Below are positions 1 through 44,551 of a stretch of 44,551 nt of DNA, one piece after another (the stretch's first letter is position 1; each line of letters starts with the position of its first letter). Under the pieces are notes generated by a model. It made no database searches and was not told the origin of the DNA. It saw nothing but the letters and a program-made list of their open reading frames with translations. The stretch is taken from contig PMKV01000129.1 of assembly GCA_003157875.1 (NCBI GenBank), forward strand, positions 740 through 45,290, read 5' to 3'. Source of the DNA: Chloroflexota bacterium. Its GTDB lineage: Bacteria; Chloroflexota; Limnocylindria; Limnocylindrales; CSP1-4. A program made the translations under genes and the position numbers.

Positions 1-135
1 CCTCAACTGCGGCTCCACGAGCGGATGCAGCTAGCCGTTGCGCTAGACCCCGCGAGTTAGAACCCACGAAGGACTCGGTGCTGTTGCATGGCTGGCGTAC
101 GGATTCCCGTGCGTTGGGCCCATGATTCGATGTCC

Positions 136-905
136 TCACAGACAATCAGGCCGGAGGGTCGCCTTCACGAGCCCTAGCACCTCCTCGTCCGTGGCCGAGT
201 AGTCGGTCTCGCGGCGGAGTTCCTTGCGGACCGCCGTGACGACCGCCGCTGACGTCAGGACGCGGGCGATCGCCTTCGGGGACGTGGCGCGCTTCGCCTT
301 CCAGACTTCGTCGATGACTTTGTGCCTCATGCCATCTCGTGTGATGGCGTAAAGACGATCGGCTTTCTTGGCGGGTGTCTCCGGACCGACCAGATCCACT
401 TCGAAGACGAGTTCGACGGTCAGCGGCAACGCGGCTTCCAGGTGGTAGACCTGCCAAACGGCGCCGTTGGTGAGCATCAGCCACTCAACGCCCTCGTTGG
501 CGCCGTACTCTCGACCTGGCGCAGGTGCTTTTCGACGAGCTTGGTTGTGACGCGCTTGACCTCGATCAGAGCGACTAGCTGCTTGTCCACCCGGAGGCCG
601 TAGTCAGCGAACTCGGTCCTGGTCGCAAACTCGGCGGTCAGATCCGCGAATTTGTCGTAGCCAAGCGCCTCGCACAGAAAGTCCGTGACCAGGAACCTGG
701 TGTCGGCCTCGTTGACGTCTCGAGCGATGAAATCGGCCAACGGCTTCGAGAACTTCTTGATGCCGATCTTGAGGCGCTCCCGGGCATCGGCCTCCCACTT
801 CGGGACCTTGGGTCCGGACGGCGCAGTCGCTACGGCGGCCGCGCCTGGCGGTGCAACCGCAAGCTCAACGGCGGTGGTGGGCTCGCTCGTTTCGTCCATG
901 CTCAA
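136..905 (-). pseudogene. HsdR N-terminal-like nuclease domain protein, split by a frameshift
   Basis: Two reading frames join into one protein of about 256 residues. The upstream part (905 to 477) carries a PD-(D/E)xK-like core: a region ending in GLRVDKQLVALIEVKRV, with the IEVK typical of HSDR_N domains. It then runs out of frame after LRQVES. The downstream part (477 to 136) begins MLTNGAVWQVYHL, which is the next conserved block of this family. Adding one base near position 508 restores QVES-YGANEGVEWLMLTNG without a gap. Stand-alone HsdR-N proteins of this size are known; no HsdM or HsdS gene is nearby, so it is probably an orphan nuclease-like protein and not a type I restriction system. 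Its start lies 10 nt downstream of the channel gene stop, so the two are probably co-transcribed. Either a recent inactivating deletion or a sequencing error explains the break. Confidence 0.78.
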
Positions 906-915
906 AGGCCTTTCG

Positions 916-1848
916 CTACTCGGTTGCCGGAGGCGAGACTCGCCCCAGTGTTTGCTGCTTCGCGGCGGAGAATTCGTCGGCTGTCAGGTCTCCATTCCGC
1001 CGGAGCGCCGCGAGGCGTTCGAGGTCGGAGACCAGGGTGCCGCTGGCAGAGGAGGTGCTTTCGGCCGGCGCCGCCGTTCGCTTCTCCATCGTTCGGTCCA
1101 GGTCGACGTCTACCTCCACTTTGGACTCCATGCGGCGCAGGTCCGAGGTCATGATGTAGCTCGTGATCGTCGCGGTAATCGCGCCGAACAGGCCGATGCC
1201 GAGGAGCATCAGGGCCATGGCGGCGAGGCGACCCTCGGTGGTGACGGGGGTGACGTCGCCGTAGCCGACGGTGGTCAGGGTGACGACGCCCCACCAGAGC
1301 GCGTCGAACGGGTTGTCGACCGCCTTGTTTATGCCGTGCTCGGCGATGTAGAGCCACGCCGAGCAGACGGCCATGACGCCGAGCCATGCGAGCAGCAGCC
1401 AGGCGAAGCCCTTGTGGCGGGCCAGGCCGTGCAGGTGCATCGCGGCGCGATAGACGCCGGCGAAGGCTCGAACAAGTCGAAGCAGCCGCAGGAGCCGCAG
1501 CACCCGAAAGCTTCGGATCGGAGGCGCCAGGGCCACGACGTCGATCCAGTGGCCGCGGAGGTAGTCGAGCCGGCTGCGCGCGACCAGGATGCGTGAGCCG
1601 AATTCGAGGACGAACAGGCCGGTCAGCGCCCACTCGGCCGCCTCGATCTCGGGGCGTCCGCTCGTGAGGTCGTCGACGATGAACCCGAGCGCCACGTACA
1701 CGATCGCCAGCGCCGCCATCGCCAGCTCCCACGCCACCTCGTGCGTGACGAACCAGCCGTTGAACCGATCGCGGCGGGATTTGCGGCCCGTGCCGGAGGT
1801 CGCGTCGCGTGACGACGCCGCTTCACCCTGGATGGCGAGCTCCCCCAT
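916..1848 (-). CDS. Voltage-gated potassium channel with C-terminal SHOCT-like domain
   Basis: A 310-residue six-helix channel of the inner membrane. S1 is about residues 40-58, S2 72-89, S3 98-110, S4 112-130 with arginines every third or fourth residue ([18 protein letters not shown]), S5 148-169, pore loop 180-200 and S6 208-231. The selectivity filter TTVGYGD sits at 192-198 and identifies K+ conduction. The tail (about 274-301, [19 protein letters not shown]) matches the short SHOCT pattern seen at ends of many bacterial membrane proteins and may mediate oligomer contact. There is no RCK/TrkA domain, so ligand gating through NAD or Ca2+ is not expected. Family assignment is solid; physiological role is not visible. 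Confidence 0.93.
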
Positions 1849-1994
1849 CCGGTCCCAACCCCGCGCTGACGCTCCTCCCCGGAGCGACTTCGAGGCGCCT
1901 CCTCAGTCTACTCGGAGTCAACGGCCAAGTGACTGGTACTTCGAGTCGTGGCTGGGCCCGGCCTCCGGCGCCAACGCACCCGCCTAATGGGCGA

Positions 1995-3026
1995 TCAGTC
2001 GAGTCGCTGCCGGCCCGGTCGCCCGTGGAGCCGTCTGACTCCACTGCCGACCAGCGCGCCCGCAGCGTAGAAGGCCCGGCTCAACCACGGATGTCTGATC
2101 GCCCAAGGAGCGCTCGGACCAGGGTCTCGGGGCGCATAGGGGAGGGCGAGGATTGCGCTCCCAAGCCGGTCGCGGTCACGCGTCCCGAGGGCCCAAGGCG
2201 ACTTCGATTCAACGCCATCATGCTCTATCAGCAAGGACCCAGAGACGAGACGTATCTCCGACGTTAGGATCGAATGGCAGGGCCTGAACGGCAGGTTCAT
2301 CAGCACCCCGCCTGGATACACGGCGACACGGACGATGCCGGGGAACCCCAAGAAGACTCCACCCACCGCAGCGCTCGTTCTGCCGGACGCGAGCAGTGGC
2401 CCAGAGTCCCGGACGATCGCCTCCCGCCTGGCCCTCTCCTCGCGGGTGATGCCCCCAGAAAGCTCGCGTCCAAACCAGACGAAGCAGCCGATGAAGCCAC
2501 CGACAAATGCAGCGCCAAAACCGGCCAGGGCCGTTGTCCCGTGGAATCGAAGCCACTCCCACGTCGCCTGGCTCACCTCTCTGTAGCCCGGCTTGACCAG
2601 GACGAAGTAATGGTCCCCGCTTTGGTACCCGTTCAGCGCGTCGCCCATGGTCAGACCTTCGGCGCAGAACCAGAGGAAGTTGGCGACACCCGCAAAGAAC
2701 AAGGCATAGCAGACGTACGGCAGCGCTCTTGAGAGAGCTATCCGGACGGCGGCGACGCGATTCGGTCCGCCCCGGCTGGTGGCAGGCCGCGGCGGATCGC
2801 CCGCCGGCGTGGCCTCGTCCTCGGCAGCTTCCATCTCATACGTCACGACGAGATCCAGTCCAGGCTTGTTCACCGGCCACTCGGTGATCTTGTGGATCGC
2901 GCGCCAACCCGCTGCGGCACGCACCACCGCATCCGCCTCGAACTGGGCCTTTCGCCCCGCCTCGGTTGTGCCCCAGTAGCGAACCGTTGCCTGCTTCGCT
3001 GCCAAGCCGAGATACCTCTTCAGCAT
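1995..3026 (-). CDS. Hypothetical two-TM membrane protein
   Basis: A 343-residue protein I do not recognise. The N-terminal part (about 1-70) looks soluble, with a KITEWPVNKPGLDL stretch. Two hydrophobic segments follow, near 105-128 (YVCYALFFAGVANFLWFCAE) and 165-190 (rich in Gly/Phe, ending FVWFGREL). The C-terminal half (about 215-300) alternates hydrophobic residues like a beta-rich PH-like domain: FPGIVRVAVYPGGVLMNLPF, then RLVSGSLLIEHDGVE. This suggests a membrane-anchored PH-like or bPH-type domain, but that is inference. It is separated by 125 nt from the HEPN gene upstream and by 146 nt from the channel gene downstream. Both flanking gaps are empty of recognisable features. Confidence 0.7.
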   Translation of the reverse strand: MLKRYLGLAAKQATVRYWGTTEAGRKAQFEADAVVRAAAGWRAIHKITEWPVNKPGLDLVVTYEMEAAEDEATPAGDPPRPATSRGGPNRVAAVRIALSRALPYVCYALFFAGVANFLWFCAEGLTMGDALNGYQSGDHYFVLVKPGYREVSQATWEWLRFHGTTALAGFGAAFVGGFIGCFVWFGRELSGGITREERARREAIVRDSGPLLASGRTSAAVGGVFLGFPGIVRVAVYPGGVLMNLPFRPCHSILTSEIRLVSGSLLIEHDGVESKSPWALGTRDRDRLGSAILALPYAPRDPGPSAPWAIRHPWLSRAFYAAGALVGSGVRRLHGRPGRQRLD

Positions 3027-3151
3027 CAGGCGACAGCCTCAGGATACCTTCATGCGACCGTTGCCTCGAGGAGCATCCGGTCTAGCGGTCGTGTGACCAA
3101 GCGCATCGACCAGGACTGCTTCGAGGTCGGGTAGAGCGCGGCCAGGCCGTC

Positions 3152-3676
3152 CTACCCGGGCGCTCGGGGGCGCTGCAGCTGGAGTTCGGGGACGGGTACA
3201 GCCGCCTCGGCGAGGACCTCCAGGGTGGAGCGCCGCGCGATGCCCGCAACCTGGCGAGCCTCGTCGGCCGCCTGCGGCGTCAGTTGCTCCCCAACAATCG
3301 AGGCTCCGTACTCGACCAGATGGCGGATCCGGGTGATGGCCAGGACCTGCTCGAGCGCAGGCTTGGGTTTCCCTTCGGCCGTGAGCGCCGCTATCAGGAA
3401 GTGCTTCTTGACCTCGTGGGCGCGGCCTCTATGGCTGTTGGCGAGGTGGCCGCCGGACAGCGCCAGAAGCGCATCGGCCGCCGCTATCGTCGCCGCCTCG
3501 TACCTGGTCTGGGCGTCTTCCCAGAATCCGAACCTCGTCAGGTTCTCGGCTTCGGCAAGGTGCTTGTTCATCTCGGCGGCCTTTCGTCCGGCCTCGCCTC
3601 GGTTGATGACCGACGGCTCGAAGGCGGGCCGCGCGTCGCGGTCGAGCAGCGCGGCAATGGACGCGAACGCACGCAT
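3152..3676 (-). CDS. HEPN domain protein (SAV_6107-like), candidate toxin partner
   Basis: A 174-residue, all-helical protein. It carries RIRHLVEYG at 116-124, which resembles the conserved R-x-R-x(3)-EY block of SAV_6107-type HEPN proteins. It also has R85-x6-H92 (RAHEVKKH), which fits the R-x(4-6)-H ribonuclease signature of the HEPN superfamily. The start codon shares one base with the stop of the nucleotidyltransferase gene (TGATG), so translation is coupled. In known MNT/HEPN pairs the HEPN protein is an RNase toxin neutralised by the nucleotidyltransferase, often by AMPylation; applying that here is inference. An alternative is a non-toxic HEPN substrate-binding partner of the nucleotidyltransferase. 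Confidence 0.8.
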   Translation of the reverse strand: MRAFASIAALLDRDARPAFEPSVINRGEAGRKAAEMNKHLAEAENLTRFGFWEDAQTRYEAATIAAADALLALSGGHLANSHRGRAHEVKKHFLIAALTAEGKPKPALEQVLAITRIRHLVEYGASIVGEQLTPQAADEARQVAGIARRSTLEVLAEAAVPVPELQLQRPRAPG

Positions 3677-4227
3677 CAGAGGGTGCCGAGAAGGTTCACG
3701 CTTGGACCGCCGGCGATGGCCGACACGAAGCTACCGGCGTCCTCGCGCTCCTGCAGATATCGGGCGTGGTCATACACCACGACATTGACAGAGTGGCCTA
3801 GCCTGCGGCTTATCTCTCCGAGAGCGGCTTCGGCCGCGCCCCCGGTTGGCTCCCTTCCCACGACGAATACGTCGAGATCCGATTCGGCCTGAGCGAGTCC
3901 TTTCGCGAAGGACCCGAAGACCGCCACCTTGATCGCACCGACGCCGCCCGCGGCCAACGCCTCCGGTATCCCCAGGCTCTTGATGGCGATCCGCTGGAAC
4001 TCCGAGAAGTACGGGTTGTCGCGGTCGGCGTAGAACGCCGGCTTGCCGCCCACATGGGCCGTCGTAACGAGCCCATCCCGGACCAGTCGGTGGAGCGCCT
4101 GAACAACGCCGTTGTAGGACTCGCCGGTCAACCGGGCGAGTTCGCGCTGGAAGAAGGGGCGCTCCGGACTCAACGCCATGACTCCCCAGACGGCTTCGAT
4201 AGCCTTCGACAGTAGCGGCGCAGCCAC
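3676..4227 (-). CDS. Winged-helix plus minimal nucleotidyltransferase, antitoxin-like
   Basis: A 183-residue fusion. Residues about 8-68 form a winged helix (FFQRELARLTGESYNGVVQALHRL is its recognition region, split here as FFQRELARLTGES and YNGVVQALHRL). Residues about 98-165 form a minimal nucleotidyltransferase with the GS-x10-D-x-D signature: G105-S106 and D117-L-D119 (SDLDVFVV). The start is a GTG preceded by GGGAGG four bases away. The fused DNA-binding domain suggests that the protein represses its own operon, and a large palindrome lies 30-71 bases upstream of the start. With the coupled HEPN gene this forms an HTH-MNT/HEPN toxin-antitoxin-like module. Biochemical activity (AMP or other NMP transfer) is predicted from the family, not shown. 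Confidence 0.88.
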   Translation of the reverse strand: MAAPLLSKAIEAVWGVMALSPERPFFQRELARLTGESYNGVVQALHRLVRDGLVTTAHVGGKPAFYADRDNPYFSEFQRIAIKSLGIPEALAAGGVGAIKVAVFGSFAKGLAQAESDLDVFVVGREPTGGAAEAALGEISRRLGHSVNVVVYDHARYLQEREDAGSFVSAIAGGPSVNLLGTL

Positions 4228-4256
4228 TAGCCCTCCCGGTCATGCCCAGTGATCGC

Positions 4257-4298
4257 ATGATCATCTAGTTTGATCACTTGATCAATATGGATGATCAT
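4257..4298. promoter_or_regulatory. Nested 42-bp palindrome, probable operator of the MNT/HEPN operon
   Basis: The outer arms ATGATCATC (4257-4265) and GATGATCAT (4290-4298) and the inner arms TTGATCA (4270-4276) and TGATCAA (4279-4285) are all centred on the same point, 4277.5. Five GATC sites fall between 4251 and 4296, in AT-rich DNA unlike its surroundings. It lies between the stop of the small membrane protein gene and the GTG of the HTH-MNT gene. The stem is AT-rich without a T-run, so a terminator is less likely than an operator for a dimer or tetramer. Confidence 0.72.
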
Positions 4299-4336
4299 TC
4301 TGCGCCGAGCGGCTGTCAAGGGTTGCGGGCCTCGGT

Positions 4337-4702
4337 TCAGCCCTTGTCGCCTGGACCGCGGCGGACCATCCCGACTACCGGCACGATCAACATCCAGAAG
4401 CCCGAGGCCGGCATCATCACGATCCCGACGGCCGTCATGCCGGCAACTCCCGAGACCGTGGCCGCAGGGAGCGGCTGTCCGAGGCGTTCCATCCTGTCTA
4501 CGAGACCACCGATGATCAGCAGGGGGATCGTGAAGATCAGGAACCAGAACGCCTCGTCGCGCGCGTGGTCGCCCGTGACCGAGATGGTGTTGACGAGCCC
4601 CGCCCGGACGAGGTCCACGATCTCCGACCGATAGGCGATGAGACCCGCCGCGCCGTGGGCGATCCCGATCAAGACGATTGACTTGCCGATCCAGACTCTC
4701 AT
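4337..4702 (-). CDS. Small four-TM membrane protein, DUF6463-like
   Basis: About 121 residues, nearly all hydrophobic. Four helices are visible: VWIGKSIVLIGIAHGAAGLI, then FWFLIFTIPLLIIGGLV, then a segment around VSGVAGMTAVGIVMM, then FWMLIVPVVGMV. The order and the N-terminal MRVWIGKSIVLIGIAH fit DUF6463 membrane proteins. The start at 4702 is chosen because it matches the family N terminus. An AGGAGG ends only two bases upstream of the ATG, which is unusually close. A MerR-type promoter with a 20-bp spacer lies 46 bases upstream, and the MerR gene precedes it on the same strand, so regulation by that MerR is likely. Function unknown. Confidence 0.68.
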   Translation of the reverse strand: MRVWIGKSIVLIGIAHGAAGLIAYRSEIVDLVRAGLVNTISVTGDHARDEAFWFLIFTIPLLIIGGLVDRMERLGQPLPAATVSGVAGMTAVGIVMMPASGFWMLIVPVVGMVRRGPGDKG

Positions 4703-4748
4703 GGCCTCCTCGCAACCTGCCCCGGGGCAATGCGCGCCCGGCGGACCG

Positions 4749-4780
4749 AGGTTACGGGCTGGACCGCGGTACAAGGTCAA
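4749..4780 (-). promoter_or_regulatory. MerR-type promoter with 20-bp spacer and central dyad
   Basis: On the minus strand TTGACC (4780-4775) and TAACCT (4754-4749) are separated by 20 bp, the overlong spacing characteristic of promoters that MerR proteins untwist. The spacer holds a dyad, TGTACC-GCGGTCCA on the minus strand (4773-4760), 12 of 14 positions symmetric around ACCGCGGT. It sits between the MerR stop and the DUF6463-like gene. Confidence 0.7.
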
Positions 4781-4802
4781 GTCGCCGCGGCGGATCAGCC
4801 GA

Positions 4803-5210
4803 TCAGTCGATCGAAAAGAGCTCGCGTTTGACCGAACAGGCGGACTCGCGCAGTCCCAGCAGCAGACCTTCGAGTTCGGCCTGCTGGCGCCTCAGGCCTT
4901 CGACTTCGAGGTCTATCTCCGCGATTCGCTTGCGGACTGCGCATTCGATCTCGGTGAAGCCCGGGGCGCCGGCGTCCAGCTCCGCAAGGAAGGCGGTTAT
5001 CTCCCGCAGCGAGAACCCGAAGCCGCGCGCCATCCGCACGAGCTGCAGCTTGAGCAGATCCCTCTCGTCGTAGACGCGATAGCCGTTGGATCGTCGTTTC
5101 GGCGCGGGCAGGAGACCGGTCTTCTCGTAGAACCGGATCGTCTCCGGGTTCACGCCGAGCCGGGCGGCCAGCTGACCGCGGCTGAGGAATGCCGGCTTCT
5201 CGTCTATCAC
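4803..5210 (-). CDS. MerR family transcriptional regulator
   Basis: The N-terminal helix-turn-helix and wing are clear: LSRGQLAARLGVNPETIRFY, then EKTGLLPAPKRRSNGYRVYD, then the MARGFGFSLREI block. A long coiled coil follows (about residues 90-125 of the mature frame), and the C terminus has one Cys before the coil (IECAVRKR) and one after it (ESACSVKREL). Two such cysteines recall metal- or redox-sensing MerR proteins, though the classic CCxxxxxxxxC loop is absent. The GTG at 5210 gives the usual short lead before the HTH; the frame is open to a GTG at 5258, which would add 16 residues. It probably controls the adjacent long-spacer promoter. Confidence 0.88.
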   Translation of the reverse strand: MIDEKPAFLSRGQLAARLGVNPETIRFYEKTGLLPAPKRRSNGYRVYDERDLLKLQLVRMARGFGFSLREITAFLAELDAGAPGFTEIECAVRKRIAEIDLEVEGLRRQQAELEGLLLGLRESACSVKRELFSID

Positions 5211-5282
5211 GGCGATCAACTCTACACGGCCGCCGATTGATGGCGGCCCAGTCCGCACTCACCGGGCTGACAGCTTCCCGCT

Positions 5283-6008
5283 CTACGGCACCGGGAAGGC
5301 TCTGAGGGTGGCGTCGGGCGACGCGCCGGCCGCGTCCATCGCGGCCTGCACCTGGGCGCCGATCGGCACCGTGGTCTTGCCGCCGGCCGGGATCGTGAGC
5401 GGGCCCGGGACCTTGGCCGTCGCATGGGCCTGCTGCGGCATGGTTGGGGGCTGGTTCCAGACGATGTAGAGCATGTCGACCTTGACCGCGAAGTCGTTCG
5501 GGTTCGAGGCCTCCACGCTCGCGAATCGATCGGTCGCCGTGACCTCCGAACCGTCGGCGGCGAGGTAGCGGAGCTTCAGCTCGGCCGCCGGCGGGTTCGG
5601 GGAGTCGAGCCAGCGAATGCTCGTCACGTCTACAGAGACCGAGTAGGTGTCCGCGGCGCGGTCGCCGGTCAGGCCCAGGATGTCGTAGCCGTCGTTCCCG
5701 GGCGGGACCAGGAGACCGCCCGACGTCGATCCGAACAGGCCTTCCACCGAGACACCCGGCAGCTCGTTCCCGGCGTTGTCGAGGGCATGGATCGTGAGGG
5801 TTGGGATCGCCGCCTGGCTACCGCGATGGTTGTCGATGCTGAGGACCTGATCCAGGAAACCCGAACCCGCGTGCCGCATGTATTGGAAGTCCAGCCCCAG
5901 GGCTTCCGTCGCGCCGGGCACGAGACCGCACCCGGCCGCGACGAGCGCGACGGACGCGATCAGGACGATTCGAATGAACCGCTGGCCCGGGCGGCGAAGC
6001 TGGATCAC
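5283..6008 (-). CDS. Hypothetical lipoprotein
   Basis: A 241-residue exported protein. The N terminus is basic, followed by a hydrophobic stretch ending in the lipobox VAAGC (Cys about residue 27), so signal peptidase II processing is expected. The rest is beta-rich with several Gly/Pro turns, suggesting one or two immunoglobulin-like beta-sandwich folds: TLTIHALDNAGNELPGV and then TYSVSVDVTSIRWLD, with LTIPAGGKTTVPIGAQ near the end. I do not recognise the family. The downstream MerR gene begins 73 bases beyond its stop. Confidence 0.72.
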   Translation of the reverse strand: MIQLRRPGQRFIRIVLIASVALVAAGCGLVPGATEALGLDFQYMRHAGSGFLDQVLSIDNHRGSQAAIPTLTIHALDNAGNELPGVSVEGLFGSTSGGLLVPPGNDGYDILGLTGDRAADTYSVSVDVTSIRWLDSPNPPAAELKLRYLAADGSEVTATDRFASVEASNPNDFAVKVDMLYIVWNQPPTMPQQAHATAKVPGPLTIPAGGKTTVPIGAQVQAAMDAAGASPDATLRAFPVP

Positions 6009-6144
6009 GGTGTCCCCCTAATCGCTGGACGCGTCGACAGGCGCAACTCTAGCGCGGCGGACGGCGGACGGCGGACAGCGGCACCGCAGCGCGGCGCTCG
6101 CGTCCCGGGGAGGATTAAGTTGTCGACGACCAGTCCGGCAGATG

Positions 6145-7134
6145 CTAGCGGCGGGACCTCGCGGCAAGGCGCAGGGTCAGGCCCGCGGCGGCGAGCCCGC
6201 CAATCGCCATCAGCAGCAGCGGCATCGGGGCGGGAGTCCCGCCGTTCGTGCCGGCATCGGACGTGCTCGTCGGCGGAGCCGTGGCCGTACCCACGGCCAG
6301 GGTGGCGGTCGCGGTATTGCCGACGAAGGTGGAGCCGCCGAGCGTGCCGGTCGCGGTATCCGTGTAGCTTCCGGCCGCGGCGGCGGTAACCGTCACCGAG
6401 AACTGGCACGGGGCGGCCATCGGGATCGTCGCCGCCGTGAGGCTGATGGTGCTCGGTGCAGTCAGCGTGAGGACGCCGACGCACGTCTCGGTGGGGCCGG
6501 CGCTGGCGACGGTCAGCCCCGCCGGCAGCGTATCGGTGAGGCCGAAGAACTTGAGGTCGTCAGGGTTGCCGGCCGGGTCGGTGATCGTGAAGTGGAGCTG
6601 AGTCGTGGCCCCGGGGGCGACGGAGCTCGGCGTGAAGACGGCAGCAATCGTGGCGACGGCGTTCACGTCGATCGATGCCGTAGCGCCGGCGCCGGTAGGA
6701 GCCTGGTCCGCGCTCGCGCCGCTCGGAGTTACGGTGTATGCGCCCACCGCCGCGCCAGTGACCATGATGTCGAACTCGCACGTAGTGCCTATGCCCATCG
6801 ACGCGCCCGTCAGCACGACATGGCTGGTAGCCGCTGTGCGGGTCAGATTTCCGCCGCAGACGATCGCCGTACCGTCCGAGACGGTCAACCCGGCCGGAAG
6901 AGTGACCGTGAAGCCGACGCCGGTGAACGCGAGGGAGTTGCCGGCCGGATCGCCGACGACGATCTTCAGGGCGACAGCCTGGTGGACGAGCATTGATGGC
7001 GCCGCGAACACGGCGGTCATGGTCGCCTCGGAATTAGTCCCGATGCCGTAGGCGGGCGCTGGCGCAGTGAAGCCCGCACCGCAGCCAATAGTGAGTGCCA
7101 GGATCGCGAGCGCTCCGAATCGGCGAGTCAACAT
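6145..7134 (-). CDS. Secreted DUF11-type repeat protein with C-terminal membrane anchor
   Basis: A 329-residue protein with a signal peptide (about 1-28; a Cys at 18 in LTIGCGAG could be a weak lipobox) and two similar beta-sandwich repeats. Each repeat has a DPAGN loop, then an LPAGLTV strand, then a cysteine pair (IVCGG...TTCEFDI in repeat 1; ETCVGV...APCQFSV in repeat 2). The pattern is that of DUF11/CARDB-like surface repeats, with one disulfide predicted in each. The C terminus has a Thr/Pro-rich linker with PPTST, then a hydrophobic helix (PLLLMAIGGLAAAGLTL), then Arg-rich residues. This is a typical wall- or membrane-anchoring tail without an LPxTG motif. Preceding SD GAAGGGG. Confidence 0.8.
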   Translation of the reverse strand: MLTRRFGALAILALTIGCGAGFTAPAPAYGIGTNSEATMTAVFAAPSMLVHQAVALKIVVGDPAGNSLAFTGVGFTVTLPAGLTVSDGTAIVCGGNLTRTAATSHVVLTGASMGIGTTCEFDIMVTGAAVGAYTVTPSGASADQAPTGAGATASIDVNAVATIAAVFTPSSVAPGATTQLHFTITDPAGNPDDLKFFGLTDTLPAGLTVASAGPTETCVGVLTLTAPSTISLTAATIPMAAPCQFSVTVTAAAAGSYTDTATGTLGGSTFVGNTATATLAVGTATAPPTSTSDAGTNGGTPAPMPLLLMAIGGLAAAGLTLRLAARSRR

Positions 7135-7252
7135 CGGATCTACCCCTTCGAAGTCAAACCGGGTTGGTACTGCATGTGATTCTGGGACGCAAAGCGTTCG
7201 GCACGAATGTACAACAAGGTGCGCAAGCCGGTCTGCTGCCAGGACCGACTGG

Positions 7253-7951
7253 TCAGACCAGGCCGCGCCGGCGGAGCTCGTCTCGGAGCGCTGGGAGTCC
7301 GGCGATCACCGCCGATGCCCCGGCCGCGCGCAGACCGGCCGCGTCGGTGGCTCCGGTGGTAACGCCTATCGCGGGCATTCCGGCCGCGACGCTCGCCATC
7401 ATGTCCCACGTCGAGTCGCCCACGTACCAGCAGCGTTCCGGCGCCTTGCCCACCTGCGCCGCCGCAACCAGGAGCAGGTCCGGAGCCGGCTTGGCATGCT
7501 CGACGTGGCCGGCGTCGACGATCGGCGGCGGTGTTGGCAGCCGCAGCGCGGCCACCGAAACGGCCACCTGGCCGGGCTGGCTGGCGGTCGCGATGGTGAA
7601 GGTCAGGCTGCTCGCCTCCAGCAGCGTGAGCAATTCGGTGGCGCCGGGAAGCGTGGCCGGCGAGACGTTCATCCGGTCGAAAAAGTCGCCGGCTTCACGG
7701 TCGAGCTTGTCGCGGTCGGCCCAATCGAGCTCGCGCCCGACCGATCGAGCGACCTCGCCGGCCAGCCATCGGCCGTCCGAGCCCATGTACTGCGGCAGGA
7801 TCGCCGGGTCGATCGGAAGCCCGAATTGGGCGAAAGCCCGGACCCAGCCCCCGACCCTGACCGGGACGGTATCCACGAGCGTCCCATCCAGGTCGAAGAG
7901 CAACGCCTCCGGGTTTGGCAGATCGGCAAGTGTTCGGGCGTCATCGGTCAT
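7253..7951 (-). CDS. HAD-superfamily phosphatase, phosphoglycolate-phosphatase-like
   Basis: A 232-residue haloacid dehalogenase hydrolase. Motif I is LLFDLDGTLVDT (nucleophile Asp near residue 20), followed by an alpha-helical cap (about 30-100). Motif II lies near the TIATAS segment, motif III Lys is in HVEHAKPAPD, and motif IV is WYVGDSTWDM. The set is complete, so it should dephosphorylate small phosphorylated metabolites. The cap subclass and order fit Gph/PGMB-type members, but the substrate cannot be told. It ends two bases-plus short of the next gene pair and shares its strand with the anchored protein gene downstream. Confidence 0.88.
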   Translation of the reverse strand: MTDDARTLADLPNPEALLFDLDGTLVDTVPVRVGGWVRAFAQFGLPIDPAILPQYMGSDGRWLAGEVARSVGRELDWADRDKLDREAGDFFDRMNVSPATLPGATELLTLLEASSLTFTIATASQPGQVAVSVAALRLPTPPPIVDAGHVEHAKPAPDLLLVAAAQVGKAPERCWYVGDSTWDMMASVAAGMPAIGVTTGATDAAGLRAAGASAVIAGLPALRDELRRRGLV

Positions 7952-7970
7952 GCCCGAATGTTGACAGACC

Positions 7971-8366
7971 CTATCGGAACAGGGCGATCAACCTGGCTGG
8001 GGCGTCGGTGTCGACGGCGCCGCCGACCTTCACGTTCCCGTCGCTGCATCGGACGCAGCCGTGGCTGGACAGAAGCGCGAACTCGCTCCCGTCGACGAAT
8101 GTCGGCCCACTGCCCCTGAGTGGCTTGATGACGAAATCGACGATCTGTCCCGGGTGCATGAGGCCGACCGCGTGCATCTCGGATGTCGCCGGATCGACGA
8201 CGATGGTCTTGCTCCCGACCCGCAGCTGGACCGTGGCGCCGTAGTCGATAGGGCCGGTCGAGGTCATGAGAAACGCGAACGGACGCTGCCCCCTGCAGGC
8301 CACCAGCGATCCAACCACGTTCAGGTACCCAACGTTTGTCTTGATCGCGAGCCTTTGATTTGCCAC
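7971..8366 (-). CDS. Hypothetical small protein, beta-rich, with Cys pair
   Basis: About 131 residues. The GTG at 8366 is chosen because AGGAGG ends six bases upstream; an in-frame ATG pair lies just upstream, inside that SD region. The sequence is beta-rich (LNVVGSLVACRGQRPFAFL, then VQLRVGSKTIVVDP). Near the end it has SSHGCVRCSDGNVKVGG, which recalls the HxxxxxSHGCxR catalytic motif of L,D-transpeptidases (YkuD) with the spacing SHGCVR intact. However, the usual upstream His-containing strand is not evident and the protein is short, so a YkuD-like fold is only a suggestion. The stop is 19 bases from the HAD gene start, consistent with an operon. Confidence 0.66.
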   Translation of the reverse strand: MANQRLAIKTNVGYLNVVGSLVACRGQRPFAFLMTSTGPIDYGATVQLRVGSKTIVVDPATSEMHAVGLMHPGQIVDFVIKPLRGSGPTFVDGSEFALLSSHGCVRCSDGNVKVGGAVDTDAPARLIALFR

Positions 8367-8481
8367 CGAAGTCCTCCTCATCATCTCAGCCCGACGCAGG
8401 CACGCTCCAATGGGAAGTCTCCGGCCATCCAGGAGCGCAGGGGATCTGCTGGCGGACAAAGAATCCGACAATCGGCCGCCA

Positions 8482-8588
8482 GCGCGGCTTCGTCTCGGTT
8501 CTGCTGCTGGTCGGCGGGCTCCTGTCGGGGATCGGCATCGCCGCGGTCGGGGCCGTGGCCACGAGCGGGATCGGGGTGGGTTTCGGCG
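8482..8588 (+). repeat. 107-bp direct repeat of an internal piece of the YihY gene
   Basis: Positions 8482-8588 match 9130-9236 with 105 of 107 identical bases (differences at 8521 and 8564). The copy encodes RGFVSVLLLVGGLLSGIGIA in the same frame as the gene but lacks a gene around it. It lies in the 323-bp gap between the small protein gene and YihY. Confidence 0.9.
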
Positions 8589-8689
8589 CGGGCGCGTTCG
8601 GCCTTCGCGCGGATCGCCGCCCCGGGGACGCCGGGGGCGCGACAATTACCGGAGCCCCGACAACGGGGTAGTCAGCGGAGGAGCAACGC

Positions 8690-9583
8690 ATGGTCGAGCC
8701 TCAACAGCACCCATCGCTCTTGGGCCGCCTCTTCGGCGGGGTCCTGGACCTGCCGCCGGTTCGACGGCCGCGGGCGGTTTTCGGCGTGTACGACCAGGCA
8801 GGCGGCAGTCTTCTGGCCGAGGGTCTGGCCTACAGCGCGCTCTTCGCCGGCTTGACGGGGCTGCTGCTGGCCGTCGGCATGCTGGGTTACCTGCTACCGG
8901 CCGAGTCGGACCGGCAGCGGCTCCTCGACGTCTTCACCGGGCAGCTCGCATTCATGGCGCCCATAGCGAAAAACGGGCTGGACAGCGTCGCCGCGCACGC
9001 CGGCGTCTTCTCGATCGTGGGCCTGATCGGTCTGGCCTGGGGCGCCAGTCACTTCTACGGTGCGCTCGACGAGGCGATCGCGCGGGTCTTCGCCCGCACG
9101 CCGGCCCGGGGCGCCTTCGACCGGATCCTGCGCGGCTTCGTCTCGGTTCTGCTGCTGGTCGGCGGGCTGCTGTCGGGGATCGGCATCGCCGCGGTCGGGG
9201 CCGTGGCCACGGGCGGGATCGGGGTGGGTTTCGGCGAGGACGCGAACCGGACCATCTCGGAGGTGGCCCTTCCACTGGTAACGGCCGTCGTAGTCGTGAC
9301 CGCGGTCGCGGTGCTCTACCGCATCGTCCCCAACACGAAGGTTCCGATTTCGGCCCTGCGTCTGCCGGCACTCGTGGCCGGGCTGATCCTGACCTGCCTG
9401 GCCGAACTGCTGGTCTTCATCGCCCCGCTGCTGACGGGCGCGCTGTCGGTCTTCGGCGGCGTGGCCGTCGTCTTCGCCTCTCTGGCCTGGCTCCACCTGG
9501 CGTTCCAGGTGCTGCTGCTGGGCGCCGCGTGGACCCGGCTGCGTCTGGACGACGCGGAGGCACGCGAAAAGCGGCTCGCCTAG
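8690..9583 (+). CDS. YihY/BrkB family membrane protein
   Basis: A 297-residue inner-membrane protein. Hydrophobic helices appear near 44-68, 100-122, 146-175 (a Gly-rich pair), 190-212, 224-245 and 252-280. The N-terminal block LLAEGLAYSALFAGLTGLLL and the WGASHFYGALDEAIARVF block match YihY/BrkB proteins (once annotated as RNase BN, now regarded as membrane proteins of unclear role). The SD GGAGG lies eight bases before the ATG. A hairpin terminator follows 41 bases after the stop. A second, more typical family member lies at 19.9-20.8 kb. A piece of this gene is duplicated just upstream. Confidence 0.88.
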   Translation: MVEPQQHPSLLGRLFGGVLDLPPVRRPRAVFGVYDQAGGSLLAEGLAYSALFAGLTGLLLAVGMLGYLLPAESDRQRLLDVFTGQLAFMAPIAKNGLDSVAAHAGVFSIVGLIGLAWGASHFYGALDEAIARVFARTPARGAFDRILRGFVSVLLLVGGLLSGIGIAAVGAVATGGIGVGFGEDANRTISEVALPLVTAVVVVTAVAVLYRIVPNTKVPISALRLPALVAGLILTCLAELLVFIAPLLTGALSVFGGVAVVFASLAWLHLAFQVLLLGAAWTRLRLDDAEAREKRLA

Positions 9584-9624
9584 CTCCCGTCAGGAGATGC
9601 TGGGCGAAATAGACGCACATGGAA

Positions 9625-9646
9625 GGGCGGCCCCGAGGGGCCGCCC
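9625..9646. terminator. Bidirectional hairpin terminator
   Basis: A perfect 10-bp stem, GGGCGGCCCC (9625-9634) and GGGGCCGCCC (9637-9646), with a minimal loop, lies between the converging YihY gene and the anchored protein gene. The T-run is short (GTTT on the plus side), so it may act with help from the surrounding DNA. Confidence 0.7.
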
Positions 9647-9672
9647 GTTTGCCGCTGAGTGAGTTGGACGAG

Positions 9673-10182
9673 CTAGCGGCGGACTGCTTGCCGCCGGTTT
9701 GCGATCGCCATCAGGCCGAAGGCGCCCAGGCTGAGGCCGACGAACAGACCGATCGGCGGCGCCGTGTCTCCGGTCGAGGAACCGCTCGTGGTGCTGGTCG
9801 GCGGCGGGGTCGGGTCCTTCGGAGTGGCGGTCTCGCCCTGGAACGACTGGAACGAGGTCGGGCATGCCGACGCTGTCGCGGTCGGCTGCGCCGGGGCGTT
9901 GGGCCCGACGACGGAGAGGATCAGGCACAGCGGCGTTTCGGTGGCCGCCGGCGATGGGCTCGAACAGAATGTGAGGTCCGCCGGGCCACCGACCGTCAAT
10001 TCCTTGATGCACGGCGTCGCATTCGGGTCAAGGGTCGCGGTCGGACTGGCCGTCGGCTCTTCGGTCACCAGAACTAGGCCGTTCGGGCTCGCTGCGGTAG
10101 CCGAGCTGGCGAAGACCATCAGAACGGCGGTGAGGGCTACCAGGCCAGTGATCGCCAGAGTAGTTGCGCGGCGTCGAACCAC
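9673..10182 (-). CDS. Secreted Thr/Pro-rich protein with C-terminal membrane anchor
   Basis: About 169 residues from the GTG at 10182, chosen because GGAGG ends nine bases upstream; an ATG at 10242 has no SD and lies inside the leader hairpin. A signal peptide spans about 1-30 (ATTLAITGLVALTAVLMVFA, ending ASSATAA). The middle carries four Cys in low-complexity Pro/Thr/Ser sequence (ATPCIKEL, LTFCSS, PLCLIL, SACPTS), which could form two disulfides. The tail is PPPTSTTSG, then a hydrophobic helix (PPIGLFVGLSLGAFGLMAI), then Arg-rich residues, as in two other proteins of this window. Function unknown; probably a surface stalk. Confidence 0.76.
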   Translation of the reverse strand: MVRRRATTLAITGLVALTAVLMVFASSATAASPNGLVLVTEEPTASPTATLDPNATPCIKELTVGGPADLTFCSSPSPAATETPLCLILSVVGPNAPAQPTATASACPTSFQSFQGETATPKDPTPPPTSTTSGSSTGDTAPPIGLFVGLSLGAFGLMAIANRRQAVRR

Positions 10183-10190
10183 GTCGGGGT

Positions 10191-10249
10191 ACCTCCATGT
10201 CGGCGACCGGGAGACTGCGCTCCCGATCAATTGGGCCAACATGGGAGGT
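10191..10249 (-). promoter_or_regulatory. Leader hairpin that sequesters the ribosome binding site
   Basis: In the minus-strand leader of the anchored protein gene, ACCTCCCATGT (10249-10239) is complementary to ACATGGAGGT (10200-10191), which contains the SD GGAGG; one base bulges. Inside the loop a second perfect hairpin forms from CGGGAG and CTCCCG (10225-10220 with 10213-10208). Folding would hide the SD, so a translational switch is plausible. Confidence 0.58.
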
Positions 10250-10423
10250 CGGGGGCCTAATGTCCAGCAAACTACTTACATATCGGCCGATCTGCGCAAC
10301 GGTCGGGCCGATCCCTCGTGGTTGTCGACTGCCTGGGCTGCCCCAACGGGTCGCGTGTCTCACCTGATGGAGCGGGCGGCCGTCAGCCCTGCGCCGGTCC
10401 GCCATCTGTAACCACGAGTGCTG

Positions 10424-10452
10424 TTGTGTTGTGTTCCGAGGGCGCGTACCGT
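10424..10452 (+). promoter_or_regulatory. Promoter of the first cold-shock gene
   Basis: TTGTGT (10424-10429), a 17-bp spacer and TACCGT (10447-10452). The other cold-shock gene has TTGTGC, 17 bp and TACCGT at the same distance from its leader, which supports both assignments. Confidence 0.7.
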
Positions 10453-10458
10453 GGGGAC

Positions 10459-10555
10459 GTTGCCGCCGTCGTGCGGCGGTGCTCCGCGTGGTCGACCTGC
10501 CTTTCCGACAGACCGTGCGTCTGCTACCTGGATCGGGAAGCAGAAAGGTCATTCC
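10459..10555 (+). ncRNA. Structured 5' leader of the first cold-shock gene
   Basis: About 97 nt. A first hairpin is CCGCCG-TCGTG-CGGCGG (10463-10479 region). A second pairs CGCGTGGTC (10485-10493) with GACCGTGCG (10511-10519), nine pairs including two G-U. Its loop holds CCTTTC (10500-10505), the exact complement of the SD GAAAGG (10543-10548). The 60 nt from 10481 align without gaps to the leader of the second cold-shock gene at 48 of 60 positions. Known cspA leaders act as thermoswitches; the same role here is inference. Confidence 0.65.
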
Positions 10556-10759
10556 ATGACCGCCGGGACCGTCAAGACAATCGTGCCGGATCTCGGGAGC
10601 GGCTATGTCGCGACCGAAGACGGGGTCGAGTACTACTTCCACCGCACGGGCATCAAGTCCCCCCTCGACTTCGACGACCTATTCGGCGGCGAGCCGGTCT
10701 CGTTCGAGATCGACGCCAACTTCGGTGATCCGCGCGCCGTCCAGGTGAGCGCGGCCTGA
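10556..10759 (+). CDS. Cold-shock domain protein with degenerate RNP1
   Basis: A 67-residue single OB-fold cold-shock protein. The ATG at 10556 follows GAAAGG by seven bases. RNP2 appears as YYFHR (about 26-30). RNP1, usually K-G-F-G-F-I, is DLGSGYV (12-18), with Ser and Tyr in place of the two aromatic Phe that stack on RNA. It shares 39 of 67 residues with the second Csp of this window, which has intact GFGFI. Nucleic-acid binding may therefore be weaker or specialised. Family role: single-stranded RNA/DNA chaperone in the cytoplasm. Its stop lies 12 bases from a convergent small gene. Confidence 0.9.
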   Translation: MTAGTVKTIVPDLGSGYVATEDGVEYYFHRTGIKSPLDFDDLFGGEPVSFEIDANFGDPRAVQVSAA

Positions 10760-10771
10760 TCCGTCGTCCGG

Positions 10772-11041
10772 CTAGTCGTCGGAGATCAGTGCCTCGATAG
10801 CCTCGGGCGTCATCGTCGTTCGATGAGAGATCTGGGCTGCGATTCGCGTGGGGTCGCCCTGGCAGCGGTGAAGGGCCTTGTGGTCCAACCTTGGCCACAT
10901 CGCCAGAGCTCGCTGCTCGACGCGATCCGCCGACTCGGGCCGCCTGCGGCGCAGCACGCGATGGAGACGGGGAAACAAGAAGAGCAAGGGGACCTTCCGG
11001 CTGCCGGCCGGACGCAGTCTCGGAAACCGAGGCATCGGCAC
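10772..11041 (-). CDS. Small basic protein of unknown function
   Basis: Eighty-nine residues. The N-terminal half is Arg/Pro-rich (MPMPRFPRLRPAGSRKVPLL), the C-terminal half looks folded and helical: ALAMWPRLDHKALHRCQGDP, then TRIAAQISHRTTMTPEAIEA. The last stretch looks like a small helix-turn-helix-sized bundle, and I recall similar stretches in uncharacterised proteins of environmental Chloroflexota, but no family name can be given. No strong SD precedes the ATG. Overlapping frames on both strands are open here, so this is the most protein-like of several options. Confidence 0.5.
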   Translation of the reverse strand: MPMPRFPRLRPAGSRKVPLLFLFPRLHRVLRRRRPESADRVEQRALAMWPRLDHKALHRCQGDPTRIAAQISHRTTMTPEAIEALISDD

Positions 11042-11121
11042 GGGGGGTCGGTCAGGCGTCCATCATGCGCGCCCCCCGAGGGCAACACAACTGCCACGGG
11101 GCACAAGATCGAGCTCATCGA

Positions 11122-11766
11122 TCAGTCGGGCGCCACTCCCCGCAGGAGCGTGGCGATGATCGCGCGAATCTGATCCGCCTGGACCGAACCCGCCGGCAGC
11201 GCCGTGAGGAGACCCGTCAGATTCATCACGATGGCCGACCCCATCAGCAGCGTGGCCACGGCGGCCGGATCCGCCTCGGCCGACAGCCGGCCGAGGCTCT
11301 GCTCGTCGCGCAGGTAGTCGCCCATCCGCCCTTGCAGGTATTGCGGACTCAGCGGCTGGCGGTGGATCTCGGCGATCAGGCCGTGGAGCAGTGCCGGCTC
11401 GGACAGGAGCCCCGCCATCGTGGGCAGTCCCTCGGATAGAAGCTCGAGCAGCGCGTTCGAGCAAGCGGTCAGGTTCGCTTCGACGGTTGACGTTCCGGCG
11501 ACCGGAACCTCGGCGTCGAACCGGGCGGCAAGATCGGCGTAGCGACGGACGAGCGCCGCCAGGATGAGCTGGTTCTTGTCGTCGAAGTAGTTGTAGAGAA
11601 CGCCGTCGGAGACCTCGGCGCCGCGGGCGATGTCGCGGGTCGTGATGGCCGAGATCGGGATGTGAGACAGGAGCTTCTCGGTGACCATGACGAGATGCTC
11701 TCGCAGCGCAGCGGCCGGGTCGCTGCCGGCCCGGCCGCTGATCGCTCTTGCTCGTCTAGCTGACAT
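11122..11766 (-). CDS. TetR/AcrR family regulator of the adjacent ABC exporter
   Basis: A 214-residue repressor. The DNA-binding region is at about 28-70: ISAITTRDIARGAEVSDGVL followed by YNYFDDKNQLILAAL, a classic TetR helix-turn-helix. The C-terminal two thirds are helical, as expected for ligand binding and dimerisation. It overlaps the permease gene by 11 bases and is the last gene of an ATPase-permease-TetR operon. A TetR-type palindrome overlaps the operon promoter at 13518-13547, so autorepression with release by an exported compound is the likely logic. The ligand is unknown. Confidence 0.9.
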   Translation of the reverse strand: MSARRARAISGRAGSDPAAALREHLVMVTEKLLSHIPISAITTRDIARGAEVSDGVLYNYFDDKNQLILAALVRRYADLAARFDAEVPVAGTSTVEANLTACSNALLELLSEGLPTMAGLLSEPALLHGLIAEIHRQPLSPQYLQGRMGDYLRDEQSLGRLSAEADPAAVATLLMGSAIVMNLTGLLTALPAGSVQADQIRAIIATLLRGVAPD

Positions 11767-12484
11767 CGCGCCTCGTGGTAACCGTCAGTGCCGCCACCGC
11801 GAAGACCAGAGCATAGGCCGCGAAAACGAGCCCTCCGGTCAATTGCGGCAGTATCTTGGGTTGCGGGACGTTCTGGAGCGCGAAGCCGCTGAGCACCGGC
11901 AACCAGCGACCCAGGTCGCCGAGCAGACTGTACATGGTCGTCTCGATCAGGGCGGTCCAGGCGAGCGCGACACCGATCGAGGCGCCGATGTTGGTGAAGA
12001 TCGACCCGATGGCGACACCGATGATGCACGTCAGGGCCATGAACGCTACGGTGCCGGCCATCGTCGTCCAGACGTCGGTCGTGGCAAGGTCGAGCGGTGC
12101 GCCGGCGACGGCATGCGAGAAGACGGTGACGCCGAGCGCGCTGAGGGTGCTCAGCAGGCCGAAGACGAGACCCGCACCACCATAGGCGATGAGCTTGGCC
12201 AGGATGACCCGGCTGCGCCGGGGCGTCGCCAGGAAGGTGTCCGAGATCGTCCCGTCACGGTATTCGCCGGCCACGGCCGTGATGCCGAGAACAAGCACGA
12301 AGATGAAGCTGGGTCCGGCGTGGGCCAGCATCAGCCGCGTGGTGGCGGCGTTCCGCAGATCCTCGCCGGAGATCACGATGCCGCTGACGGCGGCCAGTAC
12401 GAGCAGCAGTTGCGCAGCCAGCAGAATCCACGGCGCTCGGCTGGTTCGGAGTTTCAGCAGCTCGTTTGAGATCAGGGTGTGCAT
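11756..12484 (-). CDS. ABC-2 type exporter permease
   Basis: A 242-residue integral membrane protein with six hydrophobic helices, near 19-40, 55-75, 100-122, 138-165, 172-192 and 215-236. The N-terminal LISNELLKLRTSRAPWILLA and the EYRDGTISDTFLATPRRSRV block after helix 2 are typical of ABC-2 permeases of the antibiotic/bacteriocin-export kind. Nine bases separate its start from the ATPase stop. It probably forms a dimer with two copies of the ATPase encoded upstream. Substrate unknown. Confidence 0.88.
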   Translation of the reverse strand: MHTLISNELLKLRTSRAPWILLAAQLLLVLAAVSGIVISGEDLRNAATTRLMLAHAGPSFIFVLVLGITAVAGEYRDGTISDTFLATPRRSRVILAKLIAYGGAGLVFGLLSTLSALGVTVFSHAVAGAPLDLATTDVWTTMAGTVAFMALTCIIGVAIGSIFTNIGASIGVALAWTALIETTMYSLLGDLGRWLPVLSGFALQNVPQPKILPQLTGGLVFAAYALVFAVAALTVTTRRDVS

Positions 12485-12493
12485 GTCGTTCCT

Positions 12494-13444
12494 CTAGTTG
12501 GCGGCCGGAGTGGCCGGCGAGGTCGAAGCGGCGGGAGAGCGTCGCGGAGCCGGTGCCGCCGGGATTTCGGAGGAGCCGGTGAGCCGCAGAAAAGCGGCCT
12601 CGAGTGAGGCTCTGTCCGTGGTCAGCTCGGAGAGCCCAATCCGCTCGTCCGCGGCAACCTGGCCGACCTGATCGGCCGTCGCGCCGCGGACTTCGAGTGC
12701 GGCAGTGCCGGTGACCGCGACCTGGAAGCCACGCCGTGTCAGGGCATCGCGGAGCTTTGCCCCGCCGGCGGTGCGGACCGAAACGGTGCCGCTCCCGAGC
12801 TCCGCCAGCGTTCCGTCGAAGCGCAGCCGACCCTCGTCGATGATCACGACGCGGTCGACCGTCTGGGAGACCTCGCTCAGCAGGTGGCTGGAGATCAGGA
12901 TCGTCCGCCCTTGGGCCGCGAGACCGCGCAACAGGCCCCGCAGCCAGGCGATGCCCTCGGGATCCAGCCCATTCGCCGGCTCATCGAGGATCAACACTTC
13001 CGGGTCGCCCATCAGGGCCACGGCCAGGCCGAGGCGCTGGTGCATACCGAGCGAGTAGCCCGAGACCCGCCGGTCGGCCGCCTCGGTCAGATCGACCTGC
13101 TCGAGCAGCGCGTCCACTCGCGAATCCCCCACTCCGGTCACGCCGGCCATGACGCGGAGGTGGTCACGGCCGGTCCGGCCGGGGTGGGTGGCTCCAGGAT
13201 CGAGCAGCGCGCCGACGACCCGCCGCGGCTGCGACAGGTCCTGGTAGCGATGCTGATCGATCAGAACGCGGCCGCTCGTGGGTCGCACCAGACCCAGGGC
13301 GGAGCGCAGCGTCGTTGTCTTGCCCGCGCCGTTGGGGCCGAGGAATCCGGTGATCGTGCCGGGCGGTGCCTGGAAGGAGAGGCCGTCGACGGCCAGGACG
13401 CGGCCGAAGCGTTTCGTGAGCGATTCTATGGATACGGTCGCCAT
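12494..13444 (-). CDS. ABC exporter ATP-binding protein, BcrA-like
   Basis: About 316 residues from the ATG at 13444, which opens with MATVSIESLTKRFG as in this family; the frame stays open upstream but that part is Arg-rich and lies over the operator. Walker A is GPNGAGKTT (about 44-52), the signature is YSLGMHQRLGL instead of LSGGQ, Walker B is VLILDEPANGLD, and the H-loop is in ISSHLLSE. The YSLGM-type signature is common in BcrA/NatA-like exporters. The C-terminal tail (about 215-316) ends in a Pro/Ala/Ser-rich stretch, which is unusual and probably disordered. First gene of the ATPase-permease-TetR operon. Confidence 0.93.
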   Translation of the reverse strand: MATVSIESLTKRFGRVLAVDGLSFQAPPGTITGFLGPNGAGKTTTLRSALGLVRPTSGRVLIDQHRYQDLSQPRRVVGALLDPGATHPGRTGRDHLRVMAGVTGVGDSRVDALLEQVDLTEAADRRVSGYSLGMHQRLGLAVALMGDPEVLILDEPANGLDPEGIAWLRGLLRGLAAQGRTILISSHLLSEVSQTVDRVVIIDEGRLRFDGTLAELGSGTVSVRTAGGAKLRDALTRRGFQVAVTGTAALEVRGATADQVGQVAADERIGLSELTTDRASLEAAFLRLTGSSEIPAAPAPRRSPAASTSPATPAAN

Positions 13445-13517
13445 GTGCGTGTCCCCAGTTCTGTGGTCGGAGGCTCTGCCGCGCCGAAACGCTCCCGTCA
13501 TCGGGCGCGCCAGAGTT

Positions 13518-13573
13518 ATGAGCAAGCGTTCATGAACGTACGCTCATCATAATCGACAGATTGGGCCCGTCAA
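13518..13573 (-). promoter_or_regulatory. Promoter and TetR-type operator of the ABC operon
   Basis: On the minus strand TTGACG (13573-13568), a 16-bp spacer and TATGAT (13551-13546). A 30-bp palindrome with 12 of 15 symmetric pairs overlaps the -10 and transcription start (13518-13547): half-sites ATGAGC-n3-CGTTCA and TGAACG-n3-GCTCAT. A repressor bound there would block polymerase. Confidence 0.78.
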
Positions 13574-13613
13574 GTCAGGCATTGAAAATGGCCGGTTCGG
13601 CTTGGTCGCGAGG

Positions 13614-14255
13614 TCAGGCGATCGCCGGGGCTTGAGCCGCGAGCGGCAGTCCCAGGTCACGAAGGTCGCGGCGCAATGTGGCAGCGTCCACGAATTGGAC
13701 CGCCATGATGCCGAGATCGGCCGCCACGGTGACGTTCTCCGGCCGATCGTCGATGAACACCGTCTCCGCCGCGGTCAGGCCGAAGCGCGCCAGGAACTCG
13801 CGGAATATCGCCGGATCGGGCTTGCCGACCTTGACCTCGCCGGAGATGAGGATTCCGTCCATCTCGTCCAGGAATGGGTACAGCGCCTGCGTCCCGGGGA
13901 AGGTCTCGGTGGACCAGTTACTGAGGGCATAGGTTCGGAAGCCGGAGCGCCGCACCTCGCGCAGTATCTCGACGGTGCCCTCGAACGCGCCGCCCAGCAT
14001 CTCGAACCAGCGGGCCTTGTACGCCGATATCAACTCCGCCTGCTCGGGATGGGCCGCGACCAGCTCGGCCACGCCCTGGGCCAGGGGGAGGCCGGCGTCC
14101 AGTCGGGCGTTCCACTCGGGCGTGCAGACCTCGACCAGGAACCGCTCCATGGCCGACTCATCGGAGCCGAAGAGCCGGCGATACAGGTGGCGCGGGTTCC
14201 AGTCGATGAGAACGCCGCCCAGATCGAACACGACTGCCGTGATCTCGGTCGTCAT
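13614..14255 (-). CDS. HAD-superfamily hydrolase, YihX/dehalogenase-like
   Basis: A 213-residue HAD protein. Motif I is VVFDLGGVLIDWNPRHLYR, the GGVL(I/V)DWNP form found in YihX (alpha-glucose-1-phosphatase) and in the phosphatase domain of soluble epoxide hydrolase. The helical cap follows (about 25-95), then motif II at YALSNWS, motif III Lys in GEVKVGKPDPAIF, and motif IV FIDDRPENV. All catalytic motifs are present. A sugar-phosphate phosphatase role is likely, the exact substrate is not. It ends 41 bases before the ABC promoter region. Confidence 0.88.
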   Translation of the reverse strand: MTTEITAVVFDLGGVLIDWNPRHLYRRLFGSDESAMERFLVEVCTPEWNARLDAGLPLAQGVAELVAAHPEQAELISAYKARWFEMLGGAFEGTVEILREVRRSGFRTYALSNWSTETFPGTQALYPFLDEMDGILISGEVKVGKPDPAIFREFLARFGLTAAETVFIDDRPENVTVAADLGIMAVQFVDAATLRRDLRDLGLPLAAQAPAIA

Positions 14256-14334
14256 GAAGCCTCGCGACTTGCCGGGCAGGCGCCCGGGCGGGTTCCTGAT
14301 CGTACCCGAGCCGGCGCGATCACACCTCGCCGCC

Positions 14335-15159
14335 CTACTCCCAGGGGCAGAGTGGCTCCAGGAACTCGACGATCAGGGCGTTGAGGCGATCCGGCGCCTC
14401 CATTCCGATCATGTGGGCTACGTGCGGCCAGATCACGGCCCGTGCGTTCGGGGCGCCGGCCTCGAGGCGTTGCGCCGTCTGGACGATTTCGGAGAGGTCG
14501 AGCTTTCCGGCCACCGCCAGAACGGGACATCGCAACTCGGCGAGCCGCTCGTTGGCCGGCGGGTCGAGCACTATCGGTCGCCCCGTGACGCGCCCGGGCG
14601 TGTAGAGAGGCCGATCCATGGCCCGCAGAGCCTCCCGAATCGGGGAGTCGACCCGATCCGGCGGCTGACCCGGGCCATCGACCCAGACTCGCACGTCCAT
14701 GTCGACGATCGCGTCCACGTCCGGCTCGGCGGCCGATTCCAGGCGCTCGGCCTCGGCGAAGAGCGCCAGCTCCGCCGATGTCGGCTCGCCGTCGAAGCCG
14801 CCCAGTCCCGCCCCGACGCCGACCACCGCTATCACCCGATCCGGAAACTCGATGGCCGTGTCGAAGGCGATCTGCCCGCCACGGCTGTTGCCGACCAGCG
14901 CCGCCCGAGCGATCCCGAAGGAGTCGAGCAGGGCCAGTAGATCGGCCCGGTTGCTGAAGGGGATATCCTCGGTCGTCGAGGCGCCGAAGGCCCGGTAGTC
15001 GTAGCGGACGACCCGGTAGCCGGCCGCCACGAGCCCCGGAACCATGGCATCCCAGGCTCGACTATCGGCGACCGCGGCGTGCATCAGCACGATCGGCGGA
15101 CCCGCGCCTTCGCTCCTGGCGAACAGTCGACCGCCGGGGACCTCGACGAAGCGCTCCAT
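14335..15159 (-). CDS. Alpha/beta hydrolase
   Basis: A 274-residue alpha/beta-hydrolase fold protein. The oxyanion region is VLMHAAVADSRAW (HG replaced by HA), the nucleophile elbow is GNSRGG (Ser about 96), an acid is likely in AVAGKLDLSE, and the catalytic His lies in PHVAHMIGMEAP near the end. No signal peptide, so cytoplasmic. The arrangement resembles esterases, C-C hydrolases and haloperoxidase-like enzymes; the substrate cannot be told. It lies upstream of and in line with the YihX-like HAD gene with an 80-base gap. Confidence 0.87.
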   Translation of the reverse strand: MERFVEVPGGRLFARSEGAGPPIVLMHAAVADSRAWDAMVPGLVAAGYRVVRYDYRAFGASTTEDIPFSNRADLLALLDSFGIARAALVGNSRGGQIAFDTAIEFPDRVIAVVGVGAGLGGFDGEPTSAELALFAEAERLESAAEPDVDAIVDMDVRVWVDGPGQPPDRVDSPIREALRAMDRPLYTPGRVTGRPIVLDPPANERLAELRCPVLAVAGKLDLSEIVQTAQRLEAGAPNARAVIWPHVAHMIGMEAPDRLNALIVEFLEPLCPWE

Positions 15160-15206
15160 CAGGGGAGCATAGCCGGGCCGGGCCCATCAACGCGAGTCGG
15201 GCCGCG

Positions 15207-15242
15207 GAAGCTGCGAGACCCGATGAAGCTGCCAGACCCGAT
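15207..15242. repeat. Tandem 18-bp duplication before the peptidase gene
   Basis: GAAGCTGCGAGACCCGAT (15207-15224) is repeated directly at 15225-15242 with one change. It fills much of the 92-bp gap between divergent genes and runs into GATAAT (15240-15245), so it may have duplicated part of a promoter or regulator site. Confidence 0.75.
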
Positions 15243-15251
15243 AATGACGCC

Positions 15252-15680
15252 ATGCCACCCGACCTGGAGCCCGCCGACGAAACCGAAGAGTCCGCAGACT
15301 ACCCAGACCCGTTCGAGGAGCTGGTCCTCGCCGCACTCAACGAGTTGCCGGAGGTCTTTCGCGATCGGCTGGGAAGCGTGGCCATCGTCGTGGACGACGA
15401 GCCGACGCTCGATCAGCTGGCGTCGGTGGGAGCGCACGGGTTGCTCGGGCTCTACACCGGCGTTCCGCGAACGGCGTGGGGAGCCGGGGAAGCCGCGGTG
15501 GCGAGCAAGATCACGATCTTCCGCGGCCCGCACCTTCGCCAATTCCGCGATCCCGACGCCCTGTCGCGCGGCGTGAGGGAAACCGTCCACCACGAGGTGG
15601 CGCACCATTTCGGGATATCCGACGCCCGCCTGGACGAGTTGGCCCGCGAGCGGCAAGCCGGCCGGCGGCAGATCGACTAG
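15252..15680 (+). CDS. Zincin-like metallopeptidase, PF06262 type
   Basis: A 142-residue minimal metallopeptidase. The zinc motif HEVAH (114-118) sits in the family block VHHEVAHHFGISDARLDEL, and an acidic N-terminal stretch (about 1-20) precedes the fold. The TIFRGPHLR strand before the active helix is also typical. Length and order match this small family of cytoplasmic proteins, whose physiological substrates are unknown. The ATG at 15252 has no strong SD and a near -10 sequence lies close, so the message may be almost leaderless. The last four bases, CTAG, are also the end of the converging gene. Confidence 0.88.
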   Translation: MPPDLEPADETEESADYPDPFEELVLAALNELPEVFRDRLGSVAIVVDDEPTLDQLASVGAHGLLGLYTGVPRTAWGAGEAAVASKITIFRGPHLRQFRDPDALSRGVRETVHHEVAHHFGISDARLDELARERQAGRRQID

Positions 15681-15940
15681 CTCGCGCGGGCCTTTGCCGG
15701 GCAGTAGGTCAGGCTGGCGACCTTGCGCTGCGACCAACTCTGGCCGGCGCGGGAGCGGCGCTTGAGCCAGGCCTTGCGATTGCGGAGGTGGCTGCGCTGT
15801 ACGCCGGCCCCGCCGTTCTGACGGCTGTCGACCGCTGATACGGGTGCTGCCGCGGTGCGGTAGCCGGACTTGCCGGTCTTGGGTTCCGGTCGGGCGCTAT
15901 CGGGCGCGGTCGCCGGCGCGGTCGTGGTCTCGTCGGTCAC
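15677..15940 (-). CDS. Small basic hypothetical protein
   Basis: Eighty-seven residues from a GTG at 15940 with GAAGG upstream. The first third is Thr/Ala/Pro-rich and acidic (MTDETTTAPATAP), the rest is strongly basic: SHLRNRKAWLKRRSRAGQSW, then SQRKVASLTYCPAKARAS. This could be a nucleic-acid-binding or ribosome-associated tail, but no fold is evident. It ends in the CTAG shared with the peptidase gene. Confidence 0.5.
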   Translation of the reverse strand: MTDETTTAPATAPDSARPEPKTGKSGYRTAAAPVSAVDSRQNGGAGVQRSHLRNRKAWLKRRSRAGQSWSQRKVASLTYCPAKARAS

Positions 15941-16034
15941 GTGAGTTTCCCTTCAGGGTTGAGGGCTCACGCGATCGCGCGCAAGCGCGAAGGCGCGATG
16001 CCGAAGGTCGGGGTAGACGGGCAGCCGAACCGGC

Positions 16035-16316
16035 TCAGCCCTTGCTGTCGTTGCGGCCGTAGCCCATCTCGCCCCGCACGGCAGCCGCGCCGTGGTTGCG
16101 GGACCAGGTCGAGACGGCCACGTCAAGGACAACCGATTCGGGACGAACGGAAAGGCGGTCGTCGGAGCCGCGAACGGAGGACCCAAGCTCGGCCAGGACG
16201 CCGCGATAGTTGGGCTTGTCGTTGGGTGATCGGTTTATCGGCGGGAATACGTCGAAATAGCCGTCGGTACTCACAACGATGAGCGCGTCGGCGGTCCGAA
16301 AGCTTCTGCGGGCCAC
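16035..16316 (-). CDS. Hypothetical protein, weak support
   Basis: Ninety-three residues with a mixed, protein-like composition (LIVVSTDGYFDVFPPINRSP, later ESVVLDVAVSTWSRN). No domain is recognised and no good SD is seen before the ATG. It is kept because its composition is less Arg-biased than shadow frames here and because no other gene covers the region. Confidence 0.35.
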   Translation of the reverse strand: MARRSFRTADALIVVSTDGYFDVFPPINRSPNDKPNYRGVLAELGSSVRGSDDRLSVRPESVVLDVAVSTWSRNHGAAAVRGEMGYGRNDSKG

Positions 16317-16454
16317 GGGGATCCAATCTGTCGGGCGCTGCGGGGCGACGAAATGGTGACCCGGCGCATTCGGCTGCCTTCCACGGTGCGCCCGCCGAGG
16401 CGTTTGGTCAACTCGACCTACGGGCCGGCGAGTGCGCCGAGGCCCGGCGGACCG

Positions 16455-16483
16455 TTGTGCGATCGGCGGAAAGCGAGTACCGT
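16455..16483 (+). promoter_or_regulatory. Promoter of the second cold-shock gene
   Basis: TTGTGC (16455-16460), a 17-bp spacer and TACCGT (16478-16483), matching the first cold-shock promoter in sequence and spacing. Confidence 0.7.
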
Positions 16484-16489
16484 GAGTGC

Positions 16490-16589
16490 GTTACTGCAAC
16501 TTGCAGCGACGCTCCGCGTGGTCACCCTCCTTCTCGAACGGACCGTGCGTCTGCCGTCTGGTTCGGGAAGAGAATAAAGGGGTCACTCA
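16490..16589 (+). ncRNA. Structured 5' leader of the second cold-shock gene
   Basis: About 100 nt. The first hairpin is CTGC-AACTT-GCAG (around 16494-16506), which replaces the CCGCCG hairpin of the other leader with different paired bases. The second hairpin pairs CGCGTGGTC (16515-16523) with GACCGTGCG (16541-16549). Its loop contains CTCCTT (16527-16532), which can pair with the SD AAGGGG (16577-16582), including one G-U. The SD differs from that of the first gene and the loop differs in step. Confidence 0.65.
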
Positions 16590-16793
16590 ATGACCACCGG
16601 TACCATCAAGAAGGTCGTTGCCGATCGCGGCTTCGGCTTTATCGCCGCCGAGGACGGGAAGGAATACTTCTTCCATCGTGGCGGCCTCCAGGCTCCCCTC
16701 GATTTTGACCGCCTCACCGGCGGCGAGCGCGTCTCGTTCGAAGTCGAGACGAGCCCCAAGGGTCCGCGTGCCATTCAGGTAACCGCGGCGTAA
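16590..16793 (+). CDS. Cold-shock domain protein
   Basis: A 67-residue single-domain Csp with intact RNA-binding motifs: RNP1 as DRGFGFIAAEDG (12-23) and RNP2 as EYFFHR (25-30). It is an RNA/DNA single-strand chaperone of the cytoplasm. The ATG is preceded by AAAGGGG at seven bases. The acidic stretch and the PLDFDRLTGGERVSFEVE block complete the five-strand barrel. Together with the first Csp it likely arose by duplication that included promoter and leader. Its leader suggests induction by cold or by growth resumption. Confidence 0.95.
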   Translation: MTTGTIKKVVADRGFGFIAAEDGKEYFFHRGGLQAPLDFDRLTGGERVSFEVETSPKGPRAIQVTAA

Positions 16794-16809
16794 TTCCAGA
16801 CCGGAATTC

Positions 16810-16840
16810 GCGGCCCGAGCGTTTCGACGCCTCGGGCCGC
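16810..16840 (+). terminator. Hairpin after the second cold-shock gene
   Basis: Arms GCGGCCCGAG (16810-16819) and CTCGGGCCGC (16831-16840) pair perfectly. A smaller hairpin, AATTCC with GGAATT (16792-16808), overlaps the gene end. No T-run follows, so it may act as a stability element as much as a terminator; it sits just before the glycosyltransferase gene. Confidence 0.55.
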
Positions 16841-16875
16841 GTACCCATCCTTCGCCAGCTGACAGGAGCTACCTC

Positions 16876-18048
16876 ATCTCGAGGACGGCCTTCGTATCCA
16901 CCTACTCCCCGCGCCAGTGCGGCATCGCGACCTTCACCTATGATCTGGCCACGACGGTCGGCGAGCGTGAGATCGTGGCCCTTCATCCGACGGGCGAGCC
17001 CGGCCCCTACCCGGCCGAGGTACGACATCGAATCCGGCGCGACACCCAGGCCGACTACGCCTACGTCGCCCATGCACTGAACGACTGCGGCGTCAAGGTG
17101 GTCTGCCTCCAGCACGGTGGCGGCATCTGGGGCGGCGAGGACGGCGGGTATCTCATCGACTTCATCCGGGCTCTTCGAGTGCCGATGGTCGCAACGCTGC
17201 ACGACGTCCCGGCGCGGCCGTCGGCATCGCAGCGCTCGATTCTCAACGAGCTCGTCGACACGGCCGGCGCGACGATCGTCATGTCGCATGCCGCGGCCTC
17301 CGAGATGGCCCGTTCCTACGGCATCAGTGCCGATCGCCTCGACATCGTTCCGCATGGCGTGCCGCATCTGCCGCAGGTTGCGGCCGACACGATCAAGCCG
17401 CGTCTCGGCCTCCAGGGTCGGGCCGTGATCCTCAGCTTCGGGCTGCTCGAGCCGGACAAGGGCTGCGAGTCGATCATCGACGCCATGACCGCGGTCGTGG
17501 CGGCCATCCCCACCGCCTTGTACGTGGTCCTCGGCGCCACGGACCCGAACCGCCTGGCCAGTGAAGGCGACTCCTATCGAGCCCGCCTGGAGGCCATGGT
17601 CGCCGCGCGCGGCCTGGGTCAGAACGTCAGATTCGTGGACCGCTTCGTCGGCCGAGTGGAGCTGGGCAACTGGCTCGAGGCCGCCGATGTAATCGCCACC
17701 CCGTATCCGGATCTCGACCAGACCGTGGCCGCGACCCTTTCCTTTGCGATGGCTGCGGGCAAGGCCATCGTTTCGACGCCGTACGCCTACGCCCTCGAGA
17801 TGCTCACTCCAGACCGTGGCCGGCTCGTGCCCCCCGGCTCCACCGAGGAGCTTGCCGCCACGTTCATCGAACTGCTGGGCGACCCCGAATTGCGGGCTGC
17901 CATCGGCCGCCGGGCCTACCAGCACAGTCGAGGAATGGTCTGGTGGGAGGTCGGGGCGCAATATCGTCGCATCTTCGATAGGACCATGAGCGAGGCCGAT
18001 GCCTCCCCGCGGCCCTTTCCTCGAAAGCTCGCGACGGTCGTAGCCTGA
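16876..18048 (+). CDS. GT4 family glycosyltransferase, apparent ATC start
   Basis: About 390 residues. The N-terminal half has the block SRTAFVSTYSPRQCGIATFT, a signature of a GT-B glycosyltransferase subgroup; the C-terminal half is Glycos_transf_1: ILSFGLLEPDKGCESIIDAM, then VRFVDRFV, and the nucleotide-sugar site ending in VIATPYPDLDQTVAATLSFA and the acid in IVSTPYAYALEML. The only ATG/GTG/TTG start in frame after the previous gene is a GTG at 16975, which would remove the conserved N-terminal 33 residues. An AGGAG (16864-16868) sits seven bases before an in-frame ATC at 16876, exactly where the family begins, so ATC is proposed as start. Role: transfer of a sugar to an envelope or storage glycan; acceptor unknown. 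Confidence 0.87.
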   Translation: MSRTAFVSTYSPRQCGIATFTYDLATTVGEREIVALHPTGEPGPYPAEVRHRIRRDTQADYAYVAHALNDCGVKVVCLQHGGGIWGGEDGGYLIDFIRALRVPMVATLHDVPARPSASQRSILNELVDTAGATIVMSHAAASEMARSYGISADRLDIVPHGVPHLPQVAADTIKPRLGLQGRAVILSFGLLEPDKGCESIIDAMTAVVAAIPTALYVVLGATDPNRLASEGDSYRARLEAMVAARGLGQNVRFVDRFVGRVELGNWLEAADVIATPYPDLDQTVAATLSFAMAAGKAIVSTPYAYALEMLTPDRGRLVPPGSTEELAATFIELLGDPELRAAIGRRAYQHSRGMVWWEVGAQYRRIFDRTMSEADASPRPFPRKLATVVA

Positions 18049-18071
18049 CCCGCCCAAGAGTGCCCGGGTGG

Positions 18072-18241
18072 TACGATAAGTCTGTCAATCGCTGTTTCGG
18101 ACACGCTGCAGCAGCGTCTGCCGTCGGCACGCCACGTGGGTGCCGGCCCCTCATTCTCGATCGCGCCTCCGGCGCTGGACCCAATCCGTCCCGCCCGGCC
18201 CGATCGGACCCGCGTCTGCGGACGCACTCAGGAGTAATCGT
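18072..18241 (+). promoter_or_regulatory. Extended -10 promoter and long leader of the DEAD-box gene
   Basis: TGG-TACGAT (18069-18077) is an extended -10. The following leader of about 160 nt contains CGCTG-CAG-CAGCG and GGCAC-GCCACGTG-GGTGCC hairpins. It shares TTTCGGACA (18095-18103) and GCGTCTGCCGTC (18114-18125) with the cold-shock leaders, where TTTCCGACA and GCGTCTGC(CGTC) occur in the same order. Confidence 0.5.
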
Positions 18242-19534
18242 TTGACTTTTGACAATCTCGGCCTTTCGGCCGATCTCCTCGCCACAGTCGCGAGAGAGGG
18301 CTACACGGAGCCGACGCCCGTTCAGAGCGCGGCCATCCCCTTCATCCTTGCCGGCCGCGATGTCCTCGCCGCCGCCCAGACCGGCACCGGCAAGACCGCC
18401 GCTTTCGTCCTGCCCATCCTGGAGCGCCTGCGAGGGCATGCCAACGCCGGTTTCTCACCGGCCCGGCACCCCGTTCGCATGCTCATCCTGACCCCCACCC
18501 GTGAACTCGCGGTCCAGGTCGCCGACGCGGTCAAGACCTACAGCCACGGCTCTTCGCTGCGCTCCATGGTCGTCTACGGCGGCACCCGCATAGATCCCGA
18601 GATCAAGCTCCTCTGGAAGGGCGTCGAGATCCTGGTCGCCACGCCGGGCCGTCTCCTCGACCACATCGGCCAGCGGTCGGTGAACCTCTCGCAGGTCGAG
18701 GTCCTCGTCCTGGACGAGGCCGATCGGATGCTGGACATGGGTTTCATCCCCGACGTCCGCAAGATCGTTGCCTGCATCCCGGCCAGCCGCCAGACGCTGC
18801 TCTTCTCGGCCACCTTCTCGGACGAAGTGCGTCGCATGGCCAAGGAGTTCCAGCGCGATCCCGAAATCGTCGAGGTCGCCGCCCGCAACAGCATCGCCGA
18901 CAACCTGACCCAGGTCCTCTACCCCGTCGACCAGAGCCGCAAGGCCGATCTGCTGATCCATCTGATCCAGCGCGACAAGATGGAGCAGGTCCTGGTCTTC
19001 ACTCGCAGCAAGCTCGGAGCGAGCCGGCTGGCTTCGTACCTGGATCGCCGCGGCGTCAGCTGCTCGGCCATTCACGGCGACCGCAGCCAGACCGAGCGGA
19101 CCCGCGCCCTCGAGGCGTTCCGCGGCCGTTTCGTCAAGGTCCTCGTCGCCACGGACGTGGCCTCGCGAGGCCTCGACATCGAGGATCTTCCGTACGTGGT
19201 CAACTACGAGCTGCCGTACGAGCCTCAGGACTACATCCACCGCATCGGCCGAACAGGCCGGGCCGGCGCCAGCGGGACGGCCATCTCGCTGGTCTCACCC
19301 GACGAGGTCGAGGAATTGCGTGGCGTCCAGCGTCTCCTCCGCAAGTCGATCCCGTGCGCCATCGTCGAGGAATACCTGCCCGATCCCGAGCGCCAGCCGG
19401 AACCGGCAAGCCGATCCCGGGGCGGCCGAACCGGTGGGTCCCGATCGGGGAGGCCGTGGTCTCAGTCAGGCCGAGGGCCGGCCGGGGAGCCGATCTACAG
19501 CCGAAGCCAACCTGCCGTAGCCGGGAGTCGCTGA
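18242..19534 (+). CDS. DEAD-box ATP-dependent RNA helicase
   Basis: About 430 residues from a TTG at 18242, chosen because AGGAG lies seven bases upstream and the protein then starts like the family (LTFDNLGLSADLLATVAREG). Motifs in order: Q motif TEPTPVQ, motif I AQTGTGKT, Ia PTRELA, GG, Ib TPGRLLDH, II DEAD in VLDEADRML, III SAT, IV VFTRSK, V ATDVASRGLD, VI HRIGRTGR. The C-terminal tail (about 395-430) is Arg/Gly/Ser-rich, suitable for RNA binding. It unwinds RNA secondary structure, often in ribosome assembly and cold adaptation (CsdA/RhlE type). The downstream small gene begins after four bases. Confidence 0.96.
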   Translation: MTFDNLGLSADLLATVAREGYTEPTPVQSAAIPFILAGRDVLAAAQTGTGKTAAFVLPILERLRGHANAGFSPARHPVRMLILTPTRELAVQVADAVKTYSHGSSLRSMVVYGGTRIDPEIKLLWKGVEILVATPGRLLDHIGQRSVNLSQVEVLVLDEADRMLDMGFIPDVRKIVACIPASRQTLLFSATFSDEVRRMAKEFQRDPEIVEVAARNSIADNLTQVLYPVDQSRKADLLIHLIQRDKMEQVLVFTRSKLGASRLASYLDRRGVSCSAIHGDRSQTERTRALEAFRGRFVKVLVATDVASRGLDIEDLPYVVNYELPYEPQDYIHRIGRTGRAGASGTAISLVSPDEVEELRGVQRLLRKSIPCAIVEEYLPDPERQPEPASRSRGGRTGGSRSGRPWSQSGRGPAGEPIYSRSQPAVAGSR

Positions 19535-19538
19535 TCGC

Positions 19539-19895
19539 ATGCGCAAACGCAAGGTGACCTACCCCGTGGCCCGAACGGCCACCAAGCAGCCCCGCTCCGC
19601 CGGCCTTCCCGGCGACCCGGGCTACGTTCGATCCACCGTCGCCACGATCAACCTCGCGGCCCTGGACATTCGCGACGACCTCAAGGTTGGGCATCGCGTC
19701 CGGATAGGTGGCGGCGGGCTCTACGCCGGCGAGTTCGCGGTAGTGGAGTCGATCTTGAGCGGCATCATCCCCGCCGCCATGGTTCGTACCGAGGCCGGCA
19801 AGACCCGGCGCGTACGAACCGTCGACCTCGAGCGCGTGGCTGCGCCGGCGCCCTCCGCCTCGGCCGAGCCCGAGCGCGTCTCAGCCGAGGGCTAA
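19539..19895 (+). CDS. Small basic protein coupled to the DEAD-box helicase
   Basis: A 118-residue protein starting 5 bases after the helicase stop. The N-terminal third is Arg/Lys-rich (MRKRKVTYPVARTATKQPRS). The core VGHRVRIGGGGLYAGEFAVV followed by IPAAMVRTEAGKTRRVRTVD looks like a KOW/SH3-type RNA-binding barrel (the GxxxGxxGxV turn before strands). This domain call is inference. Being co-translated with a helicase, it may be an RNA-binding helper. Its final 15 bases overlap the end of the converging YihY gene. Confidence 0.76.
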   Translation: MRKRKVTYPVARTATKQPRSAGLPGDPGYVRSTVATINLAALDIRDDLKVGHRVRIGGGGLYAGEFAVVESILSGIIPAAMVRTEAGKTRRVRTVDLERVAAPAPSASAEPERVSAEG

Positions 19896-20756
19896 CGGCA
19901 GGGACTCGGCCTCGTCCGGCGGAACGGGCCGCTGCGGCGACCGGAGCCGAACGAGCAACGCCGCCAGCTCGGCGGAGCATACGAGCACGAACGCGCTCAG
20001 GTAGAACCACAGCATCAGCACGACGACCCCGGCCAGGGCGCCGTACGTAGCGTCGTAGCTGGCGAATCGGGCCACGTAGAGGCCGAAGGCATACGTTGCC
20101 GCAAGCCAGACCACCGCGAAGACCGTGGCCGCGAGCAAGGCCCAACGCCACGGTGTACGCAAGGCCGGCGCAAACCGCAGGAGCGCGGCGACGGCCAGCA
20201 CCAGTAGGGCGAACGAGACCGGCCAGCGCAGCAGAACGAGCCACGGCCAGGCCGGCCGGAGACCGACTTGATCCACGAGCTGGTGGGTCATCAGGGTCCC
20301 GCCGACTATGGCCACGAACGATGCCACGATTGCCAGGCCACCGACCGTCGTCAACACCCCGGCGAGGACGGTCCTGAGCACGAGCGGGCGCGTTTCGCGG
20401 AGGCCGAAGGCGCGGTTCATGGCCTTCATGAGTGAGTTCGCGCCGGAGGCGGCGGCGTAGAACGTGACGAGCGCGCCGACAGAGAGCAGCTCCGGATGGG
20501 TGTGGGCCAACGCCGCGTCGAGTTGCCGCTTGACCGGTCCCACGACGTCGGCCGGTAGGTCGCGCCCGATGGCATTGATGATCCTGGCGCTCGGGTCGGC
20601 GATGCCGAGCCAGCTGGCGACGAAGCCGCTCAGGGCGACGAGGAAGATGGCGAACGGGAAGGTCGCGAACATGGCTCGATAGGCGAGCTCGGCCGAGATC
20701 CCGGCCACGTCGTCGTCGAAGACCTGCTTCACGTACCGCCAGACGATTGCCCTCAA
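19881..20756 (-). CDS. YihY/BrkB family membrane protein, second copy
   Basis: About 291 residues from the TTG at 20756, chosen because GGTGGGG precedes it by five bases and the family begins shortly after (AIVWRYVKQVFDDDVAGISA). The frame is open for another 180 codons upstream, but that part is Arg-rich and unlike the family. Six membrane helices follow: the AELAYRAMFATFPFAIFLVA block, a pair around VGALVTFYAAASGANSLMKA, and the AYGALAGVVV-type ending (YDATYGALAGVVVLMLWFYL) that is the best conserved YihY signature. It resembles standard YihY proteins more than the 8.7-kb copy does. Role in envelope physiology unknown. Confidence 0.88.
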   Translation of the reverse strand: MRAIVWRYVKQVFDDDVAGISAELAYRAMFATFPFAIFLVALSGFVASWLGIADPSARIINAIGRDLPADVVGPVKRQLDAALAHTHPELLSVGALVTFYAAASGANSLMKAMNRAFGLRETRPLVLRTVLAGVLTTVGGLAIVASFVAIVGGTLMTHQLVDQVGLRPAWPWLVLLRWPVSFALLVLAVAALLRFAPALRTPWRWALLAATVFAVVWLAATYAFGLYVARFASYDATYGALAGVVVLMLWFYLSAFVLVCSAELAALLVRLRSPQRPVPPDEAESLPLALG

Positions 20757-20986
20757 GTCGACCCCACCTGACGAACCCCTCGCCGCGATTGCCGCGATCG
20801 CCGCACTGTACCGCCAATTCGGCCCGACCGATCGTTGCCGTCCGTTGGTCGCCCGTCGCCCTGCGCCGACTCTGCAAGCGGTTACATTTGGTTGCAGTTT
20901 GGTTCGCCAGGCGCAATTCCCGCTCCACGGTGCGCGCTGATCCCCGTTTTTGACGCAGGAGGCAAAAAGTGGCGAGCCGCGCTGGC

Positions 20987-21263
20987 TACAATCGGGGCGT
21001 ACGGAAAACGCCGTAGACGAAGCCGCCCGGTAGCACGGTGCAGGCGGCGCAGTCGAGGCCAATCCGTTCGGATCGGGACGGCGTTGGAGGATCGTCACCC
21101 TCCAGTTTGGTGCACACGTCGCATATCCGGCCGGGGATAGAGAGCCGAATACCGACATAAGAGCGGTTGCGCGCTCGCCACTCACCCGCCCCGGCCGCCA
21201 GGTAACGCGGAGTTGCCGAAGCCGCGTCAACGGGTGGACAGGATGTCGATCAGAGGCGATCGC
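20987..21263 (+). ncRNA. Candidate structured 5' region upstream of the CxxC protein
   Basis: A TACAAT (20987-20992) is followed by about 270 nt without a gene but with many hairpins: TACGG/CCGTA (21000-21015), GCCGCC/GGCGGC (21022-21048), ATCCG/CGGAT (21062-21073), TGGAGG/CCTCCA (21085-21104), a long-range GGCCGGGG/CCCCGGCC (21129-21196) enclosing GAGCG/CGCTC (21161-21176), and ACGCGG/CCGCGT before the start. I match no known riboswitch, RNase P, tmRNA or 6S family. The remaining gap from 20757 to 20986 shows no gene. Confidence 0.4.
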
Positions 21264-21422
21264 ATGGACGCGAAACCGCTTCACTGCTCTGTCTGCAAGC
21301 ACCCCGTCGCGCTACACGGCGGCCAGGGACGCCGGCGAGCCGCGCTCATCGAAGACGGGCTGACGCTCTGCGACGTGTGCGCACCGGCCGGCAATCACCA
21401 ACCAATCCGGTTCGAGCGCTAG
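21264..21422 (+). CDS. Small CxxC zinc-ribbon-like protein
   Basis: A 52-residue protein from the ATG at 21264, with GAGG seven bases upstream; an earlier ATG in frame at 21213 region has no SD. It carries HCSVCKHPVALHGG and LTLCDVCAPAG, two CxxC motifs separated by about 25 residues, which would bind one zinc as a ribbon. The rest is basic. Such micro-ribbons occur in nucleic-acid-binding or assembly factors. It ends in a CTAG shared with the converging Eis-like gene. A long hairpin-rich leader precedes it. Confidence 0.7.
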   Translation: MDAKPLHCSVCKHPVALHGGQGRRRAALIEDGLTLCDVCAPAGNHQPIRFER

Positions 21423-22651
21423 AACTCCTGGGGGCACCAGGGCTTGAGGGCCGTCAGGAAGAGTCGATCGGCGGCGGCCAGGGCCAGGGGCCGCAGCTCC
21501 TCTACTCTGCCCGATTCGGCGAGGGAGGCGGCGCTAACCCCACCCAGCAGCATCGCCCCGAGCTCGTTGGCGCCGAGGGACAGGTCCGCGTCGGCGGTCG
21601 ACTTCGTAACCCTGGCCCGACCCGCCTCGACATCCAGGCTCCAGCGGCCGGCGTTCCATGGGCAGTAGTCATCGCGGATCTCCAGGACGACCCGGCCGGA
21701 CGCGCCGCCGGCGCCACCGTAGGTTCGACCCTCCAGCGCCGCAGGCAGATCGACGATGCGCAGCCACAGGCCGTCGCCCATCGTCGTGCCGAGACGTCTC
21801 GGCTCGGCAGCGAGGGCGAAGATGGGATGGTCGGACGGCAATCGCCAGGTCTTGAGGGTGCGAACCAGATCGACGCCGAGCAGGTAACGCCAGACCTCTC
21901 GAGTTCCCCGCGGCGTTGAGGCAATCGCCTCTTCGACGGTGAGAACCCCGCCCGGGCCCCGCACGTTCCATTCGGGCTTCGTCTTGTAGACGGCATATGC
22001 CTCGGGTCCATCGGCCGTCTCGTACACGACGAGCCGGCGGGCCTCGCCGCCCTTGGCGTCCTTCTCGACCAGCGGCAGGATTCCGGTCCACCAATCGGGC
22101 GTCCGGGCGAGGAAGCCGGCCCGGGTCGCGCGGGCCGCGTCGTAGATCGTGGCAACCAGATCTCGACCCTGGCCTACGGGCAGCAAGCGGCAGAAGCCCT
22201 CGCTCGGCCACTCTCGAGCGAACCCAACGGACCTCATCTCCGCTTCGAGGTTGCAGCACACCGTCGCCAGCCCATACCCGAAGCGCTGGTAGATGGCGCC
22301 CTCGGCGGCCCAGAGCGCGGCCACGGGCTCGCCGCGGCCGTGGCAGTCGTCGATCATCCGCCGCATCATGCCGCTCATCAGGCCACGGCGCCGATGCGAA
22401 GGCATGACGGTGACGAACGTCACGCCGCCGGTCGGAAGCTCCCCGCCGGGAACGCTGAGGCGCATCGAGAAGACGCCGGCGGTGCCTACGATGCGGTCGT
22501 CGTCGAAGGCTCCGAGCCAGCGCTCCTTGTCGGCGACCAGTTCGACGCGACCGATCATGTCGTCGCCCAGGTCCTCGCCGAAACCGACCTCGGACGCCTT
22601 GATCAACTCGACGAATCGCTCCGGCGGGCAGACCCTGATCTCGACGTTCAT
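21419..22651 (-). CDS. Eis-like GNAT N-acetyltransferase
   Basis: About 410 residues from the ATG at 22651. The N-terminal GNAT domain holds the acetyl-CoA loop in GVTFVTVMPSHRRRGLMSGM (V-x4-RRRGL). A second GNAT-like domain and a C-terminal sterol-carrier-like domain (about 310-400) follow, the tripartite order of Eis. It ends in PWCPQEF: the free carboxylate of a terminal Phe is the general base in characterised Eis enzymes, and the final Phe is kept here. Expected activity: acetyl-CoA-dependent acetylation of amines such as aminoglycosides or protein lysines; the natural substrate is open. The start overlaps the lipase-like gene stop (TGATG). Confidence 0.9.
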   Translation of the reverse strand: MNVEIRVCPPERFVELIKASEVGFGEDLGDDMIGRVELVADKERWLGAFDDDRIVGTAGVFSMRLSVPGGELPTGGVTFVTVMPSHRRRGLMSGMMRRMIDDCHGRGEPVAALWAAEGAIYQRFGYGLATVCCNLEAEMRSVGFAREWPSEGFCRLLPVGQGRDLVATIYDAARATRAGFLARTPDWWTGILPLVEKDAKGGEARRLVVYETADGPEAYAVYKTKPEWNVRGPGGVLTVEEAIASTPRGTREVWRYLLGVDLVRTLKTWRLPSDHPIFALAAEPRRLGTTMGDGLWLRIVDLPAALEGRTYGGAGGASGRVVLEIRDDYCPWNAGRWSLDVEAGRARVTKSTADADLSLGANELGAMLLGGVSAASLAESGRVEELRPLALAAADRLFLTALKPWCPQEF

Positions 22652-23577
22652 CAGGCCAGCTTGCCGCTCGGGAGCCGGCCTGCCCCGGGCTCGCGCGCCG
22701 CGGGCTGCCCGCTCGAGGGAACGTGTGCGCGTAGCCACTCCACGATGCCCGCCACGACCTCAGGCCCCTCCGGCTCGTTGAGAGTCTCGTGGTGCAAGCC
22801 GGGGAACACCCTCCGTTCCACGCCCGGCAGAGTGGCGAGGACTTCGCTGCCGGCGGTGGGCACAAGCGTGTCCTCGCCTCCGTGGATCACCAGCGTGGGG
22901 ATCTTGAGTTGTCCGAGCTGCGCGTTGGCACGCTTCATCGCCGAGAAGAGCTGGGCGCCCAGGCGCGCCGTCGAACGGGGCTGCACCAGCGGATCGGCGA
23001 AGTAGGCGACGCCGACGGCGGGGTCGCGAGCCAGCTGGTCGGCGGTTATCGGGTTGGCCAGAACCACGGTCGGAGCCACGCGGCCCAGGATCGGCGCCAG
23101 GACGCGCTGCCAGCCGGGCACGGCGGCCTGCAGCGGCGGAGCGCTGAGCACCAGCAGATCCGGCGCCGGCCGGTCCGAGCAAGCGTAGGTCAAGGCGATG
23201 AGGGCACCCATCGAATGGCCGAACAGGACCAGGGGACGGCCCGGTTCGCGAATGGCGGCGAGGCGGACTTCGACGTCGTCGAGGAAGTCGTCCCAGCGGC
23301 GAACGTACACGCGTCGACCGCCCGAGAGCCCGTGGCCCCGAAGGTCGAAGGCCTGGACATGGATGCCGGCGGCGGCCAGGAGTCGGCCGGTCCGTTCGTA
23401 ACGGCCACTGTGCTCGCCGATGCCGTGGACGATCAGCAGGTCCGCCCACGGCTCGCCCGACGCCACCCATTCACGAACGTGGAGCGGGGTCCCGTCCGCG
23501 GCCGGCCATTTGGACCTCGGCAGGGCCGCCTCGGCGTCAGTCGTGGAGTCGGTCTGGGACTTCGTCGGAACCGCCAT
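22651..23577 (-). CDS. Alpha/beta hydrolase, monoacylglycerol-lipase-like
   Basis: A 308-residue serine hydrolase. The oxyanion block is IVHGIGEHSGRYERTGRLLA, followed by the family's VQAFDLRGHGLSGG. The nucleophile elbow is GHSMGA, the acid lies in IHGGEDTLVP, and the His in LHHETLNEPEG. This set, with the FDLRGHGxSxG block, fits Hydrolase_4 (monoacylglycerol lipase/lysophospholipase). No signal peptide. A good SD (GAAGGGAGA) precedes the ATG. It is translationally coupled to the Eis-like gene, an unusual pairing. Confidence 0.9.
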   Translation of the reverse strand: MAVPTKSQTDSTTDAEAALPRSKWPAADGTPLHVREWVASGEPWADLLIVHGIGEHSGRYERTGRLLAAAGIHVQAFDLRGHGLSGGRRVYVRRWDDFLDDVEVRLAAIREPGRPLVLFGHSMGALIALTYACSDRPAPDLLVLSAPPLQAAVPGWQRVLAPILGRVAPTVVLANPITADQLARDPAVGVAYFADPLVQPRSTARLGAQLFSAMKRANAQLGQLKIPTLVIHGGEDTLVPTAGSEVLATLPGVERRVFPGLHHETLNEPEGPEVVAGIVEWLRAHVPSSGQPAAREPGAGRLPSGKLA

Positions 23578-23652
23578 GCCCGTCTCCCTTCACCCTGCAG
23601 CAACGGCCCTCGCCGGCGTCATCTTAGCCCCGCTCGATCCGCCCGGAATCAC

Positions 23653-23684
23653 GACGGGGCCGCGCGTCGATCGCGGGCCCCGTC
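23653..23684 (-). terminator. Hairpin terminator of the anchored protein gene
   Basis: Stem GACGGGGCC (23653-23661) and GGCCCCGTC (23676-23684) with an inner CGCG pairing. It lies 46 bases downstream of the stop of the minus-strand anchored protein gene and before the lipase-like gene start. No clear T-run in the minus direction. Confidence 0.66.
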
Positions 23685-23729
23685 GCTTTCGGTTGTAGGG
23701 CGACCCACGACGGGCCGCTCAGACGAAGA

Positions 23730-24878
23730 CTAGAGAACCTGGCGTCGCCGGTAGACCAGGGCCAGCGCGCCGCCGAAGAAGGCAAGCAGGGCCATGGGCA
23801 GGAACAAGATCGCTCCGGCCGGCCCATCGGGAGCAGCTTCAGCTCCGGTGCTGGTGGGCGGTGGGGTACGTGTCGGCGCGGGTGTGGTCCCCGCGGCGAC
23901 CACGTCCACGGCCGCGTTGGGATCGGCGCAGTTGGGGCCCAGGGCGCGCCCGTTCGGGTTGACTCGGTCTTCGGCGGGATAGACCAGACAGCCACCGCCG
24001 GTTGCGATTCCGGTGGTGCCGTCGTCGGACGCGGCCGGCGAGGCCGTGCCCGTCACCGTGACCGTCTGCGTCTCGTAGCCGTCACTCCGCGAGAAAATGA
24101 TGCCTTTGCCCTGGAGGGCGGCGAGGGTGCAATTCCCGCTGGGGATGGAAGCAGGACAGGTGATCGAGCCCGGGACGAACCAGGTCGGGATGACGCCTAC
24201 GAAGAGCGTGTAGGAGGTCGGGACGGCGCCGTAGGTAGTCGGGACGGCGCCGTAGGTATAGGTCACCGTGGCGGTCAGGGTCAGCGTCGTGTTCTGGCCG
24301 CCCACGATCTGGGTCTTGTCCCACTCGAGGTCTACGCCGACGGTGTCGACGTAGGTCCGGAAGGCCCAGTCCGGACGATCGGACGGGACGCTGCCTAAGC
24401 CCGTGATCGAGCCCCACGACCCGCTGTTGAGAATCCATGCCTGCCCGGCAGGATAGGTGTCGGACGAGCCGTACACCGTACCGCCGGTCACGGTGTCGAA
24501 GACAAGCGCGTATTCGGTGCCCGCCGTCACGCCGTACGGGCTGGTGAAGACGAACTGGGTCCAGCCACCACCCCCGTTCGGCTCCTTGGCGGTCGCCGTC
24601 GCCAGGATTGAGGTGCCGGGCTTTCCGCCCGACACGTCGTGCAGCTCGAGCGTGGCCGTCAGGCCGCCCGCCATCCAGAGGTCGGCCTCGTACATCATGC
24701 CGGTCTTGCCGGCCACGAAGGTCTGGGCGAGGTTGAGGACATTGCCAGATCCCAGGGTGTAGTTGGCCTCCGTCCCGTTCGATTGATCGAGCGTCGTGGG
24801 CGGAAGGGCCGATGCCGAGGCCGGCATCAGGCCAAGAAGCAGGATGCCCGCCAGCAGAGCGAGCGCGCGACGTTTCAT
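23730..24878 (-). CDS. Secreted beta-rich protein with C-terminal membrane anchor
   Basis: About 382 residues from the ATG at 24878, chosen for the signal peptide that starts there (MKRRALALLAGILLLGLMPA, cut after ASA) and the AGGAGG upstream. The N-terminal half looks like a choice-of-anchor/lectin-type jellyroll (LAQTFVAGKTGMMYEADLWM, then YALVFDTVTGG). The middle has Thr-rich strands and a tandem TYGAVPT repeat. Two Cys pairs are likely in the second half. The tail is TPPPTSTGAE, a hydrophobic helix (FLPMALLAFFGGALALVY), then RRRQVL. A surface-exposed structural or adhesin role is inferred from architecture only. Confidence 0.84.
   Translation of the reverse strand: MKRRALALLAGILLLGLMPASASALPPTTLDQSNGTEANYTLGSGNVLNLAQTFVAGKTGMMYEADLWMAGGLTATLELHDVSGGKPGTSILATATAKEPNGGGGWTQFVFTSPYGVTAGTEYALVFDTVTGGTVYGSSDTYPAGQAWILNSGSWGSITGLGSVPSDRPDWAFRTYVDTVGVDLEWDKTQIVGGQNTTLTLTATVTYTYGAVPTTYGAVPTSYTLFVGVIPTWFVPGSITCPASIPSGNCTLAALQGKGIIFSRSDGYETQTVTVTGTASPAASDDGTTGIATGGGCLVYPAEDRVNPNGRALGPNCADPNAAVDVVAAGTTPAPTRTPPPTSTGAEAAPDGPAGAILFLPMALLAFFGGALALVYRRRQVL
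24217..24258. repeat. Tandem 21-bp repeat in the anchored protein gene
   Basis: Two exact 21-bp units (24217-24237, 24238-24258) encode a duplicated seven-residue block, YGAVPT with one linker residue. Slippage-prone; may vary in copy number between strains. Confidence 0.85.
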
Positions 24879-25104
24879 GTTCGGCAGTCCTCCTCGAATC
24901 GATTGACGACGACGCCTCGGCCAACCGCGGTGGGTTGGATCCTCTGGCACGAGATCGATTGCTGGGACGCCGAACTTGCTATCTCCGCACTCGCGCGGGG
25001 ACGGGCAGATGCTACTCCGCCACTGCCGAACATGTTGTCGCGCGCAAGACAATGGTTGCGCCACAATTCCTTATGGCTCTGCGCGGGTCGCGCGTGGTGG
25101 CTGG

Positions 25105-25866
25105 CTATGCCGCCGCCCGACTGAACGAACGCGCCCCGATGGCGATCGTCGCCACCGCCAGAACGATCAACAACACCACTCCAAGGACGATTTCGCCATC
25201 GCCAAAGCTGGCATTGAAGAGCGCCCGGATGGCGGCCACGGCGTGATAGAGCGGGTTGAACTTCGCCACCGTCTGCAGCCAGTCCGGGGCGAGCGACATC
25301 GGCAGCATCACGCCGGATAGAAGTAGCAGCGGCAACGAGATGCCGTTCACCACCGGCGCCAGCGAGTCCTCGCTCTTGAGAACCAGGGCCAGCGTGTAGG
25401 AGACCGGCGACATCATGATCCCGATCAGGGCCAGCATCAGGAACGCCACCGCCACGCCGCCGAGGTTGATCTCGAGCCCGAACGGGACCGCCAGTAGAAC
25501 CAGGATCAACCCCTGGGCCAGCAGCAGGACAACGTCCCGCATCGAGCGGCCGACGAGCATCGCCACGCGGCTCATCGGCGTCACGGTCATGCGCTCGACG
25601 ACGCCTTCGCGCAGCTCGTCGCACAGGCCGAAGCCCACGAAGGCGGAACCGAATAGCGCGGTCATGACCAGGAGCCCGGGCACGAAGACGTTGAAGGCGC
25701 CGCCGGGCGGGAAGCCGGGCATCTTCGCGATGTTCGTCAGCAACGGCCCAAACAGGAGGAGATATAGGATGGGCTGAAGGATGCCCATGATGACCCAGAC
25801 GGGATTTCGAAGGCTCAACACGAGCGATCGCTCGAAGATGAGCCAGGTGTCTCGGAATACTCGCAT
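25105..25866 (-). CDS. ABC-2 transporter permease, DrrB-like
   Basis: A 253-residue membrane protein with six helices. The N terminus (DTWLIFERSLVLSLRNPVWV) and the central REGVVERMTVTPMSRVAMLV block, followed by GRSMRDVVLLLAQGLILVLL, are typical of daunorubicin-type DrrB permeases. A Leu/Pro-rich NGISLPLLLLSGVMLPMSLA segment matches the conserved late helix. Seventeen bases separate it from the ATPase gene. Together they should export amphipathic compounds. Confidence 0.92.
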   Translation of the reverse strand: MRVFRDTWLIFERSLVLSLRNPVWVIMGILQPILYLLLFGPLLTNIAKMPGFPPGGAFNVFVPGLLVMTALFGSAFVGFGLCDELREGVVERMTVTPMSRVAMLVGRSMRDVVLLLAQGLILVLLAVPFGLEINLGGVAVAFLMLALIGIMMSPVSYTLALVLKSEDSLAPVVNGISLPLLLLSGVMLPMSLAPDWLQTVAKFNPLYHAVAAIRALFNASFGDGEIVLGVVLLIVLAVATIAIGARSFSRAAA

Positions 25867-25883
25867 CGTTGGATCTCCCGGGG

Positions 25884-26858
25884 CTAAGCGGCGCTTTCGC
25901 GCAGTGATCGACCGGTCTTCTTGAGGAAGACGTCGTCGAGGCTGGGTCGGTGGAGGTTCATCGTCGAGGGCGCCAGGCCCTTCGCGTCGAGCAGTCGAAG
26001 GACGGCCGGGACGGCCTCCTCGCCGCGGTCGACGAACAGGCGCACGAGCCCGTCCTCCATGCCGGCCTCACGGACGAACGGCTGGGCAGCGAGCAGCTTC
26101 ACGACCTCGTCGCCGTGACCGTTGACGCCGATCGTCAGGACGTCGCCGGAGATCTCGTGCTTGAGCTCCGTCGGCGACCCTTCGGCCACTATTCGGCTGT
26201 GGTCGATGATGGCCAGCCGATCGCACAACGCGTCGGCCTCCTCCAGGTAGTGGGTGGTGAGAAAGACCGTGGTGCCGGTCTCGCGGAGCTTGCGGATCTC
26301 CTCCCAGAGGCGGGCCCGGGCCTGCGGGTCCAGGCCGGTCGTGGGCTCGTCCAGAAAGAGCAGCGCCGGCCGGTGGACCATGCCGATGCCGATGTTGAGT
26401 CGCCGACGCATGCCGCCGGAGTAGGTCGCGCAGGTTCGATCGGCCGCCTCCGCCAGGTCGAGTGCCTCGAGGATCTCGACCGCCCGAACGCCCGCGTCCG
26501 CCTTGCTCATGCCGAAGAGGCGGCCCTGGATGACCAGTTCCTCGCGCCCGGTCGACTCGCGGTACGAACCGCCCGATTGCGCCACGTAGCCGATCCTCGT
26601 GCGGACCTCGCGTGCCTCGCGGGCCACGTCGAAACCGGCCACGCAGGCCGTCCCGGCGGTCGGCGGGAGCAGCGTGGCCAGAATGCGCAGGGTCGTGGTC
26701 TTACCGGCGCCGTTGGGCCCGAGAAAGCCGAAGATGTCGCCCGCGGCGACGCTGAGGTCCACCCCGGCGACCGCCTCGACGGTCCCGCCGCGGCCCTTGA
26801 AGGTTCGGCGTAGACCCACCGTCTCGATGACCGGCCCGGCGCCCGGCTGGGCGCTCAT
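25884..26858 (-). CDS. ABC transporter ATP-binding protein, DrrA-like
   Basis: A 324-residue ATPase. Walker A GPNGAGKTT (about 45-53), Q-loop in IGYVAQSGG, signature YSGGMRRRL, Walker B LLFLDEPTTGLD, H-loop TTHYLEEAD. The C-terminal domain (about 225-324), ending LDDVFLKKTGRSLRESA, is the regulatory DrrA-type tail (PF13732). It is the first gene of a two-gene exporter operon, divergent from the MarR-fusion gene 238 bases away; the shared gap holds a symmetric regulator site, so MarR control is likely. Confidence 0.95.
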   Translation of the reverse strand: MSAQPGAGPVIETVGLRRTFKGRGGTVEAVAGVDLSVAAGDIFGFLGPNGAGKTTTLRILATLLPPTAGTACVAGFDVAREAREVRTRIGYVAQSGGSYRESTGREELVIQGRLFGMSKADAGVRAVEILEALDLAEAADRTCATYSGGMRRRLNIGIGMVHRPALLFLDEPTTGLDPQARARLWEEIRKLRETGTTVFLTTHYLEEADALCDRLAIIDHSRIVAEGSPTELKHEISGDVLTIGVNGHGDEVVKLLAAQPFVREAGMEDGLVRLFVDRGEEAVPAVLRLLDAKGLAPSTMNLHRPSLDDVFLKKTGRSLRESAA

Positions 26859-27002
26859 CGCCCAACCAGACCGGAAGCCGCCGCCGCGGCGCGCGCGCCC
26901 GATCCCCCGATGTCAAACTTGCTCCCGGTGAGTTCCATCTGTCTTCCTTCTCATCGCTGGTGCAGTGCGCCGGCCCGCCGGATCTCCGCCGGCCGGGCTC
27001 TC

Positions 27003-27073
27003 CATAGCGCACTTGCTGGGCACGCCTATTGCACTGCTGAGTTGCTGCGCTATGATCTAGCTGCGCAGCGCAG
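27003..27073. promoter_or_regulatory. Divergent promoter region with symmetric MarR-type sites
   Basis: CATAGCGCA (27003-27011) and TGCGCTATG (27046-27054) form a perfect 9-bp inverted repeat 34 bp apart, each facing outward to one gene. The plus-strand promoter of the MarR-fusion gene is TTGCAC (27029-27034), 16 bp, TATGAT (27051-27056). CTGCGC and GCGCAG half-sites recur at 27045, 27061, 27063 and 27068, around the expected transcription start. Confidence 0.68.
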
Positions 27074-27096
27074 AGATTAGCCAGAGCAGGCGAAAG

Positions 27097-28230
27097 ATGT
27101 CAAGCGGTGTACCGAGAGACGGGTTGACGGCGAGGGTCGTCCTGGCGGGTCGCAAGGCCGCCGCCCAGTCGACGCTCTTCAGCCAGGCCGTGGCCGACCG
27201 CCTGGGACTCGCCGGCAGCGACGTCGATTGTCTCGACATCCTCATCGAGGAAGGCCGGCTCACGGTCGGAAGGCTGGCCGAGCTGACCGGCCTGACCACC
27301 GGATCGGCGACGCGGATGGTCGATCGCCTGGAGCAGGCCGGCTATGTGAGCCGCAGCCCCGATCCCGCCGACCGGCGCCGCGTTGTGGTGGCAGCGGTCC
27401 CGGAACGTCTGGCCGCGCTCTCGGCCCTTCACGATTCGCTCCGCGCCGCGCAGCGCGAAGCCGTGGCCGCGTACGACGACGATCAGCTCCAGGCCATCGC
27501 CAGCTTCCTCGAGAGCAGCATCGACGTCTTCCGCGACGAGGCCACCAGGCTGCGCGAGCCGCCCCCCGACGAGGCGCGATCGGGCGGCAGCTACGCGGCA
27601 CCCGTGGGCGGCGTGACGTCAGGCCGGCTGATCTTTCTGTCCGGCGCGCCGCGGATCACGGTGCGCGGCGACGCGACGCTTACGGAGTTGTGCCGGGCCG
27701 AATTCGCCGGACCCGTGCCCCGAATGCGGGTCCGCGGCGGGGTCGTGACCGTGGCCTATCCCCATTCCGGCTGGTTCGACTGGCGCGCCCAGGTCGCCGG
27801 CCAGGCGATCGTGGCGTCGGCCCACTGGCGCAAGGACGCGGGCGAGATCGTCCTGAACGCGACCGTTCCATGGTCCATCGAGCTGCGTGGCGGCGCCTCG
27901 AGCTGGAGCGCCGACCTCCGCAAGCTGAGACTCGAATCGTTCGAGCTTCGAGGTGGCGCCAACAAGGTCGAGCTGCTGCTGTCGCGGCCGGAAGGTGTGG
28001 TTCCGATCCGCATAAAGGGCGGTATCAGCCGCGTTTCCATCGAGCGGCCGGTCGGCGTGGCCTGCGGCCTGGAAGTTCGCGGCGGAGTCAGCGAGATCAG
28101 CGTCGACGGCGAGGGGTTCAAGGGAAGCGGCCCGCTCTCGATCCAGACGCCCGACGCTCTCGAGTCGCCCGATCGCTACGAGATCGAACTCGCGGGCGGG
28201 GCGACCAAGATGATCATCACGGCGCGCTAA
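27097..28230 (+). CDS. MarR regulator fused to a beta-repeat domain
   Basis: A 377-residue fusion. Residues about 1-150 are a MarR winged helix: LTVGRLAELTGLTTGSATRM is the recognition part, then VDRLEQAGYVSRSPDPADRR is the wing. A short linker follows (about 150-170). Residues about 175-377 hold seven beta units, each with a GG turn: ITVRGDATL, MRVRGGVVTV, IELRGGASS, FELRGGANKVEL, IRIKGGISRVSI, LEVRGGVSEISV, IELAGGATKMII. This resembles DUF4097 or bactofilin-like solenoid sheets; such a C-terminal part is unusual for MarR and could bind a polymer, membrane or ligand. Divergent from the DrrAB-type exporter, which it probably represses. Confidence 0.86.
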   Translation: MSSGVPRDGLTARVVLAGRKAAAQSTLFSQAVADRLGLAGSDVDCLDILIEEGRLTVGRLAELTGLTTGSATRMVDRLEQAGYVSRSPDPADRRRVVVAAVPERLAALSALHDSLRAAQREAVAAYDDDQLQAIASFLESSIDVFRDEATRLREPPPDEARSGGSYAAPVGGVTSGRLIFLSGAPRITVRGDATLTELCRAEFAGPVPRMRVRGGVVTVAYPHSGWFDWRAQVAGQAIVASAHWRKDAGEIVLNATVPWSIELRGGASSWSADLRKLRLESFELRGGANKVELLLSRPEGVVPIRIKGGISRVSIERPVGVACGLEVRGGVSEISVDGEGFKGSGPLSIQTPDALESPDRYEIELAGGATKMIITAR

Positions 28231-28236
28231 TCCGAC

Positions 28237-28326
28237 ATGGAGATGTTCCTGGCCGGCGCCTCGGCCGCGATCTTCGCCATCCTGGCGGTGAAGGTGTTCC
28301 TCGACGGGCTGGCGGTCGCCGCCTGA
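28237..28326 (+). CDS. Possible 29-residue membrane peptide
   Basis: Starts 6 bases after the MarR-fusion stop: MEMFLAGASAAIFAILAVKV followed by FLDGLAVAA. It has one hydrophobic segment that could span the membrane. No SD is visible, so it would rely on coupling to the upstream gene. It may instead be chance. Confidence 0.35.
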   Translation: MEMFLAGASAAIFAILAVKVFLDGLAVAA

Positions 28327-28341
28327 GCCGCGAGCCAGTCG

Positions 28342-28740
28342 CTACTCCCCGGCTCGCTTCTGGAAATCGAGAGAGGCCGAGTTGATGCAGTAGCGCAGGC
28401 CTGTCGGTCGCGGCCCGTCGTCGAAGAGGTGGCCCAGGTGCGCGCCGCAGTTCGCGCACAGGACCTCGGTCCGGCGCATGCCGAGCGTGTTGTCCGGTCG
28501 GGTCACGACCCGGGCGCGGTCGGCGACGTCGTAGAAGCTCGGCCAGCCGCAGTGCGAGTCGTACTTCACGCCCGAGGCGAAGAGCGTCTCTCCGCACACG
28601 ATGCAGCGATACGAGCCGGCGTCGTGGTTGTCCCAGTAGGCACCGGTGAACGGGCGCTCGGTGGCGGCCTCCTGGGTCACGGAGAACTGGAGTGGCGTGA
28701 GCCGCTTGCGCAGGGCCTCGACGTTGACGTCGGCCTTCAT
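28342..28740 (-). CDS. msrB: Peptide-methionine (R)-S-oxide reductase
   Basis: A 132-residue MsrB. The zinc-binding CxxC pairs are YRCIVCGE (near 44-47) and VLCANCGAH (near 93-96). The active Cys is in the RYCINSASL block near the end, and the family blocks FSVTQEAATERPFTGAYWDN and SGVKYDSHCGWPSFYD are present. It repairs oxidised methionine R-sulfoxide in proteins using thioredoxin. The ATG overlaps the LLM oxidoreductase stop (ATGA), so the two are coupled. An unlinked MsrA lies at 38.5 kb. Confidence 0.96.
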   Translation of the reverse strand: MKADVNVEALRKRLTPLQFSVTQEAATERPFTGAYWDNHDAGSYRCIVCGETLFASGVKYDSHCGWPSFYDVADRARVVTRPDNTLGMRRTEVLCANCGAHLGHLFDDGPRPTGLRYCINSASLDFQKRAGE

Positions 28741-29690
28741 GCCGGCATTCCGTCGGAGCGCATGATCTTGATCAACTCCCCTACCCTGGCCACCGCCTCC
28801 GGAGTGCGGGTCGTGGCGTTGCGGAAGACGAAGCCGCCGAAGCCCGCGTCGAGGTAGCGATGCAGAACGTCGGCCGCCTCGGAGACCGTGGCCGGAACCA
28901 CCGAGCCTCGCCGGCTCTCCGGGATCGCGGCGAGGAACGCGGCCTTGTCGCTCTCCGAGTCGACCAGGACGACCGGGGCCGACACGGTGCGCAGAATCTC
29001 GGCCGGATCCCGACCGACCGCCTCGCAGTGGCGGTCGAGAACCTCCAGCTTGTGAGTGGCTTCCTCGAACGAGCCGAACCAATTGGTGATGTCCGCGAAT
29101 CGGGCAGCGAGCTTGAGGGTTCGCTGCTCCCCGCCGCCACCGACGAGGATCTTCGGCCCACCCGCCTGGATCGGCCGGGGGTTGTTGAGCGCCCGATCCA
29201 TCCGGAAGTAGGTGCCTTCGAAGCTCGGCCGCACCTCCGTGAACATGGCGCGGGCTATGGTGAGGGCCTCTTCCAGGCGGTCCTCGCGACGGCCGATCGG
29301 CGGGAATTCGAAACCGTAGCCGGCATGCTCCGACTCGTTCCAGGCCGCCCCGATGCCGAGCACGGCACGGCCCTTGGAGATCACGTCGAGCGTGGTCACG
29401 ACCTTGGCGAGCATCGCCGGGTTGCGATAAGTGACGCCGCTGACCATCGTCCCGAGAAGAACGCGCTCCGTCTTCATCGCCAGTGCCCCGAGAGCCGTAT
29501 ATGCCTCGAGCATCGGCTCTTCCTCGGCGCCTATGGCCCCGATTTGATAGAAGTGGTCCATGACCGTGACGAGGTCGAAGCCCGCCGTTTCGGCCGCCCG
29601 GGCAAGCTCGACGACTCGATCGAACAGGGCGGCGTCGGTGGCGTCCGCGAACGTGAAGCTGGGCATGTGGAATCCGAAGAAGGCTCGCAT
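28737..29690 (-). CDS. LLM-class F420-dependent oxidoreductase
   Basis: A 317-residue luciferase-like TIM-barrel protein from the ATG at 29690 (MRAFFGFHMPSFTF). Family blocks: AETAGFDLVTVMDHFYQIGA, KTERVLLGTMVSGVTYRNPA, VISKGRAVLGIGAAWNESEH, FPPIGRREDRLEEAL, and PRPIQAGGPKILVGGGGEQR. The last is the F420-binding signature seen in LLM enzymes of high-GC bacteria. Substrate unknown. Coupling to MsrB suggests a redox or repair context. Confidence 0.92.
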   Translation of the reverse strand: MRAFFGFHMPSFTFADATDAALFDRVVELARAAETAGFDLVTVMDHFYQIGAIGAEEEPMLEAYTALGALAMKTERVLLGTMVSGVTYRNPAMLAKVVTTLDVISKGRAVLGIGAAWNESEHAGYGFEFPPIGRREDRLEEALTIARAMFTEVRPSFEGTYFRMDRALNNPRPIQAGGPKILVGGGGEQRTLKLAARFADITNWFGSFEEATHKLEVLDRHCEAVGRDPAEILRTVSAPVVLVDSESDKAAFLAAIPESRRGSVVPATVSEAADVLHRYLDAGFGGFVFRNATTRTPEAVARVGELIKIMRSDGMPA

Positions 29691-29904
29691 GGCTCGAGTT
29701 ACCTGACTGCGGGGCGATAGGAGCCCGGTGCGGCCGAACGGTCGCTGCCCGATCGACGCTAGCACTTCGACCCGAACGGCGCGCGCACGATCGGTCGAGT
29801 CGCGGACCGTGCCCCGGTCGCCGGCGCGGACGCCGCAACGGCGCGCAGGGCCGTTGGCGCGCCGGGGCCGCACGGCGAGCCGCCGGACTGGGCATCATTC
29901 CGGC

Positions 29905-30390
29905 ATGACGCTCAGCGAGAACGGCGGTGCATCGATCAGGCCGGCAACTACGTCCGATCTGGCCACACTCCTCGAGTTCCGCATGGCCATGATCGTGGAG
30001 CTGTTCGGCGGGGAATACGCCCCCGACGTCGACCAGGTGGCCACCACAGCCGCGAACGAGCGCTGGATCGCCGAGCACTTCGGCCGCGACTTCATCGCCT
30101 GGATGGCCGACCTCGACGGCAAACCGGTCGCATCGGCCGCCCTGATGTGGTTTCCGCATCCGCCCGGGCCCAAGAATCCCACGGGAATGGAGGCCTACAT
30201 CCTCAACGTCTACACGCGGCCGGAGGCACGGCGGATGGGGCTGGCTCGGGCGCTGATGGATCGACTTGTCGAGGCGGCCCGAGCCGCGGGCGCGCGCCGC
30301 GTATGGCTTCGCGCCAGCGCCGACGGCAGGCTGCTCTACGAGTCCATGGGATTCCGGGAGGGCGACTATCTGCAGCTGACGCCGGACTAG
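29905..30390 (+). CDS. GNAT family N-acetyltransferase
   Basis: A 161-residue single-domain acetyltransferase. The acetyl-CoA site is VYTRPEARRMGLARALMDRL (R/Q-x-x-G-x-A-like: RRMGLA). A late strand VWLRASADGRLLYESMGFRE matches GNAT motif B. No strong SD; the ATG at 29905 is chosen because GNAT homology begins at once (SIRPATTSDLATLLEFR). The gene ends in a CTAG shared with the converging PilZ gene. Substrate unknown. Confidence 0.9.
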   Translation: MTLSENGGASIRPATTSDLATLLEFRMAMIVELFGGEYAPDVDQVATTAANERWIAEHFGRDFIAWMADLDGKPVASAALMWFPHPPGPKNPTGMEAYILNVYTRPEARRMGLARALMDRLVEAARAAGARRVWLRASADGRLLYESMGFREGDYLQLTPD

Positions 30391-31196
30391 GGCCCGAAGC
30401 CCGGCTGGGCCGGCAGCCCGACGGCTTCTTCGGGGACCGGTTCAGCGGTCTGCGGCGGCTCGGGATAGACCGGAGCAACCCGCACTTGTGACTGGAGCCC
30501 CGCCGGCTCCCTGGCGCGCCGCCGGTGGGCCGACAGGATGTGGCAGGTGATGCGCTCCTGGTCGATCTCGCTGATCTTGTCGAAGCGAACCGCGACCTTC
30601 GAGTGCTCGACCCGGGCCTTGCCGGTGGTTGCGGCGGCCGCCGGCGGCGGGTCGCCGTCCTCGATACGCACGATGACGCCCCCGGCGACGACGATGTCGC
30701 GAGAGGTCAGCACCAGGGCCAGCCGGAGCTGCTCGCCGAACAGGAGTGGCATCTCGGTCGTGAACTGGACTCCGCCGGCGCCGATGTTGATGGTTCGGCC
30801 CGTGCCGATCTGCTCCGTGCCCAGGCTGCCGAGCGCCCGGATGCGCACCGACCTCTCCAGATCGACCCGGACGTGCGCCCGACGCTGAACCGTGTCGACG
30901 CCGCCCGGTCGCTTGACCGCGAAGACGCGGGACTTCTCCATGCCCAGGCGGCTGCTGCCGAGGCGCCGGAGGAAGACGCTCTCGACTATCAGGGCGCCGT
31001 TGCGATCAAACGAGAGATGGATCGGCTGACCTTCGGCGAGGCTCAGCAGACGCGGTTCCGGGAGCCGGGTGGCCAGCCACAGTTCGTCCGCAAGGACGTT
31101 CGTGACGAAGGCCGACAGCCCGACAGAGACGCCGTCGATCTCGGTCTCGACGACGATCTCGTCATGAATCGCCAGGTCTTTCGGATCGATGGCCAT
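30387..31196 (-). CDS. PilZ domain c-di-GMP receptor with YcgR-like N-terminal domain
   Basis: A 269-residue protein. Residues about 8-95 form a YcgR-like beta domain. The PilZ domain starts at about 103 with R106-x3-R110 (QRRAHVR) and carries the NIGAGG block at 137-142, a variant of the D/N-x-S-x-x-G c-di-GMP site with Gly in place of Ser. The C terminus (about 230-269) is Pro-rich and probably disordered. It follows the EAL gene by 42 bases on the same strand, so the phosphodiesterase and its receptor appear co-expressed. In characterised relatives YcgR slows flagella; no flagellar gene is visible here. Confidence 0.88.
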   Translation of the reverse strand: MAIDPKDLAIHDEIVVETEIDGVSVGLSAFVTNVLADELWLATRLPEPRLLSLAEGQPIHLSFDRNGALIVESVFLRRLGSSRLGMEKSRVFAVKRPGGVDTVQRRAHVRVDLERSVRIRALGSLGTEQIGTGRTINIGAGGVQFTTEMPLLFGEQLRLALVLTSRDIVVAGGVIVRIEDGDPPPAAAATTGKARVEHSKVAVRFDKISEIDQERITCHILSAHRRRAREPAGLQSQVRVAPVYPEPPQTAEPVPEEAVGLPAQPGFGP

Positions 31197-31238
31197 CTAC
31201 CGGCTCGGGAGCGCTTCGATCGTGACGGGGAACAGCAC

Positions 31239-33800
31239 CTAGGCCGCCTCACGGTTGGGACGCGGCTTGCGGGCCCGTGTCGCCATTTGTCCGGCCCTCT
31301 TCCCCGCCCCGGCGATGGCCTCGATCGCGGAGGGTCTGGCCAGGTAGTAACCCTGACCGAACTCGACCTTGAGCAGCTTGAGGGCGGTCAGCTCGTTCTC
31401 GGTCTCGATCCCCTCGGCGATCAGGGCGCACCCGACGCTCTCGGCGAAGCGGGTCATGCCCGTGACCATGGCTTGTCGAGCCGGGTCGTTGTCGATGCTG
31501 CGGACCAGCGAGATGTCGAGCTTCACGTACTGAGGCCGCAACTCCAGTATGTGGTGCAGGCCCGCATAGCCGGCGCCGGCGTCGTCGACGGCCAGCATTG
31601 CGTTGTCTCGAACCTGGTCGAGGGCGGCCATGAGGCGAGGGTAGTCTTCGATCTCGGCGTGTTCGGTGATCTCGAGCACGACCGGGCGGTCGACCGACGC
31701 CACGACATCGAGCAGCGGCGTGACGCATATTGCCAGCGCAGGCGAGACGTTGAGACTCAGGAAGGTTCCCTCCGGCAGGCGCCGTGCCTGCTCCACCTGT
31801 GCTCGGAGGCAGGCCATCTCGAGTTGAACCATCATGTCGACCTTGTCTGCCGCAAGGAAGTGGAGGTCGGGCCGCATCCCGTCATCGAAACGCGTGAGCG
31901 CCTCGTAGCCGACGAACCTCCGCGTCGCCAGGTCTACGATCGGCTGGAAGATCGGCGTGAAGGCCCGCTCGGAGATGACGGTCCGGACCTCCGCCCGCAG
32001 GCGGTCGCGCTGCCAGCGCTCGGACAGCATCGGACCGAGGACGGCGGCGGACATGACGCTGAACTCGGTCAGGGTCGCCAGTCGGTCGGCCAGGCGCCGC
32101 GCGTGGTTTGGTCTTGTTGCCCCCATGGAGAGCACCCCGATCGGCTCGTCATTCCAGATCAGCGGCGCGAGTGCCTCGGCCCGCAGTCCGGAAGCGATCG
32201 TGGCCCGCTCGAATTCGTCACGCGGGTCGCGAATGATCCAGGACTCGAGCCACAACCCGAACTCGGCGTGCTCGATCAACTCCTGCCCGATCAGGTCCGG
32301 GATCGGCTCGCCGACGGTCACCGGCCGGCACTCCTGGCCGCTCCTGGCGAGCGGCACCACTCCGATCGGGCTGAAGGCGAAGAGCACCACGGTGTCGATG
32401 CCGGCGATCCTCATCGCCTCCGAGCAGATGCGTTGCGCCGTCTCTTCGATCGTCGACCCCGCCTCGAGACGTGCGAGCGAGACCGTCGTGGCGGCCCGCT
32501 CGCTCATCTCGGAGGTCAACCGTTCCGAGGCCACCCGCTCGCGGCCCTGGAGGAGCCGCTGCCGCACGACGGCCAGCAGGACAACACCGCAGGTGCCGAC
32601 GGCGATCGGGTCTACCTCGAGCGGTCGGGTGCGCGGCATCACGTCCAGGATCGCGCAGCCGAGGATCGCCGCGATCGGCAGCCAATCGGAGATGCCGCGG
32701 GCCACGCGGTTGTAGTGGGGATCCGTCGAGCGGTCCATCGTCCACGTCACGCCGCCGTATGAGGCCAGCAGCGCGCCCAGGGGGAAGATGAAGTCCATCG
32801 GCTCGATGCCGTCGGGCTTGCCAGCCATGAACCGCCCGATCCAGCCATACCAGGCGAGCGAGATGAGCGCGATCCCGGCGGCCACGGCCCAGACTCCCCG
32901 CCGTGACGGCTCGATCCGCAGCGCCAGCGCGGCGACGACGCTTGCGGCCGCGCTGGCCAGGAAGAGCGCGGCGACGAGAGGGACGAAGAGATTCGCCGTC
33001 GGGTCTGCGAAGAGCACCGCCACCTGGCTTCCGGGCAGGATGCTCGTGTGCAGCCAGTTCCAGAGGACGAAGGTGGTTGCGGCCGCCATGATCACGAGCC
33101 CGTCCAGGACGACCGCCCGCCGCGACTCTCCGTCGAGACGCCGATACAGGGCGGCCATGAGGGTGACGATGCCCAGGACCGCGCCGATTACGTAGCAGAC
33201 ATCCGAAAGGGCACCGAGCGGGCCGAAGGTCCGATTGAACACGTCCGGGACGTCGGCGATCAACTGGCCGACCGCAACCAGTCCCATCGAGATCCCCAGC
33301 GATGTCCTGAATGCCCGGTCCTCGCGACCGCCTCTGGCGGCGGCCATGGCCACGGCAATCGCCCCCACGGTCGGGGCCACGCCGCATGAGACGTCCTCGA
33401 AGAGGATCCAGTGGTTGGAGGGATTCACGGCCTCGAGCAGGGCCGAGATCGCGGTCACGCCCAGCCCGAAGGTCAGCGTGGCCAGGCCCGGCCGGCGCAC
33501 ATAGCTGGCGGAAAACCAGGCCAGCCGGCCCCGGAGGCTGCGGCGCGCGCCCAGCCGCTCGCCGTGGCCGAGCCCGTGCGTGGCAAGCCAGCCGGCCGCG
33601 GGCAGGTTCACGCGAACCTGCCTCCATTCGCGAACCGGTCCGCGGAGGATTCGGACTGCGTCGTCGGCTTCATCGATGTCGACCGCTCCGGGAAGCTGTG
33701 CCGCCCGCCGGCCATCGGTGTCGGTGTGCGGACTCCTGCGCATGGACGACCAGAACAGTTCGGCCGCCCTGCCCCGTAGGTATCGGCCGGGCAAGCGCAA
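31239..33800 (-). CDS. Membrane GAF-EAL c-di-GMP phosphodiesterase
   Basis: Up to 853 residues; an ATG at 33743 is an alternative start and the first 60-90 residues look weak. Nine to ten hydrophobic helices fill about 105-400. A GAF-like domain lies at about 430-570, the EAL domain at about 600-840. Catalytic residues are intact: EAL in YEALTRF (633-635), Asn in LSLNVSP, Glu in EITEH (710), DD in VDDAGAGYAG (739-740), Lys in YVKLD (760), Glu in IAEGIETENE (796) and Gln in QGYYLARP (816). No GGDEF domain precedes it, so it should only hydrolyse c-di-GMP. The membrane part probably senses a ligand. Upstream of PilZ in the same operon. Confidence 0.92.
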   Translation of the reverse strand: MRLPGRYLRGRAAELFWSSMRRSPHTDTDGRRAAQLPGAVDIDEADDAVRILRGPVREWRQVRVNLPAAGWLATHGLGHGERLGARRSLRGRLAWFSASYVRRPGLATLTFGLGVTAISALLEAVNPSNHWILFEDVSCGVAPTVGAIAVAMAAARGGREDRAFRTSLGISMGLVAVGQLIADVPDVFNRTFGPLGALSDVCYVIGAVLGIVTLMAALYRRLDGESRRAVVLDGLVIMAAATTFVLWNWLHTSILPGSQVAVLFADPTANLFVPLVAALFLASAAASVVAALALRIEPSRRGVWAVAAGIALISLAWYGWIGRFMAGKPDGIEPMDFIFPLGALLASYGGVTWTMDRSTDPHYNRVARGISDWLPIAAILGCAILDVMPRTRPLEVDPIAVGTCGVVLLAVVRQRLLQGRERVASERLTSEMSERAATTVSLARLEAGSTIEETAQRICSEAMRIAGIDTVVLFAFSPIGVVPLARSGQECRPVTVGEPIPDLIGQELIEHAEFGLWLESWIIRDPRDEFERATIASGLRAEALAPLIWNDEPIGVLSMGATRPNHARRLADRLATLTEFSVMSAAVLGPMLSERWQRDRLRAEVRTVISERAFTPIFQPIVDLATRRFVGYEALTRFDDGMRPDLHFLAADKVDMMVQLEMACLRAQVEQARRLPEGTFLSLNVSPALAICVTPLLDVVASVDRPVVLEITEHAEIEDYPRLMAALDQVRDNAMLAVDDAGAGYAGLHHILELRPQYVKLDISLVRSIDNDPARQAMVTGMTRFAESVGCALIAEGIETENELTALKLLKVEFGQGYYLARPSAIEAIAGAGKRAGQMATRARKPRPNREAA

Positions 33801-33868
33801 GTCTCACCCCGCCATATCTCGTAATCGGGCCGGATTCGGTACCGTTGACACGTAGATACGGAGGTCCT

Positions 33869-34990
33869 ATGCGCCTGGCCGATTTCGCACTGGAACGCTT
33901 CTTCGCCCGCTGGGAGTTCAACGCCGAGTTCCTGCTGTGCGCATCCGACGTGGAGGGCTGGCCGATGAACGACCTGCTCGAACTGGCCGACGGAGACGGA
34001 AGGCGGCGCTGGGCGGAGTTGCGTCTCGGGTACACCGAAGCCACGGGCGACCCGGCGCTCCGGGCCGAGATCGCGTCCCTCTACACCAGCCTCGGAGCGG
34101 ACGATGTGCTCGTCTTTGCCGGCGCGGAGGAGGCGATATTCGCCCTCCACAACGTGCTCCTGGGGCCGGGCGACCACGCCATAGTGGTCCGGCCGGCGTA
34201 CCAGTCTCTGGCCGAAGTAGGCACCGCGGCCGGCGCCGACGTCTCGCGGGTAGAGCTACGGGAAACCGATGGCTGGCGACTCGACGTGGAGGAGGTGCGG
34301 ACAGCCCTCCGGCCGAACACGCGGTTGATCGTAGTCAACGAGCCTCACAACCCCACCGGGTCGCTGAGCGACCGAGCGACCTTCGACCGGCTGGTCGGGC
34401 TGGCGGCCGAGTCCGGCGCCCGCCTCATCGTGGACGAGGTCTATCGCTTCCTCGAGTTCGACCCCGCGGATCGGCTGCCCGCCGGCGCCGACTCACTCGA
34501 CACGGCCGTGAGCATCGGGGTGCTCTCGAAGTCGTTCGGGCTGGCCGGTCTGCGCATCGGCTGGGTCGCCACCAGGGACCGCGCCCTTCTGACCAGGCTG
34601 GCGGCTTTCAAGGACTACACCACGATCTGCAATTCCGGCCCGAGCGAGGCGCTGGCGTTGATCGCCCTGCGAGCCCGGGATCGCGTCCTGGCTCGCAACC
34701 GCGCCATCGTGGCGGCCAACCTGCCACTGCTCGACGCGTTCTTCGAGCGCTGGCACGGGGTCTTCAATTGGGTCCGGCCGCGGGGCGGCAGCGTCGGGTT
34801 CGTGCGCCTGGCGGCTCATCGACCCGTCGAGGCGTTCGCGGAGGAGCTGGTGCGCGAGACCGGCGTGCTCCTGATGCCCGGAACGGTCTTCGGCGACACG
34901 GGAAATCACTTCCGCGTCGGCTACGGCCGTACGAACATGCCCCAGGCCCTGGAACGTCTCGAGCGCTATGCGGAGCGGACGCTCAGGTAG
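33869..34990 (+). CDS. PLP-dependent class I/II aminotransferase
   Basis: A 373-residue fold-type I enzyme. GGAGG is six bases from the ATG. The substrate/PLP region has VVNEPHNPTGSLSD, the DEVYRFLEF block holds the Asp that binds the pyridine nitrogen, and VLSKSFGLAGLRIGW carries the Schiff-base Lys and the following Arg-region. A late FRVGYGR supplies the substrate carboxylate Arg. It resembles capreomycidine synthase/HisC-like members more than housekeeping AspC. Substrate unknown. It is divergent from the EAL gene. Confidence 0.93.
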   Translation: MRLADFALERFFARWEFNAEFLLCASDVEGWPMNDLLELADGDGRRRWAELRLGYTEATGDPALRAEIASLYTSLGADDVLVFAGAEEAIFALHNVLLGPGDHAIVVRPAYQSLAEVGTAAGADVSRVELRETDGWRLDVEEVRTALRPNTRLIVVNEPHNPTGSLSDRATFDRLVGLAAESGARLIVDEVYRFLEFDPADRLPAGADSLDTAVSIGVLSKSFGLAGLRIGWVATRDRALLTRLAAFKDYTTICNSGPSEALALIALRARDRVLARNRAIVAANLPLLDAFFERWHGVFNWVRPRGGSVGFVRLAAHRPVEAFAEELVRETGVLLMPGTVFGDTGNHFRVGYGRTNMPQALERLERYAERTLR

Positions 34991-35207
34991 AGCGGGTTGG
35001 CGCTCGCCCGGACCTGGCCGGATCGCGCCGCAGCTCCTCGAGAGCGTCCGCTCACAGGCCGGTGAAGGCCAGCGAGGTCGACGGGCGGATCCCCGGTCGG
35101 GGCGACTGGACGTTCGCGGATCTCACAGCGTAGTAGGTCATCTACCATTGGCTCGATAGGTCGGCGATCGGTCCGGCCCTCGGCCCGTTTCGCATGGAGG
35201 CTTCCCG

Positions 35208-36203
35208 ATGTTGTCGAACATCGTCGGTGGATTGGCGTCCGGCCATACCGGATCGGCCCCATCTCCGTTCGACGCCCTCGACGGGCCCCGGCTCGCCGGA
35301 GCGGAGGGCAGCCACCCGCTCCACTCCGTCGCGGCCGAGGAGCTCCTGCGGCCGACCGACGGCGCAGTCAGCGGCGAGATCGTCGTCGACCAGCCGGCCC
35401 GGGTCGGTGACGGGATCACCGGTCGAGTCCGGCTGGCGGCCACGAGGAAGATCGACGCGCGCAAGGCCTACCTTCGGCTCGTCGGCCTCCGCCTCGACGA
35501 GGTTCGTCGCGAAGAAGACCACCGCAACTCAAAAGGTGAGGTCATCTGGACCGAGCGCTGGGTCGAGACGCAGGGCAAGCTCTTCTCGGCCGACGCCTTC
35601 CTCGAGCCCGCGGTTCCGACGAGCCTCCAGCCGGGCGAAACATGGGAAGCGCCCTTCGCCGTCCCGGCGCCGCCGCTCGGTCCGCCGACGGCGCATCTGG
35701 GCGAGTCGATCATCGCCTGGGCCCTCGAGGTCCGCTGGGACATAGCGATGGGGTCCGATCACTGGCTTGCGAGCTACCTGCCCCTGGCCCAGCATCCCGA
35801 CCTGTTGCGGGCCGGTGTCGGCAAGCAAGGCGGCGCGAGTCTTCTGGCCGGCGTGGCCGTCGGCGACGGGACGATCGACGTCCTCTCGCCGTTGCCTGCG
35901 CCGGCGGGCCAGGAGATCGCGATCAAGGTTTCGTGGCCGTCGGCTCCAGCCGGGCGTGGAGCCCGAATCGAGATCCACCGTCGCACCAACGCCCCCAACG
36001 GCGTTGAGGGCATCATCGCATCCGCGGCCGTGGATCCGGCCTCGCTGACGAGTGGCTCCGCCCAGGTCAGCCTGCTCGTTCCCCCCGGATCGGCGCCGTC
36101 CTTCGACGGGGCGGGCCTCGAGATCGACTACATCATCCGCGTCCTGGTCGATCGCCAGTTCCACGCCGACGCAGCCATCGAGCGACCACTCGGAATCGTG
36201 TAG
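35208..36203 (+). CDS. Arrestin-like / Spo0M-type protein
   Basis: A 331-residue soluble beta-rich protein. GGAGG is seven bases before the ATG. After an N-terminal tail (about 1-45) there are two arrestin-like beta sandwiches: GAVSGEIVVDQPARVGDGIT and RVRLAATRKIDARKAYLRLV start the first, and ESIIAWALEVRWDIAMGSDH is the closing strand pattern seen in Spo0M and arrestin_N proteins. The second sandwich covers about 220-325. Bacterial relatives are cytoplasmic regulators of development or sporulation; here the partner is unknown. The 217-bp gap upstream has no gene. Confidence 0.7.
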   Translation: MLSNIVGGLASGHTGSAPSPFDALDGPRLAGAEGSHPLHSVAAEELLRPTDGAVSGEIVVDQPARVGDGITGRVRLAATRKIDARKAYLRLVGLRLDEVRREEDHRNSKGEVIWTERWVETQGKLFSADAFLEPAVPTSLQPGETWEAPFAVPAPPLGPPTAHLGESIIAWALEVRWDIAMGSDHWLASYLPLAQHPDLLRAGVGKQGGASLLAGVAVGDGTIDVLSPLPAPAGQEIAIKVSWPSAPAGRGARIEIHRRTNAPNGVEGIIASAAVDPASLTSGSAQVSLLVPPGSAPSFDGAGLEIDYIIRVLVDRQFHADAAIERPLGIV

Positions 36204-36350
36204 TCCGACTTCGCCCGCGCCTCGGCACCGCCTGCCACGCACGCGACAGCGGCGTCGACGGTATGCGATAGGGCTTGGCCGGAACCGTCAGCCAGCTCGA
36301 CCGCATTCTCGACGAGGCCCTCGCCCGAACCAAAGTAGTTGCCTGGCGAA

Positions 36351-38060
36351 ATGGACGCCTCTCGGAGCGGCCATAATCCCGAAATGCCGCAAGCCAGCCA
36401 CGGCCCGAATTCCAGGGCCACGTCGATTCGGGTCGGGATCGCCGGCCACTTGCCCGAGGCGCTCGGTCTGGCGTTCATCGTGCTGGTGGCCGCGTACCTG
36501 CGTCTGAACAACCTTCAGGCCGGCGCCGATTGGGATTCGGACCAGGGCGGGCTGATGTTGGCCCTGCGAGACGCGCTCCACTCGGGCTCTCTCCCGCAGC
36601 TGGGCATGCTCGCCTCACCGGGCACCTTCCACCACGGCGCCCTGTATCTCGATCTGATGCTGCCCGCGGCGTGGCTGGGCAACGGCGATCCCACGCCGGT
36701 ACTGTTCGAGACCGCACTGACCAGCCTGGCGGTCGTGCCGATGGTGTGGTGGGTGGCCCGGTCTATCGCGGGCACGGCGGCCGGACTCGCGGCCGCGCTG
36801 CTCGCTGCGACCTCCGGTGGCCTGGTCTTCTTCTCGGGCTTCATCTGGAACCCAACGGTCATGGAGCCGGGGGCGGCCCTAGCCTTGCTCGGCGCCTGGC
36901 AGGCCTGGTCGGGGCGGAAGCCGGCCTGGCTGCCGGTCGCCGCGGCCGGCACCGCAATATCCATGCAGGCCGACCTCGCCGGGATCGCGCTCTTTGTGCC
37001 GATGGCCTGCATCCTGATCGCGTTGCTCGTGCGCGGCCCGGCCGGTCGGCGAAGACACATCGCCCTCTGGGGAGCCGCCGCCGCGGCAGTGATCGTCGTC
37101 ACCTATGTCCCGTTCATCTTCTATGAGCTGGGCCACAGATTCGCCGAGACACACGCAATCGTCGCCTACCTGACCGGCCCGACCGGGCAAGCATCGCACT
37201 CCCTCGCCTATCGACTCGCAGTCGGACCGGTTCGGATCCTGGCCTGGCCTCTGACCGGTTGGCCGCTGTGGGGCCAGACATCCGGTCTGGTCCTTGCCTC
37301 GGCCGTGTCTGTGGCCTGCGCCGCCGGCCTTGTCTGGCGCCTGGTCGCGACGGCGCGGCCCCGGATCGTGTCGGAGGCGGGACCGACGAACGATCCCGCC
37401 GAAGCCGACGATCCTCTCGGGGCGGCAGCGCGCGAACGAGACGGCACGCGGCTCATCGTCGGTTCGCTGGCGGCGTTGACCGCGGCCCTGGTCTTCGGCC
37501 TCGCCAACCTGGCCGACCTCAAAGAACTGACCGAGCAGTACCACATCGTGGCCGACCCATTTGTGATCGTTGCGGCGGGCATCCTCCTGGGCTCCCTGTG
37601 GCGGCTCAGGCCGAGCCGCGCGGCCGGAGCGCTCGGTCGAGCCGCGAAGGCGTGCGGTCCTCTCGTGTGCCTGGCGATCCTTGCCGGCCTGGTCTGGCAG
37701 AGCGCCGCACAGTGGCCGTCCGGCACGACCCCATTCAGCTGGTCTGCCGCCCAGAGCGCCGCGAGCCGGCTCGAAGGCGACGCCTCCGGCAAGACGATCG
37801 CGCTCGTCGGGCTGACGGGGGGCCGTTCCACGGACACCTACCTTTACCCGCTGGTCAGCGACGGCGCGAGGGTCGCAGCGCCGGACCGGACTACGGTGCT
37901 GGTTGTGCTGTGCGACACGAGTGTGTCCGCATCCTGCGGCGGCTCGCAGGAGGACGCCTGGCTGGCCACGCAAACGTACGCCGCCGGCTTCGTGCTGGTA
38001 GATCGTTTCGAGGCTGCGCCAGGCCGGATGCTGTCCGTCTACGAGCCGGGGGCCGCCTGA
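36351..38060 (+). CDS. GT-C type membrane glycosyltransferase
   Basis: About 569 residues from the ATG at 36351 (a TTG at 36339 and ATG at 36384 are possible). After a soluble tail there are about eleven hydrophobic helices between 40 and 480. The first extracytoplasmic loop holds DWDSDQG, an acidic motif expected for the catalytic site of GT-C enzymes (ArnT/PMT/DPM-dependent type). A smaller soluble domain follows (about 500-569). Expected activity: transfer of a lipid-linked sugar on the outer face. Acceptor unknown. The stop is 4 bases from a converging gene. Confidence 0.84.
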   Translation: MDASRSGHNPEMPQASHGPNSRATSIRVGIAGHLPEALGLAFIVLVAAYLRLNNLQAGADWDSDQGGLMLALRDALHSGSLPQLGMLASPGTFHHGALYLDLMLPAAWLGNGDPTPVLFETALTSLAVVPMVWWVARSIAGTAAGLAAALLAATSGGLVFFSGFIWNPTVMEPGAALALLGAWQAWSGRKPAWLPVAAAGTAISMQADLAGIALFVPMACILIALLVRGPAGRRRHIALWGAAAAAVIVVTYVPFIFYELGHRFAETHAIVAYLTGPTGQASHSLAYRLAVGPVRILAWPLTGWPLWGQTSGLVLASAVSVACAAGLVWRLVATARPRIVSEAGPTNDPAEADDPLGAAARERDGTRLIVGSLAALTAALVFGLANLADLKELTEQYHIVADPFVIVAAGILLGSLWRLRPSRAAGALGRAAKACGPLVCLAILAGLVWQSAAQWPSGTTPFSWSAAQSAASRLEGDASGKTIALVGLTGGRSTDTYLYPLVSDGARVAAPDRTTVLVVLCDTSVSASCGGSQEDAWLATQTYAAGFVLVDRFEAAPGRMLSVYEPGAA

Positions 38061-38063
38061 CGA

Positions 38064-38474
38064 TCAGCCTGCGGGCGGCGGGCTCGCCTCCGCGGTAGTG
38101 CGCCGGCGTCGGAAGAGCAGGAAAGCGGCCAGGCCGCCCAGACCGAGCACGACCACGACGCCGATCAAGCCGAAGACGAGGGGGCCCGAACCGTCGCCCG
38201 ACTGCTGCTCCGGCGCGACCGACTGACCGCCGGACACGCCGCCCGAGCCGGACGGAGAGGCCGCCCCGGCCATGGCGACGCCGGAGGGTGCGGACGAATC
38301 AGTCGCGGCCGAATCGCTCGGCCCCGGCGTCTCGCCCGGCGCCAGCGACGAGGTGTCGTTTGGAGTCGCAGCGCCCGGGGCCGCGGTCGCGCCGGGAACC
38401 GGCGTCGAGCCCGGTGCCGGCGTCGAGACGGGAGCCGGCGTCGAGACGGCCGTGACAGTGACACTCGTGCTCAC
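38064..38474 (-). CDS. Pro/Ser/Thr-rich protein with C-terminal membrane helix
   Basis: A 136-residue low-complexity protein: the first 85 residues are mostly Pro, Ala, Ser, Thr and Gly (STPAPGSTPVPGATAAPG), then a hydrophobic helix GPLVFGLIGVVVVLGLGGLA followed by FRRRR and a short tail. No signal peptide is evident, so topology is uncertain. Sixteen bases separate it from MsrA on the same strand. It could be a membrane-anchored stalk for the MsrA region or a separate surface linker. Composition makes it prone to shadow calling, so support is moderate. Confidence 0.55.
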   Translation of the reverse strand: MSTSVTVTAVSTPAPVSTPAPGSTPVPGATAAPGAATPNDTSSLAPGETPGPSDSAATDSSAPSGVAMAGAASPSGSGGVSGGQSVAPEQQSGDGSGPLVFGLIGVVVVLGLGGLAAFLLFRRRRTTAEASPPPAG

Positions 38475-38490
38475 CGCGGGCCCGGAAGCC

Positions 38491-39201
38491 TCAGCGAGCC
38501 TGCTCGATGGCCTTCGCCGCGTCCGCAGCCCGTCGCGCTGCTCCCTCCGACTTGAAGAAGTCGACCGGTAGAGTCACGCCGGTGGCATGGTTCGGGCAGT
38601 AGCCGTTCGGGTTCTTCTCGAGATACTGCTGGTGGTAGCCCTCCGCGAAATAGAAGTCGGGGGCGGGAACGATCTCCGTGGCGATCGTGCCTTTGCCGGC
38701 GGCCGTGAGGCGCTCCTGGAATACGGCCCTCGAGGCCTCGGCTTCGCGCTGCTGGGCTTCGCCGTGGGTCAGGATCGCCGAGCGGTACTGGGTGCCCTGG
38801 TCGCCGCCCTGGCGCATCCCCTGCGTCGGGTCGTGTTCCTCCCAAAAGAGCTTGAGCAGCTCGCCGTAGGAGACGACTTTCGGATCGAAGACGACGCGGA
38901 CCGTCTCGATGTGGCCGGTCCGGCCGGTGCAGACCTCTTCGTAGGTCGGGTTCGGCGAGAAGCCTCCCGCATAGCCGACCGCGGTCGAAACGACGCCCGG
39001 CGTCTGCCAGAAGAGCTTCTCGGCGCCCCAGAAACAGCCCAGGCCGAACTCGGCGATCTCGGTGCCGGCGGGATAGGGCGGCCGCAACGACGCGCCCAGA
39101 ACGGCGTGCCGTTCGGGCACGGGCATCGAGGTGTGGCGGCCGGGCAGCGCTTCTTCGGGTTTGGGCATTCGGAGCTTGCGGGAGTCGACGAACCAGTTCA
39201 T
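38491..39201 (-). CDS. msrA: Peptide-methionine (S)-S-oxide reductase
   Basis: A 236-residue MsrA. The active site is [14 protein letters not shown] (Cys about 58), with [20 protein letters not shown] and the [16 protein letters not shown] block that binds substrate. Family fold runs to about 200. The N-terminal 40 residues ([20 protein letters not shown]) are typical of longer MsrA forms. The C-terminal part lacks an MsrB fusion, in line with a separate msrB in the window. It reduces methionine S-sulfoxide in proteins. Divergent from the kinase gene. Confidence 0.95.
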
Positions 39202-39282
39202 GCCACGAGTCTACGCCCCGAATCGGCCCGAGTCCGCTGCCCCTGCGGGCGGGCCGCAGGACGAACCGGGCAGGCCGCGACA

Positions 39283-39288
39283 TAGAAT
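39283..39288 (+). promoter_or_regulatory. -10 element of a probable leaderless kinase message
   Basis: TAGAAT ends six bases before the ATG at 39295, so transcription would start at or next to the start codon. No SD is visible. Confidence 0.5.
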
Positions 39289-39294
39289 CGATCG

Positions 39295-40035
39295 ATGACC
39301 CCCGAGCGCTCGAACTGCCTCGAAACGCTGGCTCGCCTCATCCTCGAGGTCGAACGTCCGCATCCGGTGCGCGTCGCGATCGACGGCCCCGACGCCGCCG
39401 GGAAGACGATCCTCGCCGACGAACTCGAGCCGTTGATCGAGCGGTCGGGACGGCCGGTAATCCGGGCATCGGTCGACGGCTTCCACCGGCCCCGCGCCGC
39501 GCGCTATGCACGCGGCCCCGACTCGGCCGAGGGCTACTACCGCGACTCGTTCGATTACGCGGCACTTCGGGCGGCGCTGCTGGACCCGCTGGGACCGGGC
39601 GGCAGCCTCAACTTCCGACGCCGCGCCTTCGACTACCGGACCGACGAGCCGGTCGCCGCGCCAATCGAACGCACCGCCCCGGATGCCATCCTCCTGCTCG
39701 ACGGCGTCTTCCTGCTCCGCCCCGAACTGATAGATGCCTGGGACATGCGCGTCTTCGTGGCAGTCCCATTCTCCGAGACGCAGCGGCGGGCGGCCGTCAG
39801 GGACTCCGCTTATCTCGGGGGCGAGGAGGAGGCACTGCGTCGCTACGCCGGTCGCTACGTGCCCGGTCAGCAGCTCTACTTCGCCGAAGCCCGGCCCCAG
39901 GAGAAGGCGGACGTGGTCATGCACAACGACGATCCGGACCGGCCACGCCTCCTGATGGGTTCGCCGCCGGCCGATGAAGGGCAGGCCCCGATCGCTGGAC
40001 AGATCGGCGCCGTGGAGATCACAATCGACCGATGA
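39295..40035 (+). CDS. Uridine kinase / phosphoribulokinase-like P-loop kinase
   Basis: A 246-residue kinase. Walker A is IDGPDAAGKTIL (about 28-39), a later SVDGFHRPRAAR block matches uridine kinase substrate binding, and the ILLLDGVFLLRPEL strand supplies the Walker B-like Asp and the DGVF seen in nucleoside kinases. The ARPQEKADVVMHNDDP tail is typical of this group of actinobacterial/chloroflexi Udk-like proteins. Expected role: phosphorylation of a nucleoside or small hydroxylated metabolite. Coupled to the following lipoprotein gene by an ATGA overlap. Confidence 0.87.
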   Translation: MTPERSNCLETLARLILEVERPHPVRVAIDGPDAAGKTILADELEPLIERSGRPVIRASVDGFHRPRAARYARGPDSAEGYYRDSFDYAALRAALLDPLGPGGSLNFRRRAFDYRTDEPVAAPIERTAPDAILLLDGVFLLRPELIDAWDMRVFVAVPFSETQRRAAVRDSAYLGGEEEALRRYAGRYVPGQQLYFAEARPQEKADVVMHNDDPDRPRLLMGSPPADEGQAPIAGQIGAVEITIDR

Positions 40036-41267
40036 GGGGACCAATCGCACCGCTCGCGCTGGCCATGGTTCTGACATTGGCCGGATGTGGCTCAGCGGCG
40101 CAGTCGCCCGCGCAATCGCCCGCGCCGGCGTCCGCGTCGGCGTCCGCGTCGGCTTCCACCGCCCCTGCTTCGACCGCCTCCAGGACCGCCTCCCGTTCGA
40201 CCGCACCGGCCTCGTCGGCGCCGGACGACACCGTCTGGCTTTGCAAACCGGGCATCGCGGCCAACCCTTGTGAGGGCAACCTCAACGCGACCGTCGTCGA
40301 CGCCCAGGGCGTGTCCACCGTCCAGTCGGCCTCCCCGGCGGCCAACCCACCGGTCGACTGCTTCTTCGTCTACCCCACCGTCAGCCATCAGCAGACGCTC
40401 AACGCCGACCTGACCATCGACCCCGAGGAAACGGCCGTCGCCATCGCCCAGGCCGCCCAGTTCTCGCGGGTCTGCCATGTCTACGCGCCGATGTACCCGC
40501 AGCTGACCCTAATGGCCATCTCCGATCCGACCAACATCTCACCGCAGGCGGCGCAGGTGGCCCTCGCCGGCGTCGAGTCGGGCTTCCGGAGCTACATGGC
40601 CCACTACAACGGCGGCCGGCCGATCGTTTTCATCGGTCACTCTCAGGGCGCGACGATGCTGACGTCGCTGATCAAGGCCGAGGTAGACAACTACCCGGAC
40701 ACTCGCAAGCTGCTCGTGTCGGCGCTGCTGATGGGCGGCAACGTGACTGTGCCGGTCGGCGAGTCCGTCGGGGGCGACTTTGCCAACATCCCGGCTTGCT
40801 CGTCGTCCTCCCAGACCGGATGCGTCGTCGCCTACTCGAGTTTCGAGCGGACCCCGCCTGCCAACTCGCTCTTCGGCCGAGTCGACACAGGCTTCGGCTC
40901 GTCCACACACAACACGGGCGTGCCGCTGCAGGTGCTGTGCGTGAACCCGGCCGCTCCCGGCGGCGGAACCGCCTCGCTGCTCACCTACGTACCGACGGAC
41001 CGCGTCGCGACCTTCTTCGGCAAGGGCGCCCCGGGGGTCAACGCGAAGACCCCCTTCGTTTCGTATCCGAACGAGTTCTCGGCCCACTGCGTCAGCTCCG
41101 GCGGCGCGACCTGGCTGCAGATCGACCGGCCGGGCGGTACCTCCGACCACCGGCCCGACATCAGCGTCGCCGAGGCTCCGGCATGGGGACTCCACGCCGC
41201 AGACATCCCGATCGCCCTGGGTAACCTGGTCGAGCTGGTCCGCCAGGAATCGGCCGCCTTCCGGTAG
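40032..41267 (+). CDS. DUF3089 lipoprotein, alpha/beta hydrolase
   Basis: A 411-residue lipoprotein. The lipobox is LAGC (Cys about 19), followed by a Ser/Ala/Pro/Thr linker to about 60. The DUF3089 hydrolase domain has a Cys-rich start (VWLCKPGIAANPCEGNLNAT), FFVYPTV, RVCHVYAPMYPQ, and the nucleophile elbow GHSQGAT (Ser about 204). The HC at EFSAHCVSSGG and HRPDISVAEA are the late family blocks. It is an outer-face esterase of unknown substrate. Its start overlaps the kinase stop, an odd pairing of cytoplasmic kinase and exported hydrolase. Confidence 0.9.
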   Translation: MRGPIAPLALAMVLTLAGCGSAAQSPAQSPAPASASASASASTAPASTASRTASRSTAPASSAPDDTVWLCKPGIAANPCEGNLNATVVDAQGVSTVQSASPAANPPVDCFFVYPTVSHQQTLNADLTIDPEETAVAIAQAAQFSRVCHVYAPMYPQLTLMAISDPTNISPQAAQVALAGVESGFRSYMAHYNGGRPIVFIGHSQGATMLTSLIKAEVDNYPDTRKLLVSALLMGGNVTVPVGESVGGDFANIPACSSSSQTGCVVAYSSFERTPPANSLFGRVDTGFGSSTHNTGVPLQVLCVNPAAPGGGTASLLTYVPTDRVATFFGKGAPGVNAKTPFVSYPNEFSAHCVSSGGATWLQIDRPGGTSDHRPDISVAEAPAWGLHAADIPIALGNLVELVRQESAAFR

Positions 41268-41277
41268 GCACGGGAGG

Positions 41278-42864
41278 CTATGCGAGGCCCCCCTGACGCA
41301 GGCGTGCTATCACCGCCGGCAGCCACCGATCCAGGTACGCCGCGTCGTAGCGGGCCCTGATCGTGGCCGGGACGGTGACCCGATCGAAGGGTGAGGCTTC
41401 GGCCAGCGCATCGGCCACGGAGCCGTACAAGCCGCAGGCCACGCCCGCGACCAGCGCGGCACCGAACGCGGCCGCCTCCTCCGTCCTGACCACTTCCAGC
41501 CGGCCGGGTCCGAGGGCCGCCTTGGCGGCCACCCAGCGTCGATTGCGCGCCCCTCCGCCGGTGAGTTTGACGTGGTCGAGGGGAATACCGGTGATGCGGG
41601 CCAGTTCGTCGAGCATCCAGCGGACGTGGTAAGCCGCGCCGTCGACGACGGCGCCAGCCAGATCCGGCATGCCGTGCGTCTCGCGCAATCCCTCGAACTC
41701 GAGGCTGGCAGCCGGATCGCGATGCGGCGCGGTTCGACCGCGCAGATACGGCCGAACGATCGGCTCCACCGGGCCGGGACCGGCCCGCTCCAGAAGCGCG
41801 ACGAAACGAGCGTAGCGATCCGGTTGCGCGACCGGCTTCCCGACCTTGCCGCGCGCCGCCGGCGCTGTCCTGGGGCCGGCGAGGGCCGCTTCGCCGAGAA
41901 ACGTGTCCAGGAACCACTCGACGAGTGCCCCGGACGACTGCAGCCCGCCGACGACGTAGGCCAGTCCGTCGATGGCGTGGCAGCCGGTCGAGAAGCCGCC
42001 GCGTCGAACCTCGTCCTCGAGAACCGGTCGGCCGGTCACGAGCAACGTCGCCTCGGCGTTGCCCATCGAGTCGAGCGCGTCGCCCGGCTTCGTCACTCCG
42101 GCTCCGATCGCTGCCGCCAGATGATCGTGGCCGGCGATCGCAACGGGCGTCCCGCCCGGCAATCCGAGCCTGACGGCGGCCGCGGCGGTCAGTCCGCCGG
42201 CGGCCCGCCCGAGCGGCAGAACCTCCGGCATCTCGTCCGGTTCGAGGCTGGCCAGACCGAGCAGTTCGGGATCCCAGGCCCGCTTCGTGACATCGAAGGC
42301 GAGGGTCCGGCAGGCCAGCGAAGCGTTCGTGGCCAGGGCGCCGGTCAGATCCAGCGCGACCAGTTCGGCCACCCCGGCCCAATGGCGGAGTCGCGTGAAG
42401 TCGGCCGCCTTCTGCTCGCGCAGCCACAACAGCTTCGGCAGGGTGTACTTGGGCTCCGGCCGGAGTCCCGTCCGCGCGAAGAGCTGCGCGGCCCCGATCT
42501 GCCTCTCCAACCACGCCGCCTGGCGTTCCGGACGCGGGTCGTGCCAGGCGAGCATCTCTCCGATGGGCAGGTTACGGCGATCGACGGGGACGCCGGACTC
42601 GGCCATGCTGGCGATCCCGATGGCGGCTGGCTTTCGCCCCGCACCGGCCGCGGCGACGCATTCGGCGATCGCCGACGAGACCGCCGCGAGCAGCTCGGCC
42701 GGCTTGTGGTACGCGCCGCCGCCGCGCACGAGGTGGGTCTCGGTGGCTCGGCGAGCGACGTGCTGAACGCCACTCCCCCGCGCCACGAGCACGGCCTTGA
42801 TATGGGTCGAACCGACATCGACCCCGATCACGGTGCGGGCGGCACCGACTCGTTTCGAAGACAT
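41278..42864 (-). CDS. FGGY-family carbohydrate kinase
   Basis: A 528-residue sugar kinase. The N-terminal phosphate loop IGVDVGSTHIKAVLVARG opens the first actin-like domain; the catalytic Asp lies in AIAGHDHLAAAIGAG; the second domain has the adenosine site KLTGGGARNRRWVAAKAALG and the EEAAAFGAALVAGVACG block. The family phosphorylates pentoses, hexoses or glycerol; Cys/Gly-rich parts do not decide which. It converges with the DUF3089 gene, and its ATG has no strong SD. Confidence 0.92.
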   Translation of the reverse strand: MSSKRVGAARTVIGVDVGSTHIKAVLVARGSGVQHVARRATETHLVRGGGAYHKPAELLAAVSSAIAECVAAAGAGRKPAAIGIASMAESGVPVDRRNLPIGEMLAWHDPRPERQAAWLERQIGAAQLFARTGLRPEPKYTLPKLLWLREQKAADFTRLRHWAGVAELVALDLTGALATNASLACRTLAFDVTKRAWDPELLGLASLEPDEMPEVLPLGRAAGGLTAAAAVRLGLPGGTPVAIAGHDHLAAAIGAGVTKPGDALDSMGNAEATLLVTGRPVLEDEVRRGGFSTGCHAIDGLAYVVGGLQSSGALVEWFLDTFLGEAALAGPRTAPAARGKVGKPVAQPDRYARFVALLERAGPGPVEPIVRPYLRGRTAPHRDPAASLEFEGLRETHGMPDLAGAVVDGAAYHVRWMLDELARITGIPLDHVKLTGGGARNRRWVAAKAALGPGRLEVVRTEEAAAFGAALVAGVACGLYGSVADALAEASPFDRVTVPATIRARYDAAYLDRWLPAVIARLRQGGLA

Positions 42865-42923
42865 GGGTCAATCATGGCGCACCCAACGCCGTCGTGGGGT
42901 CCTCCGCCCGCCGCGACCGCTCT

Positions 42924-43880
42924 CTAACTCGGCTCCGGGCCCGGCTTCTCGCCCGATTTGCCGGCAGGCTTTGTGGCCGGCTTGGTCGCCGCTCCCGGGC
43001 CCAGGTCGACCTTGACGACCAGCTCCTCGACCCCGCGAACCAGCCCGATCTCGATCGATCCGGTTCCGGCGAGAGCGAGAGCGGCGTGCAACTCGTCCGG
43101 ATCGGTCAAGGCAACGCCTGCAGCAGAGACGATCAGGTCTCCCTCGCGGATCCCCGCCTTCTTGGCCGGGCTCTCCTCCTCGACGGCACGGACCAGGATG
43201 CCGTCTCGGTCCGGCAGGCCGACTGCCCGCCGCAGATGCCGCGCCACATGGCCCGGCGCCACTGCGATTCCAAGCCGCGGACGAACGGTCGACTCGCCCC
43301 GGGTGAGGGCGTCGATCCTGGCCTTGAGGTCGTCATCGGCCGGCAGAGCAAGGTAGAAGCCCTCGCCCAACCGCTGCGTGTTCAGGCCGAGGAGCCGGCC
43401 CTCGGCGTCGAGGATCGGGCTGCCGGATGAGCCCGACGCGAGCGGCGCCGTATGCTCGATACTCCCGCCGATCAGCCGCCCGCCCGGTCCGCGGAACGAC
43501 CGCGCCACACCGGAGACCTGCCCGACCGTCGTCCGGAATCCACCGTTGCCCGCACTCGCCACCGCGAACACCGCGGCCCCGACGCCCGTGAGCGCAGCGC
43601 TCCCCCACGCCAGCGGCGCGATGCCTCCGGTATTCACCTCGAGCACGGCGAGATCGCCGTCCATGTCCTCGCCGAGCAGATTGCCCCGCACATGCCGTCC
43701 GTCGGCGAAGACGCAGGTGGCTCCGTCACCGTGGACGTTATGGGCGTTCGTCAGCACCCGGTTCTCGGCCACGACCACGCCGCTGCCGCGGTGCCAGCGT
43801 CCGCCGATGCCGACGACAGCCGGCGCGGCTCGCTCGGCCACCTTGGTCACTGCCGCTTGAAGTTCATCCAGTGCGCTCAT
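42924..43880 (-). CDS. HtrA-like S1C serine protease with PDZ domain, no signal peptide
   Basis: A 318-residue trypsin-like protease. The catalytic triad is His47 in VLTNAHNVHG, Asp76 in DGDLAVL and Ser152 in ASGSSGSPIL (GSSGSP in place of GNSGGP, Ser still placed). One PDZ domain spans about 205-295 (PRLGIAVAPGHVARHL, then GIREGDLIVSAAGVAL). The C terminus is Lys/Pro-rich. There is no signal peptide or membrane helix, so it is probably cytoplasmic, unlike most HtrA. Divergent from an HxlR regulator. Confidence 0.9.
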   Translation of the reverse strand: MSALDELQAAVTKVAERAAPAVVGIGGRWHRGSGVVVAENRVLTNAHNVHGDGATCVFADGRHVRGNLLGEDMDGDLAVLEVNTGGIAPLAWGSAALTGVGAAVFAVASAGNGGFRTTVGQVSGVARSFRGPGGRLIGGSIEHTAPLASGSSGSPILDAEGRLLGLNTQRLGEGFYLALPADDDLKARIDALTRGESTVRPRLGIAVAPGHVARHLRRAVGLPDRDGILVRAVEEESPAKKAGIREGDLIVSAAGVALTDPDELHAALALAGTGSIEIGLVRGVEELVVKVDLGPGAATKPATKPAGKSGEKPGPEPS

Positions 43881-43936
43881 TTACCTGCTCCCGCGCTCGT
43901 CCTAATCAGACCGGCGCCGCTTGCTGTGCCATAGTT

Positions 43937-43946
43937 ACTAGCTAGT
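43937..43946. promoter_or_regulatory. HxlR-type operator
   Basis: A perfect palindrome ACTAGCTAGT, with GTTAC on the left (43934-43938) and again to the right, in the 114-bp gap between the divergent protease and HxlR genes. HxlR proteins bind short AT-rich dyads of this type. Confidence 0.5.
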
Positions 43947-43994
43947 GGCAAGTTACCCTACCGCGGCGAGGAGCGCAAGACCGGACTCGCTACC

Positions 43995-44489
43995 ATGGAG
44001 CTCATGACAGGAGACGCTCAGCCGTCGCGCGGAGGGCGGGCCATCGACCGATCGGCCATCGACCGGTCGGTCGCCACAGCTCAGCCGTCGCCCCTCCAGG
44101 CCGCCCTCGATCGAGTCGGCGACCGGTGGTGCCTGCTGATCGTCGAGTCCCTGCTCGAAGGCCCGCTGCGCTTCAACGACCTCGGGTCGGCCCTGCCCGG
44201 CATCGCGCCCAACATCCTGTCCGATCGACTGAAACGCCTCGAACGCGAACGCGTCCTGCTGGCCCGCCCCTACTCCGAGCGCCCGGTCCGCCTCGCCTAC
44301 GAGTTGACCGCCGAGGGCCTCGAGCTGGCCGGCGCGTTGCGGCTGCTGGCCGATTGGGGGGCCCGGCCGGAGTCCGGCGAGGCTCTCCGCCACGGAACCT
44401 GCGGCACGCCCCTCGAAGCCCGCTGGTACTGCCCCACTTGCGCCCGGGCCATCGCCGAGGACGAGACTTCGGAGCTGCGCCGGCTTTAG
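43995..44489 (+). CDS. HxlR-family winged-helix regulator with Cys-rich tail
   Basis: A 164-residue regulator (an ATG at 44004 is also possible). The winged helix is at about 33-105: ALDRVGDRWCLLIVESLLEG, then LRFNDLGSALPGIAPNILSD. The C-terminal tail has a small metal-ribbon-like set, HGTCGTPLEARWYCPTCARA, with three Cys and a His. That tail is known in some HxlR relatives of high-GC bacteria. The N-terminal 20 residues hold a duplicated AIDRS block. It probably controls itself or the divergent protease through the nearby dyad. The last 62 bases of the window hold nothing recognisable. Confidence 0.87.
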   Translation: MELMTGDAQPSRGGRAIDRSAIDRSVATAQPSPLQAALDRVGDRWCLLIVESLLEGPLRFNDLGSALPGIAPNILSDRLKRLERERVLLARPYSERPVRLAYELTAEGLELAGALRLLADWGARPESGEALRHGTCGTPLEARWYCPTCARAIAEDETSELRRL

Positions 44490-44551
44490 ACGCGTCCCCG
44501 CCGTTGCCACGGGCCGTTGACCCTTAACCCGGATCCACCGATAGCCTCGGC

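Follow-up and report, generated by a model that had tools for sequence, protein, structure and literature searches.

A gene from a Chloroflexota bacterium encodes a MarR regulator and a Toastrack-type domain in one chain, and it is divergent from the genes of a DrrA-type ABC exporter. We analyzed it within a DNA stretch of 44,551 nucleotides, here called the window. The domain architecture is new, and its parts are known. The domain identities, the predicted operator and promoters, and the pairing with the exporter are supported by sequence comparison and structural models. We propose that the fusion would act as a one-component autorepressor of the DrrAB-type exporter.

The MarR-Toastrack fusion protein

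The fusion gene lies at 27097 to 28230 on the plus strand, stop codon included, as judged from the open reading frame (ORF), its translation, and its relatives. It is a single ORF with no internal stops, and the product has 377 amino acids (aa). Pfam placed a MarR domain at residues 43 to 96 (E 1.7e-14, above the curated cut-off) and returned nothing for the C-terminal part. The MarR part is complete in the topology of an AF2 model that took 11 orthologues as input, from a helix at residues 7 to 36 to one at residues 128 to 153. VIA-align gave this part a Z score of 14.6 to 5ERI and 14.5 to 1LJ9. On the evidence of Pfam, AF2, and VIA-align, the domain spans residues 7 to 153 (27115 to 27555, plus strand) and has six helices and a wing. 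Its winged helix-turn-helix lies between N- and C-terminal dimerization helices, as in the MarR family.

Residues 154 to 170 (27556 to 27606, plus strand) form a flexible linker, with a pLDDT below 50 nearly throughout. The following 207 residues (171 to 377; 27607 to 28227, plus strand) are predicted to form a Toastrack-type beta-helix domain. Its seven (V/L/I)xG(G/D) turns are at residues 189, 212, 263, 284, 306, 327, and 365; the first unit is RGD and the last is AGG. The MarR match, the seven turns, and the single ORF bear out a sequence-only reading of this DNA, which had described a MarR protein fused to a seven-unit GG beta-repeat domain. No transmembrane-like stretch was found in the fusion protein, in which the top 19-residue Kyte-Doolittle mean is 1.0.

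The domain contains a low-confidence aromatic and basic loop at residues 206 to 246 (27712 to 27834, plus strand), with the motif GWFDWRAQVAGQ...SAHWRK. The pLDDT is below 50 at these residues in the full model and at local residues 71 to 91 in a model of the domain alone. The loop is strongly kept among close orthologues, and W226, D228, R230, S241, H243, W244, and K246 are invariant in all 11 sequences. We regard this conserved but poorly modeled loop as a candidate contact surface.

Two independent routes led to the identity of the C-terminal domain. When residues 154 to 377 were modeled alone with AF2, the model had a pLDDT of 83.9 and a pTM of 0.83. Foldseek ranked 4QRK at the top of the PDB for this predicted model (E 1.8e-12, TM 0.76/0.80), followed in order by 3LYC, 3PET, 3LJY, and 4OPW, with 4YGU lower. 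VIA-align superimposed 202 residues on 4QRK at 2.9 Å (Z 21.8; model residues 7 to 224), and the alignment to 4OPW had a Z score of 9.4. A profile of 11 C-terminal domains, searched against PDB sequences, found 4qrk_A at E 4.7e-12, and the next match was at E 0.54. Because this profile match does not depend on the model, Toastrack was reached both by predicted structure and by profile. We conclude that the C-terminal domain is of the Toastrack type (DUF4097/2154/2807), as identified by sequence profile and predicted fold. The Toastrack domain unifies DUF4097, DUF2154, and DUF2807, with 4QRK and 4OPW as exemplars (PMC11237479). It is predicted to be intracellular, is a partner in Lia and Psp membrane-stress systems, and has been proposed to be an assembly module of sub-membrane complexes (PMC11237479).

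Even at a threshold of E 10, Pfam matched nothing in the domain of the window protein, and the C-terminal domains of 10 relatives gave one chance-level match, to another family. The repeat domain therefore looks like an orphan because the Pfam models miss this version of Toastrack. The sequence-only reading had likened the repeats to DUF4097 or bactofilin sheets and had named structure prediction of the C-terminal part as a check. That reading would have failed had this part been disordered or lacking in all relatives; instead, the model shows it folded, and 44 or more fusions carry it. The DUF4097 likeness held by both fold and profile. The bactofilin likeness gained no support: there was no Pfam match, and no bactofilin was among the Foldseek and VIA-align matches listed, an absence that does not amount to exclusion.

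The coordinates given in that reading end at 28326 and so take in a separate 29-aa ORF (28237 to 28326, plus strand). This hydrophobic ORF begins 6 bp past the fusion gene and resembles the two ends of a LysE-type exporter gene that has lost its middle. In one relative (L006), a whole LysE gene occupies this place, and the gene in another (L108) begins alike. By sequence, the ORF looks like what is left of such an exporter gene. On the opposite strand, a gene for methionine sulfoxide reductase B (SelR domain) follows (28342 to 28740, minus strand), and most close relatives also have this gene downstream of the fusion.

The predicted operator and face-to-face promoters

The intergenic regions of the clade, when aligned, had one conserved block, which adjoins the start codon. 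The core of this block is CTGCGCnGCGCAG, a perfect palindrome of CTGCGC and GCGCAG around a single A (27061 to 27073), and this intergenic comparison makes it the predicted operator. All 13 intergenic regions contain it with no more than one mismatch, and at most 1% of shuffles per region equaled that. Six held-out orthologues, which were retrieved afterwards and were not used in framing the operator and promoter idea, all contain it with zero to two mismatches.

A promoter for the MarR-Toastrack gene is predicted at 27029 to 27056 on the plus strand. It consists of TTGCAC, a 16-bp spacer, and TATGAT preceded by TGCGC, and its hexamers are conserved in the clade. The predicted promoter of the ABC operon (27074 to 27103, minus strand) has TTGACA over the MarR start codon, an 18-bp spacer, and TAATCT. 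The −10 hexamer is TATTCT in most relatives, 17 to 18 bp from TTGACA. An exact TTGACA was found in 12 of the 13 regions and in all six held-out orthologues, and its distance from the operator hardly varies; in the held-out set it lies 23 to 25 bp from the palindrome. In two of the held-out loci (L119 and L120), TTGACA is kept although it is off any ATG or GTG start, an argument for a conserved regulatory rather than coding role. With transcription taken to start about 7 bp beyond each −10 element, both predicted starts fall inside the operator, at 27063 (plus strand) and 27067 (minus strand). Therefore, CTGCGCnGCGCAG is predicted to cover the start sites of two overlapping promoters that face each other. 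A generic promoter scan of the gap called no promoter because both window promoters are below its threshold, and the comparison with relatives was needed to find them.

Outward-facing TGCGCTATG repeats in the gap had earlier been put forward as the likely target. The copies are at 27003 to 27011 (as CATAGCGCA) and at 27046 to 27054, and only the right copy is conserved. The repeat is made up of TGCGC and the beginning of the −10 box, and the right-copy variants TATGAT, TATACT, TACAAT, and TATAAT behave as such a box. We therefore rejected TGCGCTATG as an operator and read it mostly as a −10 element. A single phylum-wide operator was not found: members of the Ktedonobacteria type carry different palindromes, so the exact operator is clade specific. 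Upstream palindromes of the Ktedonobacteria-type fusions (among the L067 to L101 gaps) include several of the TATCTTnnnnnAAGATA type. These sequences hint that the operator may have drifted along with the MarR recognition helix.

Distribution and partner genes

Ten relatives carry the fusion at 47 to 72% identity over nearly the full length (49 to 73% when aligned), and many more carry the whole fusion at 33 to 49% identity. We examined 44 fusions. By sequence comparison, the fusion occurs widely among Chloroflexota, and none was found beyond this phylum among the matches of one pattern-based scan of genome contigs. Of the 107 genomes in the window's own family, 19 carry the fusion, including 11 of the 21 genomes listed for the genus, so the distribution is patchy. 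The MarR and Toastrack halves of the 44 fusions diverge together (r 0.90, with 0 of 2,000 permutations as high), which co-inheritance also predicts. The tree of fusions needs four label changes, and its strongly supported branches are compatible with a single origin.

The host is a metagenome-assembled Chloroflexota genome (G000) of 3.06 Mb that is 75% complete. It has four other MarR-like genes, with open frames of 181 to 248 aa, and an ABC ATPase-like match lies near one of these four loci. PspA is present in this genome.

Seven homologous repeat domains in the set are without MarR. In two cases (L065 and L066), a Toastrack gene stands alone immediately after genes for an ABC ATPase and a permease, and a third domain follows LiaI-LiaF-type membrane helices in one protein (L094). 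Together with a fusion to a TMEM175-type domain, they indicate that the domain goes along with exporters and membrane modules as well as with DNA-binding domains. In that TMEM175 case (L047, the same gene as L076), a Toastrack-type domain comes after a TMEM175-like potassium channel domain. A MalT/LuxR-type regulator is upstream of the ATPase-permease pair at L066.

In the window, the DrrA-type ABC ATPase gene is at 25884 to 26858 (minus strand; Pfam ABC_tran E 3.8e-27, DrrA1-3_C E 7.7e-10). The ABC-2 type permease gene alongside it is at 25105 to 25866 (minus strand; ABC2_membrane E 5e-31). The presence of both ABC_tran and the DrrA1-3 C-terminal domain next to such a permease marks a DrrA-type exporter, and the divergent ABC exporter noted from the letters alone is therefore real by Pfam. 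A divergent DrrA-like ABC ATPase adjoins 29 of the 44 fusions. For one of the 29 (L012), the contig holds only a piece of the ATPase gene, which was seen in the DNA and is absent from the blast table. The same neighbor was found in all six held-out orthologues.

Nine other fusions have a hydrolase of the beta-lactamase type, a glycosyltransferase, or an MFS pump as the divergent partner. Pfam identified the hydrolases at L078, L083, and L096 (the L078 gene has near-copies at L081 and L099), EryCIII-like glycosyltransferases at L073 and L075, and MFS pumps at L085 and L088. Four fusions have housekeeping-looking or unclear neighbors (L067, L068, L077, and L090); by eye, the L067 neighbor resembles a type III pantothenate kinase, and the gene before L090 seems rpoC-like. 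Such seemingly unrelated neighbors count against the mechanism proposed below. L015 and L080 are at contig edges. Judged by sequence family, the divergent partners look like a xenobiotic-defense set, with the export or inactivation of toxic compounds as the common theme.

A leader ORF of 27 codons (26855 to 26938, minus strand) precedes the ATPase gene. It has the Shine-Dalgarno sequence GAAGGAAG, and its TGA overlaps the ATG of the ATPase gene (ATGA). All 10 close orthologues keep this layout, nine of them with 26 to 27 codons. The peptide begins M-x-(L/F/I)-T-(T/x)-x-x-F-D-I in most of them. Its conservation is modest, so the ORF may be a translational-coupling or attenuation leader.

Proposed mechanism, alternatives, and known systems

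We suggest that a MarR dimer on CTGCGCnGCGCAG would silence both the exporter operon and the gene that encodes the regulator. A drug or a membrane-stress signal, read at least partly via the Toastrack domain, would then release the repressor. The cytoplasmic Toastrack domain on its flexible linker would make repression depend on the condition of the membrane or the exporter. As in Lia and Psp Toastrack proteins, by analogy, it would contact a partner near the membrane (stressed lipid, the exporter, or a further protein) or a drug that acts on membranes, and this contact would bring the repressor off the DNA. An autorepressor with a membrane or exporter signal coupled through Toastrack is the best explanation we can offer, and we put its chances at about even. 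From the MarR family, we infer that the protein would bind DNA, repress both promoters, and be released by an inducer. The role of the Toastrack domain as the sensing or tethering part is something we infer only by analogy. The sequence-only reading had raised a membrane- or polymer-sensing MarR, and the link of Toastrack to Lia and Psp systems makes a membrane-stress role plausible. Homologues without MarR lie behind exporters and behind LiaF-type helices, so the job of the domain appears tied to the membrane or exporter side. By the same analogy, the fusion suggests that the pump may be induced by membrane trouble rather than only by a drug molecule. More specifically, Toastrack could be a direct sensor or tether, within a one-component factor, for the inner membrane face or for the loaded exporter, a version that we rate as less likely than not. 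If true, a repressor, an envelope-stress sensor, and exporter control would be united in one polypeptide, and a kinase, an anti-sigma factor, or a PspA-like partner would be unneeded.

MarR regulators divergent from exporters are a classical arrangement. The protein could thus be an ordinary drug-responsive MarR that binds its ligand in the classical pocket, with Toastrack adding only stability or oligomerization. The modeled MarR fold is complete, and the proposed role of Toastrack as an assembly module (PMC11237479) would fit an oligomerizing part. However, each intergenic region in the clade has a single conserved operator and so no second site to bridge, and the solo homologous domains behind exporters point to a role apart from DNA binding. 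We consider this a credible contender that is probably not the answer.

Alternatively, Toastrack itself might be a small-molecule or lipid receptor, whose repeat face or loop binds an amphipathic antibiotic or lipid in the cytosol and not at the membrane. The Trp-, Arg-, and His-rich loop at 206 to 246 is strongly conserved in close orthologues, drug-modifying enzyme families are among the partner genes, and the structural neighbor 3JX8 bears the deposited title of a putative lipid-binding protein. However, the loop has low confidence in the model and is shorter in other clades, and the titles of structural-genomics depositions are guesses. This receptor seems unlikely to us. We give next to no credence to a frame or assembly artifact, or to read-through into an unrelated gene. 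The window does come from a metagenome-assembled genome, but the same single ORF is found in more than 30 genomes, and conservation covers both halves, which diverge together. Read-through was rejected because relatives carry the same single ORF.

Several known systems are close to this one. MexR, MepR, and MarR are about 140 to 150 aa long, with no added domain. The fusion shares with them a complete MarR fold, a nearby efflux gene, and, as predicted here, a palindromic operator over promoters, and it differs by its added Toastrack domain. In the fusion, a Toastrack (DUF4097/LiaF-type) domain is joined to a DNA-binding part whose output can be read at one operator, and what such a domain senses can thus be tested with a reporter in a laboratory strain. 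This natural fusion, carried by a group of uncultured soil bacteria, gives reporter access to a domain that elsewhere belongs to membrane-stress systems of bacteria.

With known Toastrack domains (LiaF and LiaG; 4QRK and 4OPW; PMC11237479), the domain shares its predicted fold, a profile relation to 4QRK, and a cytoplasmic location. The LiaI-LiaF-TM fusion L094 has the membrane-module link of known Toastrack proteins. In the architectures described earlier (PMC11237479), Toastrack comes after membrane helices or after PspC, SHOCT-like, or HAAS domains, whereas here it is joined directly to MarR. The word MarR is absent from the main text of that paper (PMC11237479), and the main texts searched gave no account of MarR joined directly to Toastrack. 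The exporter is like DrrAB-type exporters in pairing an ATPase that has a DrrA1-3 C-terminal domain with an ABC-2 permease, but it differs in having the 27-codon leader ORF, whose end overlaps the ATPase start codon. Among known arrangements, the Listeria LltR operon comes nearest; it encodes a PadR repressor, a DUF1700/HAAS protein, and a DUF4097 protein as separate chains (PMC6624303). Both systems combine a repressor and a DUF4097 (Toastrack-type) domain with a membrane protein within a single regulatory unit (PMC6624303). However, the Listeria unit has PadR and three proteins, whereas Chloroflexota have MarR and Toastrack in one chain.
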